Below, in pieces: positions 1 through 64,000 of a stretch of DNA of 64,000 nucleotides. A model generated the notes under the pieces. That model worked only from the letters and a program-made list of their open reading frames with translations. It did not search any database and was not told the origin of the DNA. The stretch lies in the NCBI GenBank assembly GCA_030830965.1, contig JAURLX010000004.1, positions 248,001-312,000 on the forward strand. The letters are read 5' to 3'. The stretch is from Verrucomicrobiota bacterium (GTDB lineage Bacteria; Verrucomicrobiota; Verrucomicrobiia; Opitutales; UBA953). The stretch's first letter is position 1, and each line of letters opens with the position of its first letter. The translations under genes were made by a program, and so were the position numbers.

Positions 1-75
1 CTTTACGGGGATGCGAAGCAAGTCGGGGGCGGCGGCGAGCGGGGACATGGCGAGAAGCAGGGCGAGAAGACGCAT
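1..75 (-). CDS. Secreted protein, N-terminus only (truncated by window edge)
   Basis: Only the first 25 codons lie in the window. They begin MRLLALLLAMSPLAAA, a short basic start followed by a hydrophobic core and small residues, which is a typical Sec signal peptide ending near residue 16. The mature part starts PDLLRIPVK and then leaves the window. The start lies 30 bases downstream of the DUF423 gene on the same strand, so it may be the last member of the clpC transcription unit. The product cannot be named from this fragment. Confidence 0.5.
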   Translation of the reverse strand, partial: MRLLALLLAMSPLAAAPDLLRIPVK

Positions 76-105
76 GAGCGACAGATAAGGACGAAGGGGC
101 CTGAA

Positions 106-465
106 TCAAGAGCCCGGCGAGGATCGGCGCCCGGAGAAGGCGACCGCGATCCAGCCGGCGAGAAGCAGCGTGCCGCCCACGGGCGTGACCGCGCCCAGCC
201 AGCGGGGCCCGCCGAGGGCCATCGCGTACAGCGTGCCGGCGAAGATCGCGGCGCCCGCGGCCCAGAGCCTGGACGGCCAGAGAGACGCAGGTCCAACCGC
301 GACGACCGCGACCGCGTGCACCAGCAGGTAGAACGTGGCCGTCTCCCACCAGCCCGCGGCGGACGGGTCGGCGGCGAATCGCTCCTTCAGGCCGTGCGCC
401 CCGAACGCGCCCAGCCCCACGGCTGTCGCGCCCATGACGGCGGCGAGCGGGGCGCGGGGCGCCAT
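106..465 (-). CDS. DUF423 family small membrane protein (YgdD-like)
   Basis: The 119-residue protein has four hydrophobic segments and the features of the DUF423/YgdD family: an early GAFGAHGL motif (about residues 19-26), a central WWETATFYLLVHAVAV segment, and a C-terminal LGAVTPVGGTLLLAGW stretch. It is predicted to lie in the inner membrane. No biochemical role is established for the family. The ATG lies one base beyond the clpC stop, so the gene is almost certainly co-transcribed with clpC. The length matches the family. Confidence 0.85.
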   Translation of the reverse strand: MAPRAPLAAVMGATAVGLGAFGAHGLKERFAADPSAAGWWETATFYLLVHAVAVVAVGPASLWPSRLWAAGAAIFAGTLYAMALGGPRWLGAVTPVGGTLLLAGWIAVAFSGRRSSPGS

Positions 466-466
466 G

Positions 467-3001
<2,535 letters not shown>

Positions 3002-3025
3002 GGCTTAAGGGGGTTGTTAGCAGGG

Positions 3026-3053
3026 ACTATGCCCGGGGTCCCGGCCGGTTCAA
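3026..3053 (-). promoter_or_regulatory. Possible sigma-70-type promoter for clpC
   Basis: On the minus strand TTGAAC (3053-3048) and CATAGT (3031-3026) are separated by 16 bases, about 25 bases upstream of the clpC ATG. The -10 match is weak, so this is tentative. The 134-base gap also has to carry the divergent promoter for the DHH gene, which I could not place. Confidence 0.3.
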
Positions 3054-3135
3054 GCGCGACCCCTGTTAAGACGCGGGCGACCGGCTTTTCCCTTTGCCAG
3101 CCCCGCGCGCGCGTTGTTTGTTGGGGGACAACCCG

Positions 3136-4137
3136 ATGGGCAACAGCATGCAGGAGGCCGCAGAGGCCCTAAAGTCAGTCGTGGGCGCCCTCCAGGGCCG
3201 CAAAGCCGCGGTGCTGGGGCACATGCGGCCGGACGGCGACTGCATCGGATCCCAGGTGGCCCTGTGCCGGATGCTGCAAGCCTCCGGGGTGGACGCCCTC
3301 TGCGTCAACCGCGACCGGGTCCCGCCCGGCCTGGCCGCCTACGCCGAGGGCGTGATCTTCGTCCGTGGAGAAGATTATGCCGAGAAGGACCGGCTGGCGG
3401 TGGCGGTCGACTGTGCCGATGCGTCACGCATCGGGACGGAACTGCTCGCCAGGTTCCCCGACGGCATCCTGGGCAATGTCGACCACCATGCCTCCAACCC
3501 GGGCTACGCCAGGCATAACGCCGTGGTGACCTCCGCGGCCGCCACCTGCCACGTCCTCGCAGCCTGCGCCCAGTCGCTGGGACTCCCGGTGGACGCGGCC
3601 ACGGCCAAGGCGCTGCATCTCGGCATCCTCACCGACACGGGCCGCTTCAGCTACGCCAGCGTCACCCCCGAGCTCCTCGAGCTCACGGCCGGGTTGCTGC
3701 GCAAGGGGGCCGACCCCGCGGAAGCCAACTTCCGCGTGTTCGAGCAGGAGTCGCGCGGCAAACTGGCGCTCACGCAGCGCTTCCTGGCATCGCTGCGCTT
3801 CCACGACGACGGACGAATCTGCTCCGGCGAGATCAGGCAGGCGGACTATGCCGCCACAGGCACGACCAAGGAGGACAAGGAAGGGCTGGTCGAATTCCCC
3901 CGGTCGGTGGAGGGCGTGGACGTCGCCGTGCTGATGGAGGAGGGGGCGGACGGCGTCCGTGGCAGCCTCCGCGGACGCGACCCGCGCCTGCGACTGGACC
4001 TGCTGGCCGCGAAACTCAACGGCGGCGGCCATGTGCTGGCCGCAGGATTCAACATGCTGGGCTGCCGGCTCGACCGCGACCGCGACCGCATCATCGCCGC
4101 GGTGGTCGAACACGTGCGCGAACGCTCAGGAAGATGA
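3136..4137 (+). CDS. DHH/DHHA1 phosphoesterase (NrnA-like oligoribonuclease / pAp phosphatase)
   Basis: The 333-residue protein has an N-terminal DHH domain with MRPDGDCIGSQ (metal-binding Asp residues) and VDHHASNPGYA (the DHH signature), and a C-terminal DHHA1 domain ending in GGGHVLAAGF. This is the NrnA arrangement: hydrolysis of very short RNAs and of 3'-phosphoadenosine 5'-phosphate. An upstream in-frame ATG at 3094 would add 14 arginine-rich residues. ATG 3136 is preferred because GGGGGA lies 7 bases before it. The stop overlaps the truB start as ATGA. In many bacteria the same gene sits with rbfA, truB and ribF, which matches this context. Confidence 0.85.
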   Translation: MGNSMQEAAEALKSVVGALQGRKAAVLGHMRPDGDCIGSQVALCRMLQASGVDALCVNRDRVPPGLAAYAEGVIFVRGEDYAEKDRLAVAVDCADASRIGTELLARFPDGILGNVDHHASNPGYARHNAVVTSAAATCHVLAACAQSLGLPVDAATAKALHLGILTDTGRFSYASVTPELLELTAGLLRKGADPAEANFRVFEQESRGKLALTQRFLASLRFHDDGRICSGEIRQADYAATGTTKEDKEGLVEFPRSVEGVDVAVLMEEGADGVRGSLRGRDPRLRLDLLAAKLNGGGHVLAAGFNMLGCRLDRDRDRIIAAVVEHVRERSGR

Positions 4138-4853
4138 GCTCCGAGGAGAACGGCCCCGAGGGCGTGCTCCTCGTGGACAAGCCCGGGGGCTGCACCTCGC
4201 ACGACGTCGTGGACAGCGTGCGACGGCTCTACCGCACGCGGCGCGTCGGCCACGCGGGGACGCTCGACCCCATGGCGACCGGCCTCCTGGTCGTGCTCGT
4301 GGGCAGGGCCACGAAGGCCTCCGACCGGCTGATGGCCCAGGACAAGGAATACCTCGGCGAGGCCACGCTGGGCGTCGTCACCGACACCCAGGACGCCGAA
4401 GGCGAGACGCTGGAGACGAACCCCGTCCCCGAGATCACCGAAGCCCAGGTCCGCTCGGCCTTGGCTTCCATGCTGGGCGACCAGCTGCAGGTCCCGCCGA
4501 TGCATTCGGCCAAGAAGATCGGCGGCCAGAAGCTCTACGACCTCGCACGCAAGGGCATCGAGGTCGTCCGCGAACCCCGCGCGATCCGCATCTCGGAGTT
4601 CGAACTGCTTTCCTGGCAGAGCCCGAAGATCAATTTCCGCGTCCGCTGCACCAAGGGCACCTATGTGCGCACGCTGGCCCACGACCTCGGCCGCAGACTG
4701 GGCCCCGGGGCCCACCTCTCGATGCTCCGACGCACCCGGTCGGGTCGGCTCGACGTCGCCCGCGGGCACACGCTGGAACAGCTGGGGGCCATGGACGACG
4801 GCGGGCTCGCCGCCGCCCTCCTCGCGGTCGACGAGGCCGCGCCTGCCTCATGA
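4134..4853 (+). CDS. truB: tRNA pseudouridine(55) synthase TruB
   Basis: TruB converts U55 of the tRNA T-arm to pseudouridine. The 239-residue protein starts with the family hallmark LLVDKPGGCTSHDVV and has the catalytic-aspartate motif HAGTLDPMATGLL (about residues 41-53). KGTYVRTLAHDLG near 178 is the second conserved TruB motif. At 239 residues it resembles the shorter TruB forms, with a reduced C-terminal PUA-like domain compared with the E. coli enzyme (314 residues). Its start overlaps the DHH stop and its stop overlaps the ribF start, both as ATGA, so the three are translationally coupled. Confidence 0.95.
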   Translation: MSSEENGPEGVLLVDKPGGCTSHDVVDSVRRLYRTRRVGHAGTLDPMATGLLVVLVGRATKASDRLMAQDKEYLGEATLGVVTDTQDAEGETLETNPVPEITEAQVRSALASMLGDQLQVPPMHSAKKIGGQKLYDLARKGIEVVREPRAIRISEFELLSWQSPKINFRVRCTKGTYVRTLAHDLGRRLGPGAHLSMLRRTRSGRLDVARGHTLEQLGAMDDGGLAAALLAVDEAAPAS

Positions 4854-5749
4854 CGGCTCCCCTTCACATCGCGCTCGGGGCGTTCGACGGGGTCCACCTA
4901 GGGCACCGGGCCGTACTGCGCTCCGCGCGCGCCTGCGCTGAAAGGGACGGCGGGACGGCGGCCGCGATGACCTACGAGCCCCATCCCAGCAGGTTCCTTC
5001 GCCCGGACAGCCCGGTGCCGAGGATCCTTTCGCCGCGTCAGAACGAGGAACGGCTGCTCGAGGCCGGCGCCGCATACGTCCATCGCCAGGCCTTCGACGC
5101 GGCGCACGCGGCGATCGAGGCGGCCGACTTCCCCGCCTGGCTCCGCCGCGCCTTCCCCGCCCTCAGCTCCCTCCATGTGGGCGAGAACTTTCGTTACGGA
5201 CGCGGCCGGGCCGGCGACGACCGCATGCTGGCCGAGCATGGCAGGCTCGCGGGCTTCGAGGTGCGGACAGTGCCCGCGGTGCGGCTGGCGGACGACACGG
5301 TGAGCAGCTCGCGCATCCGCCAGGCCCTCGCGGCCGGCGAGCTGGAGCTGGCCAACGCGATGCTGCTCCGGCCTTACGAGGCCGAGGGCCAGGTCGTGGC
5401 CGGAAGAGGGCTCGGGCGCACCATCGGCTTCCCGACGGCCAACATCGCCTGGGAGCCTGAGCTCCGGCCCGCCTTCGGCGTCTACGCGGTCGAGGTGGTC
5501 CTCGGCGGCGAGGCCCTGCCTGCGGTGGCGAACTACGGGCTCCGTCCAACGGTGGAAAGCGCCCCCGTCGCGCCGCTGCTCGAGGCCCACGTGCTCCGCG
5601 GCGACGCCCCGACCACCGGTGACGCAGTCCGCGTCCGCTGGGTCCGTCGCCTCCGCGCCGAACAGAAGTTCGCCGACCTCGCCGCCCTGCAGGCGCAGAT
5701 CGCCAAGGACTCCGCCCAGGCCAAGCAGGCGCTGGGACTACTGGGCTAG
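4850..5749 (+). CDS. ribF: Bifunctional riboflavin kinase / FAD synthetase RibF
   Basis: The 299-residue enzyme makes FMN from riboflavin and then FAD. The N-terminal adenylyltransferase domain shows GAFDGVHLGHRAVL with the HxGH nucleotide-binding motif (about residues 8-21), and SSSRIRQAL near 160. The C-terminal flavokinase domain begins with GRTIGFPTANI near residue 185. ATG 4850 overlaps the truB stop and gives the correct family start; the longer open frame upstream only mirrors truB in another frame. The 3' end overlaps the convergent beta-helix gene by 12 bases. Confidence 0.95.
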   Translation: MTAPLHIALGAFDGVHLGHRAVLRSARACAERDGGTAAAMTYEPHPSRFLRPDSPVPRILSPRQNEERLLEAGAAYVHRQAFDAAHAAIEAADFPAWLRRAFPALSSLHVGENFRYGRGRAGDDRMLAEHGRLAGFEVRTVPAVRLADDTVSSSRIRQALAAGELELANAMLLRPYEAEGQVVAGRGLGRTIGFPTANIAWEPELRPAFGVYAVEVVLGGEALPAVANYGLRPTVESAPVAPLLEAHVLRGDAPTTGDAVRVRWVRRLRAEQKFADLAALQAQIAKDSAQAKQALGLLG

Positions 5750-6895
5750 CCTGGGACGGTATTGCGGGGGGACGACGGACTCGACGAGCGCCCGCCGGTC
5801 GGCGGGCGAGCCATCGTACTCGAGGACTCCGTTTGCCTTCAGCGTGTCCCCCTCGAGGGTGAACCGTCGGGCGAAGATCGCAGAGCCCTGGGCCACGGCC
5901 GCCGACCCCTTCGGTCCTTCGCGGAGGATCAGGACGTTATCGACGCGCAGTTCGCTGCGCTGCTCCTTCCCGCCCGCGACCTGCAAGGCGTGCTCGCCCG
6001 TCGACAGCACCACGGCATCGGCGAGGGCATACCGGCCGTCGTTCAGGAAATAGAGGTCGAAGGCCAGGTTGTCGGCAAGGAAGACATGCCGATAGCTGGT
6101 CTTGGCCGCCACCGTATCAGTGATGCCGGTGCTGTTGCCGACGCCGACGAACCCGTCGACACGGTATTCGGCCGACTCGTGCGCGCTGATGCCGTCATCC
6201 CCGCACTCGATGGCGCGGATGTTCTCGAAGACGACGTCACGGCAGTCCCCATGGATGTTGAATCCATCGTTGTACGGGTGGGTCGCGGTGAGGTTGCGGA
6301 CGACCAGATGGGCGTTGGCGCCGCTAAGCTGGACGCCAGCGGAACGCACAGGCACAAAGATGCGGGCATCGGTCAATTTCTGTCCTTGGGGCAGCCGGAT
6401 GAAGAATGATCCGAAGACCTGGCTGGAACCCGTCTTGTCGCGGGAGCCGTCGCGGACGAACGTCCACTCGCCGGGCTTCAGCTCGAGCGGCTTCAGGAAG
6501 GCGGCCTTCCTGCCCTTCGAAGTCCGGCCCATGCGGTTCATCCGGCCGTCCCAGAGGAAGAACCAACGCATGAGCATCGCTTCATCCAGCCGCGGCAGCA
6601 GCTCCTTCGCTTCGAAAAGGCCCGGGGAAATCTCCGCCCATTGCTTCGGATCCAGCGGATCGGAACCCTCCAGCGTCGCGCCGTGTCCGTCGAGCGTGAC
6701 CGGCCTGCCCGCCTCGCCCTTCTTGGAATAGAAGCCGACGTAATCGCGGTAGACGATCGGCTGGAGATGTATCGTGTCGCCCGGCTGCGCTAACCTGATG
6801 GCCGCGGCGATGGTCTTCACGTCCTCGCCGACGCGGATATCACGGGCGATGGAAGGCTGCGTCACAACCAGCATGCAGAGCATGACGCGGCGCAT
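5738..6895 (-). CDS. Secreted right-handed parallel beta-helix protein
   Basis: The 385-residue product starts MRRVMLCMLVVTQPSIARD, a signal-peptide-like segment, followed by VGEDVKTIAAAIRLAQPGDTI, the N-terminal cap common to parallel beta-helix proteins. The body has repeating short turns such as NDGFNIHGDCRDVVFENI and a GDDGISAHES stretch, like those in polysaccharide lyase and pectate-lyase-like folds. The substrate cannot be told. Start 6895 was chosen over the longer frame (6970) because it gives a signal peptide and lies 5 bases after the mpl stop. Probably co-transcribed with mpl. Export to periplasm or outside is inferred. Confidence 0.75.
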   Translation of the reverse strand: MRRVMLCMLVVTQPSIARDIRVGEDVKTIAAAIRLAQPGDTIHLQPIVYRDYVGFYSKKGEAGRPVTLDGHGATLEGSDPLDPKQWAEISPGLFEAKELLPRLDEAMLMRWFFLWDGRMNRMGRTSKGRKAAFLKPLELKPGEWTFVRDGSRDKTGSSQVFGSFFIRLPQGQKLTDARIFVPVRSAGVQLSGANAHLVVRNLTATHPYNDGFNIHGDCRDVVFENIRAIECGDDGISAHESAEYRVDGFVGVGNSTGITDTVAAKTSYRHVFLADNLAFDLYFLNDGRYALADAVVLSTGEHALQVAGGKEQRSELRVDNVLILREGPKGSAAVAQGSAIFARRFTLEGDTLKANGVLEYDGSPADRRALVESVVPPQYRPRLAQ

Positions 6896-6900
6896 CGGCT

Positions 6901-8316
6901 TCAGGACTGCGAACGGGCGAACTTGCTGATGATGCCGCCGAACGCGCCGTTCGAGAAGAAGACGACGCAACGTGGCGATCCGTCCGATTTCACGAGGGCG
7001 GTGAGTTCGGCGAGCAAGGCGTCGTTCGAAGCCGGGGCGAACCCCTTCTTCCCGACGGCGGCGATCGCGGCGGCGACGCCGGCGCTGTCGAAGCGTTCTT
7101 CGCCAAGCTTGTCGGCGCGGTGCGGCGGAGCCAGGAAGACCTCGTCAGCCTTCTTGAGCGCCTCGCGGAAGGCTTCCTGCATCACCTTGCGGGCGGCGGT
7201 GTTGCTCCGCGGCTCGAAGCAGGCGACGAGACGATGCTTCGGATAGCGGGCGCGCAGGGAGTCCAACGTGAGGTCGAGCGCGGTCGGATGGTGGCCGAAG
7301 TCCTCGATGACCGTCAGGTCGGGTCGGTCGACGAGCACCTGCTGGCGGCGCTGCACCCCTTGGAAGGAGTTGAGCGCCTCGAGCTTCAGTTTCGTCGGGT
7401 CCTTGGCGTCGAGCAGGAGGCCGGCGGAGACGGCGGCCATGGCGGCGTTGCGGGCGTTGAAGAGACCCGGGAGCGCCCACTTCACCCTGCCCCAAACCTT
7501 GCCCTTCCAATTCAACGTGAAGGACGAACCCGTCGGGGATTCCTGGAAGTCGGCGATGACGGCGTCGTTCGCTGCGCCGACGCCCACGCGCGCCACCGGA
7601 GCCCAGCTGACATCCTTGACCAGACCGACGACATGCGCGTCGTCGCCGTTGGCGACGACCGCGCCGTCGCGGGGGACGACGCGGAGCACGTGGGAGAACG
7701 TGCGCAACACGTCGTCGAGATCGCGGAAGATGTCCGCGTGGTCGAATTCGCAGTTGTTGACCGCGAGCACGTGCGGCAGGTACTGGATGAACTTGCTGCG
7801 CTTGTCGAAGAAGGCCGTGTCGTATTCGTCGCCCTCGATGACGAAGGGGCCGCCCTGCGCGCCGGGATGCGAGGAGTCCGGAAGATCGCGGGGGATGCCG
7901 CCGACAAGCCAGCCGGGGTCGGCGCCGTTGGCCTTGAGCAGGACCGCCGCCATGCAGGTCGTGGTGGTCTTGCCGTGCGTGCCGGCGACGACGAGGTTGC
8001 GTCGCTCGTTCAGGAGACGCGTGCGTAGGAGCTCGGGCAGCGAGACGTAAGGCTGGGAGCGGGCTTCGAGGAGCCACTCCGCCTCCGGATGCCCGCGGGA
8101 GACGACGTTCCCCACGACGACGAGGTCCGGCTTCAGCCGTTCCAACCGCCCGGCGTCCCAGCCCTCTAGGATGTCGACTCCCGCCGCGCGAAGATGGTCC
8201 GACATGGGGGGATAGACGCCCGAGTCCGAACCGCAGACCTCATGGCCCAGGGCGCGCATCAGCAGGGCGGCGTTGCCCATCGCGGTGCCGCAGACGCCCA
8301 TGAAGTAGATGCGCAT
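6901..8316 (-). CDS. mpl: UDP-N-acetylmuramate:L-Ala-gamma-D-Glu-meso-DAP ligase Mpl
   Basis: Mpl reattaches the recycled murein tripeptide to UDP-MurNAc in the cytosol. The 471-residue protein has the MurC-like UDP-binding start MRIYFMGVCGTAMGNAALL, the ATP loop VAGTHGKTTTT near residue 112, and IEGDEYDTAFFDKRSKF near 170, which separates Mpl from MurC. A central FGHHPTALDLTLDSLRARYP motif and an ACFEPRSNT motif follow. This indicates meso-DAP peptidoglycan with recycling. It is transcribed away from truB-ribF, between the hpf gene upstream and the beta-helix gene downstream. Confidence 0.93.
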   Translation of the reverse strand: MRIYFMGVCGTAMGNAALLMRALGHEVCGSDSGVYPPMSDHLRAAGVDILEGWDAGRLERLKPDLVVVGNVVSRGHPEAEWLLEARSQPYVSLPELLRTRLLNERRNLVVAGTHGKTTTTCMAAVLLKANGADPGWLVGGIPRDLPDSSHPGAQGGPFVIEGDEYDTAFFDKRSKFIQYLPHVLAVNNCEFDHADIFRDLDDVLRTFSHVLRVVPRDGAVVANGDDAHVVGLVKDVSWAPVARVGVGAANDAVIADFQESPTGSSFTLNWKGKVWGRVKWALPGLFNARNAAMAAVSAGLLLDAKDPTKLKLEALNSFQGVQRRQQVLVDRPDLTVIEDFGHHPTALDLTLDSLRARYPKHRLVACFEPRSNTAARKVMQEAFREALKKADEVFLAPPHRADKLGEERFDSAGVAAAIAAVGKKGFAPASNDALLAELTALVKSDGSPRCVVFFSNGAFGGIISKFARSQS

Positions 8317-8373
8317 GCCGGTTCAGATAGAGCGTCCGGCCCGCCCGGGCGAGCAGACAAATCCGGGCGTGCA

Positions 8374-8397
8374 GAGGGCCGGCTTACGCCGGCCCTC
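8374..8397 (-). terminator. Perfect 10-bp hairpin between hpf and mpl
   Basis: GAGGGCCGGC and GCCGGCCCTC flank a four-base loop that reads GTAA on the minus strand, a GNRA-type tetraloop. It lies about 20 bases after the hpf stop and about 60 bases before the mpl start. There is no T-run, so it may be a factor-dependent terminator, an RNA-stability element, or both, rather than a classical intrinsic terminator. Confidence 0.5.
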
Positions 8398-8417
8398 GAC
8401 ATGCGGACCCGCCGGCC

Positions 8418-8777
8418 TCAGGCCACCCGGCCCAGGTCGCCCAGGTCGGTCGGGTGAGGGTGGTTGCGCTTCTCCTTGTCGAGCCGGTGCCGGCGGCGGA
8501 GCTGGCGGTCGACCTTGTCGACGAGGATGTCGATGGACTTGTAGAGGTCGTCGGACTCTTCGCGCACGACGATGTCAGGGCCGGGCACTTCGAGCCTGAT
8601 CTGGGCGCCGAACTCGCGGCTGTGGTCGCGACTACGTGAACGGATCAGCTCGACATGCACGCGGATGATCCGCGGGTTGTGGCGCAGCAGCCTTTCGACC
8701 TTCGCGCACACGGTCTCCTTCAGGGCGTCCGTGAGGTCCAGATGGACCCCGGACACCAGTATCTGGGCGTTGTTCAT
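8418..8777 (-). CDS. hpf: Ribosome hibernation-promoting factor, short form (HPF/RaiA family)
   Basis: The 119-residue protein begins MNNAQILVSGVHLDLTDALK, the beta-alpha start of the S30AE/HPF fold. VEVELI-like strand residues (HVELIRSRSRDHSREF) and DDLYKSIDILVDKVDRQLRRR follow, with the basic helix that sits in the ribosomal decoding region. It lacks the C-terminal dimerisation domain of long HPF, so it should act like the short E. coli-type factor. ATG 8777 is used because the frame upstream of it has no family similarity and overlaps the divergent gene. No clear Shine-Dalgarno precedes it. Confidence 0.88.
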   Translation of the reverse strand: MNNAQILVSGVHLDLTDALKETVCAKVERLLRHNPRIIRVHVELIRSRSRDHSREFGAQIRLEVPGPDIVVREESDDLYKSIDILVDKVDRQLRRRHRLDKEKRNHPHPTDLGDLGRVA

Positions 8778-8817
8778 GCGGGTTGTGTTGTTGGGCGTGG
8801 CGGTGCAACCTGCTTCC

Positions 8818-9639
8818 ATGTCCGGAAACGAATCCGTCGCCGCCATGCTCAGGGGCTTCTGCTGCGCAGTGGTGACTGGGGGTTCGTCCGGCATCGGTCG
8901 CGCGGTGATCTCACGCATGGCCCAGTATGCACCGGACGTCCCCGTGTTCAACCTGTCCCGCACGATGGCCGCGGGGCCTCCGATCCACCCTCGCCTGACC
9001 CATCTTGCGTGCGACCTAACACAAGCGACTGCCATCGAGGAGGTTGCCGTCCGATTAAGGACGCTAATGCCGCGCGAAGGGCGGATGCTTCTCGTTAATA
9101 ACAGCGGGTTCGGCTCCTATGGCGCGTTCCCGGACCCGGGCGTCGGGAGGAATCTCGAGATGATCGACCTGAATGTGCGCGCCATCGTGCACCTCACCGG
9201 CCTGCTCTGGCCGGAACTGCAGGCCCGCGGCGGCGTCATCGTGAACGTGGCCTCGCTGGCGGGCTACCAACCGACCCCGCTGATGTCGACCTATGCGGCG
9301 ACAAAGGCTTTTGTCCTGAACTGGAGCGTGGCCCTCGACGCCGAGGCCCGCCCTCACGGCCTGCGCTGCCTGGCCGTCTGCCCCGGTCCGGTGTCGACCA
9401 ACTTCTCACGGGCGGCTGGTTTCGCCACCTCCACCGGGCTGGGCGGCCAGACTGCGGAGGCCTGCGCCGACGAGATCCTGGACGCCATGGAAGGCGAGGC
9501 GATCGAACGTGTCACAGGCCTGCGCAACCGTCTCTTGAGCGTGATCTCGGCCCGGCTGCCCAAAGCCTGGGCGGCGGCCGTGGGGCTGCGCATGATCCGC
9601 CGCCTGCGCCTCGACCGACTGCTCCGGCGCGACACCTAG
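8818..9639 (+). CDS. Short-chain dehydrogenase/reductase (SDR)
   Basis: A 273-residue classical SDR. TGGSSGIGRAV (about residues 20-30) is the TGxxxGxG nucleotide-binding loop. LVNNSG (about 92-97) matches the NNxG motif. The catalytic Ser lies in NVASLAGY and the Tyr-Lys pair in STYAATKAF (near 160). PGPVSTNF is the usual post-catalytic motif. The substrate is not predictable. A second in-frame ATG at 8845 (MLRGFCC) is a possible start. Divergent from hpf. Its TAG stop overlaps the recN stop within the four bases CTAG. Confidence 0.88.
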   Translation: MSGNESVAAMLRGFCCAVVTGGSSGIGRAVISRMAQYAPDVPVFNLSRTMAAGPPIHPRLTHLACDLTQATAIEEVAVRLRTLMPREGRMLLVNNSGFGSYGAFPDPGVGRNLEMIDLNVRAIVHLTGLLWPELQARGGVIVNVASLAGYQPTPLMSTYAATKAFVLNWSVALDAEARPHGLRCLAVCPGPVSTNFSRAAGFATSTGLGGQTAEACADEILDAMEGEAIERVTGLRNRLLSVISARLPKAWAAAVGLRMIRRLRLDRLLRRDT

Positions 9640-11297
9640 GCGGCGCCGTCGAGGAGCTCCCGGGCGTGCGCGAGAGCGACCTTGCTGGCGCGATCGCCGA
9701 GCATCCGCGCGAGTTCGGATTCACGCTCCTTGCGCCGCGCATGAACGGGGTCGATCGTGACCGTGGTCGACCGCGCGTCCTGGGTCTTGTTGACCACCAG
9801 ATGTGCGTGACCGAGGGCGGCCACCTGCGGGAGGTGCGTGACGCAGAAGACCTGATGCCCGCCTCCGAGCGCGGCCAGCTCACGACCGACCTGCGCGCCG
9901 ATCTCGCCGCCGACGTTGGCGTCGACCTCGTCGAAGACCAGCACCGGGGTGCGATCCACGGCGGCCAGCACCGTCTTGAGCGCGAGCATCACCCGGGCGG
10001 CCTCCCCACTGGAAGCGATCTGGTCGAGCGGCAGCAGGTCCTGCCCCGCGTTCGGGCAGAAGAGGAAGCGGACCGCGTCGGCGCCGTCGGGACCGAGTTC
10101 GGCGGGGGCGACGTCGACCCGCAGGTCCGCCTTCTTGAAACCGAGTGAGCCGAGCATCTTGCGCACGGACGCGGCGAGCTTCACCGCCGCCTTCGAGCGC
10201 GCGTCGTGAAGCCTGGCGGCCTGGGCACGCAGGGACTGCTCGACCTTAGCGGCCTCCGCGCGGGCGGCGGCCACGCGTGCCTCCACGTCGCCCTGCGAGG
10301 CGAGGCGGCGACGGAGGGCCTCGCGGCGCTCCCGCACGGACTCGGCGTCGGGCCCGTGTTTGCGGCGTAGCTCAAGCCAGAGATTCATGCGCTCCTCGAG
10401 CCCCGCCGCGCCGTCCTCGTCGCCGCCCAGTCCGCGGCCGAGCCTTCCGAAGTCGGCGCGCACGTCGTCGGCCTCGGCCGCGAGGGCGCGGAGGCGCTCG
10501 CTGAGCGGGACGGCCTCCGGGTCGATGCGGGCCGCGTCGTCGGCGGCCTTGAGCAAGCGCGGCAGGATGACGCCGAGCCCTTCGGATCCGAGCCCGGCAT
10601 CGAGTTGGGCGAGGAGCGCGGCGAGCTCCTGAGCCCGGGACAGACGGGCGTGCTCGCGTTCAAGGCGGGCGACGGCCTCCTCGGAGAGATCGAGGGAGTC
10701 CATGCGTTCGAGCTGCGCCCGGAGGAAGGCCTCCTCGTCGTCCGAGAGACGTTCGGCGGCGGCGGCTTCGTCGGCCTCGCGCAGCAGGGCCTGCCGACGG
10801 CGCCAGTCCGCGCCGTAATCCTCGAGGGCGCGGCCGAGCCCGGCGTGCAGGTCGAGCATGTCGCGCTGCGTCCCCGCGCGCATCAGCTTCTGGGGCTCGC
10901 CTGGCCCGTGGAAATCGATCCACAGTTCACCCAGACGCTGGAGCTGCGCCAGCGTCGCGGACCCGCCGTTGACCGAGATACGTCCGGCCTTGGAGACATG
11001 GACGGTGCGCTTGAGGATGAGCAAGCCATCCTCGCACGCCGGCAGGTCGAGCTCCTCGACGAGGACGGCGAACCGCGGGTCCTCGCCGCACTCGAGCTCG
11101 GCCTCGACGGAGGCCTCCTCGGCGCCCTTGCGGACGACCGTCTTCGCCGCCCGGTGCCCAGCGAGGAGCGACAGCGCGCCGAGCAGCACGGACTTGCCCG
11201 CGCCCGTCTCGCCGGTGACCACGGTGAATCCCGCGCCCAGATCGAGGTCGGCCCGATCCATCAGGGCGAGGTCACGGATGAGAAGTCTTCGGATCAT
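9636..11297 (-). CDS. recN: DNA repair protein RecN
   Basis: RecN is an SMC-like ATPase that acts early in double-strand-break repair. The 553-residue protein starts MIRRLLIRDLALMDRADLDL and has Walker A GETGAGKS (29-36). A long alpha-helical coiled-coil section occupies the centre. The C-terminal head has a LASSGEAARVMLALK-type signature and Walker B VFDEVDANVGGE, followed by CVTHLPQVAALG. Start 11297 overlaps the yggS stop as ATGA, which is better than the longer frame. yggS-recN therefore form a coupled pair. No LexA-type operator was recognised. Confidence 0.94.
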   Translation of the reverse strand: MIRRLLIRDLALMDRADLDLGAGFTVVTGETGAGKSVLLGALSLLAGHRAAKTVVRKGAEEASVEAELECGEDPRFAVLVEELDLPACEDGLLILKRTVHVSKAGRISVNGGSATLAQLQRLGELWIDFHGPGEPQKLMRAGTQRDMLDLHAGLGRALEDYGADWRRRQALLREADEAAAAERLSDDEEAFLRAQLERMDSLDLSEEAVARLEREHARLSRAQELAALLAQLDAGLGSEGLGVILPRLLKAADDAARIDPEAVPLSERLRALAAEADDVRADFGRLGRGLGGDEDGAAGLEERMNLWLELRRKHGPDAESVRERREALRRRLASQGDVEARVAAARAEAAKVEQSLRAQAARLHDARSKAAVKLAASVRKMLGSLGFKKADLRVDVAPAELGPDGADAVRFLFCPNAGQDLLPLDQIASSGEAARVMLALKTVLAAVDRTPVLVFDEVDANVGGEIGAQVGRELAALGGGHQVFCVTHLPQVAALGHAHLVVNKTQDARSTTVTIDPVHARRKERESELARMLGDRASKVALAHARELLDGAA

Positions 11298-11992
11298 GCG
11301 GACGGACGGGCGCCGAACAGGGCGGAGCCGACACGCAGGCAAGTTGAACCGGCCGCGACCGCGGACTCAAGGTCGCCGCTCATGCCCATGGAAAGTTCCC
11401 GCAGCGGCAGGCCGGATCGCTCGGCGAGCCGGTCCCGGCAGAGCCGGAGATTGGCGAAGGCGCGCTCGGCGACCGCAGGGTCGTCCGAGAGCGGGGCCAC
11501 CGCCATGAGCCCCCCCACGCGGAGCGAAGGCCAGGCCAAGGCCGCCTCGAGCACCGCCGGGGCGTCGGCGAGGTCGCACCCGAACTTGGCGGGGTCGTCA
11601 CCCGAGTTGACCTGGATGAGCACCTCTCGGATCAGCCCCATCTCGCCCGCGAGACGCCCGAGCCGGGAGGCGAGTTCGGCCGAATCCACCGACTGGATGA
11701 CCTCGAACGTCTGCAGCGCCGTCCTGGCCTTGTTAGACTGAAGATGTCCGATCAGTTCCCACCGGAGGCCCGGCGGACAGTTAGGGCGCTTAAGGGCGGC
11801 CTCTTGGACCCGGTTTTCCCCGACCGCGGGGAAGCCCAAGGCGTGCGCCCGAGCCGCGGCCTCGGCAGGATGGGTCTTCGTCACGGGCAGGATTCGCACC
11901 TCGACCGGGTTTCGGCCGGCCTTGACGCAGGCTACCTGGACCCGCCCCAGAAGCGCCTCCTGGCGGGCCTTCAGCTCATCGTAGGACGGCAT
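11294..11992 (-). CDS. yggS: YggS/PROSC family pyridoxal-phosphate homeostasis protein
   Basis: The 232-residue protein is a single-domain PLP-binding TIM barrel. The Schiff-base lysine is expected in ILPVTKTHP near residue 39. GENRVQEA, WELIGHLQSNKA, VLIQVNSGDDPAKFG and LSMGMSGDLESAV are the consecutive family motifs, and GSALFGARP closes the barrel. The family buffers PLP and affects amino-acid metabolism without known catalysis. The gene leads the two-gene unit with recN and is divergent from the LysR gene. Confidence 0.93.
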   Translation of the reverse strand: MPSYDELKARQEALLGRVQVACVKAGRNPVEVRILPVTKTHPAEAAARAHALGFPAVGENRVQEAALKRPNCPPGLRWELIGHLQSNKARTALQTFEVIQSVDSAELASRLGRLAGEMGLIREVLIQVNSGDDPAKFGCDLADAPAVLEAALAWPSLRVGGLMAVAPLSDDPAVAERAFANLRLCRDRLAERSGLPLRELSMGMSGDLESAVAAGSTCLRVGSALFGARPSA

Positions 11993-12074
11993 CCTGCGGA
12001 CAGAGGGGAGCAGAACCCGCCCGGAGTCAACGCGGCGGGGGAAGCCGGCGCACTCGGGATAAGGAAAGCTACAC

Positions 12075-12103
12075 TTGAAACCCTATCCCATTAGTTTAAT
12101 TAA
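12075..12103 (+). promoter_or_regulatory. Candidate promoter for the LysR regulator gene, in an AT-rich patch
   Basis: TTGAAA (12075-12080) is followed, after 16 bases, by TAATTA (12097-12102). The surrounding patch TTTAATTAAT is AT-rich and partly palindromic in an otherwise GC-rich neighbourhood. It could serve as promoter, as an autoregulatory LysR site, or as both. The regulator ATG lies about 22 bases further on, without a recognisable Shine-Dalgarno. Confidence 0.35.
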
Positions 12104-12124
12104 TCAGACCCCCCACGTACGCCC

Positions 12125-13018
12125 ATGCACATCGAGAACCTGAAAATCTTCCGGGACCTGGTGGACAACGAGAGTTTCTCGAAGGCGGCCAAGCTGAACG
12201 ACATCACCCAGTCGGCCGTCAGCCAGCAGCTGCGCTCCATGGAGAAGCACTTCAACGTGCTGATCGTCGACCGCAGCCAGAAGCAGTTCCGGCTCACGCG
12301 CGAGGGGCGCAGCCTGTACGAGGCGGCGAAGGAGATCCTGAACCGCTACGAGCAGGTGCTGAGCGAGATGCAGGAGATGCGGAAGGTCGTCAGCGGCAAC
12401 GTGCACGTGTCGACCATCGTCTCCATCGGCCTCCACGAGCTGCCGCCCCACGTGAAGAGCTTCATGCAGGAGTTCCCCCACGTGAACGTCCGGGTCGAGT
12501 ACCGGCGGTCCAACCTCGTCTACGAGGACGTCGTCTCGAACGCCGTGGACTTCGGGCTCGTCGCCTTTCCCCAGAAGACCCGGCAGGTGGAGATCATTCC
12601 GCTCATGGAGGACCAGCTGGTGGCGATCTGCTCGCCCCGGCACAAGCTTGCGGGCAAGCGGGAGATAGAGCTGGCCGAGCTGCAGGGCTCCAGGTTCATC
12701 GGATTCGACCAGGACATCCCCACGCGCAAGGCCCTCGACCAGTTCTTCCGCGAGCAGCGCATCGAACTCGAGCCCTCCATGGAGTTCGACAACATCGAGA
12801 CCCTCAAGCGGGCCGTCGAGGTCGACGCCGGCGTGGCGCTCGTGCCCGAGGGCACGATCCGCCAGGAGGTCGACCAGGGCACGCTCGTGATGCTGCGCCT
12901 GCGCGACCGGCGCGTAGCGCGCCCGCTCGCCATCATGCACCGCAAGGGCCGCGTCCTGACGCCCGCCATGAAGCGATTCATGGCGCACCTGCTCAACAAG
13001 GCGGGCGGCAAGGCTTAG
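12125..13018 (+). CDS. LysR family transcriptional regulator
   Basis: The 297-residue protein has the LysR winged helix at the N-terminus: MHIENLKIFRDLVDNESFSKAA then ITQSAVSQQLRSMEKHF as the recognition helix (about residues 28-45). A linker helix and two-lobed periplasmic-binding-like effector domain (about 90-295) follow. The effector is unknown. It is not adjacent and divergent to an obvious metabolic target: upstream is divergent yggS, downstream is a convergent operon. The stop overlaps the convergent gene's stop in the four bases TTAG. Confidence 0.93.
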   Translation: MHIENLKIFRDLVDNESFSKAAKLNDITQSAVSQQLRSMEKHFNVLIVDRSQKQFRLTREGRSLYEAAKEILNRYEQVLSEMQEMRKVVSGNVHVSTIVSIGLHELPPHVKSFMQEFPHVNVRVEYRRSNLVYEDVVSNAVDFGLVAFPQKTRQVEIIPLMEDQLVAICSPRHKLAGKREIELAELQGSRFIGFDQDIPTRKALDQFFREQRIELEPSMEFDNIETLKRAVEVDAGVALVPEGTIRQEVDQGTLVMLRLRDRRVARPLAIMHRKGRVLTPAMKRFMAHLLNKAGGKA

Positions 13019-13626
13019 TCCTGCTCGGCCCGGGCCCGCATGGGCCGCATCGAGAGCGCGAACGATGGCAGCGCGGAGGCGAGGAGCCACCCGAGGCCAT
13101 TCCAGAGGGCCGCGTCGGCGTCCGGGGCGCGCAGCGCGGTGCCGGCGAGCCCCCACCAGAGCAGCGCGCCCGCCAGGGGTTCCCAGGCACGCCTGATCGC
13201 CGCGCGCGAGAGCGACCACGCGCCGGCCAGCGCGGCGCACAGGCATGACGCGACGGCCGGACCGAAGGCATCCAGCGCGAACCGTGCGTAAAGGACGAAC
13301 CCGGCCGCGATCAGCAGCGCGAGTAGCACCGCGCCGCTGACCCGGCGCGTGGCCGGTATCACCGAGAGCGGGATACGGCTGGCCCGGAGATAGAGGGCCG
13401 TGGCGAGGGCGGCCATCACCAGGGTGAGCGACCAGACGTAGAGCAGGCCCGAAACGGGGATGGCGTAGGTCGCGATGGCCCACTGGGCCAGCAGGCACTT
13501 GGCCAGGATGAGGGACCAGAGGGCGCCGAGGCGGTCCAGAACGACGGCCTCCCGGAAGGCCCTTTCCACGGAGAGCGCGAGCTCAGACCCGCCTCCCGGG
13601 GGGAGTGAAGCAAACGACCTGGCCAT
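13015..13626 (-). CDS. Multi-pass membrane protein of unknown function
   Basis: A 203-residue protein with about six hydrophobic helices, beginning after a soluble N-terminus (MARSFASLPPGGGSELALSV). The first helices are around ILAKCLLAQWAIATYAI and GLLYVWSLTLVMAALATALY; a short charged tail (RPMRARAEQD) ends it. I recognise no family. The ATG lies 4 bases after the stop of the 481-residue protein, so the pair forms an operon and may act together. The upstream extension of the frame only shadows that gene and was discarded. Confidence 0.7.
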   Translation of the reverse strand: MARSFASLPPGGGSELALSVERAFREAVVLDRLGALWSLILAKCLLAQWAIATYAIPVSGLLYVWSLTLVMAALATALYLRASRIPLSVIPATRRVSGAVLLALLIAAGFVLYARFALDAFGPAVASCLCAALAGAWSLSRAAIRRAWEPLAGALLWWGLAGTALRAPDADAALWNGLGWLLASALPSFALSMRPMRARAEQD

Positions 13627-13630
13627 GGCG

Positions 13631-15076
13631 TCAGGCGATCCAGAGCCGCAGGCTACGGATGGCGTCGGCCACCTTGGGCGGCACCTCGAGCTCCCAACCC
13701 GGTTCGTCCCTGCGAATGCGGTCGGCGAGCGTCCGGGGCTGGCAGGCCATGGCGGCGGGGTCGGCGCCATCCAACGGGACGAGGAAGCCGTTGTTGAGCA
13801 GATGCTGATAGAGGCCCCCGACGGCGGGCCGCATCTGCAGGTCGCCGGCCGTGACCACCGAATCCTCGGCGACGCTGTAGCTCTCCGCGAAGCAGACCCG
13901 GCAGGCGACAGGGTCGCTGATGAGTCGGCGCAGCTGGTCGCCGCGCATGGGATAGACGAGGATGCAGACCCCGTCCTTGAACAGGCGGCCGCAGGCCTCC
14001 AGCACACCGCCCTGCAGGTGCTGGTAATGCTCGGGGTCGAAGAGGTCCACGAGGTTGTTCATCCCTGCGACGAGGGTGATCGCACCGGCCGTATGCAGAC
14101 GGAAGTAGGCGGGCAGGCGGTACCAGCCCCGGTGACGGGTCACGAGCAGGTGTCGGCCGGCGAGCCCCACCAGCCGGATGCGGTCGATGATCTCGGATTC
14201 GGGGTTGGGATCGGCCCCGATGCACATCTCGAAGATCGGGAGCGAGCCGCCGTCGGGGGCCGCGCGACGGACGGCGCAGTCGAGCATGTCCACGTTGACC
14301 AGCGACACGGGCCGGAAAGTGCCACGCGCGACGACGACGGACCGCTTGTAAAGCACCTCGCTAGGCACCTGCGGCTGTCCCTCGGGGCCGAACAGCGCCG
14401 CGTCCGTCAGGCCGAGCCGCACCAGCCGGAGCGCGGCGACACGGTTGTCGAACTGCGCGAAGGCCGGCCCGGAAAAACGCACGTACTCGACCTCCACGCG
14501 GCCGGCGCCAACGGCCTCGATGAGCGAGCCCAGGAAGGCGTCGAGGTCGGCGCGGGCGTGCAGCGCCGAGTGCAGCAGGTTGACCCCCACCGCGCCGAGC
14601 GCGTCCTGCTGCCGGCCGGCATCCTTGTCCCAGAGACGGAGGTGGAGGATGACCTCGCTGGGCTCGGCGCCGGGCCGGTCCTGGAAGCGGACGCCGATCC
14701 AGGAGTGCCCCTGCCCCTTTCCGTCGTGGGGCGTCGTCGCGACGGTGTCGGCGAAGGCGAAGAATCGGGTGGCGGCGCCGCGCTCCGCGGCCAGTCGGTC
14801 CACGAGCAGCTGATACTCATGCCCGAGCATCTGCTCGAGACGCTCGCGGGAGACGTACCGGCTGGGATGCCCGTAGATGGCGTCGCTGATCCGCATGTCG
14901 TAAGCCGACATGCTCTTAGCCACCGTGCCCGAGGCCCCGCCCGCCTTGAAGAAATGCCTGACGACCTCCTGCCCCGCCCCAATCTCGGCGAACGCCCCGT
15001 AGGCCGTGCGGTCCAGGTTGATCGCGAGCGCCTTGCGGGCCACCGCCGCGGACAAGTCTTCGGATGGCTGGTCCAT
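13631..15076 (-). CDS. Conserved protein of unknown function, 481 residues
   Basis: The protein begins MDQPSEDLSAAVARKALAIN, then LDRTAYGAFAEIGAGQEVVR and ASGTVAKSMSAYDMRISDAIYG. From memory, this N-terminus recurs in a widely distributed family usually called hypothetical, and sometimes misnamed TonB-dependent receptor. There is no signal peptide, membrane helix or barrel signature, so it should be cytosolic. Many short conserved blocks (LGAVGVNLLHSALHA, MCIGADPNPESEIIDRIRLV, GMNNLVDLFDPEHYQHLQGG) suggest an enzyme, but no known catalytic motif is visible. It leads a two-gene operon with the membrane protein at 13015-13626. A weak promoter (TTGTTT, 16 bases, TACCTT) lies at 15084-15111. Confidence 0.8.
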   Translation of the reverse strand: MDQPSEDLSAAVARKALAINLDRTAYGAFAEIGAGQEVVRHFFKAGGASGTVAKSMSAYDMRISDAIYGHPSRYVSRERLEQMLGHEYQLLVDRLAAERGAATRFFAFADTVATTPHDGKGQGHSWIGVRFQDRPGAEPSEVILHLRLWDKDAGRQQDALGAVGVNLLHSALHARADLDAFLGSLIEAVGAGRVEVEYVRFSGPAFAQFDNRVAALRLVRLGLTDAALFGPEGQPQVPSEVLYKRSVVVARGTFRPVSLVNVDMLDCAVRRAAPDGGSLPIFEMCIGADPNPESEIIDRIRLVGLAGRHLLVTRHRGWYRLPAYFRLHTAGAITLVAGMNNLVDLFDPEHYQHLQGGVLEACGRLFKDGVCILVYPMRGDQLRRLISDPVACRVCFAESYSVAEDSVVTAGDLQMRPAVGGLYQHLLNNGFLVPLDGADPAAMACQPRTLADRIRRDEPGWELEVPPKVADAIRSLRLWIA

Positions 15077-15198
15077 GCGTGGGAAGGTAGACGGGAAGCA
15101 CCGGGAAACAAGCGGAAGCAGGCGAGAAAAGTCGCTTCATGCTGGCGGAAACGGGCCGCCCTGACACCCTGCTCAGCAACACGATAAACCAAACCGCC

Positions 15199-17001
15199 AT
15201 GAAGGAATTCCTACGCCAACTAGCCGCATCGACCCTAGGAACCGTGCTCGCAGGGCTGGCCCTGTCTTTCGGAGCCACGGTACTGCTGGTCGCCATGGTG
15301 GGCTCGGCGGGCGACCCGGCCGAGATGCCCGTGCATGTGAGGCCGAAGACCATGCTGGTGATCGGCGGCGGGCTGCGGATCACCGACACACCCGAGTTCG
15401 GCGAACCCTCCCTTGGCGACCTGCTCTCCGGTGGCGAAGGCCCCCGGGTGGACCTGCTGCGGGCGCTCGAGGCGATCGACCTCGCCGCCAAGGACAGGAA
15501 CATCGTCGGGATCCTCCTCGCCGGCGAGCTGGACGTGGGGATGGCGCAGGCTTCGGAGATCCGGGGCGCCCTGACGGCGTTCGCGAAGTCCGGCAAGCCG
15601 GTCGTCGCCTGGGTGGAGAACTGCTCCCAGGGACAGTACTACCTCGCGAGCGTGGCCAAACCGGTCTACGTTCATCGGGCTGGCGAAATCGAGTTGAAAG
15701 GCCTCGCCTCCTTCGGGCCCTACTTCGGGGAGACCCTGCAGCGGGCCGGCATCGGGGTGCAGGTGACACGCGTGGGCAAGTACAAGTCGGCCGTCGAGCC
15801 CTTCATCACGGCCGGCATGAGCGACGCTTCGAAGGAGCAGGAGACGGCCCTGCTCCGCGGGGCCTGGGCGCGCATCCTCGCCGAGGTCTCGTCCTCGCGC
15901 GGCATCGCAGCGGCCTCGCTGGTGCGGACGGTGGACCAGGGGGGCGTCTTCGGGGCCGAGCGGGCGGTGGAGCTCAAGCTGGCGGACGAGGCCCTGCATC
16001 GGGATGAAGCGGTTGCCAAGCTCGTCGAGTTGGGCGCCGCCACGGCCGATGGAGGAACCGCCTTCCGCCAGATCTCGCTGGGGCGCTACGCCCGCAAGGT
16101 CAGGTTGCCCACGCAGGGCGGCAAGATTGCGGTGGTCTACGCCGAGGGCGAAATCGTCGACGGCTGGGGCGACCCCGCCAATGTCGGCGGGGACCGCCTG
16201 GCCCATCATCTCCGGCAACTGCGCGGGGACGAGGACCTGAAGGCCGTCGTGCTGCGGGTCAACAGCCCCGGCGGCTCGGCGTTCGCAAGCGACGTGGTGG
16301 CCCGCGAGGTCTCGTTGCTACGCGCCAAGGGGGTCCCGGTGGTGGCCTCCTTCGGCGACGTCGCCGCGAGCGGCGGGTACTACATCGCAGCCGGCGCGGA
16401 CAAAATCATCGCGGACCGGATCACGATCACGGGGTCGATCGGCGTCTTCGGGCTGCATTTCAACTATGAACAACTGGCTAAAAAGGTGGGGCTGGCCACC
16501 GACGGGGTGAAAGTGGGCGCCTATGCCGACCTGTTCTCCTCGCACCGGGCGGCCACGCCCAAGGAGATGGCGGTGGTGCAGACGCTGGTGGACGAGGTCT
16601 ACGAAGACTTCCTGAAGGTCGTGGCCGACGGCCGCAAGATGAAGCGCGACGCCGTCCATGCGGTGGCGCAGGGTCGCGTGTGGCTCTCGCCGGACGCCCG
16701 TCAGGCGGGCCTGGTCGACGCCTTCGGCGGACTGCGGGCCGCGGTCGCCGAAGCCCAGAAACTGGCGAAGCTTGATCGTGCGGCCGTCGTGCAGGTGCCG
16801 AGCCTGCATGAAGGCCGCCAGAACCTGCTCGAACAGCTCCTCTCCGGGGACGACGAGGACCCGGTGTTCACCCGGAGCGGCGACGCCGACCCCCTGCGCG
16901 GCCTGCTCAAGGCCAACGCAGGCCTGCTCAGGTCCGTCCGCAGCCTGAACGACCCCAAGGGCGTCTACCTAAGGGGTCCGGGAAAGATCGAGGCCCGCTG
17001 A
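15199..17001 (+). CDS. sppA: Signal peptide peptidase SppA, 67K type
   Basis: The 600-residue inner-membrane serine protease cleaves leftover signal peptides. One N-terminal membrane segment (about residues 10-35) anchors it. Two tandem S49 domains follow: the first supplies the catalytic lysine in RVGKYKSAVEPF, the second the serine in AASGGYYIAAGAD, with VNSPGGSAFASDVV before it. This two-domain layout is the long Gram-negative form. ATG 15199 was chosen because it starts just before the anchor; the open frame extends to 15139. CTGACA and GATAAA, 16 apart, lie immediately upstream (15161-15188), which would give an almost leaderless transcript. Confidence 0.93.
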   Translation: MKEFLRQLAASTLGTVLAGLALSFGATVLLVAMVGSAGDPAEMPVHVRPKTMLVIGGGLRITDTPEFGEPSLGDLLSGGEGPRVDLLRALEAIDLAAKDRNIVGILLAGELDVGMAQASEIRGALTAFAKSGKPVVAWVENCSQGQYYLASVAKPVYVHRAGEIELKGLASFGPYFGETLQRAGIGVQVTRVGKYKSAVEPFITAGMSDASKEQETALLRGAWARILAEVSSSRGIAAASLVRTVDQGGVFGAERAVELKLADEALHRDEAVAKLVELGAATADGGTAFRQISLGRYARKVRLPTQGGKIAVVYAEGEIVDGWGDPANVGGDRLAHHLRQLRGDEDLKAVVLRVNSPGGSAFASDVVAREVSLLRAKGVPVVASFGDVAASGGYYIAAGADKIIADRITITGSIGVFGLHFNYEQLAKKVGLATDGVKVGAYADLFSSHRAATPKEMAVVQTLVDEVYEDFLKVVADGRKMKRDAVHAVAQGRVWLSPDARQAGLVDAFGGLRAAVAEAQKLAKLDRAAVVQVPSLHEGRQNLLEQLLSGDDEDPVFTRSGDADPLRGLLKANAGLLRSVRSLNDPKGVYLRGPGKIEAR

Positions 17002-17007
17002 GGCCGG

Positions 17008-17790
17008 TCAGCGCTTGGCGGGCGCCTGCGCCTTGGCCTCGGGCATCCAGGCGCGGAGATTCCTGATGCGTGTCGTGTCCGCGGGATGGGTCGAGAGGAA
17101 CTCGGGGGTCTTGCTGCCCCCTTTGGCGGCGAAACGCGACCAGAAGGCCGGCGCGGCCTCAGGGTTGTAGCCCGCACGGGCCATGAAGAAGAGCCCGAGC
17201 TTGTCCGACTCAGATTCGTGCGCGCGGCTGTAGGGGAGCATGACGCCGATCTGGGCGACCGCGGGGAGGGCGACCATCCAAGCGCGCCGTGTGCTCTCGG
17301 ATTTGTTGCGGGTGGCTTGGTCGGCGACGGCGACGGAGGCCGCCATGACGAGTCCCTGGGAGACGCGTTCGGCACCGTGACGGCAGAGCACGTGGGCGAC
17401 CTCGTGGCCCAGGATGACGGCGATGTCGTCGTCAGTGGGCGTGAAGGCGAACATACCGCTGTTGAAGCCGATCTTGCCGCCGGGCATGGCGAAGGCGTTG
17501 GGCGTCTTGTCATCGATGATCGCGAACTCCCAGCGACCCGGGGTCGGCAGCACGCGGGCGGAGTCGTCGGGCCGGGCGGCCGCGATGATCTTGAGCCCGA
17601 TCTCCCGCACCTTGGCGAGGCGCGGGTCGTTGGGCACCTTCTTCATCTTGGCGAACTCGCCGGCGGCGAGGGCGGAGATGTCCGAGTCGTCGATCAGGAT
17701 CAGCTGGGACCGGCCGGAGACCGGCACGGTTTCGCAGCCGGCCAGGAGGAGGGCCGCGACGGCGAGCAAGGGGGCGGTCAGTCGGCTCAT
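17008..17790 (-). CDS. M48 family metalloprotease, lipoprotein
   Basis: A 260-residue zinc protease. It starts MSRLTAPLLAVAALLLAGCE, a lipoprotein signal with lipobox LAGC (Cys19). The active site is ILGHEVAHVLCRHG (HEXXH, about residue 130), and the third zinc ligand is the Glu in HESESDKLG about 75 residues later. It resembles LoiP/BepA-type periplasmic peptidases that survey outer-membrane proteins. Its start overlaps the stop of the polysaccharide co-polymerase gene by ATGA, so it belongs to the export operon and may police the barrel there. The stop is 6 bases from the convergent sppA stop. Confidence 0.9.
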   Translation of the reverse strand: MSRLTAPLLAVAALLLAGCETVPVSGRSQLILIDDSDISALAAGEFAKMKKVPNDPRLAKVREIGLKIIAAARPDDSARVLPTPGRWEFAIIDDKTPNAFAMPGGKIGFNSGMFAFTPTDDDIAVILGHEVAHVLCRHGAERVSQGLVMAASVAVADQATRNKSESTRRAWMVALPAVAQIGVMLPYSRAHESESDKLGLFFMARAGYNPEAAPAFWSRFAAKGGSKTPEFLSTHPADTTRIRNLRAWMPEAKAQAPAKR

Positions 17791-20084
17791 GCGGAGGGTC
17801 GGCGGGGAGGGGCCGCGTCCTGTCCCCCCGCGTCCACGTAATACTTACGATAGGAGGAGTCGTAGGTGTCGGTGTAGACGGACGCCATGCGGATCGACAT
17901 GCGGTTGAGCACGACGCCGAGCAGCGGGGCGCCGGCCTCCCGCAGGCGCGCCAGGCAGGCGACGGCGTTGCGCAGGCTCACGAGGTTGAACCGGACCACG
18001 TAGAGGACGCCGTCCACCTTGGGGATGAGATGGAGCGCGTCCGAGACGGCGCCGACGGGCGGAGAGTCGATGAAGACCCGGTCGTACTTGGATCGCAGCT
18101 CGTCGATGAGCTCGGAAAAACGGGGGTGGTTGATGACCTGCGTGGGATTCCGGCAACTGACGCCGACAGGCAGGACGTCGAGTCCGGGGGCGACGTCGCG
18201 CACGATGGCCTCCTCCAGCTTCAGCTCGCCGTTGAACCAGCGGCTAAGCCCGCCGTCGCCGGCGAAGCCGAGCGAGGGGCCGACGTTGGGCAGGCGGAGG
18301 TCGGCGTCGATGACAAGCACCCGCTCGGCGTGCTGCGCGAAGAGCAGCGCCAGGTTCGTGGCGACGAAGGTCTTGCCCTCGCTGGGCCGCGTGGAGGTGA
18401 CTAGGAAGATCCTGCTGCCGGAACTGGCGGGCCCGATCTTCATCGAGGAGTAGAGGGCTCGCACCGACTCCGTGGCCATGCGATCCTTGTCCTGGCGGGC
18501 CAGCAGCGCCCGGTCGGGCCCGGCGGTCTGGGTGACCTTGGGTATCGTGCCGAGCAGAGGCAGGCCGAGGCCGCCCTCGACGTCTCGGGCGGACTTGATC
18601 CGGTCGTCGAGCGTACCGAGGAGGAGCGCGAGGCCGAGGCCGAGGCCCACGCCCACGCCAAGACCGATGAACCCCGCCGCAAGGTAGTTCTTGTTGATGG
18701 GCTTGTCGCCCACCGAGGGAAGGTCGAGGATGCGGATCGACGTGGAGGCGCCGCTGGCTCCCGATCGCAGTTTGGCCTCCTCGTAGCTCAGCTTGAGCTT
18801 GGCGAGGAATTCCTCGGCGCCGCGGATGTCCTTGTCGACGCGTTCAAGTTCCACGCTGGCGGACTGGAGACGGGAAATCTCGTCCTCCTTCGCCGCGAGG
18901 TTCTTGACGATGGCCTCGTGGCGGGCGCGGGCGTTCTGGAGGGATGCGTCGAGACGCGCCACCGAGAGGATCACGGCTTCGTCGAGTTGCTTGCGGGTCT
19001 GTTCGAGCTGCGTGCGGCTGAGGACGAGCGAAGGGTGCTGGTCGGTGTACTTCTTCTCCATGGCCGCCACGGCGACCTTGAGGTCGGTCAGCTTGGACCA
19101 GAGCGCCCCCACCCTTTCGTCGGCGCGGACCTGGGGGATCTCGGCGACGTCCTTGCCGGCGAGACGGGCCGCGGCGACGCTGCGCACCACGATGTCGCTC
19201 TCGTCGATCTGCTTGCGGACGTCCTCGCGGTCCTTGACCAGAACGGAGCGCTCGGCGTTGAGCGTCCCGGTGTCCTTGGCGATGGCCAGCAGCTTCTGGC
19301 TGCGGATCAGCTCGTTCTTCTGCTCGTAGAGGCGGCGCACCTTGTCCTCGAGCGATTCGATCTCGATGCGCGCCCGCTCCACGAGCGGGTTGGCGATGTT
19401 CAGCCGCTCGTCCTCGCTGTTCTTCTGGATCGCCTCGCAGAACAGCTTGGCGACATGGCGCGAAAGGTCACGATCGCGGTGGGTGAACTCTACATTGACG
19501 ACCAGCGTCTGTCGCTGGGGGGTGATGACGCGCTGGCGGGCGTACACCTCTTGGTCGGTGAGAGGCCCGGTGAAGATGTTGCCGGCCTGGTAGGGCTCGA
19601 GCACCTGCTTCCGTTCGGCCGCGGTCAGTCGACGCGAGACGCCTTCGATGATGGCGGAGCTACGCATCGACTCCACGGCGGTGAAGAAGTCGTCGCTGGA
19701 AAGAATCTTGAGACCGTCGTCCACCGTGGAATTCTGGCCCGCGATGGTGGGCGCGAGACGGAAGACGCGCAGCCTGCCCGTGGCCCGGTATTCCGGCATC
19801 GTCCCATAGGTGTTGAGCAGTGATGCGGTGGTGCCCACGAGGGCGACGAGAAGGATCCACCAGAACCGCTCCCGCAGCATGAGCAGGTAGGAGGAAATGG
19901 GGCTGCCCGCCCTGCCCTGGGCGCCCGATGATCCATACCCCTGGCCGTACCCTTGCCCGTAGCCAGCACCGTAGCCAGCACCGTAGCCCGGACCATAGCC
20001 GTTGCCATAGCCGCGATAACCGCCGGCCGCCCTTGGATCCGGCTCGAACCGCGGCTGTTCGGGGGGCTGTTCGGGCTTCTCCAT
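17787..20084 (-). CDS. Polysaccharide co-polymerase / tyrosine autokinase (Wzc-like)
   Basis: The 765-residue protein has a Gly-Tyr-rich N-terminus (residues 21-51), a first membrane helix (about 65-90), a long periplasmic coiled-coil Wzz/GNVR-type region, a second Gly-rich helix (about 455-480), and a cytoplasmic BY-kinase domain. The kinase shows Walker A TRPSEGKTFVATN, Walker A' VLVIDADLRLP and Walker B VFIDSPPVGAVSDA. The C-terminus carries five tyrosines in YTDTYDSSYRKYY, the expected autophosphorylation cluster. It should control chain length and export of an extracellular polysaccharide with the OPX lipoprotein encoded immediately upstream (4-base spacing). Confidence 0.93.
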   Translation of the reverse strand: MEKPEQPPEQPRFEPDPRAAGGYRGYGNGYGPGYGAGYGAGYGQGYGQGYGSSGAQGRAGSPISSYLLMLRERFWWILLVALVGTTASLLNTYGTMPEYRATGRLRVFRLAPTIAGQNSTVDDGLKILSSDDFFTAVESMRSSAIIEGVSRRLTAAERKQVLEPYQAGNIFTGPLTDQEVYARQRVITPQRQTLVVNVEFTHRDRDLSRHVAKLFCEAIQKNSEDERLNIANPLVERARIEIESLEDKVRRLYEQKNELIRSQKLLAIAKDTGTLNAERSVLVKDREDVRKQIDESDIVVRSVAAARLAGKDVAEIPQVRADERVGALWSKLTDLKVAVAAMEKKYTDQHPSLVLSRTQLEQTRKQLDEAVILSVARLDASLQNARARHEAIVKNLAAKEDEISRLQSASVELERVDKDIRGAEEFLAKLKLSYEEAKLRSGASGASTSIRILDLPSVGDKPINKNYLAAGFIGLGVGVGLGLGLALLLGTLDDRIKSARDVEGGLGLPLLGTIPKVTQTAGPDRALLARQDKDRMATESVRALYSSMKIGPASSGSRIFLVTSTRPSEGKTFVATNLALLFAQHAERVLVIDADLRLPNVGPSLGFAGDGGLSRWFNGELKLEEAIVRDVAPGLDVLPVGVSCRNPTQVINHPRFSELIDELRSKYDRVFIDSPPVGAVSDALHLIPKVDGVLYVVRFNLVSLRNAVACLARLREAGAPLLGVVLNRMSIRMASVYTDTYDSSYRKYYVDAGGQDAAPPRRPSA
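19932..20024 (-). repeat. Gly-Tyr coding tandem repeat in the tyrosine-kinase N-terminus
   Basis: Codons 21-51 of the Wzc-like protein encode a run of GYG units (GYGPGYGAGYGAGYGQGYGQ within it). At DNA level the minus strand repeats a 12-base unit of the type GGCTACGGTGCT, most regularly at about 19965-19990. Repeats of whole codons could expand or contract without breaking the frame. Confidence 0.8.
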
Positions 20085-20087
20085 GGC

Positions 20088-20789
20088 TCAGATTCGGCTG
20101 TCGTCGACGTAGATCTGGTCCTCGTCCTCCAGGACGAAGTCGGGCTCCTCGCCAGAGTCGATCTTACGCATGTCCTTGCTGATGACCTTCATGACGCCGT
20201 CGCGGATGCGCTTGACCGCGACATCGGAGCGCCGGCCCCGCGGAAGGATGCCGCCGGCCATGGAGAGGGCGCGTCCGAGGGTGATGCTCTCCTCGGGCGG
20301 AATGGTGATGGGGCCGGGCTTGCCGACGTAGCCGGAGACATAGACGCGTCTTTCGGCATAGCTGACGATGGAGAGGACGACCTGCGGTTCCTTGAAATAG
20401 CGGCGGAACATGCGGGCCAGCTCTTCCTGGGATTCGGTCACCGTGCGTCCGGCGATCGGCACGAGCTGCTTGAGGAAAGGAATGTCGACCGTGCCGTCGG
20501 GGTTGATGCGGCGTTCGATGAGCGTATCGGCCTCGTTGATGACCTGGATGCGCACCGAATCCCTGGGGCGGAGGCGGTAGGTGTCCTTGCCTTCGGTCGG
20601 ACGGGCGGAGGCCGGGACCCCGACGGGGCCTGCGGAGGGGGGCGGGACGACCGCAGGTCCGCCGCCGATGCGGAGCACGTCCTCGGAATCAGGGTCCGGA
20701 AAATCGAAGTCCGACGCACGGGTCGGTGCGCACGCCGACAACCCAAGGACGAGAAGCAGGACGGCAACCTCCCGGTGAAACGACCGCAT
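20088..20789 (-). CDS. Short polysaccharide export (OPX/Wza-like) lipoprotein
   Basis: A 233-residue protein starting MRSFHREVAVLLLVLGLSAC, with lipobox LSAC, so probably anchored to the outer membrane. A Poly_export domain (YRLRPRDSVRIQVINEAD through RRYFKEPQV) is followed by one SLBB-type domain (RRVYVSGYVGKPGPI onward). It is far shorter than E. coli Wza (379) and lacks room for the C-terminal amphipathic pore helix. An ATG at 20813 would add eight residues; the internal one gives a better signal peptide. It sits between the barrel gene and the kinase gene. Confidence 0.9.
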   Translation of the reverse strand: MRSFHREVAVLLLVLGLSACAPTRASDFDFPDPDSEDVLRIGGGPAVVPPPSAGPVGVPASARPTEGKDTYRLRPRDSVRIQVINEADTLIERRINPDGTVDIPFLKQLVPIAGRTVTESQEELARMFRRYFKEPQVVLSIVSYAERRVYVSGYVGKPGPITIPPEESITLGRALSMAGGILPRGRRSDVAVKRIRDGVMKVISKDMRKIDSGEEPDFVLEDEDQIYVDDSRI

Positions 20790-20827
20790 GGTGATCAGTT
20801 GGGCGACGGGCACGCCTGCACGCCCTC

Positions 20828-22096
20828 TCAGTAGCGGAAGGCCGCCGAGAGCGTGAAGGTGTTGGAGTTGAAATTGCCCGCGGGGTTGCTGGTGATGCGT
20901 GAATCGGTGAAGTTATAGCCGGCGTTGAGCGTGAGATGTTCGTTGTACTTGAAGTCCGCCCCCAGCGTGTAGACCATCGTGTTCACCGGCGTGACGGTCC
21001 CGCCGTTGGTCGCCTCGGTCTCGTTGCGAGAGACGGAGAGGCTGAGGCCGAGGCCCTCGGCCACGTTCATGCTCAGGCCGTAGGTATAGGCGATCGAGTC
21101 GTTCTGGCCGCCGGTGGAGGAGGCCGTGACGTCGCGCGAAAGCGTGAGGTTATGGGACAAAATCTCGGTCAGGGCGTGGTTGAGGGAGACCGACCAGGAG
21201 ACGGTGTTGTCCGAGGGCGAGCCCTCGTTGGCGTAGTCCAGAAGCCCGATGCGGGCGGTGCCGGTGAGCTTGCCGGACGAGGTGAGCTGGCCGCGCGTGG
21301 TCAGGCCGTAGAAGTCCTTGGTCAGCCGACCGGGAAGGGCGGCCCGGGCAGCCCCGGTCGAGTCGAAATACGGCGCCGCCTCGTAGTCGGCCTGATCACG
21401 CTGGTAGCGGAAGCCGAACCAGACCTTCTCGAAGGCCTGGTACTCGATTTCGACGGGAATGGAAACCGTGTCAATCTCGGTTAGGGCATTGGTATTGTAG
21501 GTCTGGGTCCCCGTGCCTGCGTCGACTAGGATGGTGGGGTTGTTGTAATGATTATAAGAACGGTTGACTCCGAGGCCGAGCTGGACGCGTTCGGTGAGAC
21601 GATAGTCTGCGTCGAGGGCGTGGTTGTAGTTCGTCTGGCGGAGGAGGTTCGTGCCGATGGTGGAACCGGTGATCCCCTGCTGGGCGAGGTCATCGTTCCG
21701 CGCGGTCTCCCGGTAGGAGGTGTCGAGGGAGAGCGTCAGGGGGCCGCCGGTGGAAAGACGGATTTTGCCGCTCAGGATGTCACGCGTGTCGTTGAGGCCC
21801 CGAAGTCCAGAATCGGTGAACTGCACGAAGCCGCGGCGGGCGAGCAGCGTCACCTCGAAGCCGGTCTCGCGTCCGTACTCAAGCGTGATGCCCGGACTGA
21901 TCGTGAAGAACGTGGCGGACCGCCCACTGGCCTGGGAGTAGAGGTTATCCGTGGCCTCCACCGCCAAGGATGAGTCGGTGAAGATGTCCAAGTCGTCCCC
22001 GATCTGAATCAGGGGGGAGGTAGGGATCCAGGAGGTGGCGGCCTGGACAGTGGCGGCGAAGGAGAGCGCGGAGGCCGCAATCAGGAATCGGGACAT
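20828..22096 (-). CDS. Outer-membrane beta-barrel protein of a polysaccharide export operon
   Basis: The 422-residue protein has a signal peptide (MSRFLIAASALSFAATVQA) and then continuous alternating amphipathic strands rich in Thr, Ser, Asn and Tyr, closing with LSAAFRY, an aromatic C-terminal end typical of barrels inserted by BamA. I count enough strands for a barrel of roughly 16-18, an estimate by eye. It leads the operon with the short OPX lipoprotein and the kinase. This fits a separate outer-membrane pore for polysaccharide. A generic surface barrel is the alternative. Confidence 0.75.
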   Translation of the reverse strand: MSRFLIAASALSFAATVQAATSWIPTSPLIQIGDDLDIFTDSSLAVEATDNLYSQASGRSATFFTISPGITLEYGRETGFEVTLLARRGFVQFTDSGLRGLNDTRDILSGKIRLSTGGPLTLSLDTSYRETARNDDLAQQGITGSTIGTNLLRQTNYNHALDADYRLTERVQLGLGVNRSYNHYNNPTILVDAGTGTQTYNTNALTEIDTVSIPVEIEYQAFEKVWFGFRYQRDQADYEAAPYFDSTGAARAALPGRLTKDFYGLTTRGQLTSSGKLTGTARIGLLDYANEGSPSDNTVSWSVSLNHALTEILSHNLTLSRDVTASSTGGQNDSIAYTYGLSMNVAEGLGLSLSVSRNETEATNGGTVTPVNTMVYTLGADFKYNEHLTLNAGYNFTDSRITSNPAGNFNSNTFTLSAAFRY

Positions 22097-22122
22097 GGCT
22101 TGGTACGGGGTTGGGGGAGAAA

Positions 22123-22151
22123 AAACTACCCCCTCCCCCTTCGGGCATCAA
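22123..22151 (-). promoter_or_regulatory. Sigma-70-type promoter for the polysaccharide export operon
   Basis: On the minus strand TTGATG (22151-22146) and TAGTTT (22128-22123) are 17 bases apart, just after the rpoC terminator and about 26 bases before the barrel-gene ATG. The spacer is almost all G (GGGGGAGGGGG), which is unusual. Confidence 0.45.
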
Positions 22152-22169
22152 CCCCCAAAAGACCCTGCT

Positions 22170-22209
22170 AAAAAAAAGCCCCGCCCTCCGGGAAGGAAGG
22201 CGGGGGCTG
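22170..22209 (-). terminator. Intrinsic terminator after rpoC
   Basis: Minus-strand reading: an AGCCCCCGCCTTCC arm, a short loop, a GGAGGGCGGGGC arm, then eight consecutive T (22177-22170). It begins 15 bases after the rpoC stop, so it closes the rplK-rpoC transcription unit and separates it from the export operon. Confidence 0.88.
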
Positions 22210-22223
22210 AGGGCTGCGTTGGC

Positions 22224-26561
<4,338 letters not shown>

Positions 26562-26583
26562 GTCGGTAAGTGGGATCGCGGGT

Positions 26584-29500
26584 TCAGTTGCGTTCGGCGG
26601 CGCCGCTGCCGAGACGGACGTCGAGGCAGAGGGCCTGCATCTCCTTCATCAGGACGTTGAAGGACTGCGGGGTGCCGCTGGTCAGGGTGTTGTCGCCCTT
26701 CACGAGCTGCTCGTAGATCTTGGTCCGTCCGGCGACGTCGTCGGACTTGACGGTGAGCAATTCCTGCAGGGTGTAGGCGGCGCCATAGGCCTCGAGGGCC
26801 CAGACCTCCATCTCGCCGAAGCGCTGGCCGCCGTACTGGGCCTTGCCGCCGAGCGGCTGCTGGGTGATGAGGCTGTACGGGCCGGTCGCGCGGGCGTGGA
26901 TCTTGTCGGCGACGAGGTGGTTGAGCTTCATCATGTAGATGTAGCCGACGACGACGTCCTGGTCGAAGGCCTCGCCGTTGTGGCCGTTGATGAGCATGGC
27001 CTTGCCGGTCTCGGGCAGGCCGGCCTCCTTGAGATAATCACGGATCTGCTTCTCGGGGATGCCGTCGAAGATCGGGGTGGCGACCTTGACGCCCAGCTTC
27101 GAGCACGCCCAGCCAAGATGGGTCTCAAGCACCTGGCCCACGTTCATGCGCGAAGGCACGCCGAGGGGGTTCAGGCAGATGTCGACGGGCGTTCCGTCGG
27201 CGAGGTAGGGCATGTCTTCCACCGGCACGATGCGGGCGACCACGCCCTTGTTGCCGTGGCGTCCGGCCATCTTGTCGCCGACCTGGATCTTGCGCTTGGT
27301 GGCGACGTAGACCTTGACGTTCTTGATGGCCCCGCCCTCGTCGATGCCCTGCTCGATGGCCTCGACCTTGCGGGCGCGCTCCTGCTCGAGCTCGTCGAAC
27401 TTGCGGTGGTAGCCGTCGACGATCTGGCGAATCTTCTGCTTCACCGGCGAATCGTTCATCTCGATGCTGCGGGAGACGGCGGCGAGACGGCGGAGGAGGG
27501 TCTTGGTGATCTTGCGATTGGCGGGGATGATGGCCTCGCCGGTCTCGGAGTTCTTGACGTCGAGCGGGATCTTCTCGCCGAGCAGGATGTTGGAGAGCGA
27601 CTCGGTCATCTCCTCGCGCAGGCGGGAGTCGGCGGTGCGATACTCCTCGTTGACCTTCTTGAGGGCTCGGCGCTGGTCGTTGGGCGAGAGGCGCCCGTCG
27701 TCCTTGTCGGTCCGGGAGGAGACCTTCACGTCCATGATGATGCCGGAGATGCCCGAGGGCACGCGGAGCGACGTGTCCTTCACATCACGGGCCTTCTCGC
27801 CGAAGATCGCGCGGAGAAGCTTCTCTTCGGGGGCGAGGTCGCCCTCGCTCTTCGGGGTGATCTTGCCGACGAGGATGTCGTCCGCGGCCACCTCGGCGCC
27901 GATGCGGATGACGCCGTCGCGGTTCAGGTTACGGAGGGCCTCCTCGCCCAGGTTCGGGATGTCGCGGGTGATCTGCTCAGGTCCGAGCTTGGTGTCACGG
28001 GCGGTGACCTCGAACTCCTCGATGTGGACGGAGGTGAACACGTCGTCCTTGAGCAGGCGCTCCGAGAGGAGGATGGCGTCCTCGAAGTTGTAGCCGTTCC
28101 AGGGCATGAAGCCGACCAGGACGTTGCGCCCGAGGGCGAGTTCTCCCTTGTCGGTGGCGGCTCCGTCCGCGATGACGTCGCCGGCCTTCACCTTGTCGCC
28201 GCGGCGGACTAGCGGACGCTGGTTGAAGCAGGTCGAGGAGTTGGTCTTGAGGAACTTGCGCAGGTCGTAGACGTAGACCCCCTTGGAGGGGTCGCCCTTG
28301 AACTTCTTGCTCTCGAACTGGGCGGACGAGATCTCGCCGTCCTTGGTGACGACGATGCGGCGGGAGTCGGCGGCGGCCACGATGCCGGCCCCTTCCGCGA
28401 CGATGACCGTCTTGGAGTCGATGGCTACCCGGCGCTCGAGCCCGGTGCCCACGAACGGGGCCTCGGTGACCACGAGGGGCACGCCCTGACGCTGCATGTT
28501 CGAGCCCATGAGCGCACGGTTCGCATCGTCATGCTCGAGGAAGGGGATGAGCGCCGCGGCGACCGAGACGACCTGCTGCGGGGAGACGTCCATGTAGTCG
28601 ACGTCTTCAGGGTCGACCTCGAGGATGTCGTCGCGGAACCGCACGGTGACCTTGCCCTTGAGGCGGCCGCCCTCATCGATGTCGGAATTGGCCTGCGCGA
28701 CCTTGAACTTCTCCTCCTGGTCCGCGGTCATGAACTCGACCTGGCTCGAGACCTTGCCGCGCACGACCTTGCGGTAGGGCGCCTCGATGAATCCGAACTC
28801 GTTGATTCGGGAGTAGGTGGAAAGAGAGTTGATGAGGCCGATGTTAGGGCCTTCAGGGGTCTCGATCGGGCAGATGCGCCCGTAGTGGGAGGGATGGACG
28901 TCGCGCACCTCGAAGCCGGCGCGGTCGCGGTTGAGACCACCGGGCCCGAGGGCGGAGAGCCTTCGCTTGTGCGTGAGCTCGGCCAGCGGGTTGATCTGGT
29001 CCATCAGCTGGGACAGCTGGCTTCGGGCGAAGAACTCACGGATGGAGTTGCCGAAAGGCTTGGGATTGACGAGCTTCTGCGGCGTGATCGAGTCGACGCT
29101 CTGGTCGTACTCGTTGATGCGGGCCTTGACGGTCTTGATGACGTTCTTGAGGCCGGCGCGGCACTGGTTGGCCAGCAGTTCACCGACGTTGCGGACGCGA
29201 CGAGACCCGAGGTGGTCGATGTCGTCGATGGTTCCGTCCTTGGAGCGAAGCTTGCAGAGCAGCTTGGTGGCCTCGACGATGTCCTCCGGCGTGATCGTGC
29301 GGGTGTCCAGGCCGACGTTCAGCCCGAGGCGCTGGTTGAGCTTGTAGCGACCGACGCGCCCGAGGTCGTAGCGCAGCGGATCCTGGAAGAGGCGCTGCAT
29401 GTGCGCACGGGCGCCCTTGACGTTGACGGGTTCGCCCGGGCGTAGCTTGCGGAAAATCTCCTTCAACGCCTCCTCCTCGTTGCGCACGGCCCCGATGTCC

Positions 29501-30378
29501 TTGCGAAGGGAGAGGATGATCGCGCCCTCGTCGAAGGCGGTGTCAAAGACGCCGAACTTCTGCTTGGGCAGCTGCCGGTGGATCTCCTTGAGCGAGTCGC
29601 GTCCGAGCTTGTCGTACTGCTTGGCGACGACCTTGCCGGTCTCGACGTCGACGATGGGGTCGGCGTAGACGAGCTTGGCCAGCTGCTCCGGCTCGAGCTC
29701 GAGCGCGGCCTTCGCGGTGAGCTCGCGATGCTGGTAGAAGAGGGCGAGGATGTCCTTGTCATCCTTGTATCCGAAGGCGCGGAGCAGCGTGGTGACGAGG
29801 AACTTCCGGCGACGGCGGCGACGGTCGAGATAGACCCAAAGCAGGTCGTTCTGGTCGAACTGGACCTCGATCCAGGTGCCCCGGTCGGGGATGATGCGGA
29901 AGGCGTGCAAGGTCCGGCCGCTCGTGTGGGTGGAGTCCTCGAAGCAGATGCCGGGGCTGCGGTGGAGCTGGGAGACGACGACGCGTTCGGCGCCGTTGAC
30001 GATGAACGATCCGCGGTCGGTGATCATCGGGACCTCGCCCATGAGGATCTCCTCGTCCTTGAAGGCCTGCTTCTCGCGCAGGCGCAGCTTGAGCATCACG
30101 GAGATGGCGTAAGTGGTGCCCTCACGGATGCTTTCGAGCTCGCTGGACTTGGGCATCTGCAGCCCGTACTCCAGGTACTCCAAACGGAAGTTGCCGTTGT
30201 TGCTCTCGACCGGGAAGGCCTCACGGAAGACGGCCTCGAGACCGAGGTTCTTGCGGGCGGACGCCGAGGGGGCGTCGAGCTGCAGGAACTCGTTGAACGA
30301 GAGGATCTGGTTCTCGATCAGGTTGGGCGGCGGGATCACTTCACGGAGACGGCCGAAGTTTTTGCGCTCTTGAGGCAT
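26584..30378 (-). CDS. rpoB: DNA-directed RNA polymerase subunit beta
   Basis: The 1264-residue beta subunit. It begins [20 protein letters not shown]. The rifampicin region contains [33 protein letters not shown] and [19 protein letters not shown], which carry the usual drug-sensitive residues (Gln, Asp, His, Arg, Ser/Ala cluster). The C-terminus has [18 protein letters not shown] and the active-site region [12 protein letters not shown]. It lies between rplL and rpoC on the same strand, in the universal order, with a hairpin in the rplL-rpoB gap. Confidence 0.97.
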
Positions 30379-30466
30379 GACGTAGGAGGGTGGGCTCGGA
30401 AAGGCTGGTGGAAGTGGCTGGCTGGTTTGCCCCGGTTTGTTGTGCGGCGGGGCGCCGCGGAGGGAA

Positions 30467-30510
30467 GAAAGGCGGGGAGGGCTGCGCAGAGGGCGCGGCG
30501 CCTCCCCGCC
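30467..30510 (-). terminator. Attenuator-like hairpin in the rplL-rpoB gap
   Basis: On the minus strand GGCGGGGAGG and CCTCCCCGCC form a perfect 10-bp stem around a GC-rich 20-base interval, followed by TTTCTTCC. It begins about 20 bases after the rplL stop. In E. coli a partial terminator occupies this place and lowers rpoBC expression relative to the ribosomal proteins. The T-run here is weak, so partial termination is the reasonable reading. Confidence 0.5.
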
Positions 30511-30531
30511 TGAAAGCGGGGACGCGGGAGG

Positions 30532-30915
30532 TTACTTGACCTCGACCTCGGCGCCGGCGGCCTTGAGCTTGGCCTCGATATCCTTGGCTTCGTCCTTGGA
30601 GACGCCCTCCTTGACGGGCTTCGGCGCGCCGTCGACGAGGTCCTTCGCCTCCTTGAGACCCAGGCCGGTGATGGCGCGGACCTCCTTGATGACGTTGATC
30701 GGGCTGGCGCCCTTGGCCTTGAGGATGACGTCGAACGTCGTCTTCTCCTCCGCGGGGGCTCCGCCGGCGGCGGCACCGCCTGCGGCGACCACGGCGACCG
30801 GAGCGGCGGCGGAAACGCCCCACTTGGCCTCGAGGTCCTTGACGAGGGCGGCGATGTCGAGGACGCTCTGCGCGCTCAGCCATTCGACGACCTGTTCTTT
30901 GGTGATGTTGCTCAT
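30532..30915 (-). CDS. rplL: 50S ribosomal protein L7/L12
   Basis: The 127-residue stalk protein binds translation factors. The N-terminal dimerisation domain is [20 protein letters not shown] onward. An Ala/Gly-rich hinge (about residues 35-55) leads to the C-terminal domain with [20 protein letters not shown] and [20 protein letters not shown]. Length and motifs are standard. It follows rplJ after a 154-base gap that contains a strong hairpin, and precedes rpoB. Confidence 0.97.
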
Positions 30916-31020
30916 GTCGGTGTGTTCCTTGAACGGTTAGCGTCCGGCGAGGACATTTGAGGGCGCGGGGCCCCTAACCGGAGTTCTTTGGATGTGTTTG
31001 GTTTTTTGGTTTTGGGTTCC

Positions 31021-31062
31021 CTCCGCCTCGGGCACCGGCCACACGGCCGGCCTCCGGCGGAG
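31021..31062 (-). other. Large two-part hairpin between rplJ and rplL
   Basis: CTCCGCC and GGCGGAG form the outer stem. Inside, a GGCCGGCC-type arm pairs with GGCCGGTGCC around a short loop. It begins 8 bases after the rplJ stop and has no T-run. Downstream the leader is A/C-rich (AAAACCAAAAAACC on the minus strand) before the rplL start. It may be an RNA-processing or stability element that lets L12 be made in excess over L10. Confidence 0.4.
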
Positions 31063-31069
31063 AAAGGGG

Positions 31070-31558
31070 TCAGGCCGCGGGAGCCTCCTGCTTGGCCTTG
31101 GCGTCGAGGACGCGGACGAACGAGGCGGAGGGCTGGGTCAGCAGCGAAAGCAGCTGGGCGCGGATGCCATCGAGCGACGGCAGCTTGGAGAGGGCCTCGA
31201 TCTCGGCCTTGGTGAGAAGCTTGGCGTCAAGCACGCCGGCCTTCACGTCGAGCTTGGAGAAATCCTTGAAGAAGCCGACGAGGACCTTGGCCACGCCGCT
31301 CGGATTGTTGCCGCCGGTCACGAGGGCGGTGTGGCCCTTGAGGTGGGAGGAGAGGTCGGGCAGGTTGGCCTGCTTCGCCGCGATGTTCAGGATGCTGTTC
31401 TTCACGACGTGATACTCGGCCCCGTGGGCACGGAGCTGGGTGCGGACGGAGGAGGAATCCTGGACGGTGACGCCGGTGAAGTTGGCGAGGAGGAGGTAGT
31501 TCGAGGCGGCCAGCTGGGCGGCCACTTCATCGACAAGGTACTGTTTTTCAGCGCGCAT
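31070..31558 (-). CDS. rplJ: 50S ribosomal protein L10
   Basis: The 162-residue base of the ribosomal stalk. The rRNA-binding domain runs from MRAEKQYLVDEVAAQLAASN, with the usual RTQLRAHGAEYHVVKNSIL motif, to about residue 130; the C-terminal helix that binds L12 dimers ends LDAKAKQEAPAA. Only 29 bases separate it from rplA, too short for the long L10 leader known in E. coli, so autoregulation, if present, must work through sequence inside rplA or rplK. Confidence 0.95.
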   Translation of the reverse strand: MRAEKQYLVDEVAAQLAASNYLLLANFTGVTVQDSSSVRTQLRAHGAEYHVVKNSILNIAAKQANLPDLSSHLKGHTALVTGGNNPSGVAKVLVGFFKDFSKLDVKAGVLDAKLLTKAEIEALSKLPSLDGIRAQLLSLLTQPSASFVRVLDAKAKQEAPAA

Positions 31559-31587
31559 GGGTATGAGGGTGTGCGGGTCAGGCGGGT

Positions 31588-32295
31588 TCAGGCGGCCACG
31601 ACGGCGGAGTAGGCCCTGAGGTCGACGCCGACGCCCGGGCTCATGCTGGCGCTGATCGTGATTGAACGGATGAAGCGGCCTCCGGCGAACCCGGCGGGCT
31701 GCGCCTTGACGAGGGCTGAAAGGGCGGCCTGGGCGTTCTCGACCAGCTGCTGCTCGGAGAACGACTTCTTGCCGATGACGATCACGACGCTTCCGGTCTT
31801 GTCCATTTTGAACTCAACGCGACCGGCCTTGACCTCCTTGATGGTCTTCGGGATGTCGTCGGACACGGTGCCGGACTTAGGGTTCGGCATCAGTCCCTTG
31901 GGGCCGAGGACACGGGCGACCTGGCGGACGTCCTTCATCGCGGTGGTGGTGGAAATGGCGACGTCGAAGTCGAGGAAGCCGCCGTTGACCTTGGCGATGA
32001 GGTCGGCGAGGCCGGCGATGTCGGCGCCGGCGGCCAGGGCCTCGGCGGGGTTCTCGGTGAAGGCGAGGACCTTGATCTTCTTGCCCGAGCCATTGGGCAG
32101 GGAGACGGTGCCGCGGACCATCTGGTCCGACTGCTTGGGGTCCACGCCGAGGAAGGCGGAGATCTCCACGGTCTCGTCGAACTTGGCGGACGGCATCTTC
32201 TTGAGGATGTCGACGGCCTGTCCGACCTCGTACTTGGACTTCAGGTCGGCGACCTGTAGGGCGGCGCGATAGCGCTTGCTGGGGTTCTTGCTCAT
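31588..32295 (-). CDS. rplA: 50S ribosomal protein L1
   Basis: The 235-residue L1 stalk protein, which helps release deacylated tRNA. It has the two-domain arrangement with KFDETVEISAFLGVDPKQSD in domain I, RVLGPKGLMPNPKSGTV in domain II and FIRSITISASMSPGVGVDL at the C-terminus, all diagnostic for bacterial L1. In E. coli L1 represses rplK-rplA translation. It lies 61 bases after rplK. Confidence 0.97.
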   Translation of the reverse strand: MSKNPSKRYRAALQVADLKSKYEVGQAVDILKKMPSAKFDETVEISAFLGVDPKQSDQMVRGTVSLPNGSGKKIKVLAFTENPAEALAAGADIAGLADLIAKVNGGFLDFDVAISTTTAMKDVRQVARVLGPKGLMPNPKSGTVSDDIPKTIKEVKAGRVEFKMDKTGSVVIVIGKKSFSEQQLVENAQAALSALVKAQPAGFAGGRFIRSITISASMSPGVGVDLRAYSAVVAA

Positions 32296-32356
32296 GGCGA
32301 CTTTTGGTCTCCTGCTTCGTGCAGTGGTTGGCGGTTGGGTTTGGGAAAAAAGGGGC

Positions 32357-32782
32357 TCAGCCGACGACCTCGATGCCCATGGACCTGGCGGTGCCCGCGA
32401 TCATGCGCGCAGCGTGCTCGGGGTTGGCGGCGTTGAGGTCCTTCTTCTTCAGCTCGACGATCTCCAGGAGCTGCTTCTTGGTCACCTTGCCCACCTTGTC
32501 GCGGTTCGGCACCTTGGAGCCGGACTCGATCTTGGCGGCCTTCTTGAGAAGCACGGAAGCGGGCGGGGACTTGAGGATGAAGGTGAAGGACTTGTCCTGA
32601 TAGACGGAGATGATGACCGGGAGGATTAGGCCGGCCTGGTCCTTGGTCTTGGCGTTGAACTCCTTGCAGAACGCCATGATGTTGACGCCCTTGGCGCCGA
32701 GGGCAGGGCCCACGGGGGGCGCAGGGTTGGCGGCGCCGGCGGGAAGCTGGAGCCTAATTTCGCCTACTACTTTCTTGGCCAT
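32357..32782 (-). CDS. rplK: 50S ribosomal protein L11
   Basis: The 141-residue GTPase-centre protein. The N-terminal domain has [19 protein letters not shown] with the Pro residues of the thiostrepton-responsive face, then [15 protein letters not shown]. The C-terminal rRNA-binding domain ends [15 protein letters not shown]. Normal length. It is 35 bases after nusG in the order secE-nusG-rplK-rplA-rplJ-rplL. Confidence 0.97.
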
Positions 32783-32817
32783 GTGTTTGTGGTGAAGGTT
32801 GGTTTTGTGGTCGCGGG

Positions 32818-33390
32818 TCAGTCGCGGTCGTCGCGTTCGACCTGCCAGAATTCAAGTTCGACGGGTGTGGATCGCCCGAAGATGTCCACGGAGACCTCAA
32901 GCTTGCCGCGGTCGGCGTCGATCTTGTCGATGTTGCCGGAGAGGTTGGCGAAGGGCCCGTCCGTGATCTTGACCCGCTCGCCGGCCAGGAAGGTCACCTT
33001 GGGCACGACCTTGTCGGCGGCGTCGGCGACCTGCTGGAGGATGGTGCTGATCTCCTCCGCCTTGAGGGGGACGGGGTTCATGCCTCCAATGAGCCCGATC
33101 GCGCCGTCGACGTTGCGGAGGAAGTTCCAGGGGCCCTCGAGCAGCGAGCCTTCGTCGTCGAAGAGGCGCGCGCGGACGAACAGATAGGAGGGGTAGAGCT
33201 TCATCTCGCTCTCCCTCTTCTTGCCGTTGCGGAAGTCCTTGACGGTCTTCACCGGCATCAGGATTTCGGCGACGTAGTCGCCCATCTCGTCGTCCTTGAC
33301 GGCCTTGTCGAGCAGGCGCTTAACCTTGCCCTCGTTGTTGGAAAGGGTCTGGAGCGTGTACCAGCGGAAATCGGAGGAAGGGGCGGCCAT
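32818..33390 (-). CDS. nusG: Transcription termination/antitermination protein NusG
   Basis: The 190-residue factor binds RNA polymerase and links it to ribosomes or Rho. The NGN domain starts with [20 protein letters not shown] and includes [13 protein letters not shown]. The KOW domain has [19 protein letters not shown] and ends in WQVERDD. The ATG at 33390 gives the family start; the longer open frame runs through secE in another frame and was rejected. The gap to secE is 5 bases. Confidence 0.95.
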
Positions 33391-33395
33391 GGTGG

Positions 33396-33602
33396 TCAGC
33401 GCAGAAGGCGCGTGGCGAACTGGACGAGGTTGGAGAGTGAGAAGTCGCACAGGAAGACGACCGAGCCGAGGATCGCCGTCACGGCGATGACGACGAAGGT
33501 CGAGTCGACCAGCTCCTTGAAGGACGGCCACGACGCCTTGACGAAGACCTCGGTGATGGTCTCGTTCCAGAAGGCGCGAATGCGTCCGAGGATTCCGGTC
33601 AT
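33396..33602 (-). CDS. secE: Preprotein translocase subunit SecE
   Basis: A 68-residue single-span protein that clamps SecY. The amphipathic segment is FWNETITEVFVKASWPSFKEL, with the conserved KASWPS motif. One membrane helix (about residues 36-58, VVIAVTAILGSVVFLCDF) follows. This is the short one-helix form common outside the enteric bacteria. It sits between tRNA-Trp and nusG, its usual place. Confidence 0.95.
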   Translation of the reverse strand: MTGILGRIRAFWNETITEVFVKASWPSFKELVDSTFVVIAVTAILGSVVFLCDFSLSNLVQFATRLLR

Positions 33603-33627
33603 GTTGTGCGTTTTGTTGGCTGGAAGA

Positions 33628-33703
33628 TGGCAGGACGGGTGGGAATCGAACCCACAACCAACGGTTTTGGAGACCGCTACTCTGCCAGTTGAGCTACCGT
33701 CCT
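33628..33703 (-). tRNA. trpT: tRNA-Trp (CCA anticodon)
   Basis: Read on the minus strand, acceptor arms AGGACGG and CCGTCCT pair perfectly, with discriminator G and an encoded CCA tail (33628-33630). The D-arm contains GTAGCTCAACTGGCAGAG, the anticodon loop is CTCCAAA with anticodon CCA, and the T-arm has GGTTCGAATCC. It is placed between tuf and secE as in the E. coli tufB operon. Confidence 0.95.
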
Positions 33704-33779
33704 GTGCTGTGTTTCAAAGGGACGGGTGCCGGACCCCGGTGGAGGCCTCGGCACCCTTCGGGACCCTAGGGCTGGAGGA

Positions 33780-34967
<1,188 letters not shown>

Positions 34968-35010
34968 GGTTTTGGGTGGTGGGAGGTGGTTGGTGTTGCG
35001 TGGAAAGTGG

Positions 35011-35086
35011 TGGAGCCCCCGAGCGGATTTGAACCGCCGACCTCGTCCTTACCAAGGACGCGCTCTGCCGACTGAGCTACAGGGGC
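35011..35086 (-). tRNA. thrT: tRNA-Thr (GGT anticodon)
   Basis: On the minus strand GCCCCTG pairs with CGGGGGC (one G-T wobble). The discriminator is T and CCA is encoded (35011-35013). The D-arm has GTAGCTCAGTCGGCAGAG; the anticodon stem CGTCC/GGACG holds loop TTGGTAA with anticodon GGT; the T-arm has GGTTCAAATCC. It is 43 bases upstream of tuf, matching the conserved thrT-tufB order. Confidence 0.95.
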
Positions 35087-35122
35087 GTTCCGTCTCGTGC
35101 GCTGAGACACGATGGGAAGGGT

Positions 35123-35152
35123 TTGAATGAGCACCGCCAAACCCACCGTCAA
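35123..35152 (-). promoter_or_regulatory. Candidate promoter of the thrT-tuf-trpT-secE unit
   Basis: TTGACG (35152-35147) and ATTCAA (35128-35123) are 18 bases apart on the minus strand, about 37 bases before the tRNA-Thr 5' end. The -35 is good, the -10 weak. Upstream of it the strand is A-rich (GTAAAAAGCCCGCAAAAATCC), which could act as an UP element for a stable-RNA promoter. Confidence 0.4.
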
Positions 35153-35189
35153 GCGGATTTTTGCGGGCTTTTTACACTCTAATTGCGGC

Positions 35190-35933
35190 TCAAGGACCGA
35201 CCCACACCTGGTACACTCCCGGGGCAATCTTGCCCCCCCACGGCTGCCTTGAAATCCAGGCCAACACCTCTTGATCTAAAAGGGCGTCTCCAGTCGATCT
35301 AATAACGCCTGGTTTTCCTAATATTCCCAATGAATCAACCCCTAAGTAACCAATAAAATCATTTTTGAATGCCTTTTTTGCATTTATTTTGGGAAAATCA
35401 CCCACTTCTATGTTTATTTTTTTACCATCCGGCGAATCCATGGGCACCAAGAAGCAGGAAAAAGAACGCATGGAAATCCTTTCGACGGGGGGCTTCGTGG
35501 TTCCAAAACCCTGGAAAGGCTCCCCGGATGTAAGATTGATCGAGTCAAGGGGCTCAAAAGTCTTGGTGAAATCGGTCTCAGGAAGGAGATCCGCCCGGCC
35601 GCCGGGGACGAAGCGAATAGTGGGGGAGAAAAATGGGAAGGGGGTGTCCTCCGGTCTGATGGGTATTTCAGAAGCATTGTGCCTTCCTCCCGCGAATGAG
35701 GGCAGGTAGGCGGTAGATTCATCCAGAAGGATGATGCGCTGGACCAGGGGGTTTTCCGGGGCGAGAAGCAGCGTCTGGCTGGCGGACAGCGGCGCCTGGC
35801 TGCGGGCGGCTGAACCAGGCTTGAAGAGCAGCAACGCCAGAAGGAAGACGCCCAGACCGGAAAGAAGGGCGGTGCGCGTCAGCGGAGGCACCCGGCCACC
35901 CCCAAGATTACGCATGATGCGGAGAGCCCGCAC
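35190..35933 (-). CDS. Membrane-anchored hypothetical protein, partly AT-rich
   Basis: I do not recognise this 247-residue protein. The N-terminus (MRALRIMRNLGGG) is followed by one hydrophobic segment (about residues 20-40, TALLSGLGVFLLALLLF), so it is probably anchored with the rest in the periplasm. The remainder is soluble, rich in Pro and Phe, and ends IAPGVYQVWVGP. The ATG lies 3 bases after the stop of the HtrA-type protease, so the two are co-transcribed and may be functionally linked. The region 35280-35430 is conspicuously AT-rich against GC-rich neighbours, pointing to different ancestry or weak codon selection. Confidence 0.65.
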   Translation of the reverse strand: MRALRIMRNLGGGRVPPLTRTALLSGLGVFLLALLLFKPGSAARSQAPLSASQTLLLAPENPLVQRIILLDESTAYLPSFAGGRHNASEIPIRPEDTPFPFFSPTIRFVPGGRADLLPETDFTKTFEPLDSINLTSGEPFQGFGTTKPPVERISMRSFSCFLVPMDSPDGKKINIEVGDFPKINAKKAFKNDFIGYLGVDSLGILGKPGVIRSTGDALLDQEVLAWISRQPWGGKIAPGVYQVWVGP

Positions 35934-35936
35934 GGC

Positions 35937-37040
<1,104 letters not shown>

Positions 37041-37080
37041 CGCCCCATCCTAGGCGGGACGGGGCGGTAGGCAAGCGACC

Positions 37081-40000
37081 TCAGCGGGCCATCGTGAAGT
37101 CACCCCCGGGGGAGGAGGGCTCGGCCTCGTCCCGGTCCCGATTGAACCGCATCGAGAACAGACGGGTCACGCCCTTCTCCTGCATGGTGGCGCCGAAGAT
37201 GGCGTCCGCGGCGGAGACGGTGCGCTTGTTATGGGTGATCACGATGAACTGCGAGAACCGGGTGAAGTCGCGGACGATGTCCGTGAAGCGGCCGACGTTG
37301 GTGTCGTCGAGCGGGGCGTCCAGCTCGTCCAAGACGCACAGCGGCGACGGCTTCACCATGTAGATCGCGAAGAGCAGCGCCACGGCGGTCATGGCCCTCT
37401 GGCCGCCGGAGAGCAGGGTGATGGTCCGGAGCTTGGTGCCGGGCGGGCGGGCGATGATGTCGATGCCGCTCTCGAGAGGGTCGTCCGACTGCACCAGCTC
37501 GAGGTCCGCGCTGCCTCCCACGAAGAGTCGCTCGAAGGTGAACTTGAAGTTCTTGCGCACCTGCTCGAAGGTCTCGGTGAAGAGCTGGAGGGAGGTCTGG
37601 TTGAGCTCCTCGATGGCCTTGGTGAGCTCCTCCTTCGACTTCCAGAGGTCGTCGCTCTGAGCGGTGAGGAACCCGTGGCGCTCCCGCAGGGACGCATACT
37701 CCTCGACGGCCACGAGGTTGACCGATCCCATGCCCGAGATGCGGTCGCGGAGGTCGGAGATCTCGCGCACCAGGGGCGGCCAGTCGACGGCCTCCATGGC
37801 GGCGAGGTCCGCGGGCGCCGGGTCGGGCCGGCGGGCCGGAGCGTGCGGCGTAGCCGGGGCGTCCTCGCCATCCTCGGTCTCATCGAGGTCCTCCAGCGCG
37901 GACAGCCCCTCCGGTTCGCCGTCGGCGAGCCAGAGCTGCAGACGCCAGTCCACCCCCGAAACTTCCAACTGATGCTCGGTGCGCACCTTCTCGGCGATGA
38001 AGCCGCACTGCGAGCTCTGCTCGGCGAAGGCGACCTCCACGGACTTGAGCCGGGACTCGGCTTCACGTAGACGGTCGCGGAACCCCGCCAACACCCTGTC
38101 CTCGGCCTCGAGTTCGGCGTCCAGGCGCGAGAGTTCGGCCCGGTGCTCGGAGAGCTCGGCGGCGGCGGATTCGGCCTCGACACGCAGGCCCTCGGCACGT
38201 CCGCGAGCGGCCACGGACTCGGCGCGAAGGTCGGCGATCAGCCTCTCGTTCTGCGCCGCTTCGTTGCGGCGGGCCGCGGCCCGGGCCGCGGCCTCGGCGC
38301 GGCGGGCCTCAAGATCGGCGAGCTCCTTGCCCACGGACTCGAGACGCTGGCGCTGCTCGGCGAGGGAAAGCTTCACGTCGCCGAGGGCGTTGCGTCGTAC
38401 CTCGACCTCGCCGCGGGCGGCCTCGATGTCGGACTCGGCGCGGGCGATCTCGGCGCGAAGGGCCGCGAGCTGCGCGTCCTTGGCGGAGAGCGTCTCCTGG
38501 GCCCGGTCGCGGCGGACCAGCGCGTCGGCCTTGCTGGCTTCCAGTTCGGCGACCTGGCGCTGCTCGCGGGCGATGCGGTCCTCGACGGAGGAAAGCGTGC
38601 CCCGGGCGGTGCGTTCGTCGGCCTGGGCGACCGAAAGTTCCTGAGCGACGGCTTCGACGGCGGCGCGGCGGGCGGCGGACTCGGCGTCGGCCGCCTCGAT
38701 GTCCCGTTGAAGGCCGAGGGCCCTCTCGTTCAGGGCGGTCAGGCGGTCGTTCTCGGTCTCAAGGGAGGCACGGGCGGCGCGGATCTCGGACTCGCGGGAG
38801 AAAACGCCGGCGCCGGCGCCGGACGACTTGCCGGGACGGCCGGCGAAGACGAGGCCGCGGCGGTCGACGAGGTCTCCGGCGGGCGTGGCGACGAGGAAGA
38901 AATCGAAGGACGCGTTGGACCTCCACCAGCGCACGAACTCGCCGAGCGAAGGGCTGATGTAGCAACCGTCGAAAAGGTTGCCGACGAGGCGGCCGGCGGC
39001 CGGCGACTTGGCCTTCACGGCCGAGGCCGCCGGACGTAGCCAGGCGGGGGCGGACTGCGCCGGGCGCGCGGCAGGCGGCGCCTCGACTTGGAACACCGCC
39101 CGTCCCAGGTCCCGTTCGCCGATGCGCGCGACGAGGTCGGGCAACACCTCCGCCGAATCGAGCGCCACGGCCTCGGAGGCCGCGCCGAGCATGGCTTCGA
39201 GCGCGGCGGCGACGGACGTGTCGGAGACGGTGACGAGGTCGGCGAGGGCGGCGGCCCGGCCGGCGGGCACGGTGCCGGAGAACTCGCCCTTGAGCACGGC
39301 CTTGGCCGCCTCGGAGAAGCCTTCCAGCCGCGACTGCATCTGCTCGAGGAGCCCGAGCTGAGCGGAAAGCTTGGCCACCGTGCGGTCCTGCTCCGAGATC
39401 GTCTGCTGAAGGGTGCGGAAGTCCGCCAGCAGCGCCCTACCCTGCTCGACCGACTGCTGCTCGGCCGCGCGGGCCGCAGTGAGCTCGCCATGACGGGCGG
39501 ACACCACGGCGGCCGACTCGGCGGCGTGACGACCGACGGACTCCCTCTCCGCGGAACCCTGCGCAAGGGAGGCGTTGAGGTCCTGATGCCGGGCTTGGAA
39601 TCCGCGAAGATCGACCTCGAGGCTGGTCAAGTCGCCGCGGGCACGGGTCATCTCGCCCTCGGCCATCAACACGTCCTGACGCGCGCGACGGAGCCGGGTC
39701 TCGCCCTCGACGAGCCGCTGGGCGGCGCTCTCCACCTCGAGCGTCTTCTCGCGGTAAGCCGCGTCGGTCGAGCTGAACGAGCCCTGGGCGTCGGAACGGT
39801 CGTCGGTGCGGCCGCGGAGGCGCTCGGCGATTTCGGCCACGAACTGGTCGGCCTCGGCGGCCTCCCCCCGGATAGTGTCCAGGCGGAGGCTGAGGTCGTC
39901 GGCGCGGAGGTCGGCCGTGCGGGCCTGCCCCTCGGCGGCGTCACGGGCCGCGCGAAGGTTGAAGAGCGCCTGGGCCTCCTCCTCAACCGCGAGCGAGAGC

Positions 40001-40833
40001 TCGGAACGACGGGAGCGGGAGCCAGCGAGGGCGTCCTCGCGCAGGCGGAGGGTCTCCGAGATGTCCGCGGACTCCTTGGTGAACGCCGCGACCTGCGCCT
40101 CCAGGCCGGCCACCTGCTCCCGACGCTCGCCGAACTGGCGGGATTGCCAGGCGAGGTCGAGGTGCATGAAGCGATGACGCAGGCGCCGGTAACGCATCGC
40201 CTTCGCGGCCTGGCGGCGCAGCACGCCGATCTGACGACCGACCTCGCCGATGACATCCGTCACCCGGGCGAGGTTAGCGTCGACTCCCGCCAACTTGTTT
40301 AATGCCTCGCGACGCTGGGTCTTGTAGCGGGTGATGCCAGCGGCCTCCTCGAAGAGGTAGCGGCGCTCGGCGGGATTGGCGGAGAGAATCTGGTCGATCT
40401 GGCCCTGGACGAGGAAGGAGTAGGACATCCGGCCCACGCCGGTGTCCATGAAGAGGCGGTGGATGTCCTTCAGCCGGGAGGGCTTGCCGTTGATGAAGTA
40501 GTCGCTGGTGCCCTCGCGCTGGAGACGGCGTGAAACCGAGACCTCGGCGAACGCGGTGCCGAGCTCCTTCTCGCAGTCCGCGAAGATCAGCTCCACCTCG
40601 CACTGGGGGAGCGGCTTCCGCCGGTCGGTGCCCGAGAAGATGACGTCCTGCATCGCAGGCGCGCGGAGCGACTTGGCGCTCTGCTCGCCCAGCACCCAGC
40701 GGATCGCGTCGACGATGTTGGACTTGCCGCAGCCGTTGGGACCGACAACCGCCGTGATTCCGGGTCGGAGCTCGATGCGGGTGCGGTCGGCGAAGCTCTT
40801 GAATCCGTTGACGACGATTTCCTTGAGGTACAT
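37081..40833 (-). CDS. smc: Chromosome segregation protein SMC
   Basis: The 1250-residue condensin ATPase begins MYLKEIVVNGFKSFADRTRI, with Walker A GPNGCGKS (31-38). Two long coiled coils (about 170-500 and 690-1020) flank a hinge (about 530-680). The C-terminal head has TLLSGGQRAMTAVALL as ABC signature and LCVLDELDAPLDD as Walker B. An Asp/Glu and Pro-rich insert (near residues 990-1020) precedes the head. Start 40833 removes an unrelated 24-residue extension. scpA and scpB are not in the window. The gene is divergent from rpsU. Confidence 0.96.
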   Translation of the reverse strand: MYLKEIVVNGFKSFADRTRIELRPGITAVVGPNGCGKSNIVDAIRWVLGEQSAKSLRAPAMQDVIFSGTDRRKPLPQCEVELIFADCEKELGTAFAEVSVSRRLQREGTSDYFINGKPSRLKDIHRLFMDTGVGRMSYSFLVQGQIDQILSANPAERRYLFEEAAGITRYKTQRREALNKLAGVDANLARVTDVIGEVGRQIGVLRRQAAKAMRYRRLRHRFMHLDLAWQSRQFGERREQVAGLEAQVAAFTKESADISETLRLREDALAGSRSRRSELSLAVEEEAQALFNLRAARDAAEGQARTADLRADDLSLRLDTIRGEAAEADQFVAEIAERLRGRTDDRSDAQGSFSSTDAAYREKTLEVESAAQRLVEGETRLRRARQDVLMAEGEMTRARGDLTSLEVDLRGFQARHQDLNASLAQGSAERESVGRHAAESAAVVSARHGELTAARAAEQQSVEQGRALLADFRTLQQTISEQDRTVAKLSAQLGLLEQMQSRLEGFSEAAKAVLKGEFSGTVPAGRAAALADLVTVSDTSVAAALEAMLGAASEAVALDSAEVLPDLVARIGERDLGRAVFQVEAPPAARPAQSAPAWLRPAASAVKAKSPAAGRLVGNLFDGCYISPSLGEFVRWWRSNASFDFFLVATPAGDLVDRRGLVFAGRPGKSSGAGAGVFSRESEIRAARASLETENDRLTALNERALGLQRDIEAADAESAARRAAVEAVAQELSVAQADERTARGTLSSVEDRIAREQRQVAELEASKADALVRRDRAQETLSAKDAQLAALRAEIARAESDIEAARGEVEVRRNALGDVKLSLAEQRQRLESVGKELADLEARRAEAAARAAARRNEAAQNERLIADLRAESVAARGRAEGLRVEAESAAAELSEHRAELSRLDAELEAEDRVLAGFRDRLREAESRLKSVEVAFAEQSSQCGFIAEKVRTEHQLEVSGVDWRLQLWLADGEPEGLSALEDLDETEDGEDAPATPHAPARRPDPAPADLAAMEAVDWPPLVREISDLRDRISGMGSVNLVAVEEYASLRERHGFLTAQSDDLWKSKEELTKAIEELNQTSLQLFTETFEQVRKNFKFTFERLFVGGSADLELVQSDDPLESGIDIIARPPGTKLRTITLLSGGQRAMTAVALLFAIYMVKPSPLCVLDELDAPLDDTNVGRFTDIVRDFTRFSQFIVITHNKRTVSAADAIFGATMQEKGVTRLFSMRFNRDRDEAEPSSPGGDFTMAR

Positions 40834-40937
40834 CGAGGGGGCGACGGGCACGATTGCCCCGCCGCACCCCTCCCGCAAGCGTCTAAACCGGGCCGCCGAG
40901 GCCATTTATTCACGGCCCGGCGAAGGGTGTTTCGGGG

Positions 40938-40966
40938 TTGACGCACCCCCCTGCGCCCTGTTGCTT
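40938..40966 (+). promoter_or_regulatory. Possible promoter for rpsU
   Basis: TTGACG (40938-40943) is followed after 17 bases by TTGCTT (40961-40966), 17 bases before the rpsU ATG. The -35 is good and the -10 poor, so the call is tentative. The 150-base divergent region also has to serve smc. Confidence 0.3.
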
Positions 40967-40983
40967 CGACCCCTTAAACGAAC

Positions 40984-41184
40984 ATGCCCGTAGAAATCAA
41001 GATCCGCAAGGGTGAGACGGTCGACAAGGCCCTCCGCCGCCTCAAGAAGAAGGTCGACCGGGAAGGCATCATCAAGGACGCCCGCGCCAAGCGCGGCTTT
41101 GAGAAGCCCGCCGAGCGCCGTCGCCGCAAGAAGAAGGTCAAGAACTTCAACGCCTACCTGCGCAAGAAGTGGGAGAACGCCTGA
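40984..41184 (+). CDS. rpsU: 30S ribosomal protein S21
   Basis: The 66-residue protein is the last subunit added to the 30S platform. MPVEIKIRKGETVDKALRRL and KKKVDREGIIKDARAKRGFE are typical of S21, followed by a Lys/Arg-rich tail (RRRKKKVKNFNAYLRKKW). It is a single-gene unit with its own intrinsic terminator. Divergent from smc; not linked to dnaG and rpoD as it is in E. coli. Confidence 0.95.
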   Translation: MPVEIKIRKGETVDKALRRLKKKVDREGIIKDARAKRGFEKPAERRRRKKKVKNFNAYLRKKWENA

Positions 41185-41210
41185 GGCGTCAACCGCTCCG
41201 CACCGAGACC

Positions 41211-41241
41211 GAAGGCCCGTCGTCGACGGGCCTTCTGCTTT
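41211..41241 (+). terminator. Intrinsic terminator after rpsU
   Basis: GAAGGCCCGTC pairs with GACGGGCCTTC around a very short loop, followed by TGCTTT (41236-41241). It lies 26 bases after the rpsU stop. Confidence 0.7.
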
Positions 41242-41257
41242 GACGGGGTCGCCGGCA

Positions 41258-41289
41258 AACAGAAGGGGCCGGACTTGCGTCCGGCCCCT
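41258..41289 (-). terminator. Intrinsic terminator after glnN
   Basis: Minus strand: AGGGGCCGGAC and GTCCGGCCCCT form an 11-bp stem around GCAA (a GNRA loop), then TCTGTTT (41263-41257). It starts about 20 bases after the glutamine synthetase stop. Together with the rpsU terminator it insulates the convergent genes. Confidence 0.65.
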
Positions 41290-41309
41290 GGTCGGCAGCC
41301 CCCGCGCGC

Positions 41310-43466
41310 TCAGCGCAGGAACAGCATCTCCTGGTAGGAGGGCAGCGGCCAGTGCTCGTCGGAAACGATGTCCTCGAGCGCGTCGGCGAAGCCTCGCACC
41401 TTGAGCATGGCGGGCAGCACCTTGTCGCAGGCGTGACGGGCCTGCGCATGGGTGTTCGCCTTGGTCACGGCGCGGAGGTCGTCGAGCTCGTCGAGCGAGG
41501 CGGCCAGCTTGTCGGCCAGCGCGAGGACGTCCTTGCGCAGCCTGCCGCCGGACTTGCTCTTCTCGACGGCGGTCAGCTCGCCGGCGAACTTCAGCGCGGC
41601 GGGCAGCAGCATCGTGCGGCCGATGTCATGCACCAGCTTGGACTCGGTGTTGACGGAGAGCACGTAGGAGTGGGTGTAGATCTCCTCGCGGGACTCGAGC
41701 TCGGCCCGGGAGAGGACGCCCTGGCGCTCGAACACCTCGACGGTGGACTTGGCGACCAATTCGGGCAGCGCGTCGGGGGTGGTGCGGAGGTTCTTGAGTC
41801 CGCGCTTGGCGGCCTCCCTGTGCCACTCTTCGGAGTAGCCGTTGCCGTTGAAGATGATCCGGCCGTGCTTCGTGAGGATGCCCTTGAGGACAGACTCGAG
41901 GGCCTTGTTGAAGTCGGACTGCTTCTTCTTCGCGGCGGTCAGCTCCTCGTCGAGCTCGCAGAGCGAGTCGGCCAGGATCGTGTTGAGCACGGTCAGAGGA
42001 CCGGCGACGGAGAACGCGGAGCCGACGGCGCGGAACTCGAACTTGTTCCCGGTGAAGGCGAACGGGCTGGTGCGGTTGCGGTCGCCGGCGTCCTTCGGGA
42101 GGACCGGGAGCGTGTCGACGCCGATGTGCATGGTGCCGCCCTTCTTGGAGGAGGAGGCCGAGCCGCTCTTCTTCACCTGCTCGATGACGTCGTTGAGCAT
42201 GTCGCCGAGGTAGATGGAGATGATGGCGGGCGGAGCCTCATTGGCGCCGAGTCGGTGGTCGTTGCCGGCCGAGGCGACGGAGGCGCGCAGGAGGCCCTGG
42301 TGCTTGTCGACGGCGCGGATGACGGCGGTGCAGAAGGCGAGGAACTGGGCGTTGGCGTGCGGGTCGGTGCCGGGCTCGAGGAGGTTGCCGACGCCGGGTC
42401 CGCCGACGGACCAGTTGACATGCTTGCCGGATCCGTTGACGCCGGCGAAAGGCTTCTCGGCCAGGAGGCACACGAATCCGTGCTGGGCGGCGACGCGCTT
42501 GAGGAGCGTCATCGTCAGCATCTGGTGGTCATGCGCCACGTTGGCGGACTCGTAGATGGGCGCGACCTCGTACTGGGCGGGTGCGACCTCGTTGTGCCGG
42601 GTCTTGATCGGGATGCCCAGCTTGAAGCACTCGCGTTCGGTCTCCATCATGCACGCGAGGACGCGGTCGGGGATGGTGCCGAAGTACTGGTCCTCGAACT
42701 CCTGACCCTTGGCGGGCTTGGCGCCGAAGAGCGAGCGGCCGCAGGTATAGAGGTCGGGGCGGAGGTAGAAGAGGCGAGCGTCGATGAGGAAGTATTCCTG
42801 CTCGGGGCCGCACGAGGCGCTGATGAAGGAGGACTTCTTGCCGAAGTGGGCGAGGACGCGCTGGGCGGCCTTGTTCACGGCGTGCATCGAGCGCAGCAGC
42901 GGCGTCTTCTTGTCGAGGGCCTCGCCCTTCCAGGAGACGAATGCGGTCGGGATGCAGAGGGTCGAGCCGTTCACTCCGTCGAGGATGAACGCGGGCGAGG
43001 TCACATCCCAGGCAGTGTAGCCGCGGGCCTCGAAGGTGGAGCGCAGGCCGCCGTTGGGGAACGAGGATGCGTCGGGTTCGGCCTGGATCAGCGCCTTGCC
43101 GGCGAACTGGGCGAGGGTGCCGGTCCCGTGCGGTTCGAAGAAGGTGTCATGCTTCTCGGCGGTGAGGCCGGTCAGCGGATAGAAGACGTGCGCATAGTGC
43201 GAAGCGCCGCGCTCGAGCGCCCAGTCCTTGATGGCGGAGGCGACGGTGTCGGCCACGGCTCCGTCGAGCTTGGTGCCGGTCTCGATCGAGGCCTTGAGGG
43301 ACTTGAAGACTTCCTTGGGAAGGCGCTTCTCCATCTTTTCGAGGGAGAAGACGTTCTGCCCGTAGATCAGGTCGATCTTGTCGTTGCGGAAGTCGAAAGT
43401 CCCCCGGAGAGAGGGCTGTGAGGCGATGGCCTTGATGGCATCACTGCGGGCGGGATTAGTGCTCAT
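41310..43466 (-). CDS. glnN: Glutamine synthetase type III (GlnN)
   Basis: The 718-residue enzyme makes glutamine from glutamate, ammonia and ATP. It is far longer than type I (about 470). [20 protein letters not shown] (near residue 92) and [13 protein letters not shown] (metal-binding Glu) are characteristic of the GSIII family, as are the [11 protein letters not shown] loop and [16 protein letters not shown]. The central catalytic core is followed by a long helical C-terminal region. Type III forms double-hexamer rings and is not controlled by adenylylation. A sigma-54-type promoter at 43496-43511 suggests nitrogen control. Intrinsic terminator at 41258-41289. Confidence 0.95.
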
Positions 43467-43495
43467 GGATGAAATCGCTTATGCAAAGGCTACAA

Positions 43496-43511
43496 AGCAC
43501 CGCCTATGCCA
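43496..43511 (-). promoter_or_regulatory. Candidate sigma-54 promoter for glnN
   Basis: The minus strand reads TGGCATAGGCGGTGCT. The -24 GG and the -12 GC have exactly the invariant spacing of the sigma-54 consensus TGGCAC-N5-TTGCA, with one substitution in the -24 box and one in the -12 box. Transcription would start near 43486, leaving a 20-base leader before the glnN ATG at 43466. Sigma-54 control of glutamine synthetase is established in other bacteria; here it is inferred. Confidence 0.5.
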
Positions 43512-43533
43512 CGCCGTCCACCGATAGTTACTC

Positions 43534-43550
43534 ATAGGCAAAATGCCTAT
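43534..43550. promoter_or_regulatory. Inverted repeat upstream of glnN, arms ATAGGCA/TGCCTAT
   Basis: A perfect 7-base inverted repeat with a 3-base spacer, centred about 30 bases upstream of the -24 element. The ATAGGC core recurs twice nearby, in the promoter itself (43503-43508) and near 43591. Such repetition suggests a protein-binding site, either an activator or a repressor. Confidence 0.45.
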
Positions 43551-43559
43551 TTTTAGTCA

Positions 43560-43583
43560 GATGTGACTCTTTTTAATCACATC
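43560..43583. promoter_or_regulatory. Inverted repeat GATGTGA/TCACATC upstream of glnN
   Basis: Perfect 7-base arms separated by 10 bases, mostly T, in the AT-rich gap between the DUF481 gene stop (43592) and glnN. The TGTGA and TCACA halves resemble a CRP/FNR-type site in sequence, but the spacing (10 between arms) is larger than the canonical 6. It could also be the terminator of the DUF481 gene, since it starts only 9 bases after that stop. Confidence 0.4.
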
Positions 43584-43591
43584 CGACCTGC

Positions 43592-44599
43592 CTATTTCCA
43601 TGCATACACCAATCTCAGGAAGTAGGCGGTGCCGAGCCTGACCTGAGGGGGTACGGGGTTTCCCCGCAGATCATGAGCAAGACCAAGGCGGATCGAAAAT
43701 GGTCCCTCGCCCCTGAGAAAATTAAGGGAGCTTTCATGCCTAATGTAATAGTCGTCCCACCTCTCCAGAGAGGGGACGGCGAGAATCTGTGCGCTCAGCT
43801 CGGCCCACCCGAGCTCGCGAACGAAGATGAGGCCCAGGTCGGCCGATGGCGCGGACAGGGTGGGCTTGAGCCCCGACGCATAGGTCTCGTAGCGGTGGCC
43901 GAGACCGGTGCGCAGGTCCAGCTTGCCCCGAACGTCATGAAAAATACGGAATCCCATGCCGACGGTGTTCAACGTGAGGAAATCCACGCGCCGCGCATGG
44001 TCATAGCCGGTGTCGGTCCGGGCATACCAGAAGGCGACCTTGCTGGGATTGGTCTCAAAGGACAGCTGGGCGTGCAACTCGTCGGCCGCGACCTGCGTGC
44101 CGGCGGTGGTGCGCACGGTGCGCACGCCGGCGGAGAGGACGTTCTCGGCGGATTCGCCGCGCATCATGAAGCCGGCGGAGAAGCCCCCGCCCGTCGTGGC
44201 GCCGGATCGTCCCGAAACGTCCAGGTCCGCCTGCGTGGTCCATCTGCGTTCAGCCGCGGCCACGCGCGGCCTAGGCGAGGCTTCGCGCCAAAGCTCGGTC
44301 CGGGCGTCCAACGCCACGCTCTCGGCCGAGCCCGAGGCGACGGCCCGGCCGCCGGTCGCGGAGACGCTGCCGCGTCGCACGGAGCCGCCGTCGCTCAGCC
44401 GCACGTCGTCTTCGACGAGGAAGGATTCGACGGCGGAAAGGGGGATGCGGTGGAGGGCGGATCCGAGCGCCGGCACGACCATCTCCATGCGCCCATCGAC
44501 GATCCGCTCGATTCGGCCGCGCAGGAAAGTCCCGTCTTTGAGGCTGGCGGTGTCGGCCCAGAGGACGAGGGGCAGCAGGAAGGCGCAAAGCGACCGCAT
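43592..44599 (-). CDS. DUF481-type outer-membrane protein
   Basis: The 335-residue protein begins MRSLCAFLLPLVLWADTASL, a signal peptide. An N-terminal domain with LKDGTFLRGRIERIVDG and the repeated short strands around VRLSDGGSVRRGSV is typical of proteins with DUF481 (YdiY-like). The C-terminal part alternates hydrophobic and polar residues and ends FLRLVYAWK, consistent with a small barrel. The open frame extends 18 bases further to 44617; the internal ATG gives the better signal peptide. The function of the family is not known. It is transcribed towards glnN, and the gene for protoporphyrinogen oxidase runs divergently. Confidence 0.7.
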   Translation of the reverse strand: MRSLCAFLLPLVLWADTASLKDGTFLRGRIERIVDGRMEMVVPALGSALHRIPLSAVESFLVEDDVRLSDGGSVRRGSVSATGGRAVASGSAESVALDARTELWREASPRPRVAAAERRWTTQADLDVSGRSGATTGGGFSAGFMMRGESAENVLSAGVRTVRTTAGTQVAADELHAQLSFETNPSKVAFWYARTDTGYDHARRVDFLTLNTVGMGFRIFHDVRGKLDLRTGLGHRYETYASGLKPTLSAPSADLGLIFVRELGWAELSAQILAVPSLERWDDYYIRHESSLNFLRGEGPFSIRLGLAHDLRGNPVPPQVRLGTAYFLRLVYAWK

Positions 44600-44664
44600 G
44601 CGTGGATGCTTGGGCATTCCGCGTTAGATTGCCATAGGGAGTTTCGGGGGTTATCTCCTCATGA

Positions 44665-46005
44665 ATGAAGGCTGACGCCTTGATCGTGGGCGCGGGGCCG
44701 GCGGGACTCGCCGTGGCCGCCGCACTCACGGCCGCCGGCCGGAGCTGCGTGGTCATCGACCCGGCACGTCGGGCCGGCGGATCCATCCGCACGGTGCGCG
44801 AGGACGGATGGCTGGTGGAGACGGGACCCAGCACGCTGCAACTGGAGCACGCCGCCGACCACGACCTGCTCTGCGCCTACGGACTGGGCGGGGAGATGCT
44901 CGAGGCGGCGACAGCCTCCGCGAAGCGCTTCATCCTCTCCCGAGGCAGGCTTCATGGGCTGCGCCCGAGCCCGCTCTCGCTGCTCACTTCCGGGCTGCTG
45001 AGCCCGATCGGACGGATGCGCCTGCTCGCGGAGCCGCTGATTCCGCGCGGCGGCCATGCCGGCGAGACCGTCGCGGCGTTCGCGCGCCGACGGTTCGGGG
45101 CCCAGGCCGCCGCCCGACTGATGGACCCGGTGGTCTCCGGAGTCCATGCGGGCGACCCCGACCGGCTCGACATGGCGGCCTGCTTTCCTTCGGTGCACGG
45201 CCTCGAGGAAAGCCACGGGTCGGTCATCCTCGGCCTGACACGCAGGGGGCGCGGCGGCAGGCGCATCGTGGGCTTCAAGCTCGGCATGCAACAGCTCGCC
45301 GACGCGATGGCGGCCCGGGCCGGCGACCTTCGCCTGGGCTGGAACCTCATGCGCCTCTCCCGCACGGGCGAGGGCTGGTCGGCCGTGGTCCGCTCGGACG
45401 ACACCGGCGCCGAGGAGCCGGTGGAATCCCGGCACGTCGTCGTCACCTCGCCGCCCTGGAGATGGAGGGATACGCCTTTCGCTGGCGTGGTCGGCGAGAC
45501 GCTCGCGTCCTGGGCGCGCTGCGAGGCGCCACCCGTCACGGTGGTCGCCCGGGGATACGAGCGCTCACAGGTCTCCCATCCTCTGGACGGGTTCGGCTAC
45601 CTCACGCCGGGCGAGGAGAAACGGCGCGTGCTGGGCTGCCTGTTCCCCTCGAGCGTGCTCGAAGGACGCGCGCCGACCGGGCGGGCGCTGCTCTGCTGCT
45701 TCCTCGGCGGGGCGCGTCAGCCCTCGATGGCGAGGCTGGACGATGACGAGCTGCGCGGGGTCGTCGACCGGGAGCTGGCGGAGACGGTCGGCGCATCCGG
45801 ACGTCCGGAGCGTGAATGGATCCAACGGTGGGAGCGGGCCATCCCCCAGTACGACCACGACCAGCGCCGTCGAGAAGCGCGGCTCGTGCAGGCCGAACAG
45901 GAGGCGCCCGGCCTCCGCTTCCACGGCTCTTTCCGGGGTGGAATCTCGCTGATGCAGACGATCCGCGGAGGCGACGCGCTGGGACGCTCCCTCGCGCGAT
46001 CCTGA
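44665..46005 (+). CDS. hemY: Protoporphyrinogen oxidase (HemY/PPOX family)
   Basis: This 446-residue FAD enzyme oxidises protoporphyrinogen IX to protoporphyrin IX in haem synthesis. The N-terminal dinucleotide fold is DALIVGAGPAGLAVAAAL, then RAGGSIRTVREDGWLVETGP, the flavin amine oxidase signature. FGAQAAARLMDPVVSGVHAG (about residue 145) and FPSVHGLEESHGSVI are the PPOX-specific motifs. The C-terminal FAD contact LMQTIRGGDALGRS is slightly degenerate. No other haem gene is near. It converges on the MFS gene with an 8-base gap. Confidence 0.9.
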   Translation: MKADALIVGAGPAGLAVAAALTAAGRSCVVIDPARRAGGSIRTVREDGWLVETGPSTLQLEHAADHDLLCAYGLGGEMLEAATASAKRFILSRGRLHGLRPSPLSLLTSGLLSPIGRMRLLAEPLIPRGGHAGETVAAFARRRFGAQAAARLMDPVVSGVHAGDPDRLDMAACFPSVHGLEESHGSVILGLTRRGRGGRRIVGFKLGMQQLADAMAARAGDLRLGWNLMRLSRTGEGWSAVVRSDDTGAEEPVESRHVVVTSPPWRWRDTPFAGVVGETLASWARCEAPPVTVVARGYERSQVSHPLDGFGYLTPGEEKRRVLGCLFPSSVLEGRAPTGRALLCCFLGGARQPSMARLDDDELRGVVDRELAETVGASGRPEREWIQRWERAIPQYDHDQRRREARLVQAEQEAPGLRFHGSFRGGISLMQTIRGGDALGRSLARS

Positions 46006-46013
46006 ACGCCGGC

Positions 46014-47333
46014 TCAGCCCCGCGGCTGCGGATCGGGAAGGGAGCGTACGATGAGGGCCGCGGGAATCATGAGAAGCGCGCCGCCGAGATAGACCCAAAT
46101 GTGCGTCCCGAAATGGAAGTAGGCGAGGGCCGCGACCACGGGACCGACCACGCGGGCCAGGGCGCCGGCCGAACGCAGGATGCCGAGGTTGCGCCCCTGC
46201 TCCGTCGGGTCGGAATACAGCGAGACGAGCGCGGAAATGCTCGGAAGAACGAGCCCCGTGGCGAAGGAGATCAGCCCGAGGCCGGCGTAGAAGAGGGCGA
46301 CGGAGCCGTCCCCGGGCCCGGCCTTGTCGTGCGGGATGAAGGAGACGAGCGCGAAGGCGGCGGCGGACAGCGTCATCGCACCCATGAGGACCCTGCGATG
46401 GCCGAGCTTGGCCACGAGACGACGCGCCAGGCCCTGCGCGATGATCATGGCCGCGCCGTTGAAGAGGAAGAGCCCGGCGTTGTCGCGGGGGCTGTAGGCG
46501 AACAGGGCGAAGGTCAGGAAAACGATCGTGTTCTCCATGCCGGTGAAGGCCACCTGGTAGACGAGATTGGCCCAGGAAGCGCGCCGGACCGGCGCGGAGC
46601 GCACGCGCACGAGGTCGAGGACCGAGGGCCGCCCTTCGCCCGAGCGACGGCCGGGCGGAAGGGTCTCGGGGAGCAGGAACAGGGCCAGCAGGAAGTTGAG
46701 CGTGGCGAGGCCCGCGGAGATCATCGCGGGCACGGAAAAGGGGTTCAGCCCGAAGGGCCCGTCGGCCGGACCATGGGCGAGCCGCACATCCGACCCGACG
46801 GCGCCGATCACGGGGCCCAGCACGAACCCTAGCCCGATGGCCACGCCCACGACCGCCATGCCCCTGGTGCGGTCCTTCTCCTCCGTCACGTCGGCCGCGG
46901 CGGCGCTCGCCACGGCGATGTTGCCGGCGAGCAGCCCGCAGATGACCCGGGTGAGCACAACGACCCAGAACTGCGCCGCGAAGATCCAGAGCACATAGGC
47001 GAGTGCGGCCCCGCCAAGGGTGAAGGTGAGCACGCGGCGGCGGCCGACACGGTCCGAGAGCGATCCCCAGACGGGGGAGAAGACGAACTGCAGGAGGGAG
47101 TAGAGGGCGCTGAGCATCCCGCCAAAGAGCACCGTCTTCTTGAAGACGGTGTCCCCGCCCATCGCCTCGGCCGCGGAGCACAGCCAGCCTACCAGCGTCC
47201 CGGAAGTCCCTTCGGCCCGAACGTAATGGTCGAGGAGATGGGGGAAGAGCGGGATGATCACGCTGAACCCCACGATGTCCATGAACACCGTCAGGAAGAT
47301 GAGGCCGAGGGTGCGGCGCGGGGTGGCGGACAT
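46014..47333 (-). CDS. MFS transporter, TetA-like (12 TM)
   Basis: The 439-residue protein begins MSATPRRTLGLIFLTVFMDI, with VGFSVIIPLFPHLLDHYV in the first helix as in the DHA1 drug:H+ antiporters. The signature loop SDRVGRRRVL lies between helices 2 and 3, and motif C GLGFVLGPVIGAVG lies in helix 5. About twelve hydrophobic helices follow. An unusual insert, RAEGTSGTLVGWLCSAAEAM, lengthens the first periplasmic loop. The substrate is not predictable; TetA-like sequence is no proof of resistance. ATG 47333 excludes an unrelated 54-residue upstream extension. Confidence 0.85.
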   Translation of the reverse strand: MSATPRRTLGLIFLTVFMDIVGFSVIIPLFPHLLDHYVRAEGTSGTLVGWLCSAAEAMGGDTVFKKTVLFGGMLSALYSLLQFVFSPVWGSLSDRVGRRRVLTFTLGGAALAYVLWIFAAQFWVVVLTRVICGLLAGNIAVASAAAADVTEEKDRTRGMAVVGVAIGLGFVLGPVIGAVGSDVRLAHGPADGPFGLNPFSVPAMISAGLATLNFLLALFLLPETLPPGRRSGEGRPSVLDLVRVRSAPVRRASWANLVYQVAFTGMENTIVFLTFALFAYSPRDNAGLFLFNGAAMIIAQGLARRLVAKLGHRRVLMGAMTLSAAAFALVSFIPHDKAGPGDGSVALFYAGLGLISFATGLVLPSISALVSLYSDPTEQGRNLGILRSAGALARVVGPVVAALAYFHFGTHIWVYLGGALLMIPAALIVRSLPDPQPRG

Positions 47334-47415
47334 GCGCCACACGATGGGACGGGCGGCTGTCCGTGCAAACAAAACAGCGGCTTGCTCCCGGCGGCGCAGA
47401 GGGGAGAATGGCGTC

Positions 47416-48414
47416 GTGAAGGCCTTCCGACTGCTGACGATGCTGACCGCGGGGCCCCTCCTGGCCGCGTCCATGGAACCGAGATCGCTGCTCATCGAGC
47501 AACGGCTAGCTGGTTTCTCCGACGCGGACTACGGCCCGGCCATCGAACGTTCGGTCGAGGAATTCGAGCGACGCACGGGCAGGCGCCTGACGCCCGCCGC
47601 CGCCGGCCGCTGCGGGCTCAAAGTGAGCTCGGATTCGGGCGTGGGACTCTCGACGCCCAAGCCGTTGGTCCGGGCGGTCTCGGCGGCCCTCGTCCGCCGC
47701 GGATTCAGGCGCGAAGGGCTCGTCATCTGCGACGCGCGCGACCATGCGCTGCGGCAGGCGGGATTCCTGCCGCCGGTCGCTGACGGGCCCCAGGACTTCG
47801 AAGGCTCGCCGGTGCTCGCCTGGGAGAAGCTGGCGCCCGCCTGGGCCTCCGACGGAAGACTGCGCTACGAGAACCAGGTGCTGCCGCGTCCCGGCTCCGC
47901 CGCGGTGGCATGGGGCGACGCGCGCGTCAGCGTGCTCCCCAAGACGCTCTTCGACGACGTGGACTTCTGGATCAACCTCCCCGTGCTGAGCGACAGCCGG
48001 GCGCTGGGGGTGCACGGCGCCATCGCCGCCGCCTCGCTGGGCAATATGGCCAATGCGGAACGCTTCATGGACAATCCTTTCAACGCCTCCAAGGTCGCGG
48101 TGGAGGTTTGCGCGATCCCGGGGCTGGCCAAGGGCAACGCGCTCACGTTCCTTTCGCTCGAACGCTACCAGGTGCTCGGCGGACCGACCTACGATGCCGG
48201 CTGGGTGCGCTCGGAGAAGACCGTGCTGGCCAGCGCCAACCCGGTGATCATCGACTTCATCGGGCTCCAGAAGATCAACGCGGGCCGCAGGCAGGGCAAC
48301 GTCGACCCGATTCATCCGGAACCGCCGATCTTTGCCGCGGCCAATTCAGGCGAGATCCGTCTGGGCAGCTGCAAGCCCGCCGACATCACCCTGGTCCGCC
48401 TGTCCGCTCCTTGA
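47416..48414 (+). CDS. DUF362-like protein, exported
   Basis: The 332-residue protein starts with GTG (VKAFRLLTMLTAGPLLAAS), with AGGGGAG about 10 bases upstream; no ATG gives the signal-peptide-like start. The body has VSVLPKTLFDDVDFWINLPVLSD and GVHGAIAAASLGNMANAERF, as in the DUF362 superfamily, and VIIDFIGLQKINAGR near the C-terminus. DUF362 proteins often carry iron-sulphur cysteines; only few Cys are seen here (KVSSD region, ICDARD, VEVCAIP, GSCKPAD), without a CX2CX2C motif, so a ferredoxin part is absent. Divergent from the MFS gene by 82 bases. Function unknown. Confidence 0.7.
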   Translation: MKAFRLLTMLTAGPLLAASMEPRSLLIEQRLAGFSDADYGPAIERSVEEFERRTGRRLTPAAAGRCGLKVSSDSGVGLSTPKPLVRAVSAALVRRGFRREGLVICDARDHALRQAGFLPPVADGPQDFEGSPVLAWEKLAPAWASDGRLRYENQVLPRPGSAAVAWGDARVSVLPKTLFDDVDFWINLPVLSDSRALGVHGAIAAASLGNMANAERFMDNPFNASKVAVEVCAIPGLAKGNALTFLSLERYQVLGGPTYDAGWVRSEKTVLASANPVIIDFIGLQKINAGRRQGNVDPIHPEPPIFAAANSGEIRLGSCKPADITLVRLSAP

Positions 48415-48514
48415 GGCGGCCAGCCGGCGCAGGTTTTCGGCGCCGGTAGACCAGCTGGCCGCACCAGACGAACCACCGGCCGGGACGCACCTGACAGGAG
48501 ACGGCGAGGACCAT
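48386..48514 (-). CDS. Possible 42-residue small protein (speculative)
   Basis: An ORF from ATG (48514) to TGA (48386) encodes MVLAVSCQVRPGRWFVWCGQ and continues with an Arg-rich middle and tail. AAGGAG lies 5 bases before the ATG, a textbook Shine-Dalgarno in a region where most genes have weak ones. Against it: the ORF overlaps the DUF362 3' end by 29 bases and spans a long hairpin whose arms constrain the codons. No homologue comes to mind. It lies in the 201-base gap between the convergent DUF362 and mdh genes. Confidence 0.2.
   Translation of the reverse strand: MVLAVSCQVRPGRWFVWCGQLVYRRRKPAPAGRLKERTGGPG
48416..48462. terminator. Long hairpin after the DUF362 gene
   Basis: GCGGCCAGC (48416-48424) pairs perfectly with GCTGGCCGC (48454-48462). 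Inside, CCGGCGC pairs with GCGCCGG around a 9-base loop with a T-run (AGGTTTTCG); the 7 bases TAGACCA bulge. It begins right after the DUF362 stop. No T tract follows, so it may be a bidirectional mRNA end or stability element between convergent genes rather than a classical intrinsic terminator. Confidence 0.5.
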
Positions 48515-48615
48515 TGCTTCTCCTTCGCGCTTCGCTTCCTGCCCAGTACGGCGCGGTCAGGTGCCGACACAGCGACGGGGAGGCCCCTCCCGCCCCACCT
48601 TTCAACTGGATCGTT

Positions 48616-49617
<1,002 letters not shown>

Positions 49618-49663
49618 GGGAACGGCTATCTAGTTACGTGCGAGAGCGGGAGGGAAGGGAAAA

Positions 49664-50335
49664 CTACAGTCCCAGCTCGCCCTGGTGCATCTCGCCCGCG
49701 GCCGCCGCAGGCAGGCCGTCCCTGACGAGCTGGGCCAGAGAGGCGGAGGACCGGCCCTCCACCGCGCATAGGGCGCGGAGCACGAGCGCGGCGGCGAGAG
49801 CGTCGAACAGGGCGCAGTGATAACGGCGGCGCGAGGTCGGACAGTAGGCCTGCGCGAGCGCCTCCAGACGGGGGCCGAGACGGAGCGCGGACACGAGCGA
49901 GGAAAGACGATGGTCGCCCAGGCTGGGCATCCATAGCCGGGCCAGCCGGCAGGTATCAATGAAGGGACCCCACTCGGCCACCGCCTCGGGACCGACGAAG
50001 GAAGGGACGGCGGGGGGGCGAGGCCAGGTCGCGCGCAGAAGGCCGGCCTCCACGGCCGCGTTGTGAGCGGCGAAGAGCCCGGTGCGGCGCAGGCCCGCCC
50101 ATCGGTCCCACTCCGCCGAGAACGGCGTCTCGGCGGCGAGGTCACGGTCCGTGAGGCCGTGGCATTGCGTGTCGACCGCGGGCACGGCGGCGGATGGCGC
50201 GTGCAGGCCGGTGAACGCGGAGACGACCTCGCCGCCGAGCAGGGTGACGACCCCTGATTCCACCACGCCGGTGCGGGCCCCTCCCTCGAAGTCGACGACG
50301 TGCAGCGGCACCTGGCTCCAGGACAAGGCGCTCAT
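49664..50335 (-). CDS. DnaQ-like 3'-5' exonuclease (DEDDh)
   Basis: A 223-residue exonuclease of the RNase T/DnaQ fold. ExoI is VDFEGG (Asp and Glu, near residue 15), ExoII is LFAAHNAAVEAGLL, and ExoIII is YHCALFDALAAALV with the His-Asp pair. Size and isolated domain suggest a proofreading subunit or a maintenance exonuclease; it is not fused to a polymerase. The ATG at 50335 overlaps the hrpB stop (ATGA); a GTG at 50341 is the alternative. The operon context with dnaX and hrpB supports a role in DNA or RNA handling. Confidence 0.85.
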   Translation of the reverse strand: MSALSWSQVPLHVVDFEGGARTGVVESGVVTLLGGEVVSAFTGLHAPSAAVPAVDTQCHGLTDRDLAAETPFSAEWDRWAGLRRTGLFAAHNAAVEAGLLRATWPRPPAVPSFVGPEAVAEWGPFIDTCRLARLWMPSLGDHRLSSLVSALRLGPRLEALAQAYCPTSRRRYHCALFDALAAALVLRALCAVEGRSSASLAQLVRDGLPAAAAGEMHQGELGL

Positions 50336-52863
50336 CGCCACTCGTGCCTGGGGTAGCGGCCGCGGAGTTCCTTCTTCACGGCCTCGTAGGAGCCCTTCCA
50401 GAAGGCGTCGAGGTCGGTGGTGCGCTGCTGCGTGCGGCGGGCAGGCGACTGCACGCAGACCACGACGGGTACCCTGCCCTGGCAGACGCGCAGGCGCGAG
50501 CCGGGGACGTCATACAGCTCCTGCACGGTCGCCTCGACGACCGCCTCGCCGTCCTCGGAGTACTCGATGCGCGCAGGATGCTTCTTGCGGGGCAGGACGA
50601 TGCGTTCGGGGCAATACGACTCCAGCGCAAGTGCCTGCTCGTGCGTGATCCAACCGCGCACGACGGGAAACACGGGCCGGTCGCGGACGTCGCGGGCGCA
50701 GACCGCCCCGGAGCAGAGCTCCTCGACGACCATGCGCCGGGCCGCCTCGTCGAAGAGGGGCACGGCCAGTTCGGGGCAGTGCCGGGCGAGGAAATTGACG
50801 CGGCGGATCCAGCTGTCGACCTGGTCGTCCCATTTCTCGAGCACGATGCGGCCGGCGAGGACCTCGTCGGCGAGGAGCCGGCTGGCGTCGTCGGAGGGGG
50901 CGGCGTCGCGTTCGGCGTGCGCGAGCACGAGGTCGCGGAACTTCCTTTCCGTCCGCGCCATGACCCGGCGCTGCGTGCCGTCGTAGCGGACCGAGGTCGC
51001 GTCGGAGAAGTCCGCCGGCCAGAGCTCGCGAAGCCAGGCCTCCTCGACCGCGGTGCAGAGCGACAGGTAGGTGGTCACCTCGCCCCGGGCCTGGATCTCG
51101 TCGATCTCGGCGGCCACGATCAGCCGCGCGGAGCGCACGGCGGACTCGCGACGGAGCTCCCCCTTGCGGCCGTGGACCACCGCACAACGCAGGGTGCCCG
51201 CGTCGAGCCGGACAGCGAGCCGGTCGGAGAAGCCGAGCAGCAGGCAGCGGCGGACCTCAACGGGGTCGGCGGGCCTAAGATCGACCGGCAGACGCTGGCC
51301 CTCGGCGATGCGCAGGAACTGACGGGCGGCTTGGTCGGCCTGGCGGGCGGAAAGCCCGTGCACGCCGAGCGACTCACACGCGTCGGGATCGAAGCGCAGC
51401 TCGGCCGCACGGCGCAGGAGGGCGAGGCGCACGAAGAAATCGGACCCCTCCTCCTGCGCGACGGCGTCACGCGCCTCTTCCGTGCGTCCGTCGACCCTGC
51501 GGAACAGGATGTCGCGCCCCTGCGCAAGCCCCACGATGCGGGCGACTTCGGCGACGCAGCCGAGCTCGCCGGCGGCCAGCAGCATCCGCGCGTAACGCGG
51601 ATGGGCGGGGAAGACCGCCATGCGGCGACCGACCGGTGTCACCTCGCCCGCGGCGTCGAGCGCGCCGAGGTCACGGAGCAGTTCACGGGCGCGCCGCAAG
51701 GCGCCGGCTTCGGGAAGCTCATACCACGGGAAGGATTCGGGCGCTCCCCAGCCGGAGGCGAGGAGCAGCAGCGCGGTCTCGGCCAGGTCCACCCGGCCGA
51801 CCTCGGGGGTGTCGCGCAAAGGGCGCGACTCGTGATCCGTGCGCGACCAGAGGCGCACGCAACGCCCGGGGCCCGTGCGGCCGGCCCGTCCGGCGCGCTG
51901 CTCCGCGGACGCCCGGGAGATCGGCTCGACCATCAGCGTGTCGATGCCGCGATGGGGATCGAAACGGGCGACCCGGGCCAGCCCGGCGTCGACCACCGCA
52001 CGAATACCGGGAATGGTCAGCGAGGTCTCGGCCACGTTGGTGGCCACGATCACCTTGCGCCGCGGGCCGGGCAGCACCGCGCGGTCCTGCTCCTCGGGCG
52101 GAAGCTCGCCGTGCAGCGGCAGCACCTCGACGCCGCCGGATTCCGGAAGCGCGCGCACGGCGCCAATGGTCCGCATGATCTCGTAGGCGCCGGGCATGAA
52201 GACGAGCACGTCACCCTCGGTCTCCTCACGGAGCACCCGCCGAACCTGCTCGGCCGCAAGCTCCCAGACCGGCCGCCGGGAGTCCCTGGGAACATGGAGA
52301 TGCTCCACCTCGACAGGATGGGCACGCCCGTCGGCCGCCAGCGTCTCCGCGCCCTCGAGCCAGCGGGCCACGCCCTCGGTGTCTAGCGTGGCGGACATGA
52401 CGACGATGAGCAGGTCCGGACGGCCCGACTCCTGGATCCTGCGAGCTAGCGCCAGGCCGACGTCCGAATGCAGGCTCCGCTCATGGAACTCGTCGAAGAC
52501 CACCGCACCGATGCCGGAAAGCGAGGGATCGGCGGCCACCTGCCGGAGTAGGAGCGCCTCCGTGATGAACTTGATGCGCGTCCCGGCCGACTCGACGCGT
52601 TCGAAGCGCACCTGGTAGCCGACCTCTCCGCCGAGCCTCGACCCGCGCTCCTGCGCGATGCGCGCAGCGAGCATGCGGGCCGCGATGCGCCGGGGCTGAA
52701 GCACGAGCACCTGGCCGTCGACCAGACCCAGGTCGACCAGCATCTGCGGCAGGCGCGTCGACTTGCCCGAACCTGTCGGCGCCCGGAGGACGATCCGGCG
52801 TGTGCGCCCGCAGGCCTCGGCGAGTGCCGGACGGAGGGCGTCGATGGGCAGGGGCTGGCTCAT
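50332..52863 (-). CDS. hrpB: ATP-dependent helicase HrpB
   Basis: An 843-residue DEAH-type superfamily 2 helicase. Motif I is RAPTGSGKSTRLPQ (about residues 28-40), motif II DEFHERSL, and motif III VMSATLD. Motifs V and VI are ATNVAETSLTIPGIRAVVD and SRASAEQRAGRAGRTGPGRC. An HA2 domain and the HrpB-specific C-terminal region follow, with a KHPARIEYSEDGEAVV block. The cellular role of HrpB is not well defined. It is joined to its neighbours by ATGA overlaps at both ends. Confidence 0.93.
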   Translation of the reverse strand: MSQPLPIDALRPALAEACGRTRRIVLRAPTGSGKSTRLPQMLVDLGLVDGQVLVLQPRRIAARMLAARIAQERGSRLGGEVGYQVRFERVESAGTRIKFITEALLLRQVAADPSLSGIGAVVFDEFHERSLHSDVGLALARRIQESGRPDLLIVVMSATLDTEGVARWLEGAETLAADGRAHPVEVEHLHVPRDSRRPVWELAAEQVRRVLREETEGDVLVFMPGAYEIMRTIGAVRALPESGGVEVLPLHGELPPEEQDRAVLPGPRRKVIVATNVAETSLTIPGIRAVVDAGLARVARFDPHRGIDTLMVEPISRASAEQRAGRAGRTGPGRCVRLWSRTDHESRPLRDTPEVGRVDLAETALLLLASGWGAPESFPWYELPEAGALRRARELLRDLGALDAAGEVTPVGRRMAVFPAHPRYARMLLAAGELGCVAEVARIVGLAQGRDILFRRVDGRTEEARDAVAQEEGSDFFVRLALLRRAAELRFDPDACESLGVHGLSARQADQAARQFLRIAEGQRLPVDLRPADPVEVRRCLLLGFSDRLAVRLDAGTLRCAVVHGRKGELRRESAVRSARLIVAAEIDEIQARGEVTTYLSLCTAVEEAWLRELWPADFSDATSVRYDGTQRRVMARTERKFRDLVLAHAERDAAPSDDASRLLADEVLAGRIVLEKWDDQVDSWIRRVNFLARHCPELAVPLFDEAARRMVVEELCSGAVCARDVRDRPVFPVVRGWITHEQALALESYCPERIVLPRKKHPARIEYSEDGEAVVEATVQELYDVPGSRLRVCQGRVPVVVCVQSPARRTQQRTTDLDAFWKGSYEAVKKELRGRYPRHEWR

Positions 52864-53321
52864 GCGACCGGCAGGTCGATGATGCGTGCGCGCGGTTCTC
52901 CGTCCCCCAGCGTCAGCCTCGCAAGCGTGACCGGAAGGCGGAAGCGCCGCGGACCCGCGCTTCCGGGATTGAGCCTCAGCACCCCGTCCCGTTGCTCGAT
53001 CAGCGGGACGTGGGTGTGTCCCGTGATCACGACCGCGGGCGCCTGCGCAGCTTCATCGACCGGCAGATGGCCGTGATGGACCAGTACCCGGACGCCGGCC
53101 TCCACGCGGAGGAGGACTTCCGGAAGGCGTGGATCGTCGTCGCAGTTGCCTCGGACGGCGAAGCAGGGCGCGACCAGCGAAGCCAGCTCCTCGACGACAT
53201 GCGGTCCGCAAACGTCGCCCGCATGGAGCACCAGTTCGCAGCCTTCGAGGGCCCTGACCGCCTCGGGTCGGAGCCGGCCGTGGGTGTCAGAGATGACGCC
53301 GATCTCCACCGCCTTCCCCAT
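52860..53321 (-). CDS. YfcE/MJ0936-type metallophosphoesterase
   Basis: The 153-residue phosphodiesterase has the conserved metal ligands in order: GVISDTHGRLR, LVLHAGDVCGP, VRGNCDDD, HHGHLP and VITGHTHVPL. This is the compact form of the family (E. coli YfcE 184 residues). A small-molecule phosphodiester is the likely substrate, unspecified. Start overlaps nothing upstream (2 bases from dnaX); its stop overlaps the hrpB start as ATGA. Confidence 0.9.
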   Translation of the reverse strand: MGKAVEIGVISDTHGRLRPEAVRALEGCELVLHAGDVCGPHVVEELASLVAPCFAVRGNCDDDPRLPEVLLRVEAGVRVLVHHGHLPVDEAAQAPAVVITGHTHVPLIEQRDGVLRLNPGSAGPRRFRLPVTLARLTLGDGEPRARIIDLPVA

Positions 53322-53323
53322 GT

Positions 53324-54811
53324 TCAGGACGGACGACGGAGGCGGCCCGCGGGGACGGGACGGAGCGCCGTGAACTCCGCGCCCAGGGTCTCCTTCAGCT
53401 TCTCACGGAGCGCGGCCGGGAGCGCGTCGACCGCCGACTGGAAGTCCTTGTCTCCCGGGAACGCCGTACGGCCCTGCTCGGAGACGGAGCGGACTTCATC
53501 GCCGAGATCGGGGAATACGAATTCCTCCCGCCGGCCGGCGAGGTCGGCCGCCTCCTCGGCGGCGGCGACGTCGAGAGGCGGCGCCGCCTCATCTTCCACG
53601 GAGGACGGGGCCGGAACTTCGGGCGGCGACGGCCGTGCAAGGGCAGCCGGCGCGGCCGGCGGGGGCCCTATTTTTTTTTGGCCGGGCTCCCTGGGGAGTC
53701 CGGCTGCGGCGGCGGCGATGTCCTTGATGAGCGCGTCTATCGGCCGGGCTCGCGCGCTTTCGATGGCCTGAAGCATGGTGACCTCGAAATTGGCCCGTGG
53801 GGAGAGTCCATGCCGGATGCCCTGCTCGCCCTGCTGAAGGCACTCGAGCAGCCGGACCAGCTGCTCGGTGGGGAGGGGGCCGCCAAGCAGGACGGACGAG
53901 CCTCCCTTGCGCACGGAGTCGAGCGTCGCGAAACGCACGCGGGCCTGAAGGTCGGCCAGAACCCGCAGCAGGTCCCTGCCCTCCTCGTGGAAGGCGTCGC
54001 AGAGGCCGAGCGCGGCGGGCCCGTCGCCGAGCGCAAGAGCCTTGGCGAGATCCTCGACCTGCCGGGCGGAGGCGAGACCGTAGATGGAGAGCACGTCCTC
54101 CTCGGAGACCTTGCGACCCGAGAATGAGATGACCTGGTCCAGGATGGACTGGGAGTCGCGCATCCCTCCGGCCGCGAGGCGGGCGATGGCCTTGAGCGCG
54201 GCCCGGTCGGCCGTGACGCCGTCCGCCTTCACGATGCGCTCCAGCTGGTCGGCGATGACGTCCTCCTCGATCGGGTGGAACTCGAGCCGCTGGCAGCGCG
54301 AGGTGATGGTGGGGAGCACCTTGTCCGACTCGGTGGTGGCGAGGATGAACTTCACCCAGGCAGGCGGCTCCTCGAGCGTCTTGAGCAGCGCGTTGAAGGC
54401 GTCCTTGGTAAGCTGATGGACCTCGTCGATGATGAACACCTTGAACTGGCAGGAGCCCGGGGCGAACTGGCACTCGTCACGTATCCGCTTGGCATCCTCG
54501 ATGGACCGGTTGGAGGCGGCGTCGATCTCGACCACGTCGAGGCAGCTGCCCTGCTCGATCGCGAGGGCCGCGGGGTCGTCGGCCTTGAAGTCGGACTTCG
54601 GGCCGCCGGCGCAATTCAGGGCCTTGGCGAGGATGCGGGCCGTGGTCGTCTTCCCCGTGCCGCGGGGGCCGACGAACAGCCAGGCGTGCGGCAGGCGTCC
54701 GCCGTCGAGGGCGTTGCGCAACGTGCGCACGATATGATCCTGCCCGACCAGCTCCTCGAAGCGGCGTGGCCGCCAGCGGCGGGCGATGACCTGGAATGCC
54801 TTGTCGGACAA
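53324..54811 (-). CDS. dnaX: DNA polymerase III subunit tau (and probably gamma by frameshift)
   Basis: The 495-residue clamp-loader ATPase. Walker A is GPRGTGKT (48-55), Walker B has VFIIDEVHQLTKDAFN, and the sensor region has ATTESDKVLPTITSRCQRLEF. Domain III is followed by a Pro/Ala-rich linker (about residues 385-425) and a short C-terminal domain. Of the four zinc-ligand cysteines of most DnaX proteins, only LNC and GSC remain; the middle pair is missing. Codons 378-381 (QKKI) contain a run of nine A with flanking stimulators, so a shorter gamma-like product (407 residues by -1 shift) is likely. See the slippery-site feature. Confidence 0.95.
   Translation of the reverse strand: MSDKAFQVIARRWRPRRFEELVGQDHIVRTLRNALDGGRLPHAWLFVGPRGTGKTTTARILAKALNCAGGPKSDFKADDPAALAIEQGSCLDVVEIDAASNRSIEDAKRIRDECQFAPGSCQFKVFIIDEVHQLTKDAFNALLKTLEEPPAWVKFILATTESDKVLPTITSRCQRLEFHPIEEDVIADQLERIVKADGVTADRAALKAIARLAAGGMRDSQSILDQVISFSGRKVSEEDVLSIYGLASARQVEDLAKALALGDGPAALGLCDAFHEEGRDLLRVLADLQARVRFATLDSVRKGGSSVLLGGPLPTEQLVRLLECLQQGEQGIRHGLSPRANFEVTMLQAIESARARPIDALIKDIAAAAAGLPREPGQKKIGPPPAAPAALARPSPPEVPAPSSVEDEAAPPLDVAAAEEAADLAGRREEFVFPDLGDEVRSVSEQGRTAFPGDKDFQSAVDALPAALREKLKETLGAEFTALRPVPAGRLRRPS
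53646..53692 (-). promoter_or_regulatory. Programmed frameshift cassette in dnaX
   Basis: Read on the minus strand: AGGGAG (53692-53687), a 7-base spacer, nine A (53679-53671), then after 10 bases a hairpin GCCGGC-CGC-GCCGGC (53660-53646). The E. coli dnaX signal has the same three parts, with AGGGAG before A AAA AAG and a stem-loop after. A -1 slip on A AAA AAA leads to a stop at 53589. Loss of one A, by transcript slippage, puts TAG directly after the run (380 residues). Confidence 0.65.
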
Positions 54812-54861
54812 GCGGAGACGAGGTTGCGGCCGCGACGGGGGGTGTCAACGGGCCATCGCGC

Positions 54862-56421
54862 TCATTCCCACTCGATGGTGGCGGGCGGCTTCGACGACAC
54901 GTCGTAGACCACCCGGTTGATTCCCTTGACCTGGTTGATGATCCGGGTCGATGCGCGCTGCAGCACGTCGTAGGGGAGACGAGCCCAATCCGCGGTCATC
55001 GCGTCGGAGGAGGTGACCGCCCGGAGGGCGCAGACGTTGTCGTAGGTGCGCCCGTCGCCCATGACGCCGACGCTACGCACCGGAAGGAAGACAGCGAACG
55101 CCTGCCAGACCTTGTCGTACTGGCCGGACTCACGGAGCTCGCGGATGAAGATGTCGTCGGCCTGGCGGAGCACGTCGAGACGTTCCCGGGTGATCTCGCC
55201 GCATACGCGGACGGCCAGGCCGGGGCCGGGGAACGGGTGGCGCCAGACCATCTCGCGCGGCAGGCCGAGGGCTTCGCCCAGCGCGCGGACCTCGTCCTTG
55301 AACAGCTCGCGGAGGGGCTCGAGCAGGCGCAGCTTCATGCGCTTGGGCAGGCCGCCCACGTTATGGTGGCTCTTGATGGTGACGGCGGGGCCGCCGTGCG
55401 GGGAGAGGGACTCAATCACGTCGGGGTAGAGCGTGCCCTGCGCGAGGAACTCGACCTTGCCCTTCTTCCGCCGCTGCACCTCGGCCACCGAACGCTCGAA
55501 GACCTTGATGAACTCGTGGCCGATGACCTTGCGCTTGCGCTCGGGATCGGTGACGCCGCGGAGCTTGCGGAGGAATGCGGCCGAGGCGTCGACGACCCTT
55601 AGGTCCACCTTGAACTTGCCGCGGAACATGCGCTCCACCTGGGCGCGCTCGTCGAGCCGGAGCAGCCCGTTGTCGACGAAGACGCAGGTGAGACGGCGGC
55701 CAATGGCGCGCTGGATTAGTGCCGCGGCGACGGAGGAGTCGACCCCGCCCGAGAGGCCGAGGATCACCTGCGAACGGCCGACCTTCTCGCGGATCTCGCG
55801 GACGGCGGTCTCGAGGTAGTCCTCCATGACCCAGTCCGGACGGCAGCGGCAGATGCGGAAAAGGAAGTTGCGGAGAATGTCGATGCCCCGCTCGGAATGG
55901 ACCACCTCGGGATGGAACTGGATGCCGAAGAACCGGCGGCGCCGGTCTTCGATCACCGCGCACTCGGAGTTCTCGGTGCGGGCCACGGCCCGGAAGCCGC
56001 GCGGAAGGCGGGTGACCTTGTCACCGTGGGAGTTCCAGACACGGAGCGGGGACTTCAGGCCCTGCAGGAGCAGCGAGCCCGAGCGGAAGGAGAGCGTACC
56101 GTGCCCGTACTCACGATGGGAGCTGCTGGCCACCCTGCCGCCGAGCATCTGGCCCATGAGCTGCACGCCGTAGCAGATGCCGAGGACCGGCAGGCCCATC
56201 TCGAACACGCCGTGATGGGGGTGAGGCGAGCCCTTGGCCTTCACGCTGTCAGGACCGCCGGAAAGGATGATGCCAACCACACCGTCCGCACGCAGCTGGG
56301 CGGGGGTGACCGTGAAAGGATAGATCCGAGAATGCACGCTGCATTCGCGCACCCGCCGGGCGATCACCTTCGTGAGTTGCGAACCGAAGTCGAGGATGGC
56401 GATGGACTGGGGGGCGGCCAT
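54862..56421 (-). CDS. guaA: GMP synthase (glutamine-hydrolysing)
   Basis: The 519-residue enzyme converts XMP to GMP. The class I glutaminase domain has LSGGPDSV and the nucleophile Cys83 in [11 protein letters not shown], with the His-Glu pair in [13 protein letters not shown]. The ATP-pyrophosphatase loop is [14 protein letters not shown] (near 223-236). The C-terminal dimerisation domain ends [11 protein letters not shown], as in nearly all GuaA proteins. ATG 56421 is the family start; the frame runs on upstream without similarity. dnaX follows after 50 bases. Confidence 0.96.
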
Positions 56422-56443
56422 GGAAACGGGCAGTTTGGGGGTT

Positions 56444-56680
56444 TCAGAATCTGAGGCGAACATTGTTCCAGCCGCACCGGGGGCAGGCGGCCTCCTCGCG
56501 ACGGCGGGGCCGGACGTAGGTGAGGCCGCAGCGGGCGCAGGAGAAGGCCGAATTGAGGCGGCGGTGGTCGGCAAGTAGCGCGTCCCGGCGGTCATACCAG
56601 GCCTGCAATCCGATGAGCACGATGGCCGCGAGCCCCGCCAGGAAGGCCAGGAAGGCGTCAAGGTCTACGTGCTGGAGCAT
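56444..56680 (-). CDS. Small membrane-anchored zinc-ribbon protein
   Basis: A 78-residue protein with one N-terminal membrane helix (about residues 8-27, [20 protein letters not shown]) and a C-terminal zinc ribbon with two CxxC pairs, CARC (near 48) and CPRC (near 68), separated by an Arg-rich stretch. Such small ribbons bind zinc and often nucleic acid or protein. I know no assigned function. It lies 22 bases upstream of guaA, after the rplQ terminator, so it probably begins the guaA-dnaX transcription unit. Confidence 0.65.
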
Positions 56681-56690
56681 GGGGTCTGGT

Positions 56691-56727
56691 AAAAGACAAG
56701 ACGCGCCGCCTGCCGGCGGGCGCGTCT
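56691..56727 (-). terminator. Intrinsic terminator after rplQ
   Basis: AGACGCGCC (56727-56719 on the minus strand) pairs with GGCGCGTCT (56707-56699) around an 11-base loop that can itself fold, followed by TGTCTTTT (56698-56691). It closes the ribosomal protein-rpoA operon and separates it from the zinc-ribbon/guaA unit. Confidence 0.85.
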
Positions 56728-56751
56728 CGGTGGACGGCCTGGGCGACGGGG

Positions 56752-57222
56752 TCAGGCCTGGGCCGGAGCGGCCTCGGACTTCTCGGCCTTGGGCTTGCGG
56801 GCGGCCCGGGCCCGGGGGGTCATCGGCGGGGCCTTGTCGTCCTTGCCCACGAGCTCGATGAGCGCGGTCTCGGCGGCGTCTCCCTTGCGGGCCCCGATCT
56901 TGTAGATGCGGGTATAGCCTCCGCTGCGGGAAAGGAACTGGCTGACGCGCTCGTCCTTGAAGAGAAGGCGGCAGGCCTCCTCGTTGCGGACGCGCGAAAG
57001 GGCCAGCCTGTAGTAGTGCAACTTGACGGCCTTGTCCGAGGACTGGGCCGCCTTCTTCGCGAGGGTGATGACCTTCTCGGCGAACGGGCGCAGGGCGCGG
57101 GCGCGCGGCAGGGTCGTCTTCACGCGCGCGTTGATGAACAGCGCGGAGGCGAGGCTGGCGACGAGCGAGCGGCGATGGGCGGTCTTGACGCCGAGGACGT
57201 GACGGTGGGAGCGGTGACGCAT
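56752..57222 (-). CDS. rplQ: 50S ribosomal protein L17
   Basis: A 156-residue large-subunit protein. MRHRSHRHVLGVKTAHRRSL and ASALFINARVKTTLPRARAL form the typical N-terminus; GGYTRIYKIGARKGDAAETALIELV forms the core end. A C-terminal extension of about 28 residues, rich in Lys, Ala and Pro, follows. The core is standard; E. coli L17 has 127 residues. It ends the alpha operon, which is closed by the terminator at 56691-56727. Confidence 0.96.
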   Translation of the reverse strand: MRHRSHRHVLGVKTAHRRSLVASLASALFINARVKTTLPRARALRPFAEKVITLAKKAAQSSDKAVKLHYYRLALSRVRNEEACRLLFKDERVSQFLSRSGGYTRIYKIGARKGDAAETALIELVGKDDKAPPMTPRARAARKPKAEKSEAAPAQA

Positions 57223-57241
57223 GGGACGCTGGTCTCGGGAA

Positions 57242-58258
57242 TCAGGAGTTCAGGCCCTTGTCCAGCAGGCTCTCGTTGACCTTCTGTCCGAGTGAAAGCC
57301 CAAGCTGTTCGAGCTTCTGCTTGATTTCGTTGAGCGACTTCTTGCCGAAGTTGCGGTACTTGAGCATCTCCTGTTCGGTCTTCATCGCCAGCTCGCCGAC
57401 GGTGTTGATGTTGGCGTTGTTGAGGCAGTTGGCGGCGCGGACGGAGAGCTCGATCTCGTTGACCGACATGTTGAGGAGCTTGCGGAGACGGTTCGCCTCC
57501 TCGCTGACCGCGGCCTGGCCGCTTTCGAACTCGACGACGTCGGAGGAGATCGTGTCGAAGACGTTGAGGTGGTGGCGCATGATGGCGGACGCCTCCTTGA
57601 GGGCCTCGTCCGGGGTGATGCGTCCGTCGGTGGAGACCTCGAGCACGAGCTTGTCGTAGTCGGTCTTGTCGCCCGAGCGGCTGCTCTCGACGGAGTACTT
57701 GGCCAGGGTGACGGGCGAGAAGAGGGAGTCTACGGGGATGGTGCCGATGGCGTGGTCCGGCTTCTTGTTCTCCTCGGCGGAGGACCAGCTGCGGCCGACG
57801 GTCACCTCGAGGTCGGCGTAGAAGCGGCGCTTCTTGTCGAGGGTGCAGATGACCAGGTCGGGGTTGACCAGGCTGACGGTGGCTCCCTTGGTCTCGAACT
57901 TGATGTCCGAGGCCTTCACGACGCCGGACTTGTTGACGTCAATCGTGCCCTTGAAGGGCTCCTTCTTCGAGGCCTCGGTGCGGATGAGGACCTTCTTGAG
58001 GTTGAGGACGATCTCGGTGACGTCCTCGAGGACGCCGTCGATGGGCTGGAATTCGTGCTGGACGCCCTCGATGGTCACCGAAGAGATCGCAGCGCCCTCG
58101 ATGGAGCTCAGGAGGATCCGGCGGAGGGAGTTGCCGATGGTGTGTCCGAAGCCGGTCTCGAAGGGCTCGGCGACGAATCGTGCGTAGGTGGGAGACTCCG
58201 AGGACTTGTCCTTGATGAGGCTCTTGGGTTTCTGGAACTGTCCGAGGCGCTTGGGCAT
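57242..58258 (-). CDS. rpoA: DNA-directed RNA polymerase subunit alpha
   Basis: The 338-residue subunit dimerises to start RNA polymerase assembly. The N-terminal domain has FGHTIGNSLRRILLSSIEGAAI (near residue 37). The C-terminal domain (about 260-325) with LSVRAANCLNNANINTVGEL and YRNFGKKSLNEIKQKLEQLG binds UP elements and activators. Lengths are normal. It sits between rpsD and rplQ in the standard alpha operon order. Confidence 0.97.
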   Translation of the reverse strand: MPKRLGQFQKPKSLIKDKSSESPTYARFVAEPFETGFGHTIGNSLRRILLSSIEGAAISSVTIEGVQHEFQPIDGVLEDVTEIVLNLKKVLIRTEASKKEPFKGTIDVNKSGVVKASDIKFETKGATVSLVNPDLVICTLDKKRRFYADLEVTVGRSWSSAEENKKPDHAIGTIPVDSLFSPVTLAKYSVESSRSGDKTDYDKLVLEVSTDGRITPDEALKEASAIMRHHLNVFDTISSDVVEFESGQAAVSEEANRLRKLLNMSVNEIELSVRAANCLNNANINTVGELAMKTEQEMLKYRNFGKKSLNEIKQKLEQLGLSLGQKVNESLLDKGLNS

Positions 58259-58290
58259 GGTCTTTGTCCGGTTGAGGGGTTGGTCGGTTA

Positions 58291-58899
58291 TCAGCGGCTG
58301 TAGAACTCGACGATGATCTGGACGTTCACGTCCGCGGGGAGCTCCTCCTTGGCGGGCTCGCGGACCGACTGTCCGCTAAGCTGCTCGGGGAGGACGACGA
58401 GCCAGGCGGGCGGGGTGCGCCCCTGGCCCTCTTCGACGGCCCGCGTGGCGAGCTGCTTGGAGGAGGTGCGGTCGCGCACCTCGACCTTCATGCCCGGACG
58501 GACGGAGAAGCTGGGAACGTCCACCTTGTGTCCGTCGATGCGGATGTGCCCATGGGAGACCAGCTGCCGCGCGGCCGCGCGTGAATTGGCGAAGCCGAGG
58601 CGGAAGACGACATTGTCGAGACGGGTCTCGAGGATGCGGAGGAAATTATCGCCGGCGACGCCGCCCATGCGCTTAGCGCGGGCGAAGGAGAGGCGGAACT
58701 GCTTCTCGGTGAGGCCGTACATCATGCGGAGCTTCTGCTTCTCATTGAGGCCCACGCCGTATTCGGAGACCTTGCGACGGGTGGTCTTGCCGTGGATGCC
58801 GGGAGGATACGGACGGCGTTCCTCCCCCTTGGAGGTGTTGAAGATGTTCTGACCGAAGCGTCGGTTGAGCTTCGTGGTGGGACCGGTATAGCGCGACAT
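58291..58899 (-). CDS. rpsD: 30S ribosomal protein S4
   Basis: The 202-residue S4 nucleates assembly of the 30S body. MSRYTGPTTKLNRRFGQNIF leads to the RNA-binding S4 domain (about residues 90-155), with NVVFRLGFANSRAAARQLVSHGHI. No four-cysteine zinc motif is present in the N-terminus, the C-minus form. In E. coli S4 represses the alpha operon; a leader pseudoknot could not be located here. Order rpsM-rpsK-rpsD-rpoA-rplQ. Confidence 0.96.
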   Translation of the reverse strand: MSRYTGPTTKLNRRFGQNIFNTSKGEERRPYPPGIHGKTTRRKVSEYGVGLNEKQKLRMMYGLTEKQFRLSFARAKRMGGVAGDNFLRILETRLDNVVFRLGFANSRAAARQLVSHGHIRIDGHKVDVPSFSVRPGMKVEVRDRTSSKQLATRAVEEGQGRTPPAWLVVLPEQLSGQSVREPAKEELPADVNVQIIVEFYSR

Positions 58900-58994
58900 G
58901 GCGTCTGTAGTTTATTGGTTTCTTGGAGGTGGCGGATTGGGAGTTCCCGCCCGGTTTGCCATGGCCGGACGGTGATGCGGAAGTCAGAAAGGCC

Positions 58995-59546
58995 TCAGAC
59001 GCGGCGACGCTTGGGCGGGCGGCAGCCGTTGTGAGGAATCGGGGTGGCGTCGACGATCGAGGTGACGTTCAACCCGAGGACCTGGAGGGCGCGGATGGCG
59101 CTGTCACGGCCCATGCCGGGACCCTTGACGCGGACGGAGACGTCCTTGAGCCCGTGGGCCATGGCCTGCTTGGCGGCCTCCTGGCAGACGACCTGGGCCG
59201 CGTAAGCGGTGGACTTGCGGGAGCCGCGGAACTGGTGACGTCCGGCGCTGCCCCAGGAGATCACGTTGCCGCTGGAGTCGGTGATCGTGACCTTCGTGTT
59301 GTTGAAGGTGGCCAGGATGTGGCACACGCCGGTGGTGATGTTCTTGGAGCCCTTGGCCCGGCGGATCTTGATTTCTCCGACCTCCTCGCCGAGGAGCTCC
59401 TTGGCGGTGATCTCCTTGCGTTCGGGGGCGGCCTCGGCGGCGGCCGGGGCGGCGGAGGTCTCGGCGACGGCCGGGGCGGGCGCGGCGGCTTCGGCTTCGG
59501 CCTTGGGCTTGCGCGTCTTGGGGGTCTTGGGGGCTTCTTCGCTCAT
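58995..59546 (-). CDS. rpsK: 30S ribosomal protein S11 with N-terminal extension
   Basis: The 183-residue S11 has a normal core, [20 protein letters not shown] to [11 protein letters not shown], including [21 protein letters not shown]11 is normally about 130 residues; the excess is an N-terminal extension of about 55 residues, rich in Ala, Glu, Pro and Lys, with the start [20 protein letters not shown]. The composition suggests a disordered tail. The S11 core is at the 30S platform near the Shine-Dalgarno duplex, so the tail may touch mRNA or S21. Confidence 0.95.
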
Positions 59547-59566
59547 CTTGCTAGAGGGTCAGTGGC

Positions 59567-59947
59567 TTACTTGGCGGCGGGCGCGGCCACGCCGACGGTC
59601 TTACGCTTGCCCTTGCGGGTGCGGGCGTTGGTCCGGGTACGCTGGCCGCGGACCGGAAGGCCGCGGAAATGACGGAGGCCGCGGTAGCATTTGATCGCCT
59701 GGAGCCGCTTGAGATTCTGGCCGATGTCGCGCCGCAGGTCGCCCTCGCACATGTACCCCATGCGGACGATGTACTCCACGATCTTGTTGAGCTGCTCCTC
59801 GGAGAGGTTCTGGGCCCGCATGGCGGGGTCGAAGCCGAGGGCCTCGCAGATCTCGGTGGCGCGGCGGGGGCCGATGCCGTAGATGTAGCGGAGGGAAATC
59901 TCCACTTTCTTGTTATTGGGGATGTCGACGCCGAGGATTCGTGGCAT
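59567..59947 (-). CDS. rpsM: 30S ribosomal protein S13
   Basis: The 126-residue head protein touches P-site tRNA and the 50S subunit. [21 protein letters not shown] begins it; [14 protein letters not shown] and [20 protein letters not shown] are diagnostic. Normal length with a basic C-terminal tail. It follows map after 78 bases; the usual infA and rpmJ genes are absent between them. Confidence 0.97.
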
Positions 59948-60025
59948 GGGCTACGGGCAGTTTGGAAGGTGGGAAAGGGGTCGAAACGTGAAGGTTCCTA
60001 GGGGATTTGGAAGCAAAAAATAGGG

Positions 60026-60787
60026 TTAAGGCAGGGTCATTATTTCGACCCCATCTTCTGTCACGAGAACGGTGTGCTCAAAATGGGCGGAGGGCCTGCC
60101 ATCAGCCGTCCGGGCCGTCCATCCATCCGAGCCCATAACGATCTTATGGGTGCCCAAGTTCACCATAGGCTCTATAGCCAAAGCCATGCCAGGCAACAAC
60201 TTAGCTCCTAATCCCGCTTTGCCAAAATTGGGTATCTGCGGCTCTTCGTGCATTTTTCGACCAACCCCATGACCGACAAAGTCTCGAACGATTCCGTACC
60301 CCCCGGGGGCGAGAACGGCCTGGATCGCGGCGGAGATGTCCCCCACCCTGCCGCCAGGCCGGACGGAAGCAATGCCCGCCATAAGGGCTTTTTCAGTGTC
60401 CAGACAGAGGCGGCGGGCCGCTGGATCGACCTCGCCGACCATCACTGTACGGGCGTTGTCCCCGATGAAACCGTCCCGCCGCACCACGACGTCGAGGGAG
60501 ACCAAATCCCCCTCGCGGATGACGCGAGCGGGCGAGCCGATGCCATGGACGACCTCCTCGTTGACCGAGACGCAGATGTGTCCGGGGTAGGAGAGCCGGT
60601 TGACGATGTAGCCATGGCAGGCGCTCTCGCAGCCATGTCGCAGCATGAGGCCCCTAGCCGCCTGATCGAGCCCGGCAGTGGTCACGCCTGGCACGACGAG
60701 TGCACAAAGATCGCGAAGCACCCGAGCCGCGGCGGCGCAGGCTGCGCGCATGCGACCCAGCTCATCGGCCGACTTCAGGTCGATCAT
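60026..60787 (-). CDS. map: Methionine aminopeptidase type I
   Basis: The 253-residue metalloenzyme removes the initiator methionine. The metal ligands are recognisable: Asp in LDVVVRRDG, Asp in IGDNARTV, His in GHGVGRKMHEEPQ, Glu in AIEPMVNLG and Glu in AHFEHTVLV. The catalytic-site His is in SYPGHICVSVNEEVVHGI. It lies between secY and rpsM, a common position. The 3' third (about 60026-60250) is visibly less GC-rich than the 5' part of the same gene. Confidence 0.95.
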   Translation of the reverse strand: MIDLKSADELGRMRAACAAAARVLRDLCALVVPGVTTAGLDQAARGLMLRHGCESACHGYIVNRLSYPGHICVSVNEEVVHGIGSPARVIREGDLVSLDVVVRRDGFIGDNARTVMVGEVDPAARRLCLDTEKALMAGIASVRPGGRVGDISAAIQAVLAPGGYGIVRDFVGHGVGRKMHEEPQIPNFGKAGLGAKLLPGMALAIEPMVNLGTHKIVMGSDGWTARTADGRPSAHFEHTVLVTEDGVEIMTLP

Positions 60788-60800
60788 CCCCCTGCCTCCG

Positions 60801-62327
<1,527 letters not shown>

Positions 62328-62342
62328 CGGTGCTCCGTCAGG

Positions 62343-62801
62343 TCACTTGGACTCGGCCTCGCCGCCGAGCAGGACGGCCTTGCCGCCGGCCGCCTCGATC
62401 TTGGACTTGGCGGAAGCGGAAAAGGCGTGGGCGGAGACGGTGACGGCGCGGGCGATGTCGCCGGCGGCGAGCACCTTGAGGGGCCGGCCGTCGTCGCGAA
62501 TCACACCGGCGGCCACGAGCTCGGCCGGTCCGAAGGCCTTGCCCTCCAGCTCCTGGAAGTCACGGACGTTGACGACCGTGAAAGCCACGCGGTTGACGTT
62601 GCGGAAGCCGCGGTGCGGAAGACGGCGATAGAGGGGCATCTGGCCGCCTTCGAAGCCGGGACGGTGCCCGCCGCCGGACCGGGCCTTCATGCCCTTGTGT
62701 CCGCGTCCGGAGGTCTTGCCATGTCCGGAGCCGCGGCCGCGGCCGAGGACCTTGTGACGGTGAGTGGAGCCCTTGATGGCGGGCAGTGCGTGGAGCTTCA
62801 T
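62343..62801 (-). CDS. rplO: 50S ribosomal protein L15
   Basis: The 152-residue protein has the glycine-rich N-terminus HKVLGRGRGSGHGKTSGRGH and KGMKARSGGGHRPGFEGGQM, then the globular part with PLYRRLPHRGF. Length normal (about 145). It is separated from rpsE by 14 bases with no rpmD (L30) gene between them, and precedes secY by 15 bases. Confidence 0.96.
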   Translation of the reverse strand: MKLHALPAIKGSTHRHKVLGRGRGSGHGKTSGRGHKGMKARSGGGHRPGFEGGQMPLYRRLPHRGFRNVNRVAFTVVNVRDFQELEGKAFGPAELVAAGVIRDDGRPLKVLAAGDIARAVTVSAHAFSASAKSKIEAAGGKAVLLGGEAESK

Positions 62802-62815
62802 GACTGGTATGCCGC

Positions 62816-63406
62816 TCAGGAGCGGAGGTTCTTGATCTGTTCGAGGGTGCGGAGCCGGGAGAGCCCGTCGAGGGTCGCCTTGACGACGGCCTGCGGATTG
62901 TTCGATCCCATGGACTTGGAAAGGACGTCCTTGTAACCGGCGACCTCAAGCACGGCGCGCACGCCGCCGCCGGCGATAAGCCCGGTGCCGGGAGCGGCCG
63001 GACGAAGCATCACCACGCCGCCGTCGGCATGGCCGACGACCTCGTGAGGGATGGTGTTTCCGCGAAGGTTGACGCGGACGAGCGCGCGATGGGCCCGGTC
63101 GGTGCCCTTGCGGATCGCATCAGGGACCTCCTTGGCCTTGCCGTAGCCGACCCCGACGCGGCCCTTACCATCGCCCGCCACGACGAGGGCGGCGAAGTTG
63201 AAGCGTCGTCCGCCCTTCACGACCTTGGAGCAGCGGTTGATGTGGACGACCTTGTCGTTGTACTCGGAGGGGGTGGCGTCGCGGTTGTCGCGGCGCGGGC
63301 CACGGGGGCCGCCAGGACCGCTGCGGCGCGGGCCGCGGCGTTCACCGGAAGGACGATCGGAGGGGGCGGGGGCCGCGGGGGCGGCGCTGGAGGCTGCTTC
63401 GCTCAT
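62816..63406 (-). CDS. rpsE: 30S ribosomal protein S5 with Arg/Gly-rich N-terminus
   Basis: The 196-residue fidelity protein. The core begins near residue 48 with [20 protein letters not shown] and includes [20 protein letters not shown] and [20 protein letters not shown]. The N-terminal extension of about 45 residues is Ala/Pro-rich, then rich in Arg, Gly and Pro ([18 protein letters not shown]), and probably disordered. S5 lines the mRNA entry channel. The core length equals the normal S5. Confidence 0.96.
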
Positions 63407-63413
63407 GAAGTTG

Positions 63414-63776
63414 TCAGAAGTTGAGTCCGGCCTTGCGGGCGGCGTCGGCGAAGGACTTGACGGCCCCGTGATAACGCCGGCCGGCCCGGTCGAAGACGAC
63501 GGCGGTCACGCCGGCGGCCTTGGCCTTCGCCCCGAAGGCCTCGCCGAAGGCGGCGGCGCCGGCCACGTTGGGACGGAGCTTCTTGGCGCGGAGATCCTTG
63601 GACGTGGTGGCGAGGGATGCCACAGTCACGCGGCGGTCGTCGTCGATGGCCTGGGCGTAGAGGTGGAGATGGGTCAGCTTGAGGGCCAGACGGGGGCGCT
63701 CCGCGGTGCCGCGGACGGCCTTGCGGATGCGCCAGCGGCGCTTCTGGGCCAGGAGATTCTTCTTCTGCAGTTTCAT
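63414..63776 (-). CDS. rplR: 50S ribosomal protein L18
   Basis: The 120-residue protein binds 5S r[23 protein letters not shown] is the basic N-terminus, [20 protein letters not shown] the first strands, and [21 protein letters not shown] the C-terminus. Length is typical. It lies between rplF and rpsE, the standard spc order. Confidence 0.96.
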
Positions 63777-63795
63777 CGGAATAAGGGGACGGGGC

Positions 63796-64000
63796 TTAGG
63801 CCGTCTTCTTGCCCTCCTTGCGGCGGACGTACTCGCCCTCGACGCGCACGCCCTTGCCCTTGTAGGGCTCGACCGGCTTGTAGAGCTTGATGGAGGAGGC
63901 CACTTGACCGACCATGTGGCGGTCCGGACCGGAGATGACCAGCTTGGTGCCGTCGGTGACCTCGACCTTCACGCCCTCGGGGATGGTGTACTGGATGGGG
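63796..64000 (-). CDS. rplF: 50S ribosomal protein L6 (C-terminal part, truncated by window edge)
   Basis: Only the last 68 codons lie inside the window. They read PIQYTIPEGVKVEVTDGTKL, then VISGPDRHMVGQVASSIKLY, YKGKGVRVEGEYVRRKEGKK and end at TAA. The KPVEPYKGKGVR segment is the conserved C-terminal L6 motif that contacts the sarcin-ricin loop region. Order rplF-rplR-rpsE-rplO-secY is standard. Confidence 0.93.
   Translation of the reverse strand, partial: PIQYTIPEGVKVEVTDGTKLVISGPDRHMVGQVASSIKLYKPVEPYKGKGVRVEGEYVRRKEGKKTA

Follow-up and report, generated by a model that had tools for sequence, protein, structure and literature searches.

The window, that is, the whole 64,000-nucleotide stretch of Opitutales DNA analyzed here, carries on its minus strand a dnaX gene, which encodes the tau subunit of the clamp loader. 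The NCBIfam profile TIGR02397 matched with 368 bits (cut-off 250), and residues 1–366 of the protein were 91% identical to the nearest named relative. The best named relatives were records titled Opitutae, Opitutales or Verrucomicrobia, and 80 loci were kept of 455 confirmed. A run of nine A's, with several sequence elements around it, lies where a variable linker joins domain III to the tau tail. The features discussed below are:

53324–54811, minus strand: dnaX, clamp-loader tau subunit; open reading frame of 495 amino acids with a TTG start, identified by NCBIfam and Pfam profiles
53704–53695 and 53690–53681 (arms) with 53694–53691 (loop), minus strand: upstream hairpin, proposed slippage stimulator; one mismatch, one base before the A-run
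53692–53687, minus strand: AGGGAG, Shine-Dalgarno-like; GGAG within the 3' arm of the hairpin, first two bases in its loop
53671–53679, minus strand: slippery A9 run, codons 378–381 (CAA AAA AAA ATA)
53668–53670, minus strand: TAG adjoining the A9 run, a stop only with one A lost, predicted to give a 380-residue gamma
53327–53670, minus strand: tau-specific tail of 115 codons, which follows codon 380 and whose first codon begins inside the A-run
53660–53646, minus strand: downstream GC palindrome GCCGGC-CGC-GCCGGC, judged to lie outside the signal
53589–53591, minus strand: stop for one A gained or for a -1 ribosomal slip, predicted 407-residue product

An initial annotation of this DNA had described AGGGAG, nine A's over codons 378–381 and the GC palindrome as a complete E. 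coli-like frameshift cassette, and all three elements were confirmed at their places in the sequence. The product lengths that it gave were also right, with 495 residues encoded, 380 after removal of one A and 407 through a -1 slip ending at 53589. The 407-residue product results equally from one A added to the run.

The A-run is conserved in most of the order

In shuffled sequence, A9 was expected 0.04 times per window. The dnaX run is the sole A9 on either strand of its own genome (1,835,002 bases, 87% complete), which proves little by itself, because the window figure scaled up gives about one by chance. It is the place and the conservation of the run that exceed chance. Comparison of related genomes, which the initial annotation had proposed as a check, showed the run to be kept: a run of A8–A13 was found at dnaX codons 365–391 in 135 of 150 Opitutales genomes (one A8, 57 A9, 72 A10, four A11 and one A13). 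By comparison, codons 1–365 of the same genes held three runs of A8 or longer in 164,250 nt. Of 94 genomes of the class that lie outside the order and had a dnaX match, 48 were examined, and one of them had an A8, about 60 codons further on. All 80 named loci had A8–A11, their species largely overlapping with the set of 150. We conclude that the A-run in dnaX is a real, selected feature.

The 150 distinct genomes were drawn from 57 genomes searched first (the window's own included), 132 genomes of the order, and members of the order met in the outgroup search. Genomes lacking a dnaX match (for example, 10 of the 132 in the order search) fall outside this set, as do the matched genomes G095, G097, G110, G144, G157 and G160, and G016, whose contig carries only the end of dnaX with a run of A9. 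Two genomes (G143 and G154) had two dnaX matches each on separate contigs, from duplication or a mixed bin. Three loci titled Polynucleobacter meluiroseus (L068), Akkermansia muciniphila (L091) and Proteobacteria bacterium (L132) carry a dnaX near that of Opitutales; these names look wrong, or the bins are mixed.

The 15 genomes without an A8 run belong to families f5 (one), f6 (one), f7 (four), f8 (one), f25 (four), f27 (three) and f28 (one). The run-less genomes of f6, f7, f25, f27 and f28 (e.g., L055, L054, L240, L249 and L247) are small, at 0.8–1.3 Mb, and four examined genomes of f26, also of about 1 Mb, retain A9. In the run-less f8 genome (G043, locus L044), a single G breaks the A-run at about codons 379–382 and TAG still follows.

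At the codon level, AAA at codons 379 and 380 was invariant in 48 of 48 distinct sequences from the genus and the nearest named relatives, in which AAA makes up 31% of Lys codons and Lys is mostly AAG. Over codons 1–380 of these 48 sequences, synonymous constraint peaked at codons 364–380, followed by windows at codons 4–16. Across the 135 order genomes the run occupies all three codon phases (104, 17 and 14 genomes).

Long A-runs are otherwise scarce in the genus. Among 41 genus genomes the dnaX run was located in 37, and in 26 of these it was the only A9, the other 11 having at least one more. G005 and G021 had no A9 at all, and G265 and G266 had A9s in genes without assignment. As raw counts, these are consistent with the published proposal of selection against slippage-prone runs (PMC1088944). 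An exception in length is a run of 17 A's in G015 (contig C27, positions 1059–1075). The window's own genome has three further A8 sites, one of them inside the window at 22170–22177. This is the only other A8 in the window, and it is the minus-strand T8 tail of a strong terminator-like hairpin, probably a terminator; the gene just before it, named from its sequence, is presumably rpoC.

There is next to no chance that no programmed event takes place here and that the A-richness is incidental to a lysine-rich linker. The position of the site in the variable linker would suit such a reading, but the preference for AAG, the use of all three codon phases and the scarcity of A9 elsewhere in the genus do not, and the out-of-frame tau tails in 68 of 132 genomes, presented next, already disfavor it.

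The encoded frame flips while the tau tail persists

Whether the DNA encodes the long or the short protein differs among the relatives. In 132 callable genomes, tau was in frame in 64 and a short gamma-like form was encoded in 68; tau would be restored by the loss of one A in 22 of these and by the gain of one in 46. The tau frame was taken as the longest downstream frame, with G128 assigned against that rule; three genomes with A8 or longer (G093, G096 and G131) had too little sequence past the run to be called. On a FastTree phylogeny of DnaX residues 1–366, the encoded frame switched at least 12 times, and families f1, f8, f20, f22 and f24 were mixed. The short-form state also occurred in six single-contig genomes (G068, G071, G129, G149, G161 and G247), so that it is not merely an error of metagenome-assembled genomes (MAGs).

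The out-of-frame tails are still recognizable. With a threshold of E ≤ 1e-3, a hidden Markov model built from the 64 in-frame tails recognized 50 of the 68 tails that lie out of frame, each in the frame predicted for it, and missed 18; the other two frames gave no match at this level. Median pN/pS of the tail was 0.52–0.73 in nine families wholly or mostly of the short form and 0.58–0.75 in three wholly or mostly of the tau form, which, at saturated pS, is weak evidence of constraint. To judge from these sequences, species whose DNA encodes gamma thus seem to go on making tau, and this for both shift directions. Taken together, the frame flips and the retained tails mean that many Opitutales species must read more than one frame.

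Such indifference to frame points to transcript slippage of the Thermus kind, which the initial annotation had named as its alternative, and away from a -1 ribosomal cassette as in E. coli. Ribosomal frameshifting would need a separate mechanism for each direction, whereas a polymerase that adds or drops an A covers all cases. Shifts in both directions within one gene family are also the published criterion for transcriptional realignment, as given by Antonov et al (PMC3711429).

It is highly improbable that dnaX is instead a phase-variable contingency locus, at which replication slippage toggles whole lineages between tau and gamma coding. Run length does vary between species (A8–A13), and three members of the home genus set differ from A9 (A10, A10 and A11). 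These three could be assembly errors, as most of the genomes are MAGs and the length of a homopolymer can come out wrong in assembly. Within families, on the other hand, run length is near-constant (A9 in 36 of 42 genomes of the home family f1, A10 in 8 of 8 in f11 and in 7 of 7 in f17), and the tau tails remain recognizable in the short-form genomes. Loss of tau should moreover be lethal, as judged from E. coli.

Stops close the frames that do not encode tau

In the window's own genome, a transcript with one A fewer meets an immediate stop, and one with one A more a stop 27 codons on. The first of these is fixed in the home family, as TAA or TAG directly follows the run in the one-A-deleted frame in 36 of 36 A9 genomes. 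The stop in the one-A-more frame, which is also the frame of a -1 slip, is scattered from 3 to 120 codons on in the same genomes. For the order as a whole, stops in the non-tau frames came earlier than after permutation of the tail codons, with 19 of 21 families below 0.5 (Wilcoxon P = 3e-5; P = 0.0002 with G128 assigned by the longest-frame rule). Families f15 and f16 depart from this trend. The order-wide run, the off-frame stops and the retained tails together support the initial annotation in its reading of the run as slippery and as a likely source of gamma beside tau.

An immediate stop would also serve a +1 ribosomal frameshift, in which the peptidyl-tRNA-Lys would slip forward in the A-run while the rare AUA codon occupies the A site, giving the 380-residue gamma at once on TAG or TAA. 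Over codons 1–380 of the genus set, 49 of 1250 Ile codons are AUA, and the +1-frame stop is immediate in all 36 A9 genomes of the family. We nevertheless regard this explanation as very unlikely. Four A's would suffice for it, yet the runs are eight to thirteen long; it is of no use to the 46 short-form genomes in which tau requires an added A; and 13 of 21 families have no run followed by TA, and hence no AUA there.

The elements of an E. coli-type cassette do not behave as a unit

The three elements in the window invite a reading as a -1 frameshift of the E. coli type, in which AGGGAG would pair with 16S rRNA, the ribosome would slip by -1 on A_AAA_AAA while stalled by a downstream hairpin, and a 407-residue product would result. 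Their presence speaks for this reading, and so does the Shine-Dalgarno-like motif, which 38 of 42 home-family genomes retain, where 7.1 would be expected from synonymous codons. Within the home genus alone, in fact, the near-fixed frame and the excess of this motif would also be predicted by ribosomal frameshifting. Elsewhere the motif fares differently: with the exception of f2 (5 of 7 against 2.1), the other 20 families have it about as often as synonymous codons predict, or less often. The motif also overlaps the 3' arm of the upstream hairpin.

The downstream hairpin, in turn, proved not to be conserved. The palindrome occurs in 1 of 42 family genomes, and a perfect 6-bp stem starting 6–16 nt past the run in 5 of 42. 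The 15-nt palindrome taken alone had a z-score of -2.2, and the 45 nt downstream of the run folded no better than dinucleotide shuffles (z 0.06). Against synonymous versions the downstream fold was not clearly better, either in the window gene (P = 0.21), in the home family (mean z -0.67 and mean P 0.30, with lower values in single members such as G163) or over 21 families (mean z -0.23, P = 0.41). Stable downstream folds did occur in single genomes, namely G163 of the home family and the one f16 genome. We therefore rejected a downstream hairpin as a shared feature on the shuffles, the synonymous versions and its presence in the family. A search against Rfam returned over the A-run only a sub-threshold, chance-like hit to BjrC68 on the other strand (20.3 bits, E = 0.029; gathering score 39), and at gathering scores only two tRNAs in the whole window.

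The heptamer does not fit either. The site reads CA A_AAA_AAA_ATA and lacks the E. coli-type A_AAA_AAG, and A_AAA_AAA is described as the weaker frameshift site of the two (PMC5009743). The stop in the -1 frame is unconstrained, and it is the stop of the other frame that is fixed. The 22 genomes in which tau requires the loss of an A are left unexplained, and since the tau-encoding frame flips both ways among relatives, one directional ribosomal cassette does not account for the data. The claim of a complete E. coli-like cassette thus stands for the presence of its elements and fails on the heptamer, the conservation of the palindrome, the selected frame and the frame flipping. As the main reading we rejected it on the heptamer, the downstream hairpin, the position of the -1 stop and the two-way frame flips, and consider it unlikely to be the mechanism in the window.

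In one single-contig genome of the 15 without an A-run (G040, locus L041), an in-frame A_AAA_AAG is found at codon 406, and the -1 frame reaches a stop two codons later. Here the A-run may have given way to a site of the E. coli type.

A hairpin directly upstream of the run in the home family

Immediately 5' of the A9 run, the transcript can form a hairpin, which has nine pairs, one mismatch and a loop of four bases and ends one base before the run. Its predicted energy is -17.3 kcal/mol (z -3.1), and one of 200 shuffles was equally good. Within the window dnaX its 30-nt window ranks in the best 0.7%, and the mean within-gene percentile was 1.1% in f1 and 0.6% in f20. Against synonymous versions of the window gene alone, the hairpin reached P = 0.077. 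The site coincides with the peak of synonymous constraint at codons 364–380, where amino-acid constraint overlaps.

Covariation was assessed on 31 of 42 distinct 30-mers, which came from seven families and covered 65 of the 80 named loci; ten with another codon phase were left out, as was L119, whose loop is three bases longer. In this set, 85.7% of cells paired, against 82.1% in shuffles and 18–50% when slid. Double-change cells numbered 9 against 2.8 in shuffles, and further pair types 8 against 7.9, hence without excess. Compensatory examples among the relatives are G-C to A-U at columns 12:29 and C-G versus A-U at 14:27, the latter pair being unpaired in 14 of 30 sequences. RNAalifold on its own retained 5 of the 10 hairpin pairs. 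Four loci (L103, L180, L185 and L189) still form 8 or 9 of the 10 pairs and have no Shine-Dalgarno-like GGAG, GAGG or AGGA (L103 judged by eye).

The hairpin is strong in f1, in f20 and in f9, f12, f16 and f23, each of these four represented by a single genome; in other families it varies or is missing. As an order-wide feature it was rejected (21 families, mean z against synonymous versions -0.43, P = 0.08; within-gene percentile P = 0.0006). A hairpin in the top 10% was present in 63 of 76 'minus' genomes and 17 of 56 'plus' genomes (Fisher P = 1e-9, kinship ignored). By family, the association of hairpin and slip direction had P = 0.05–0.07, with too few independent pairs to decide. Over the order, the hairpin thus tends to accompany lineages that would profit from losing an A, and kinship may be the explanation.

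Discussion

Our analysis makes it probable that transcripts slip at the dnaX A-run of this organism and that long and short clamp-loader proteins arise from one gene. We infer both the transcriptional nature of the step and the production of the two proteins from comparison of the genomes. RNA polymerase would realign the A/T hybrid on the A9 run, so that some transcripts would carry fewer and some more than nine A's. A transcript with nine A's (or 9 ± 3n) would be translated into the 495-residue tau, one with eight would lead the ribosome straight onto TAG for a 380-residue gamma, and one with ten would give a gamma-like form of 407 residues.

In the home family, a nascent-RNA hairpin just before the run may favor the loss of an A, biasing slippage toward deletion as in the Roseiflexus insertion sequence. 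This role is suggested by the fixed off-frame stop of the family, which sits in the one-A-deleted frame in 36 of 36 genomes. A broader version, which we offer tentatively and at somewhat less than even chance, is that in f1 and at least two other families (f20 and f23) the hairpin acts like that of a terminator, pushing the polymerase forward so that one A is omitted and the fixed stop yields gamma, and that presence or absence of the hairpin sets whether a lineage relies on loss or gain of an A. If true, an essential housekeeping gene would carry a programmed transcriptional deletion under the direction of a hairpin.

The textbook account of dnaX recoding rests on few organisms. That most of an order keeps the slippery run while its DNA swaps between the long and the short product suggests that selection sees the output and not the encoded frame, and argues for the importance of a gamma-like subunit outside E. 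coli and Thermus. A short dnaX frame, as found in about half of the genomes of the order, should not be taken automatically for a sequencing error or a defective gene. The coexistence of lineages that have the hairpin and lineages that lack it offers natural variants for the study of RNA structure and slippage direction.

The closest precedent is Thermus thermophilus dnaX, where transcriptional slippage occurs at A9 with tau in frame (Larsen 2000, as cited in PMC1088944 and PMC5009743); these papers treat as established both slippage in Thermus dnaX and slippage by bacterial RNA polymerase on runs of nine A's or T's. The window gene shares with it the nine A's, the in-frame tau, nearby stops in the other frames and the expectation of mixed transcripts. 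It differs in that Thermus transcripts are described as gaining A's in falling proportion, whereas here the fixed stop lies in the one-A-deleted frame; it also has an upstream hairpin and belongs to a different phylum. With E. coli dnaX, as portrayed in PMC5009743, it has in common the gene, two products and a Shine-Dalgarno-like motif upstream of the A's, and it departs in the heptamer, the conservation of a downstream hairpin, the selected frame and the frame flipping.

Antonov et al (2013, PMC3711429) list 17 dnaX genes that need recoding for tau, nine of them with A10. These resemble the 68 short-form Opitutales genomes, most of which have A10, whereas in the window genome tau is the in-frame product. 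With four Verrucomicrobia genomes in the table of that paper, the set may already include some Opitutales. The literature titles and abstract openings examined contained no description of dnaX from Opitutales, and a prior mention is possible.

For the hairpin, the nearest parallel is the Roseiflexus IS630 element, in which stem-loop-mediated slippage with a hairpin directly 5' of the slippery run leads to omission of one base (Penno 2015, as cited in PMC5009743). Both have a stable inverted repeat directly 5' of the run, and the loss of one base from the transcript described there is predicted here. The Roseiflexus run is U5C5 rather than A9, its product is a transposase, and the stem-loop was experimentally required there, as summarized in that source, whereas its role here is predicted. 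Slippage in dnaX as such is already known; the extent of the frame flipping and the upstream hairpin look new.
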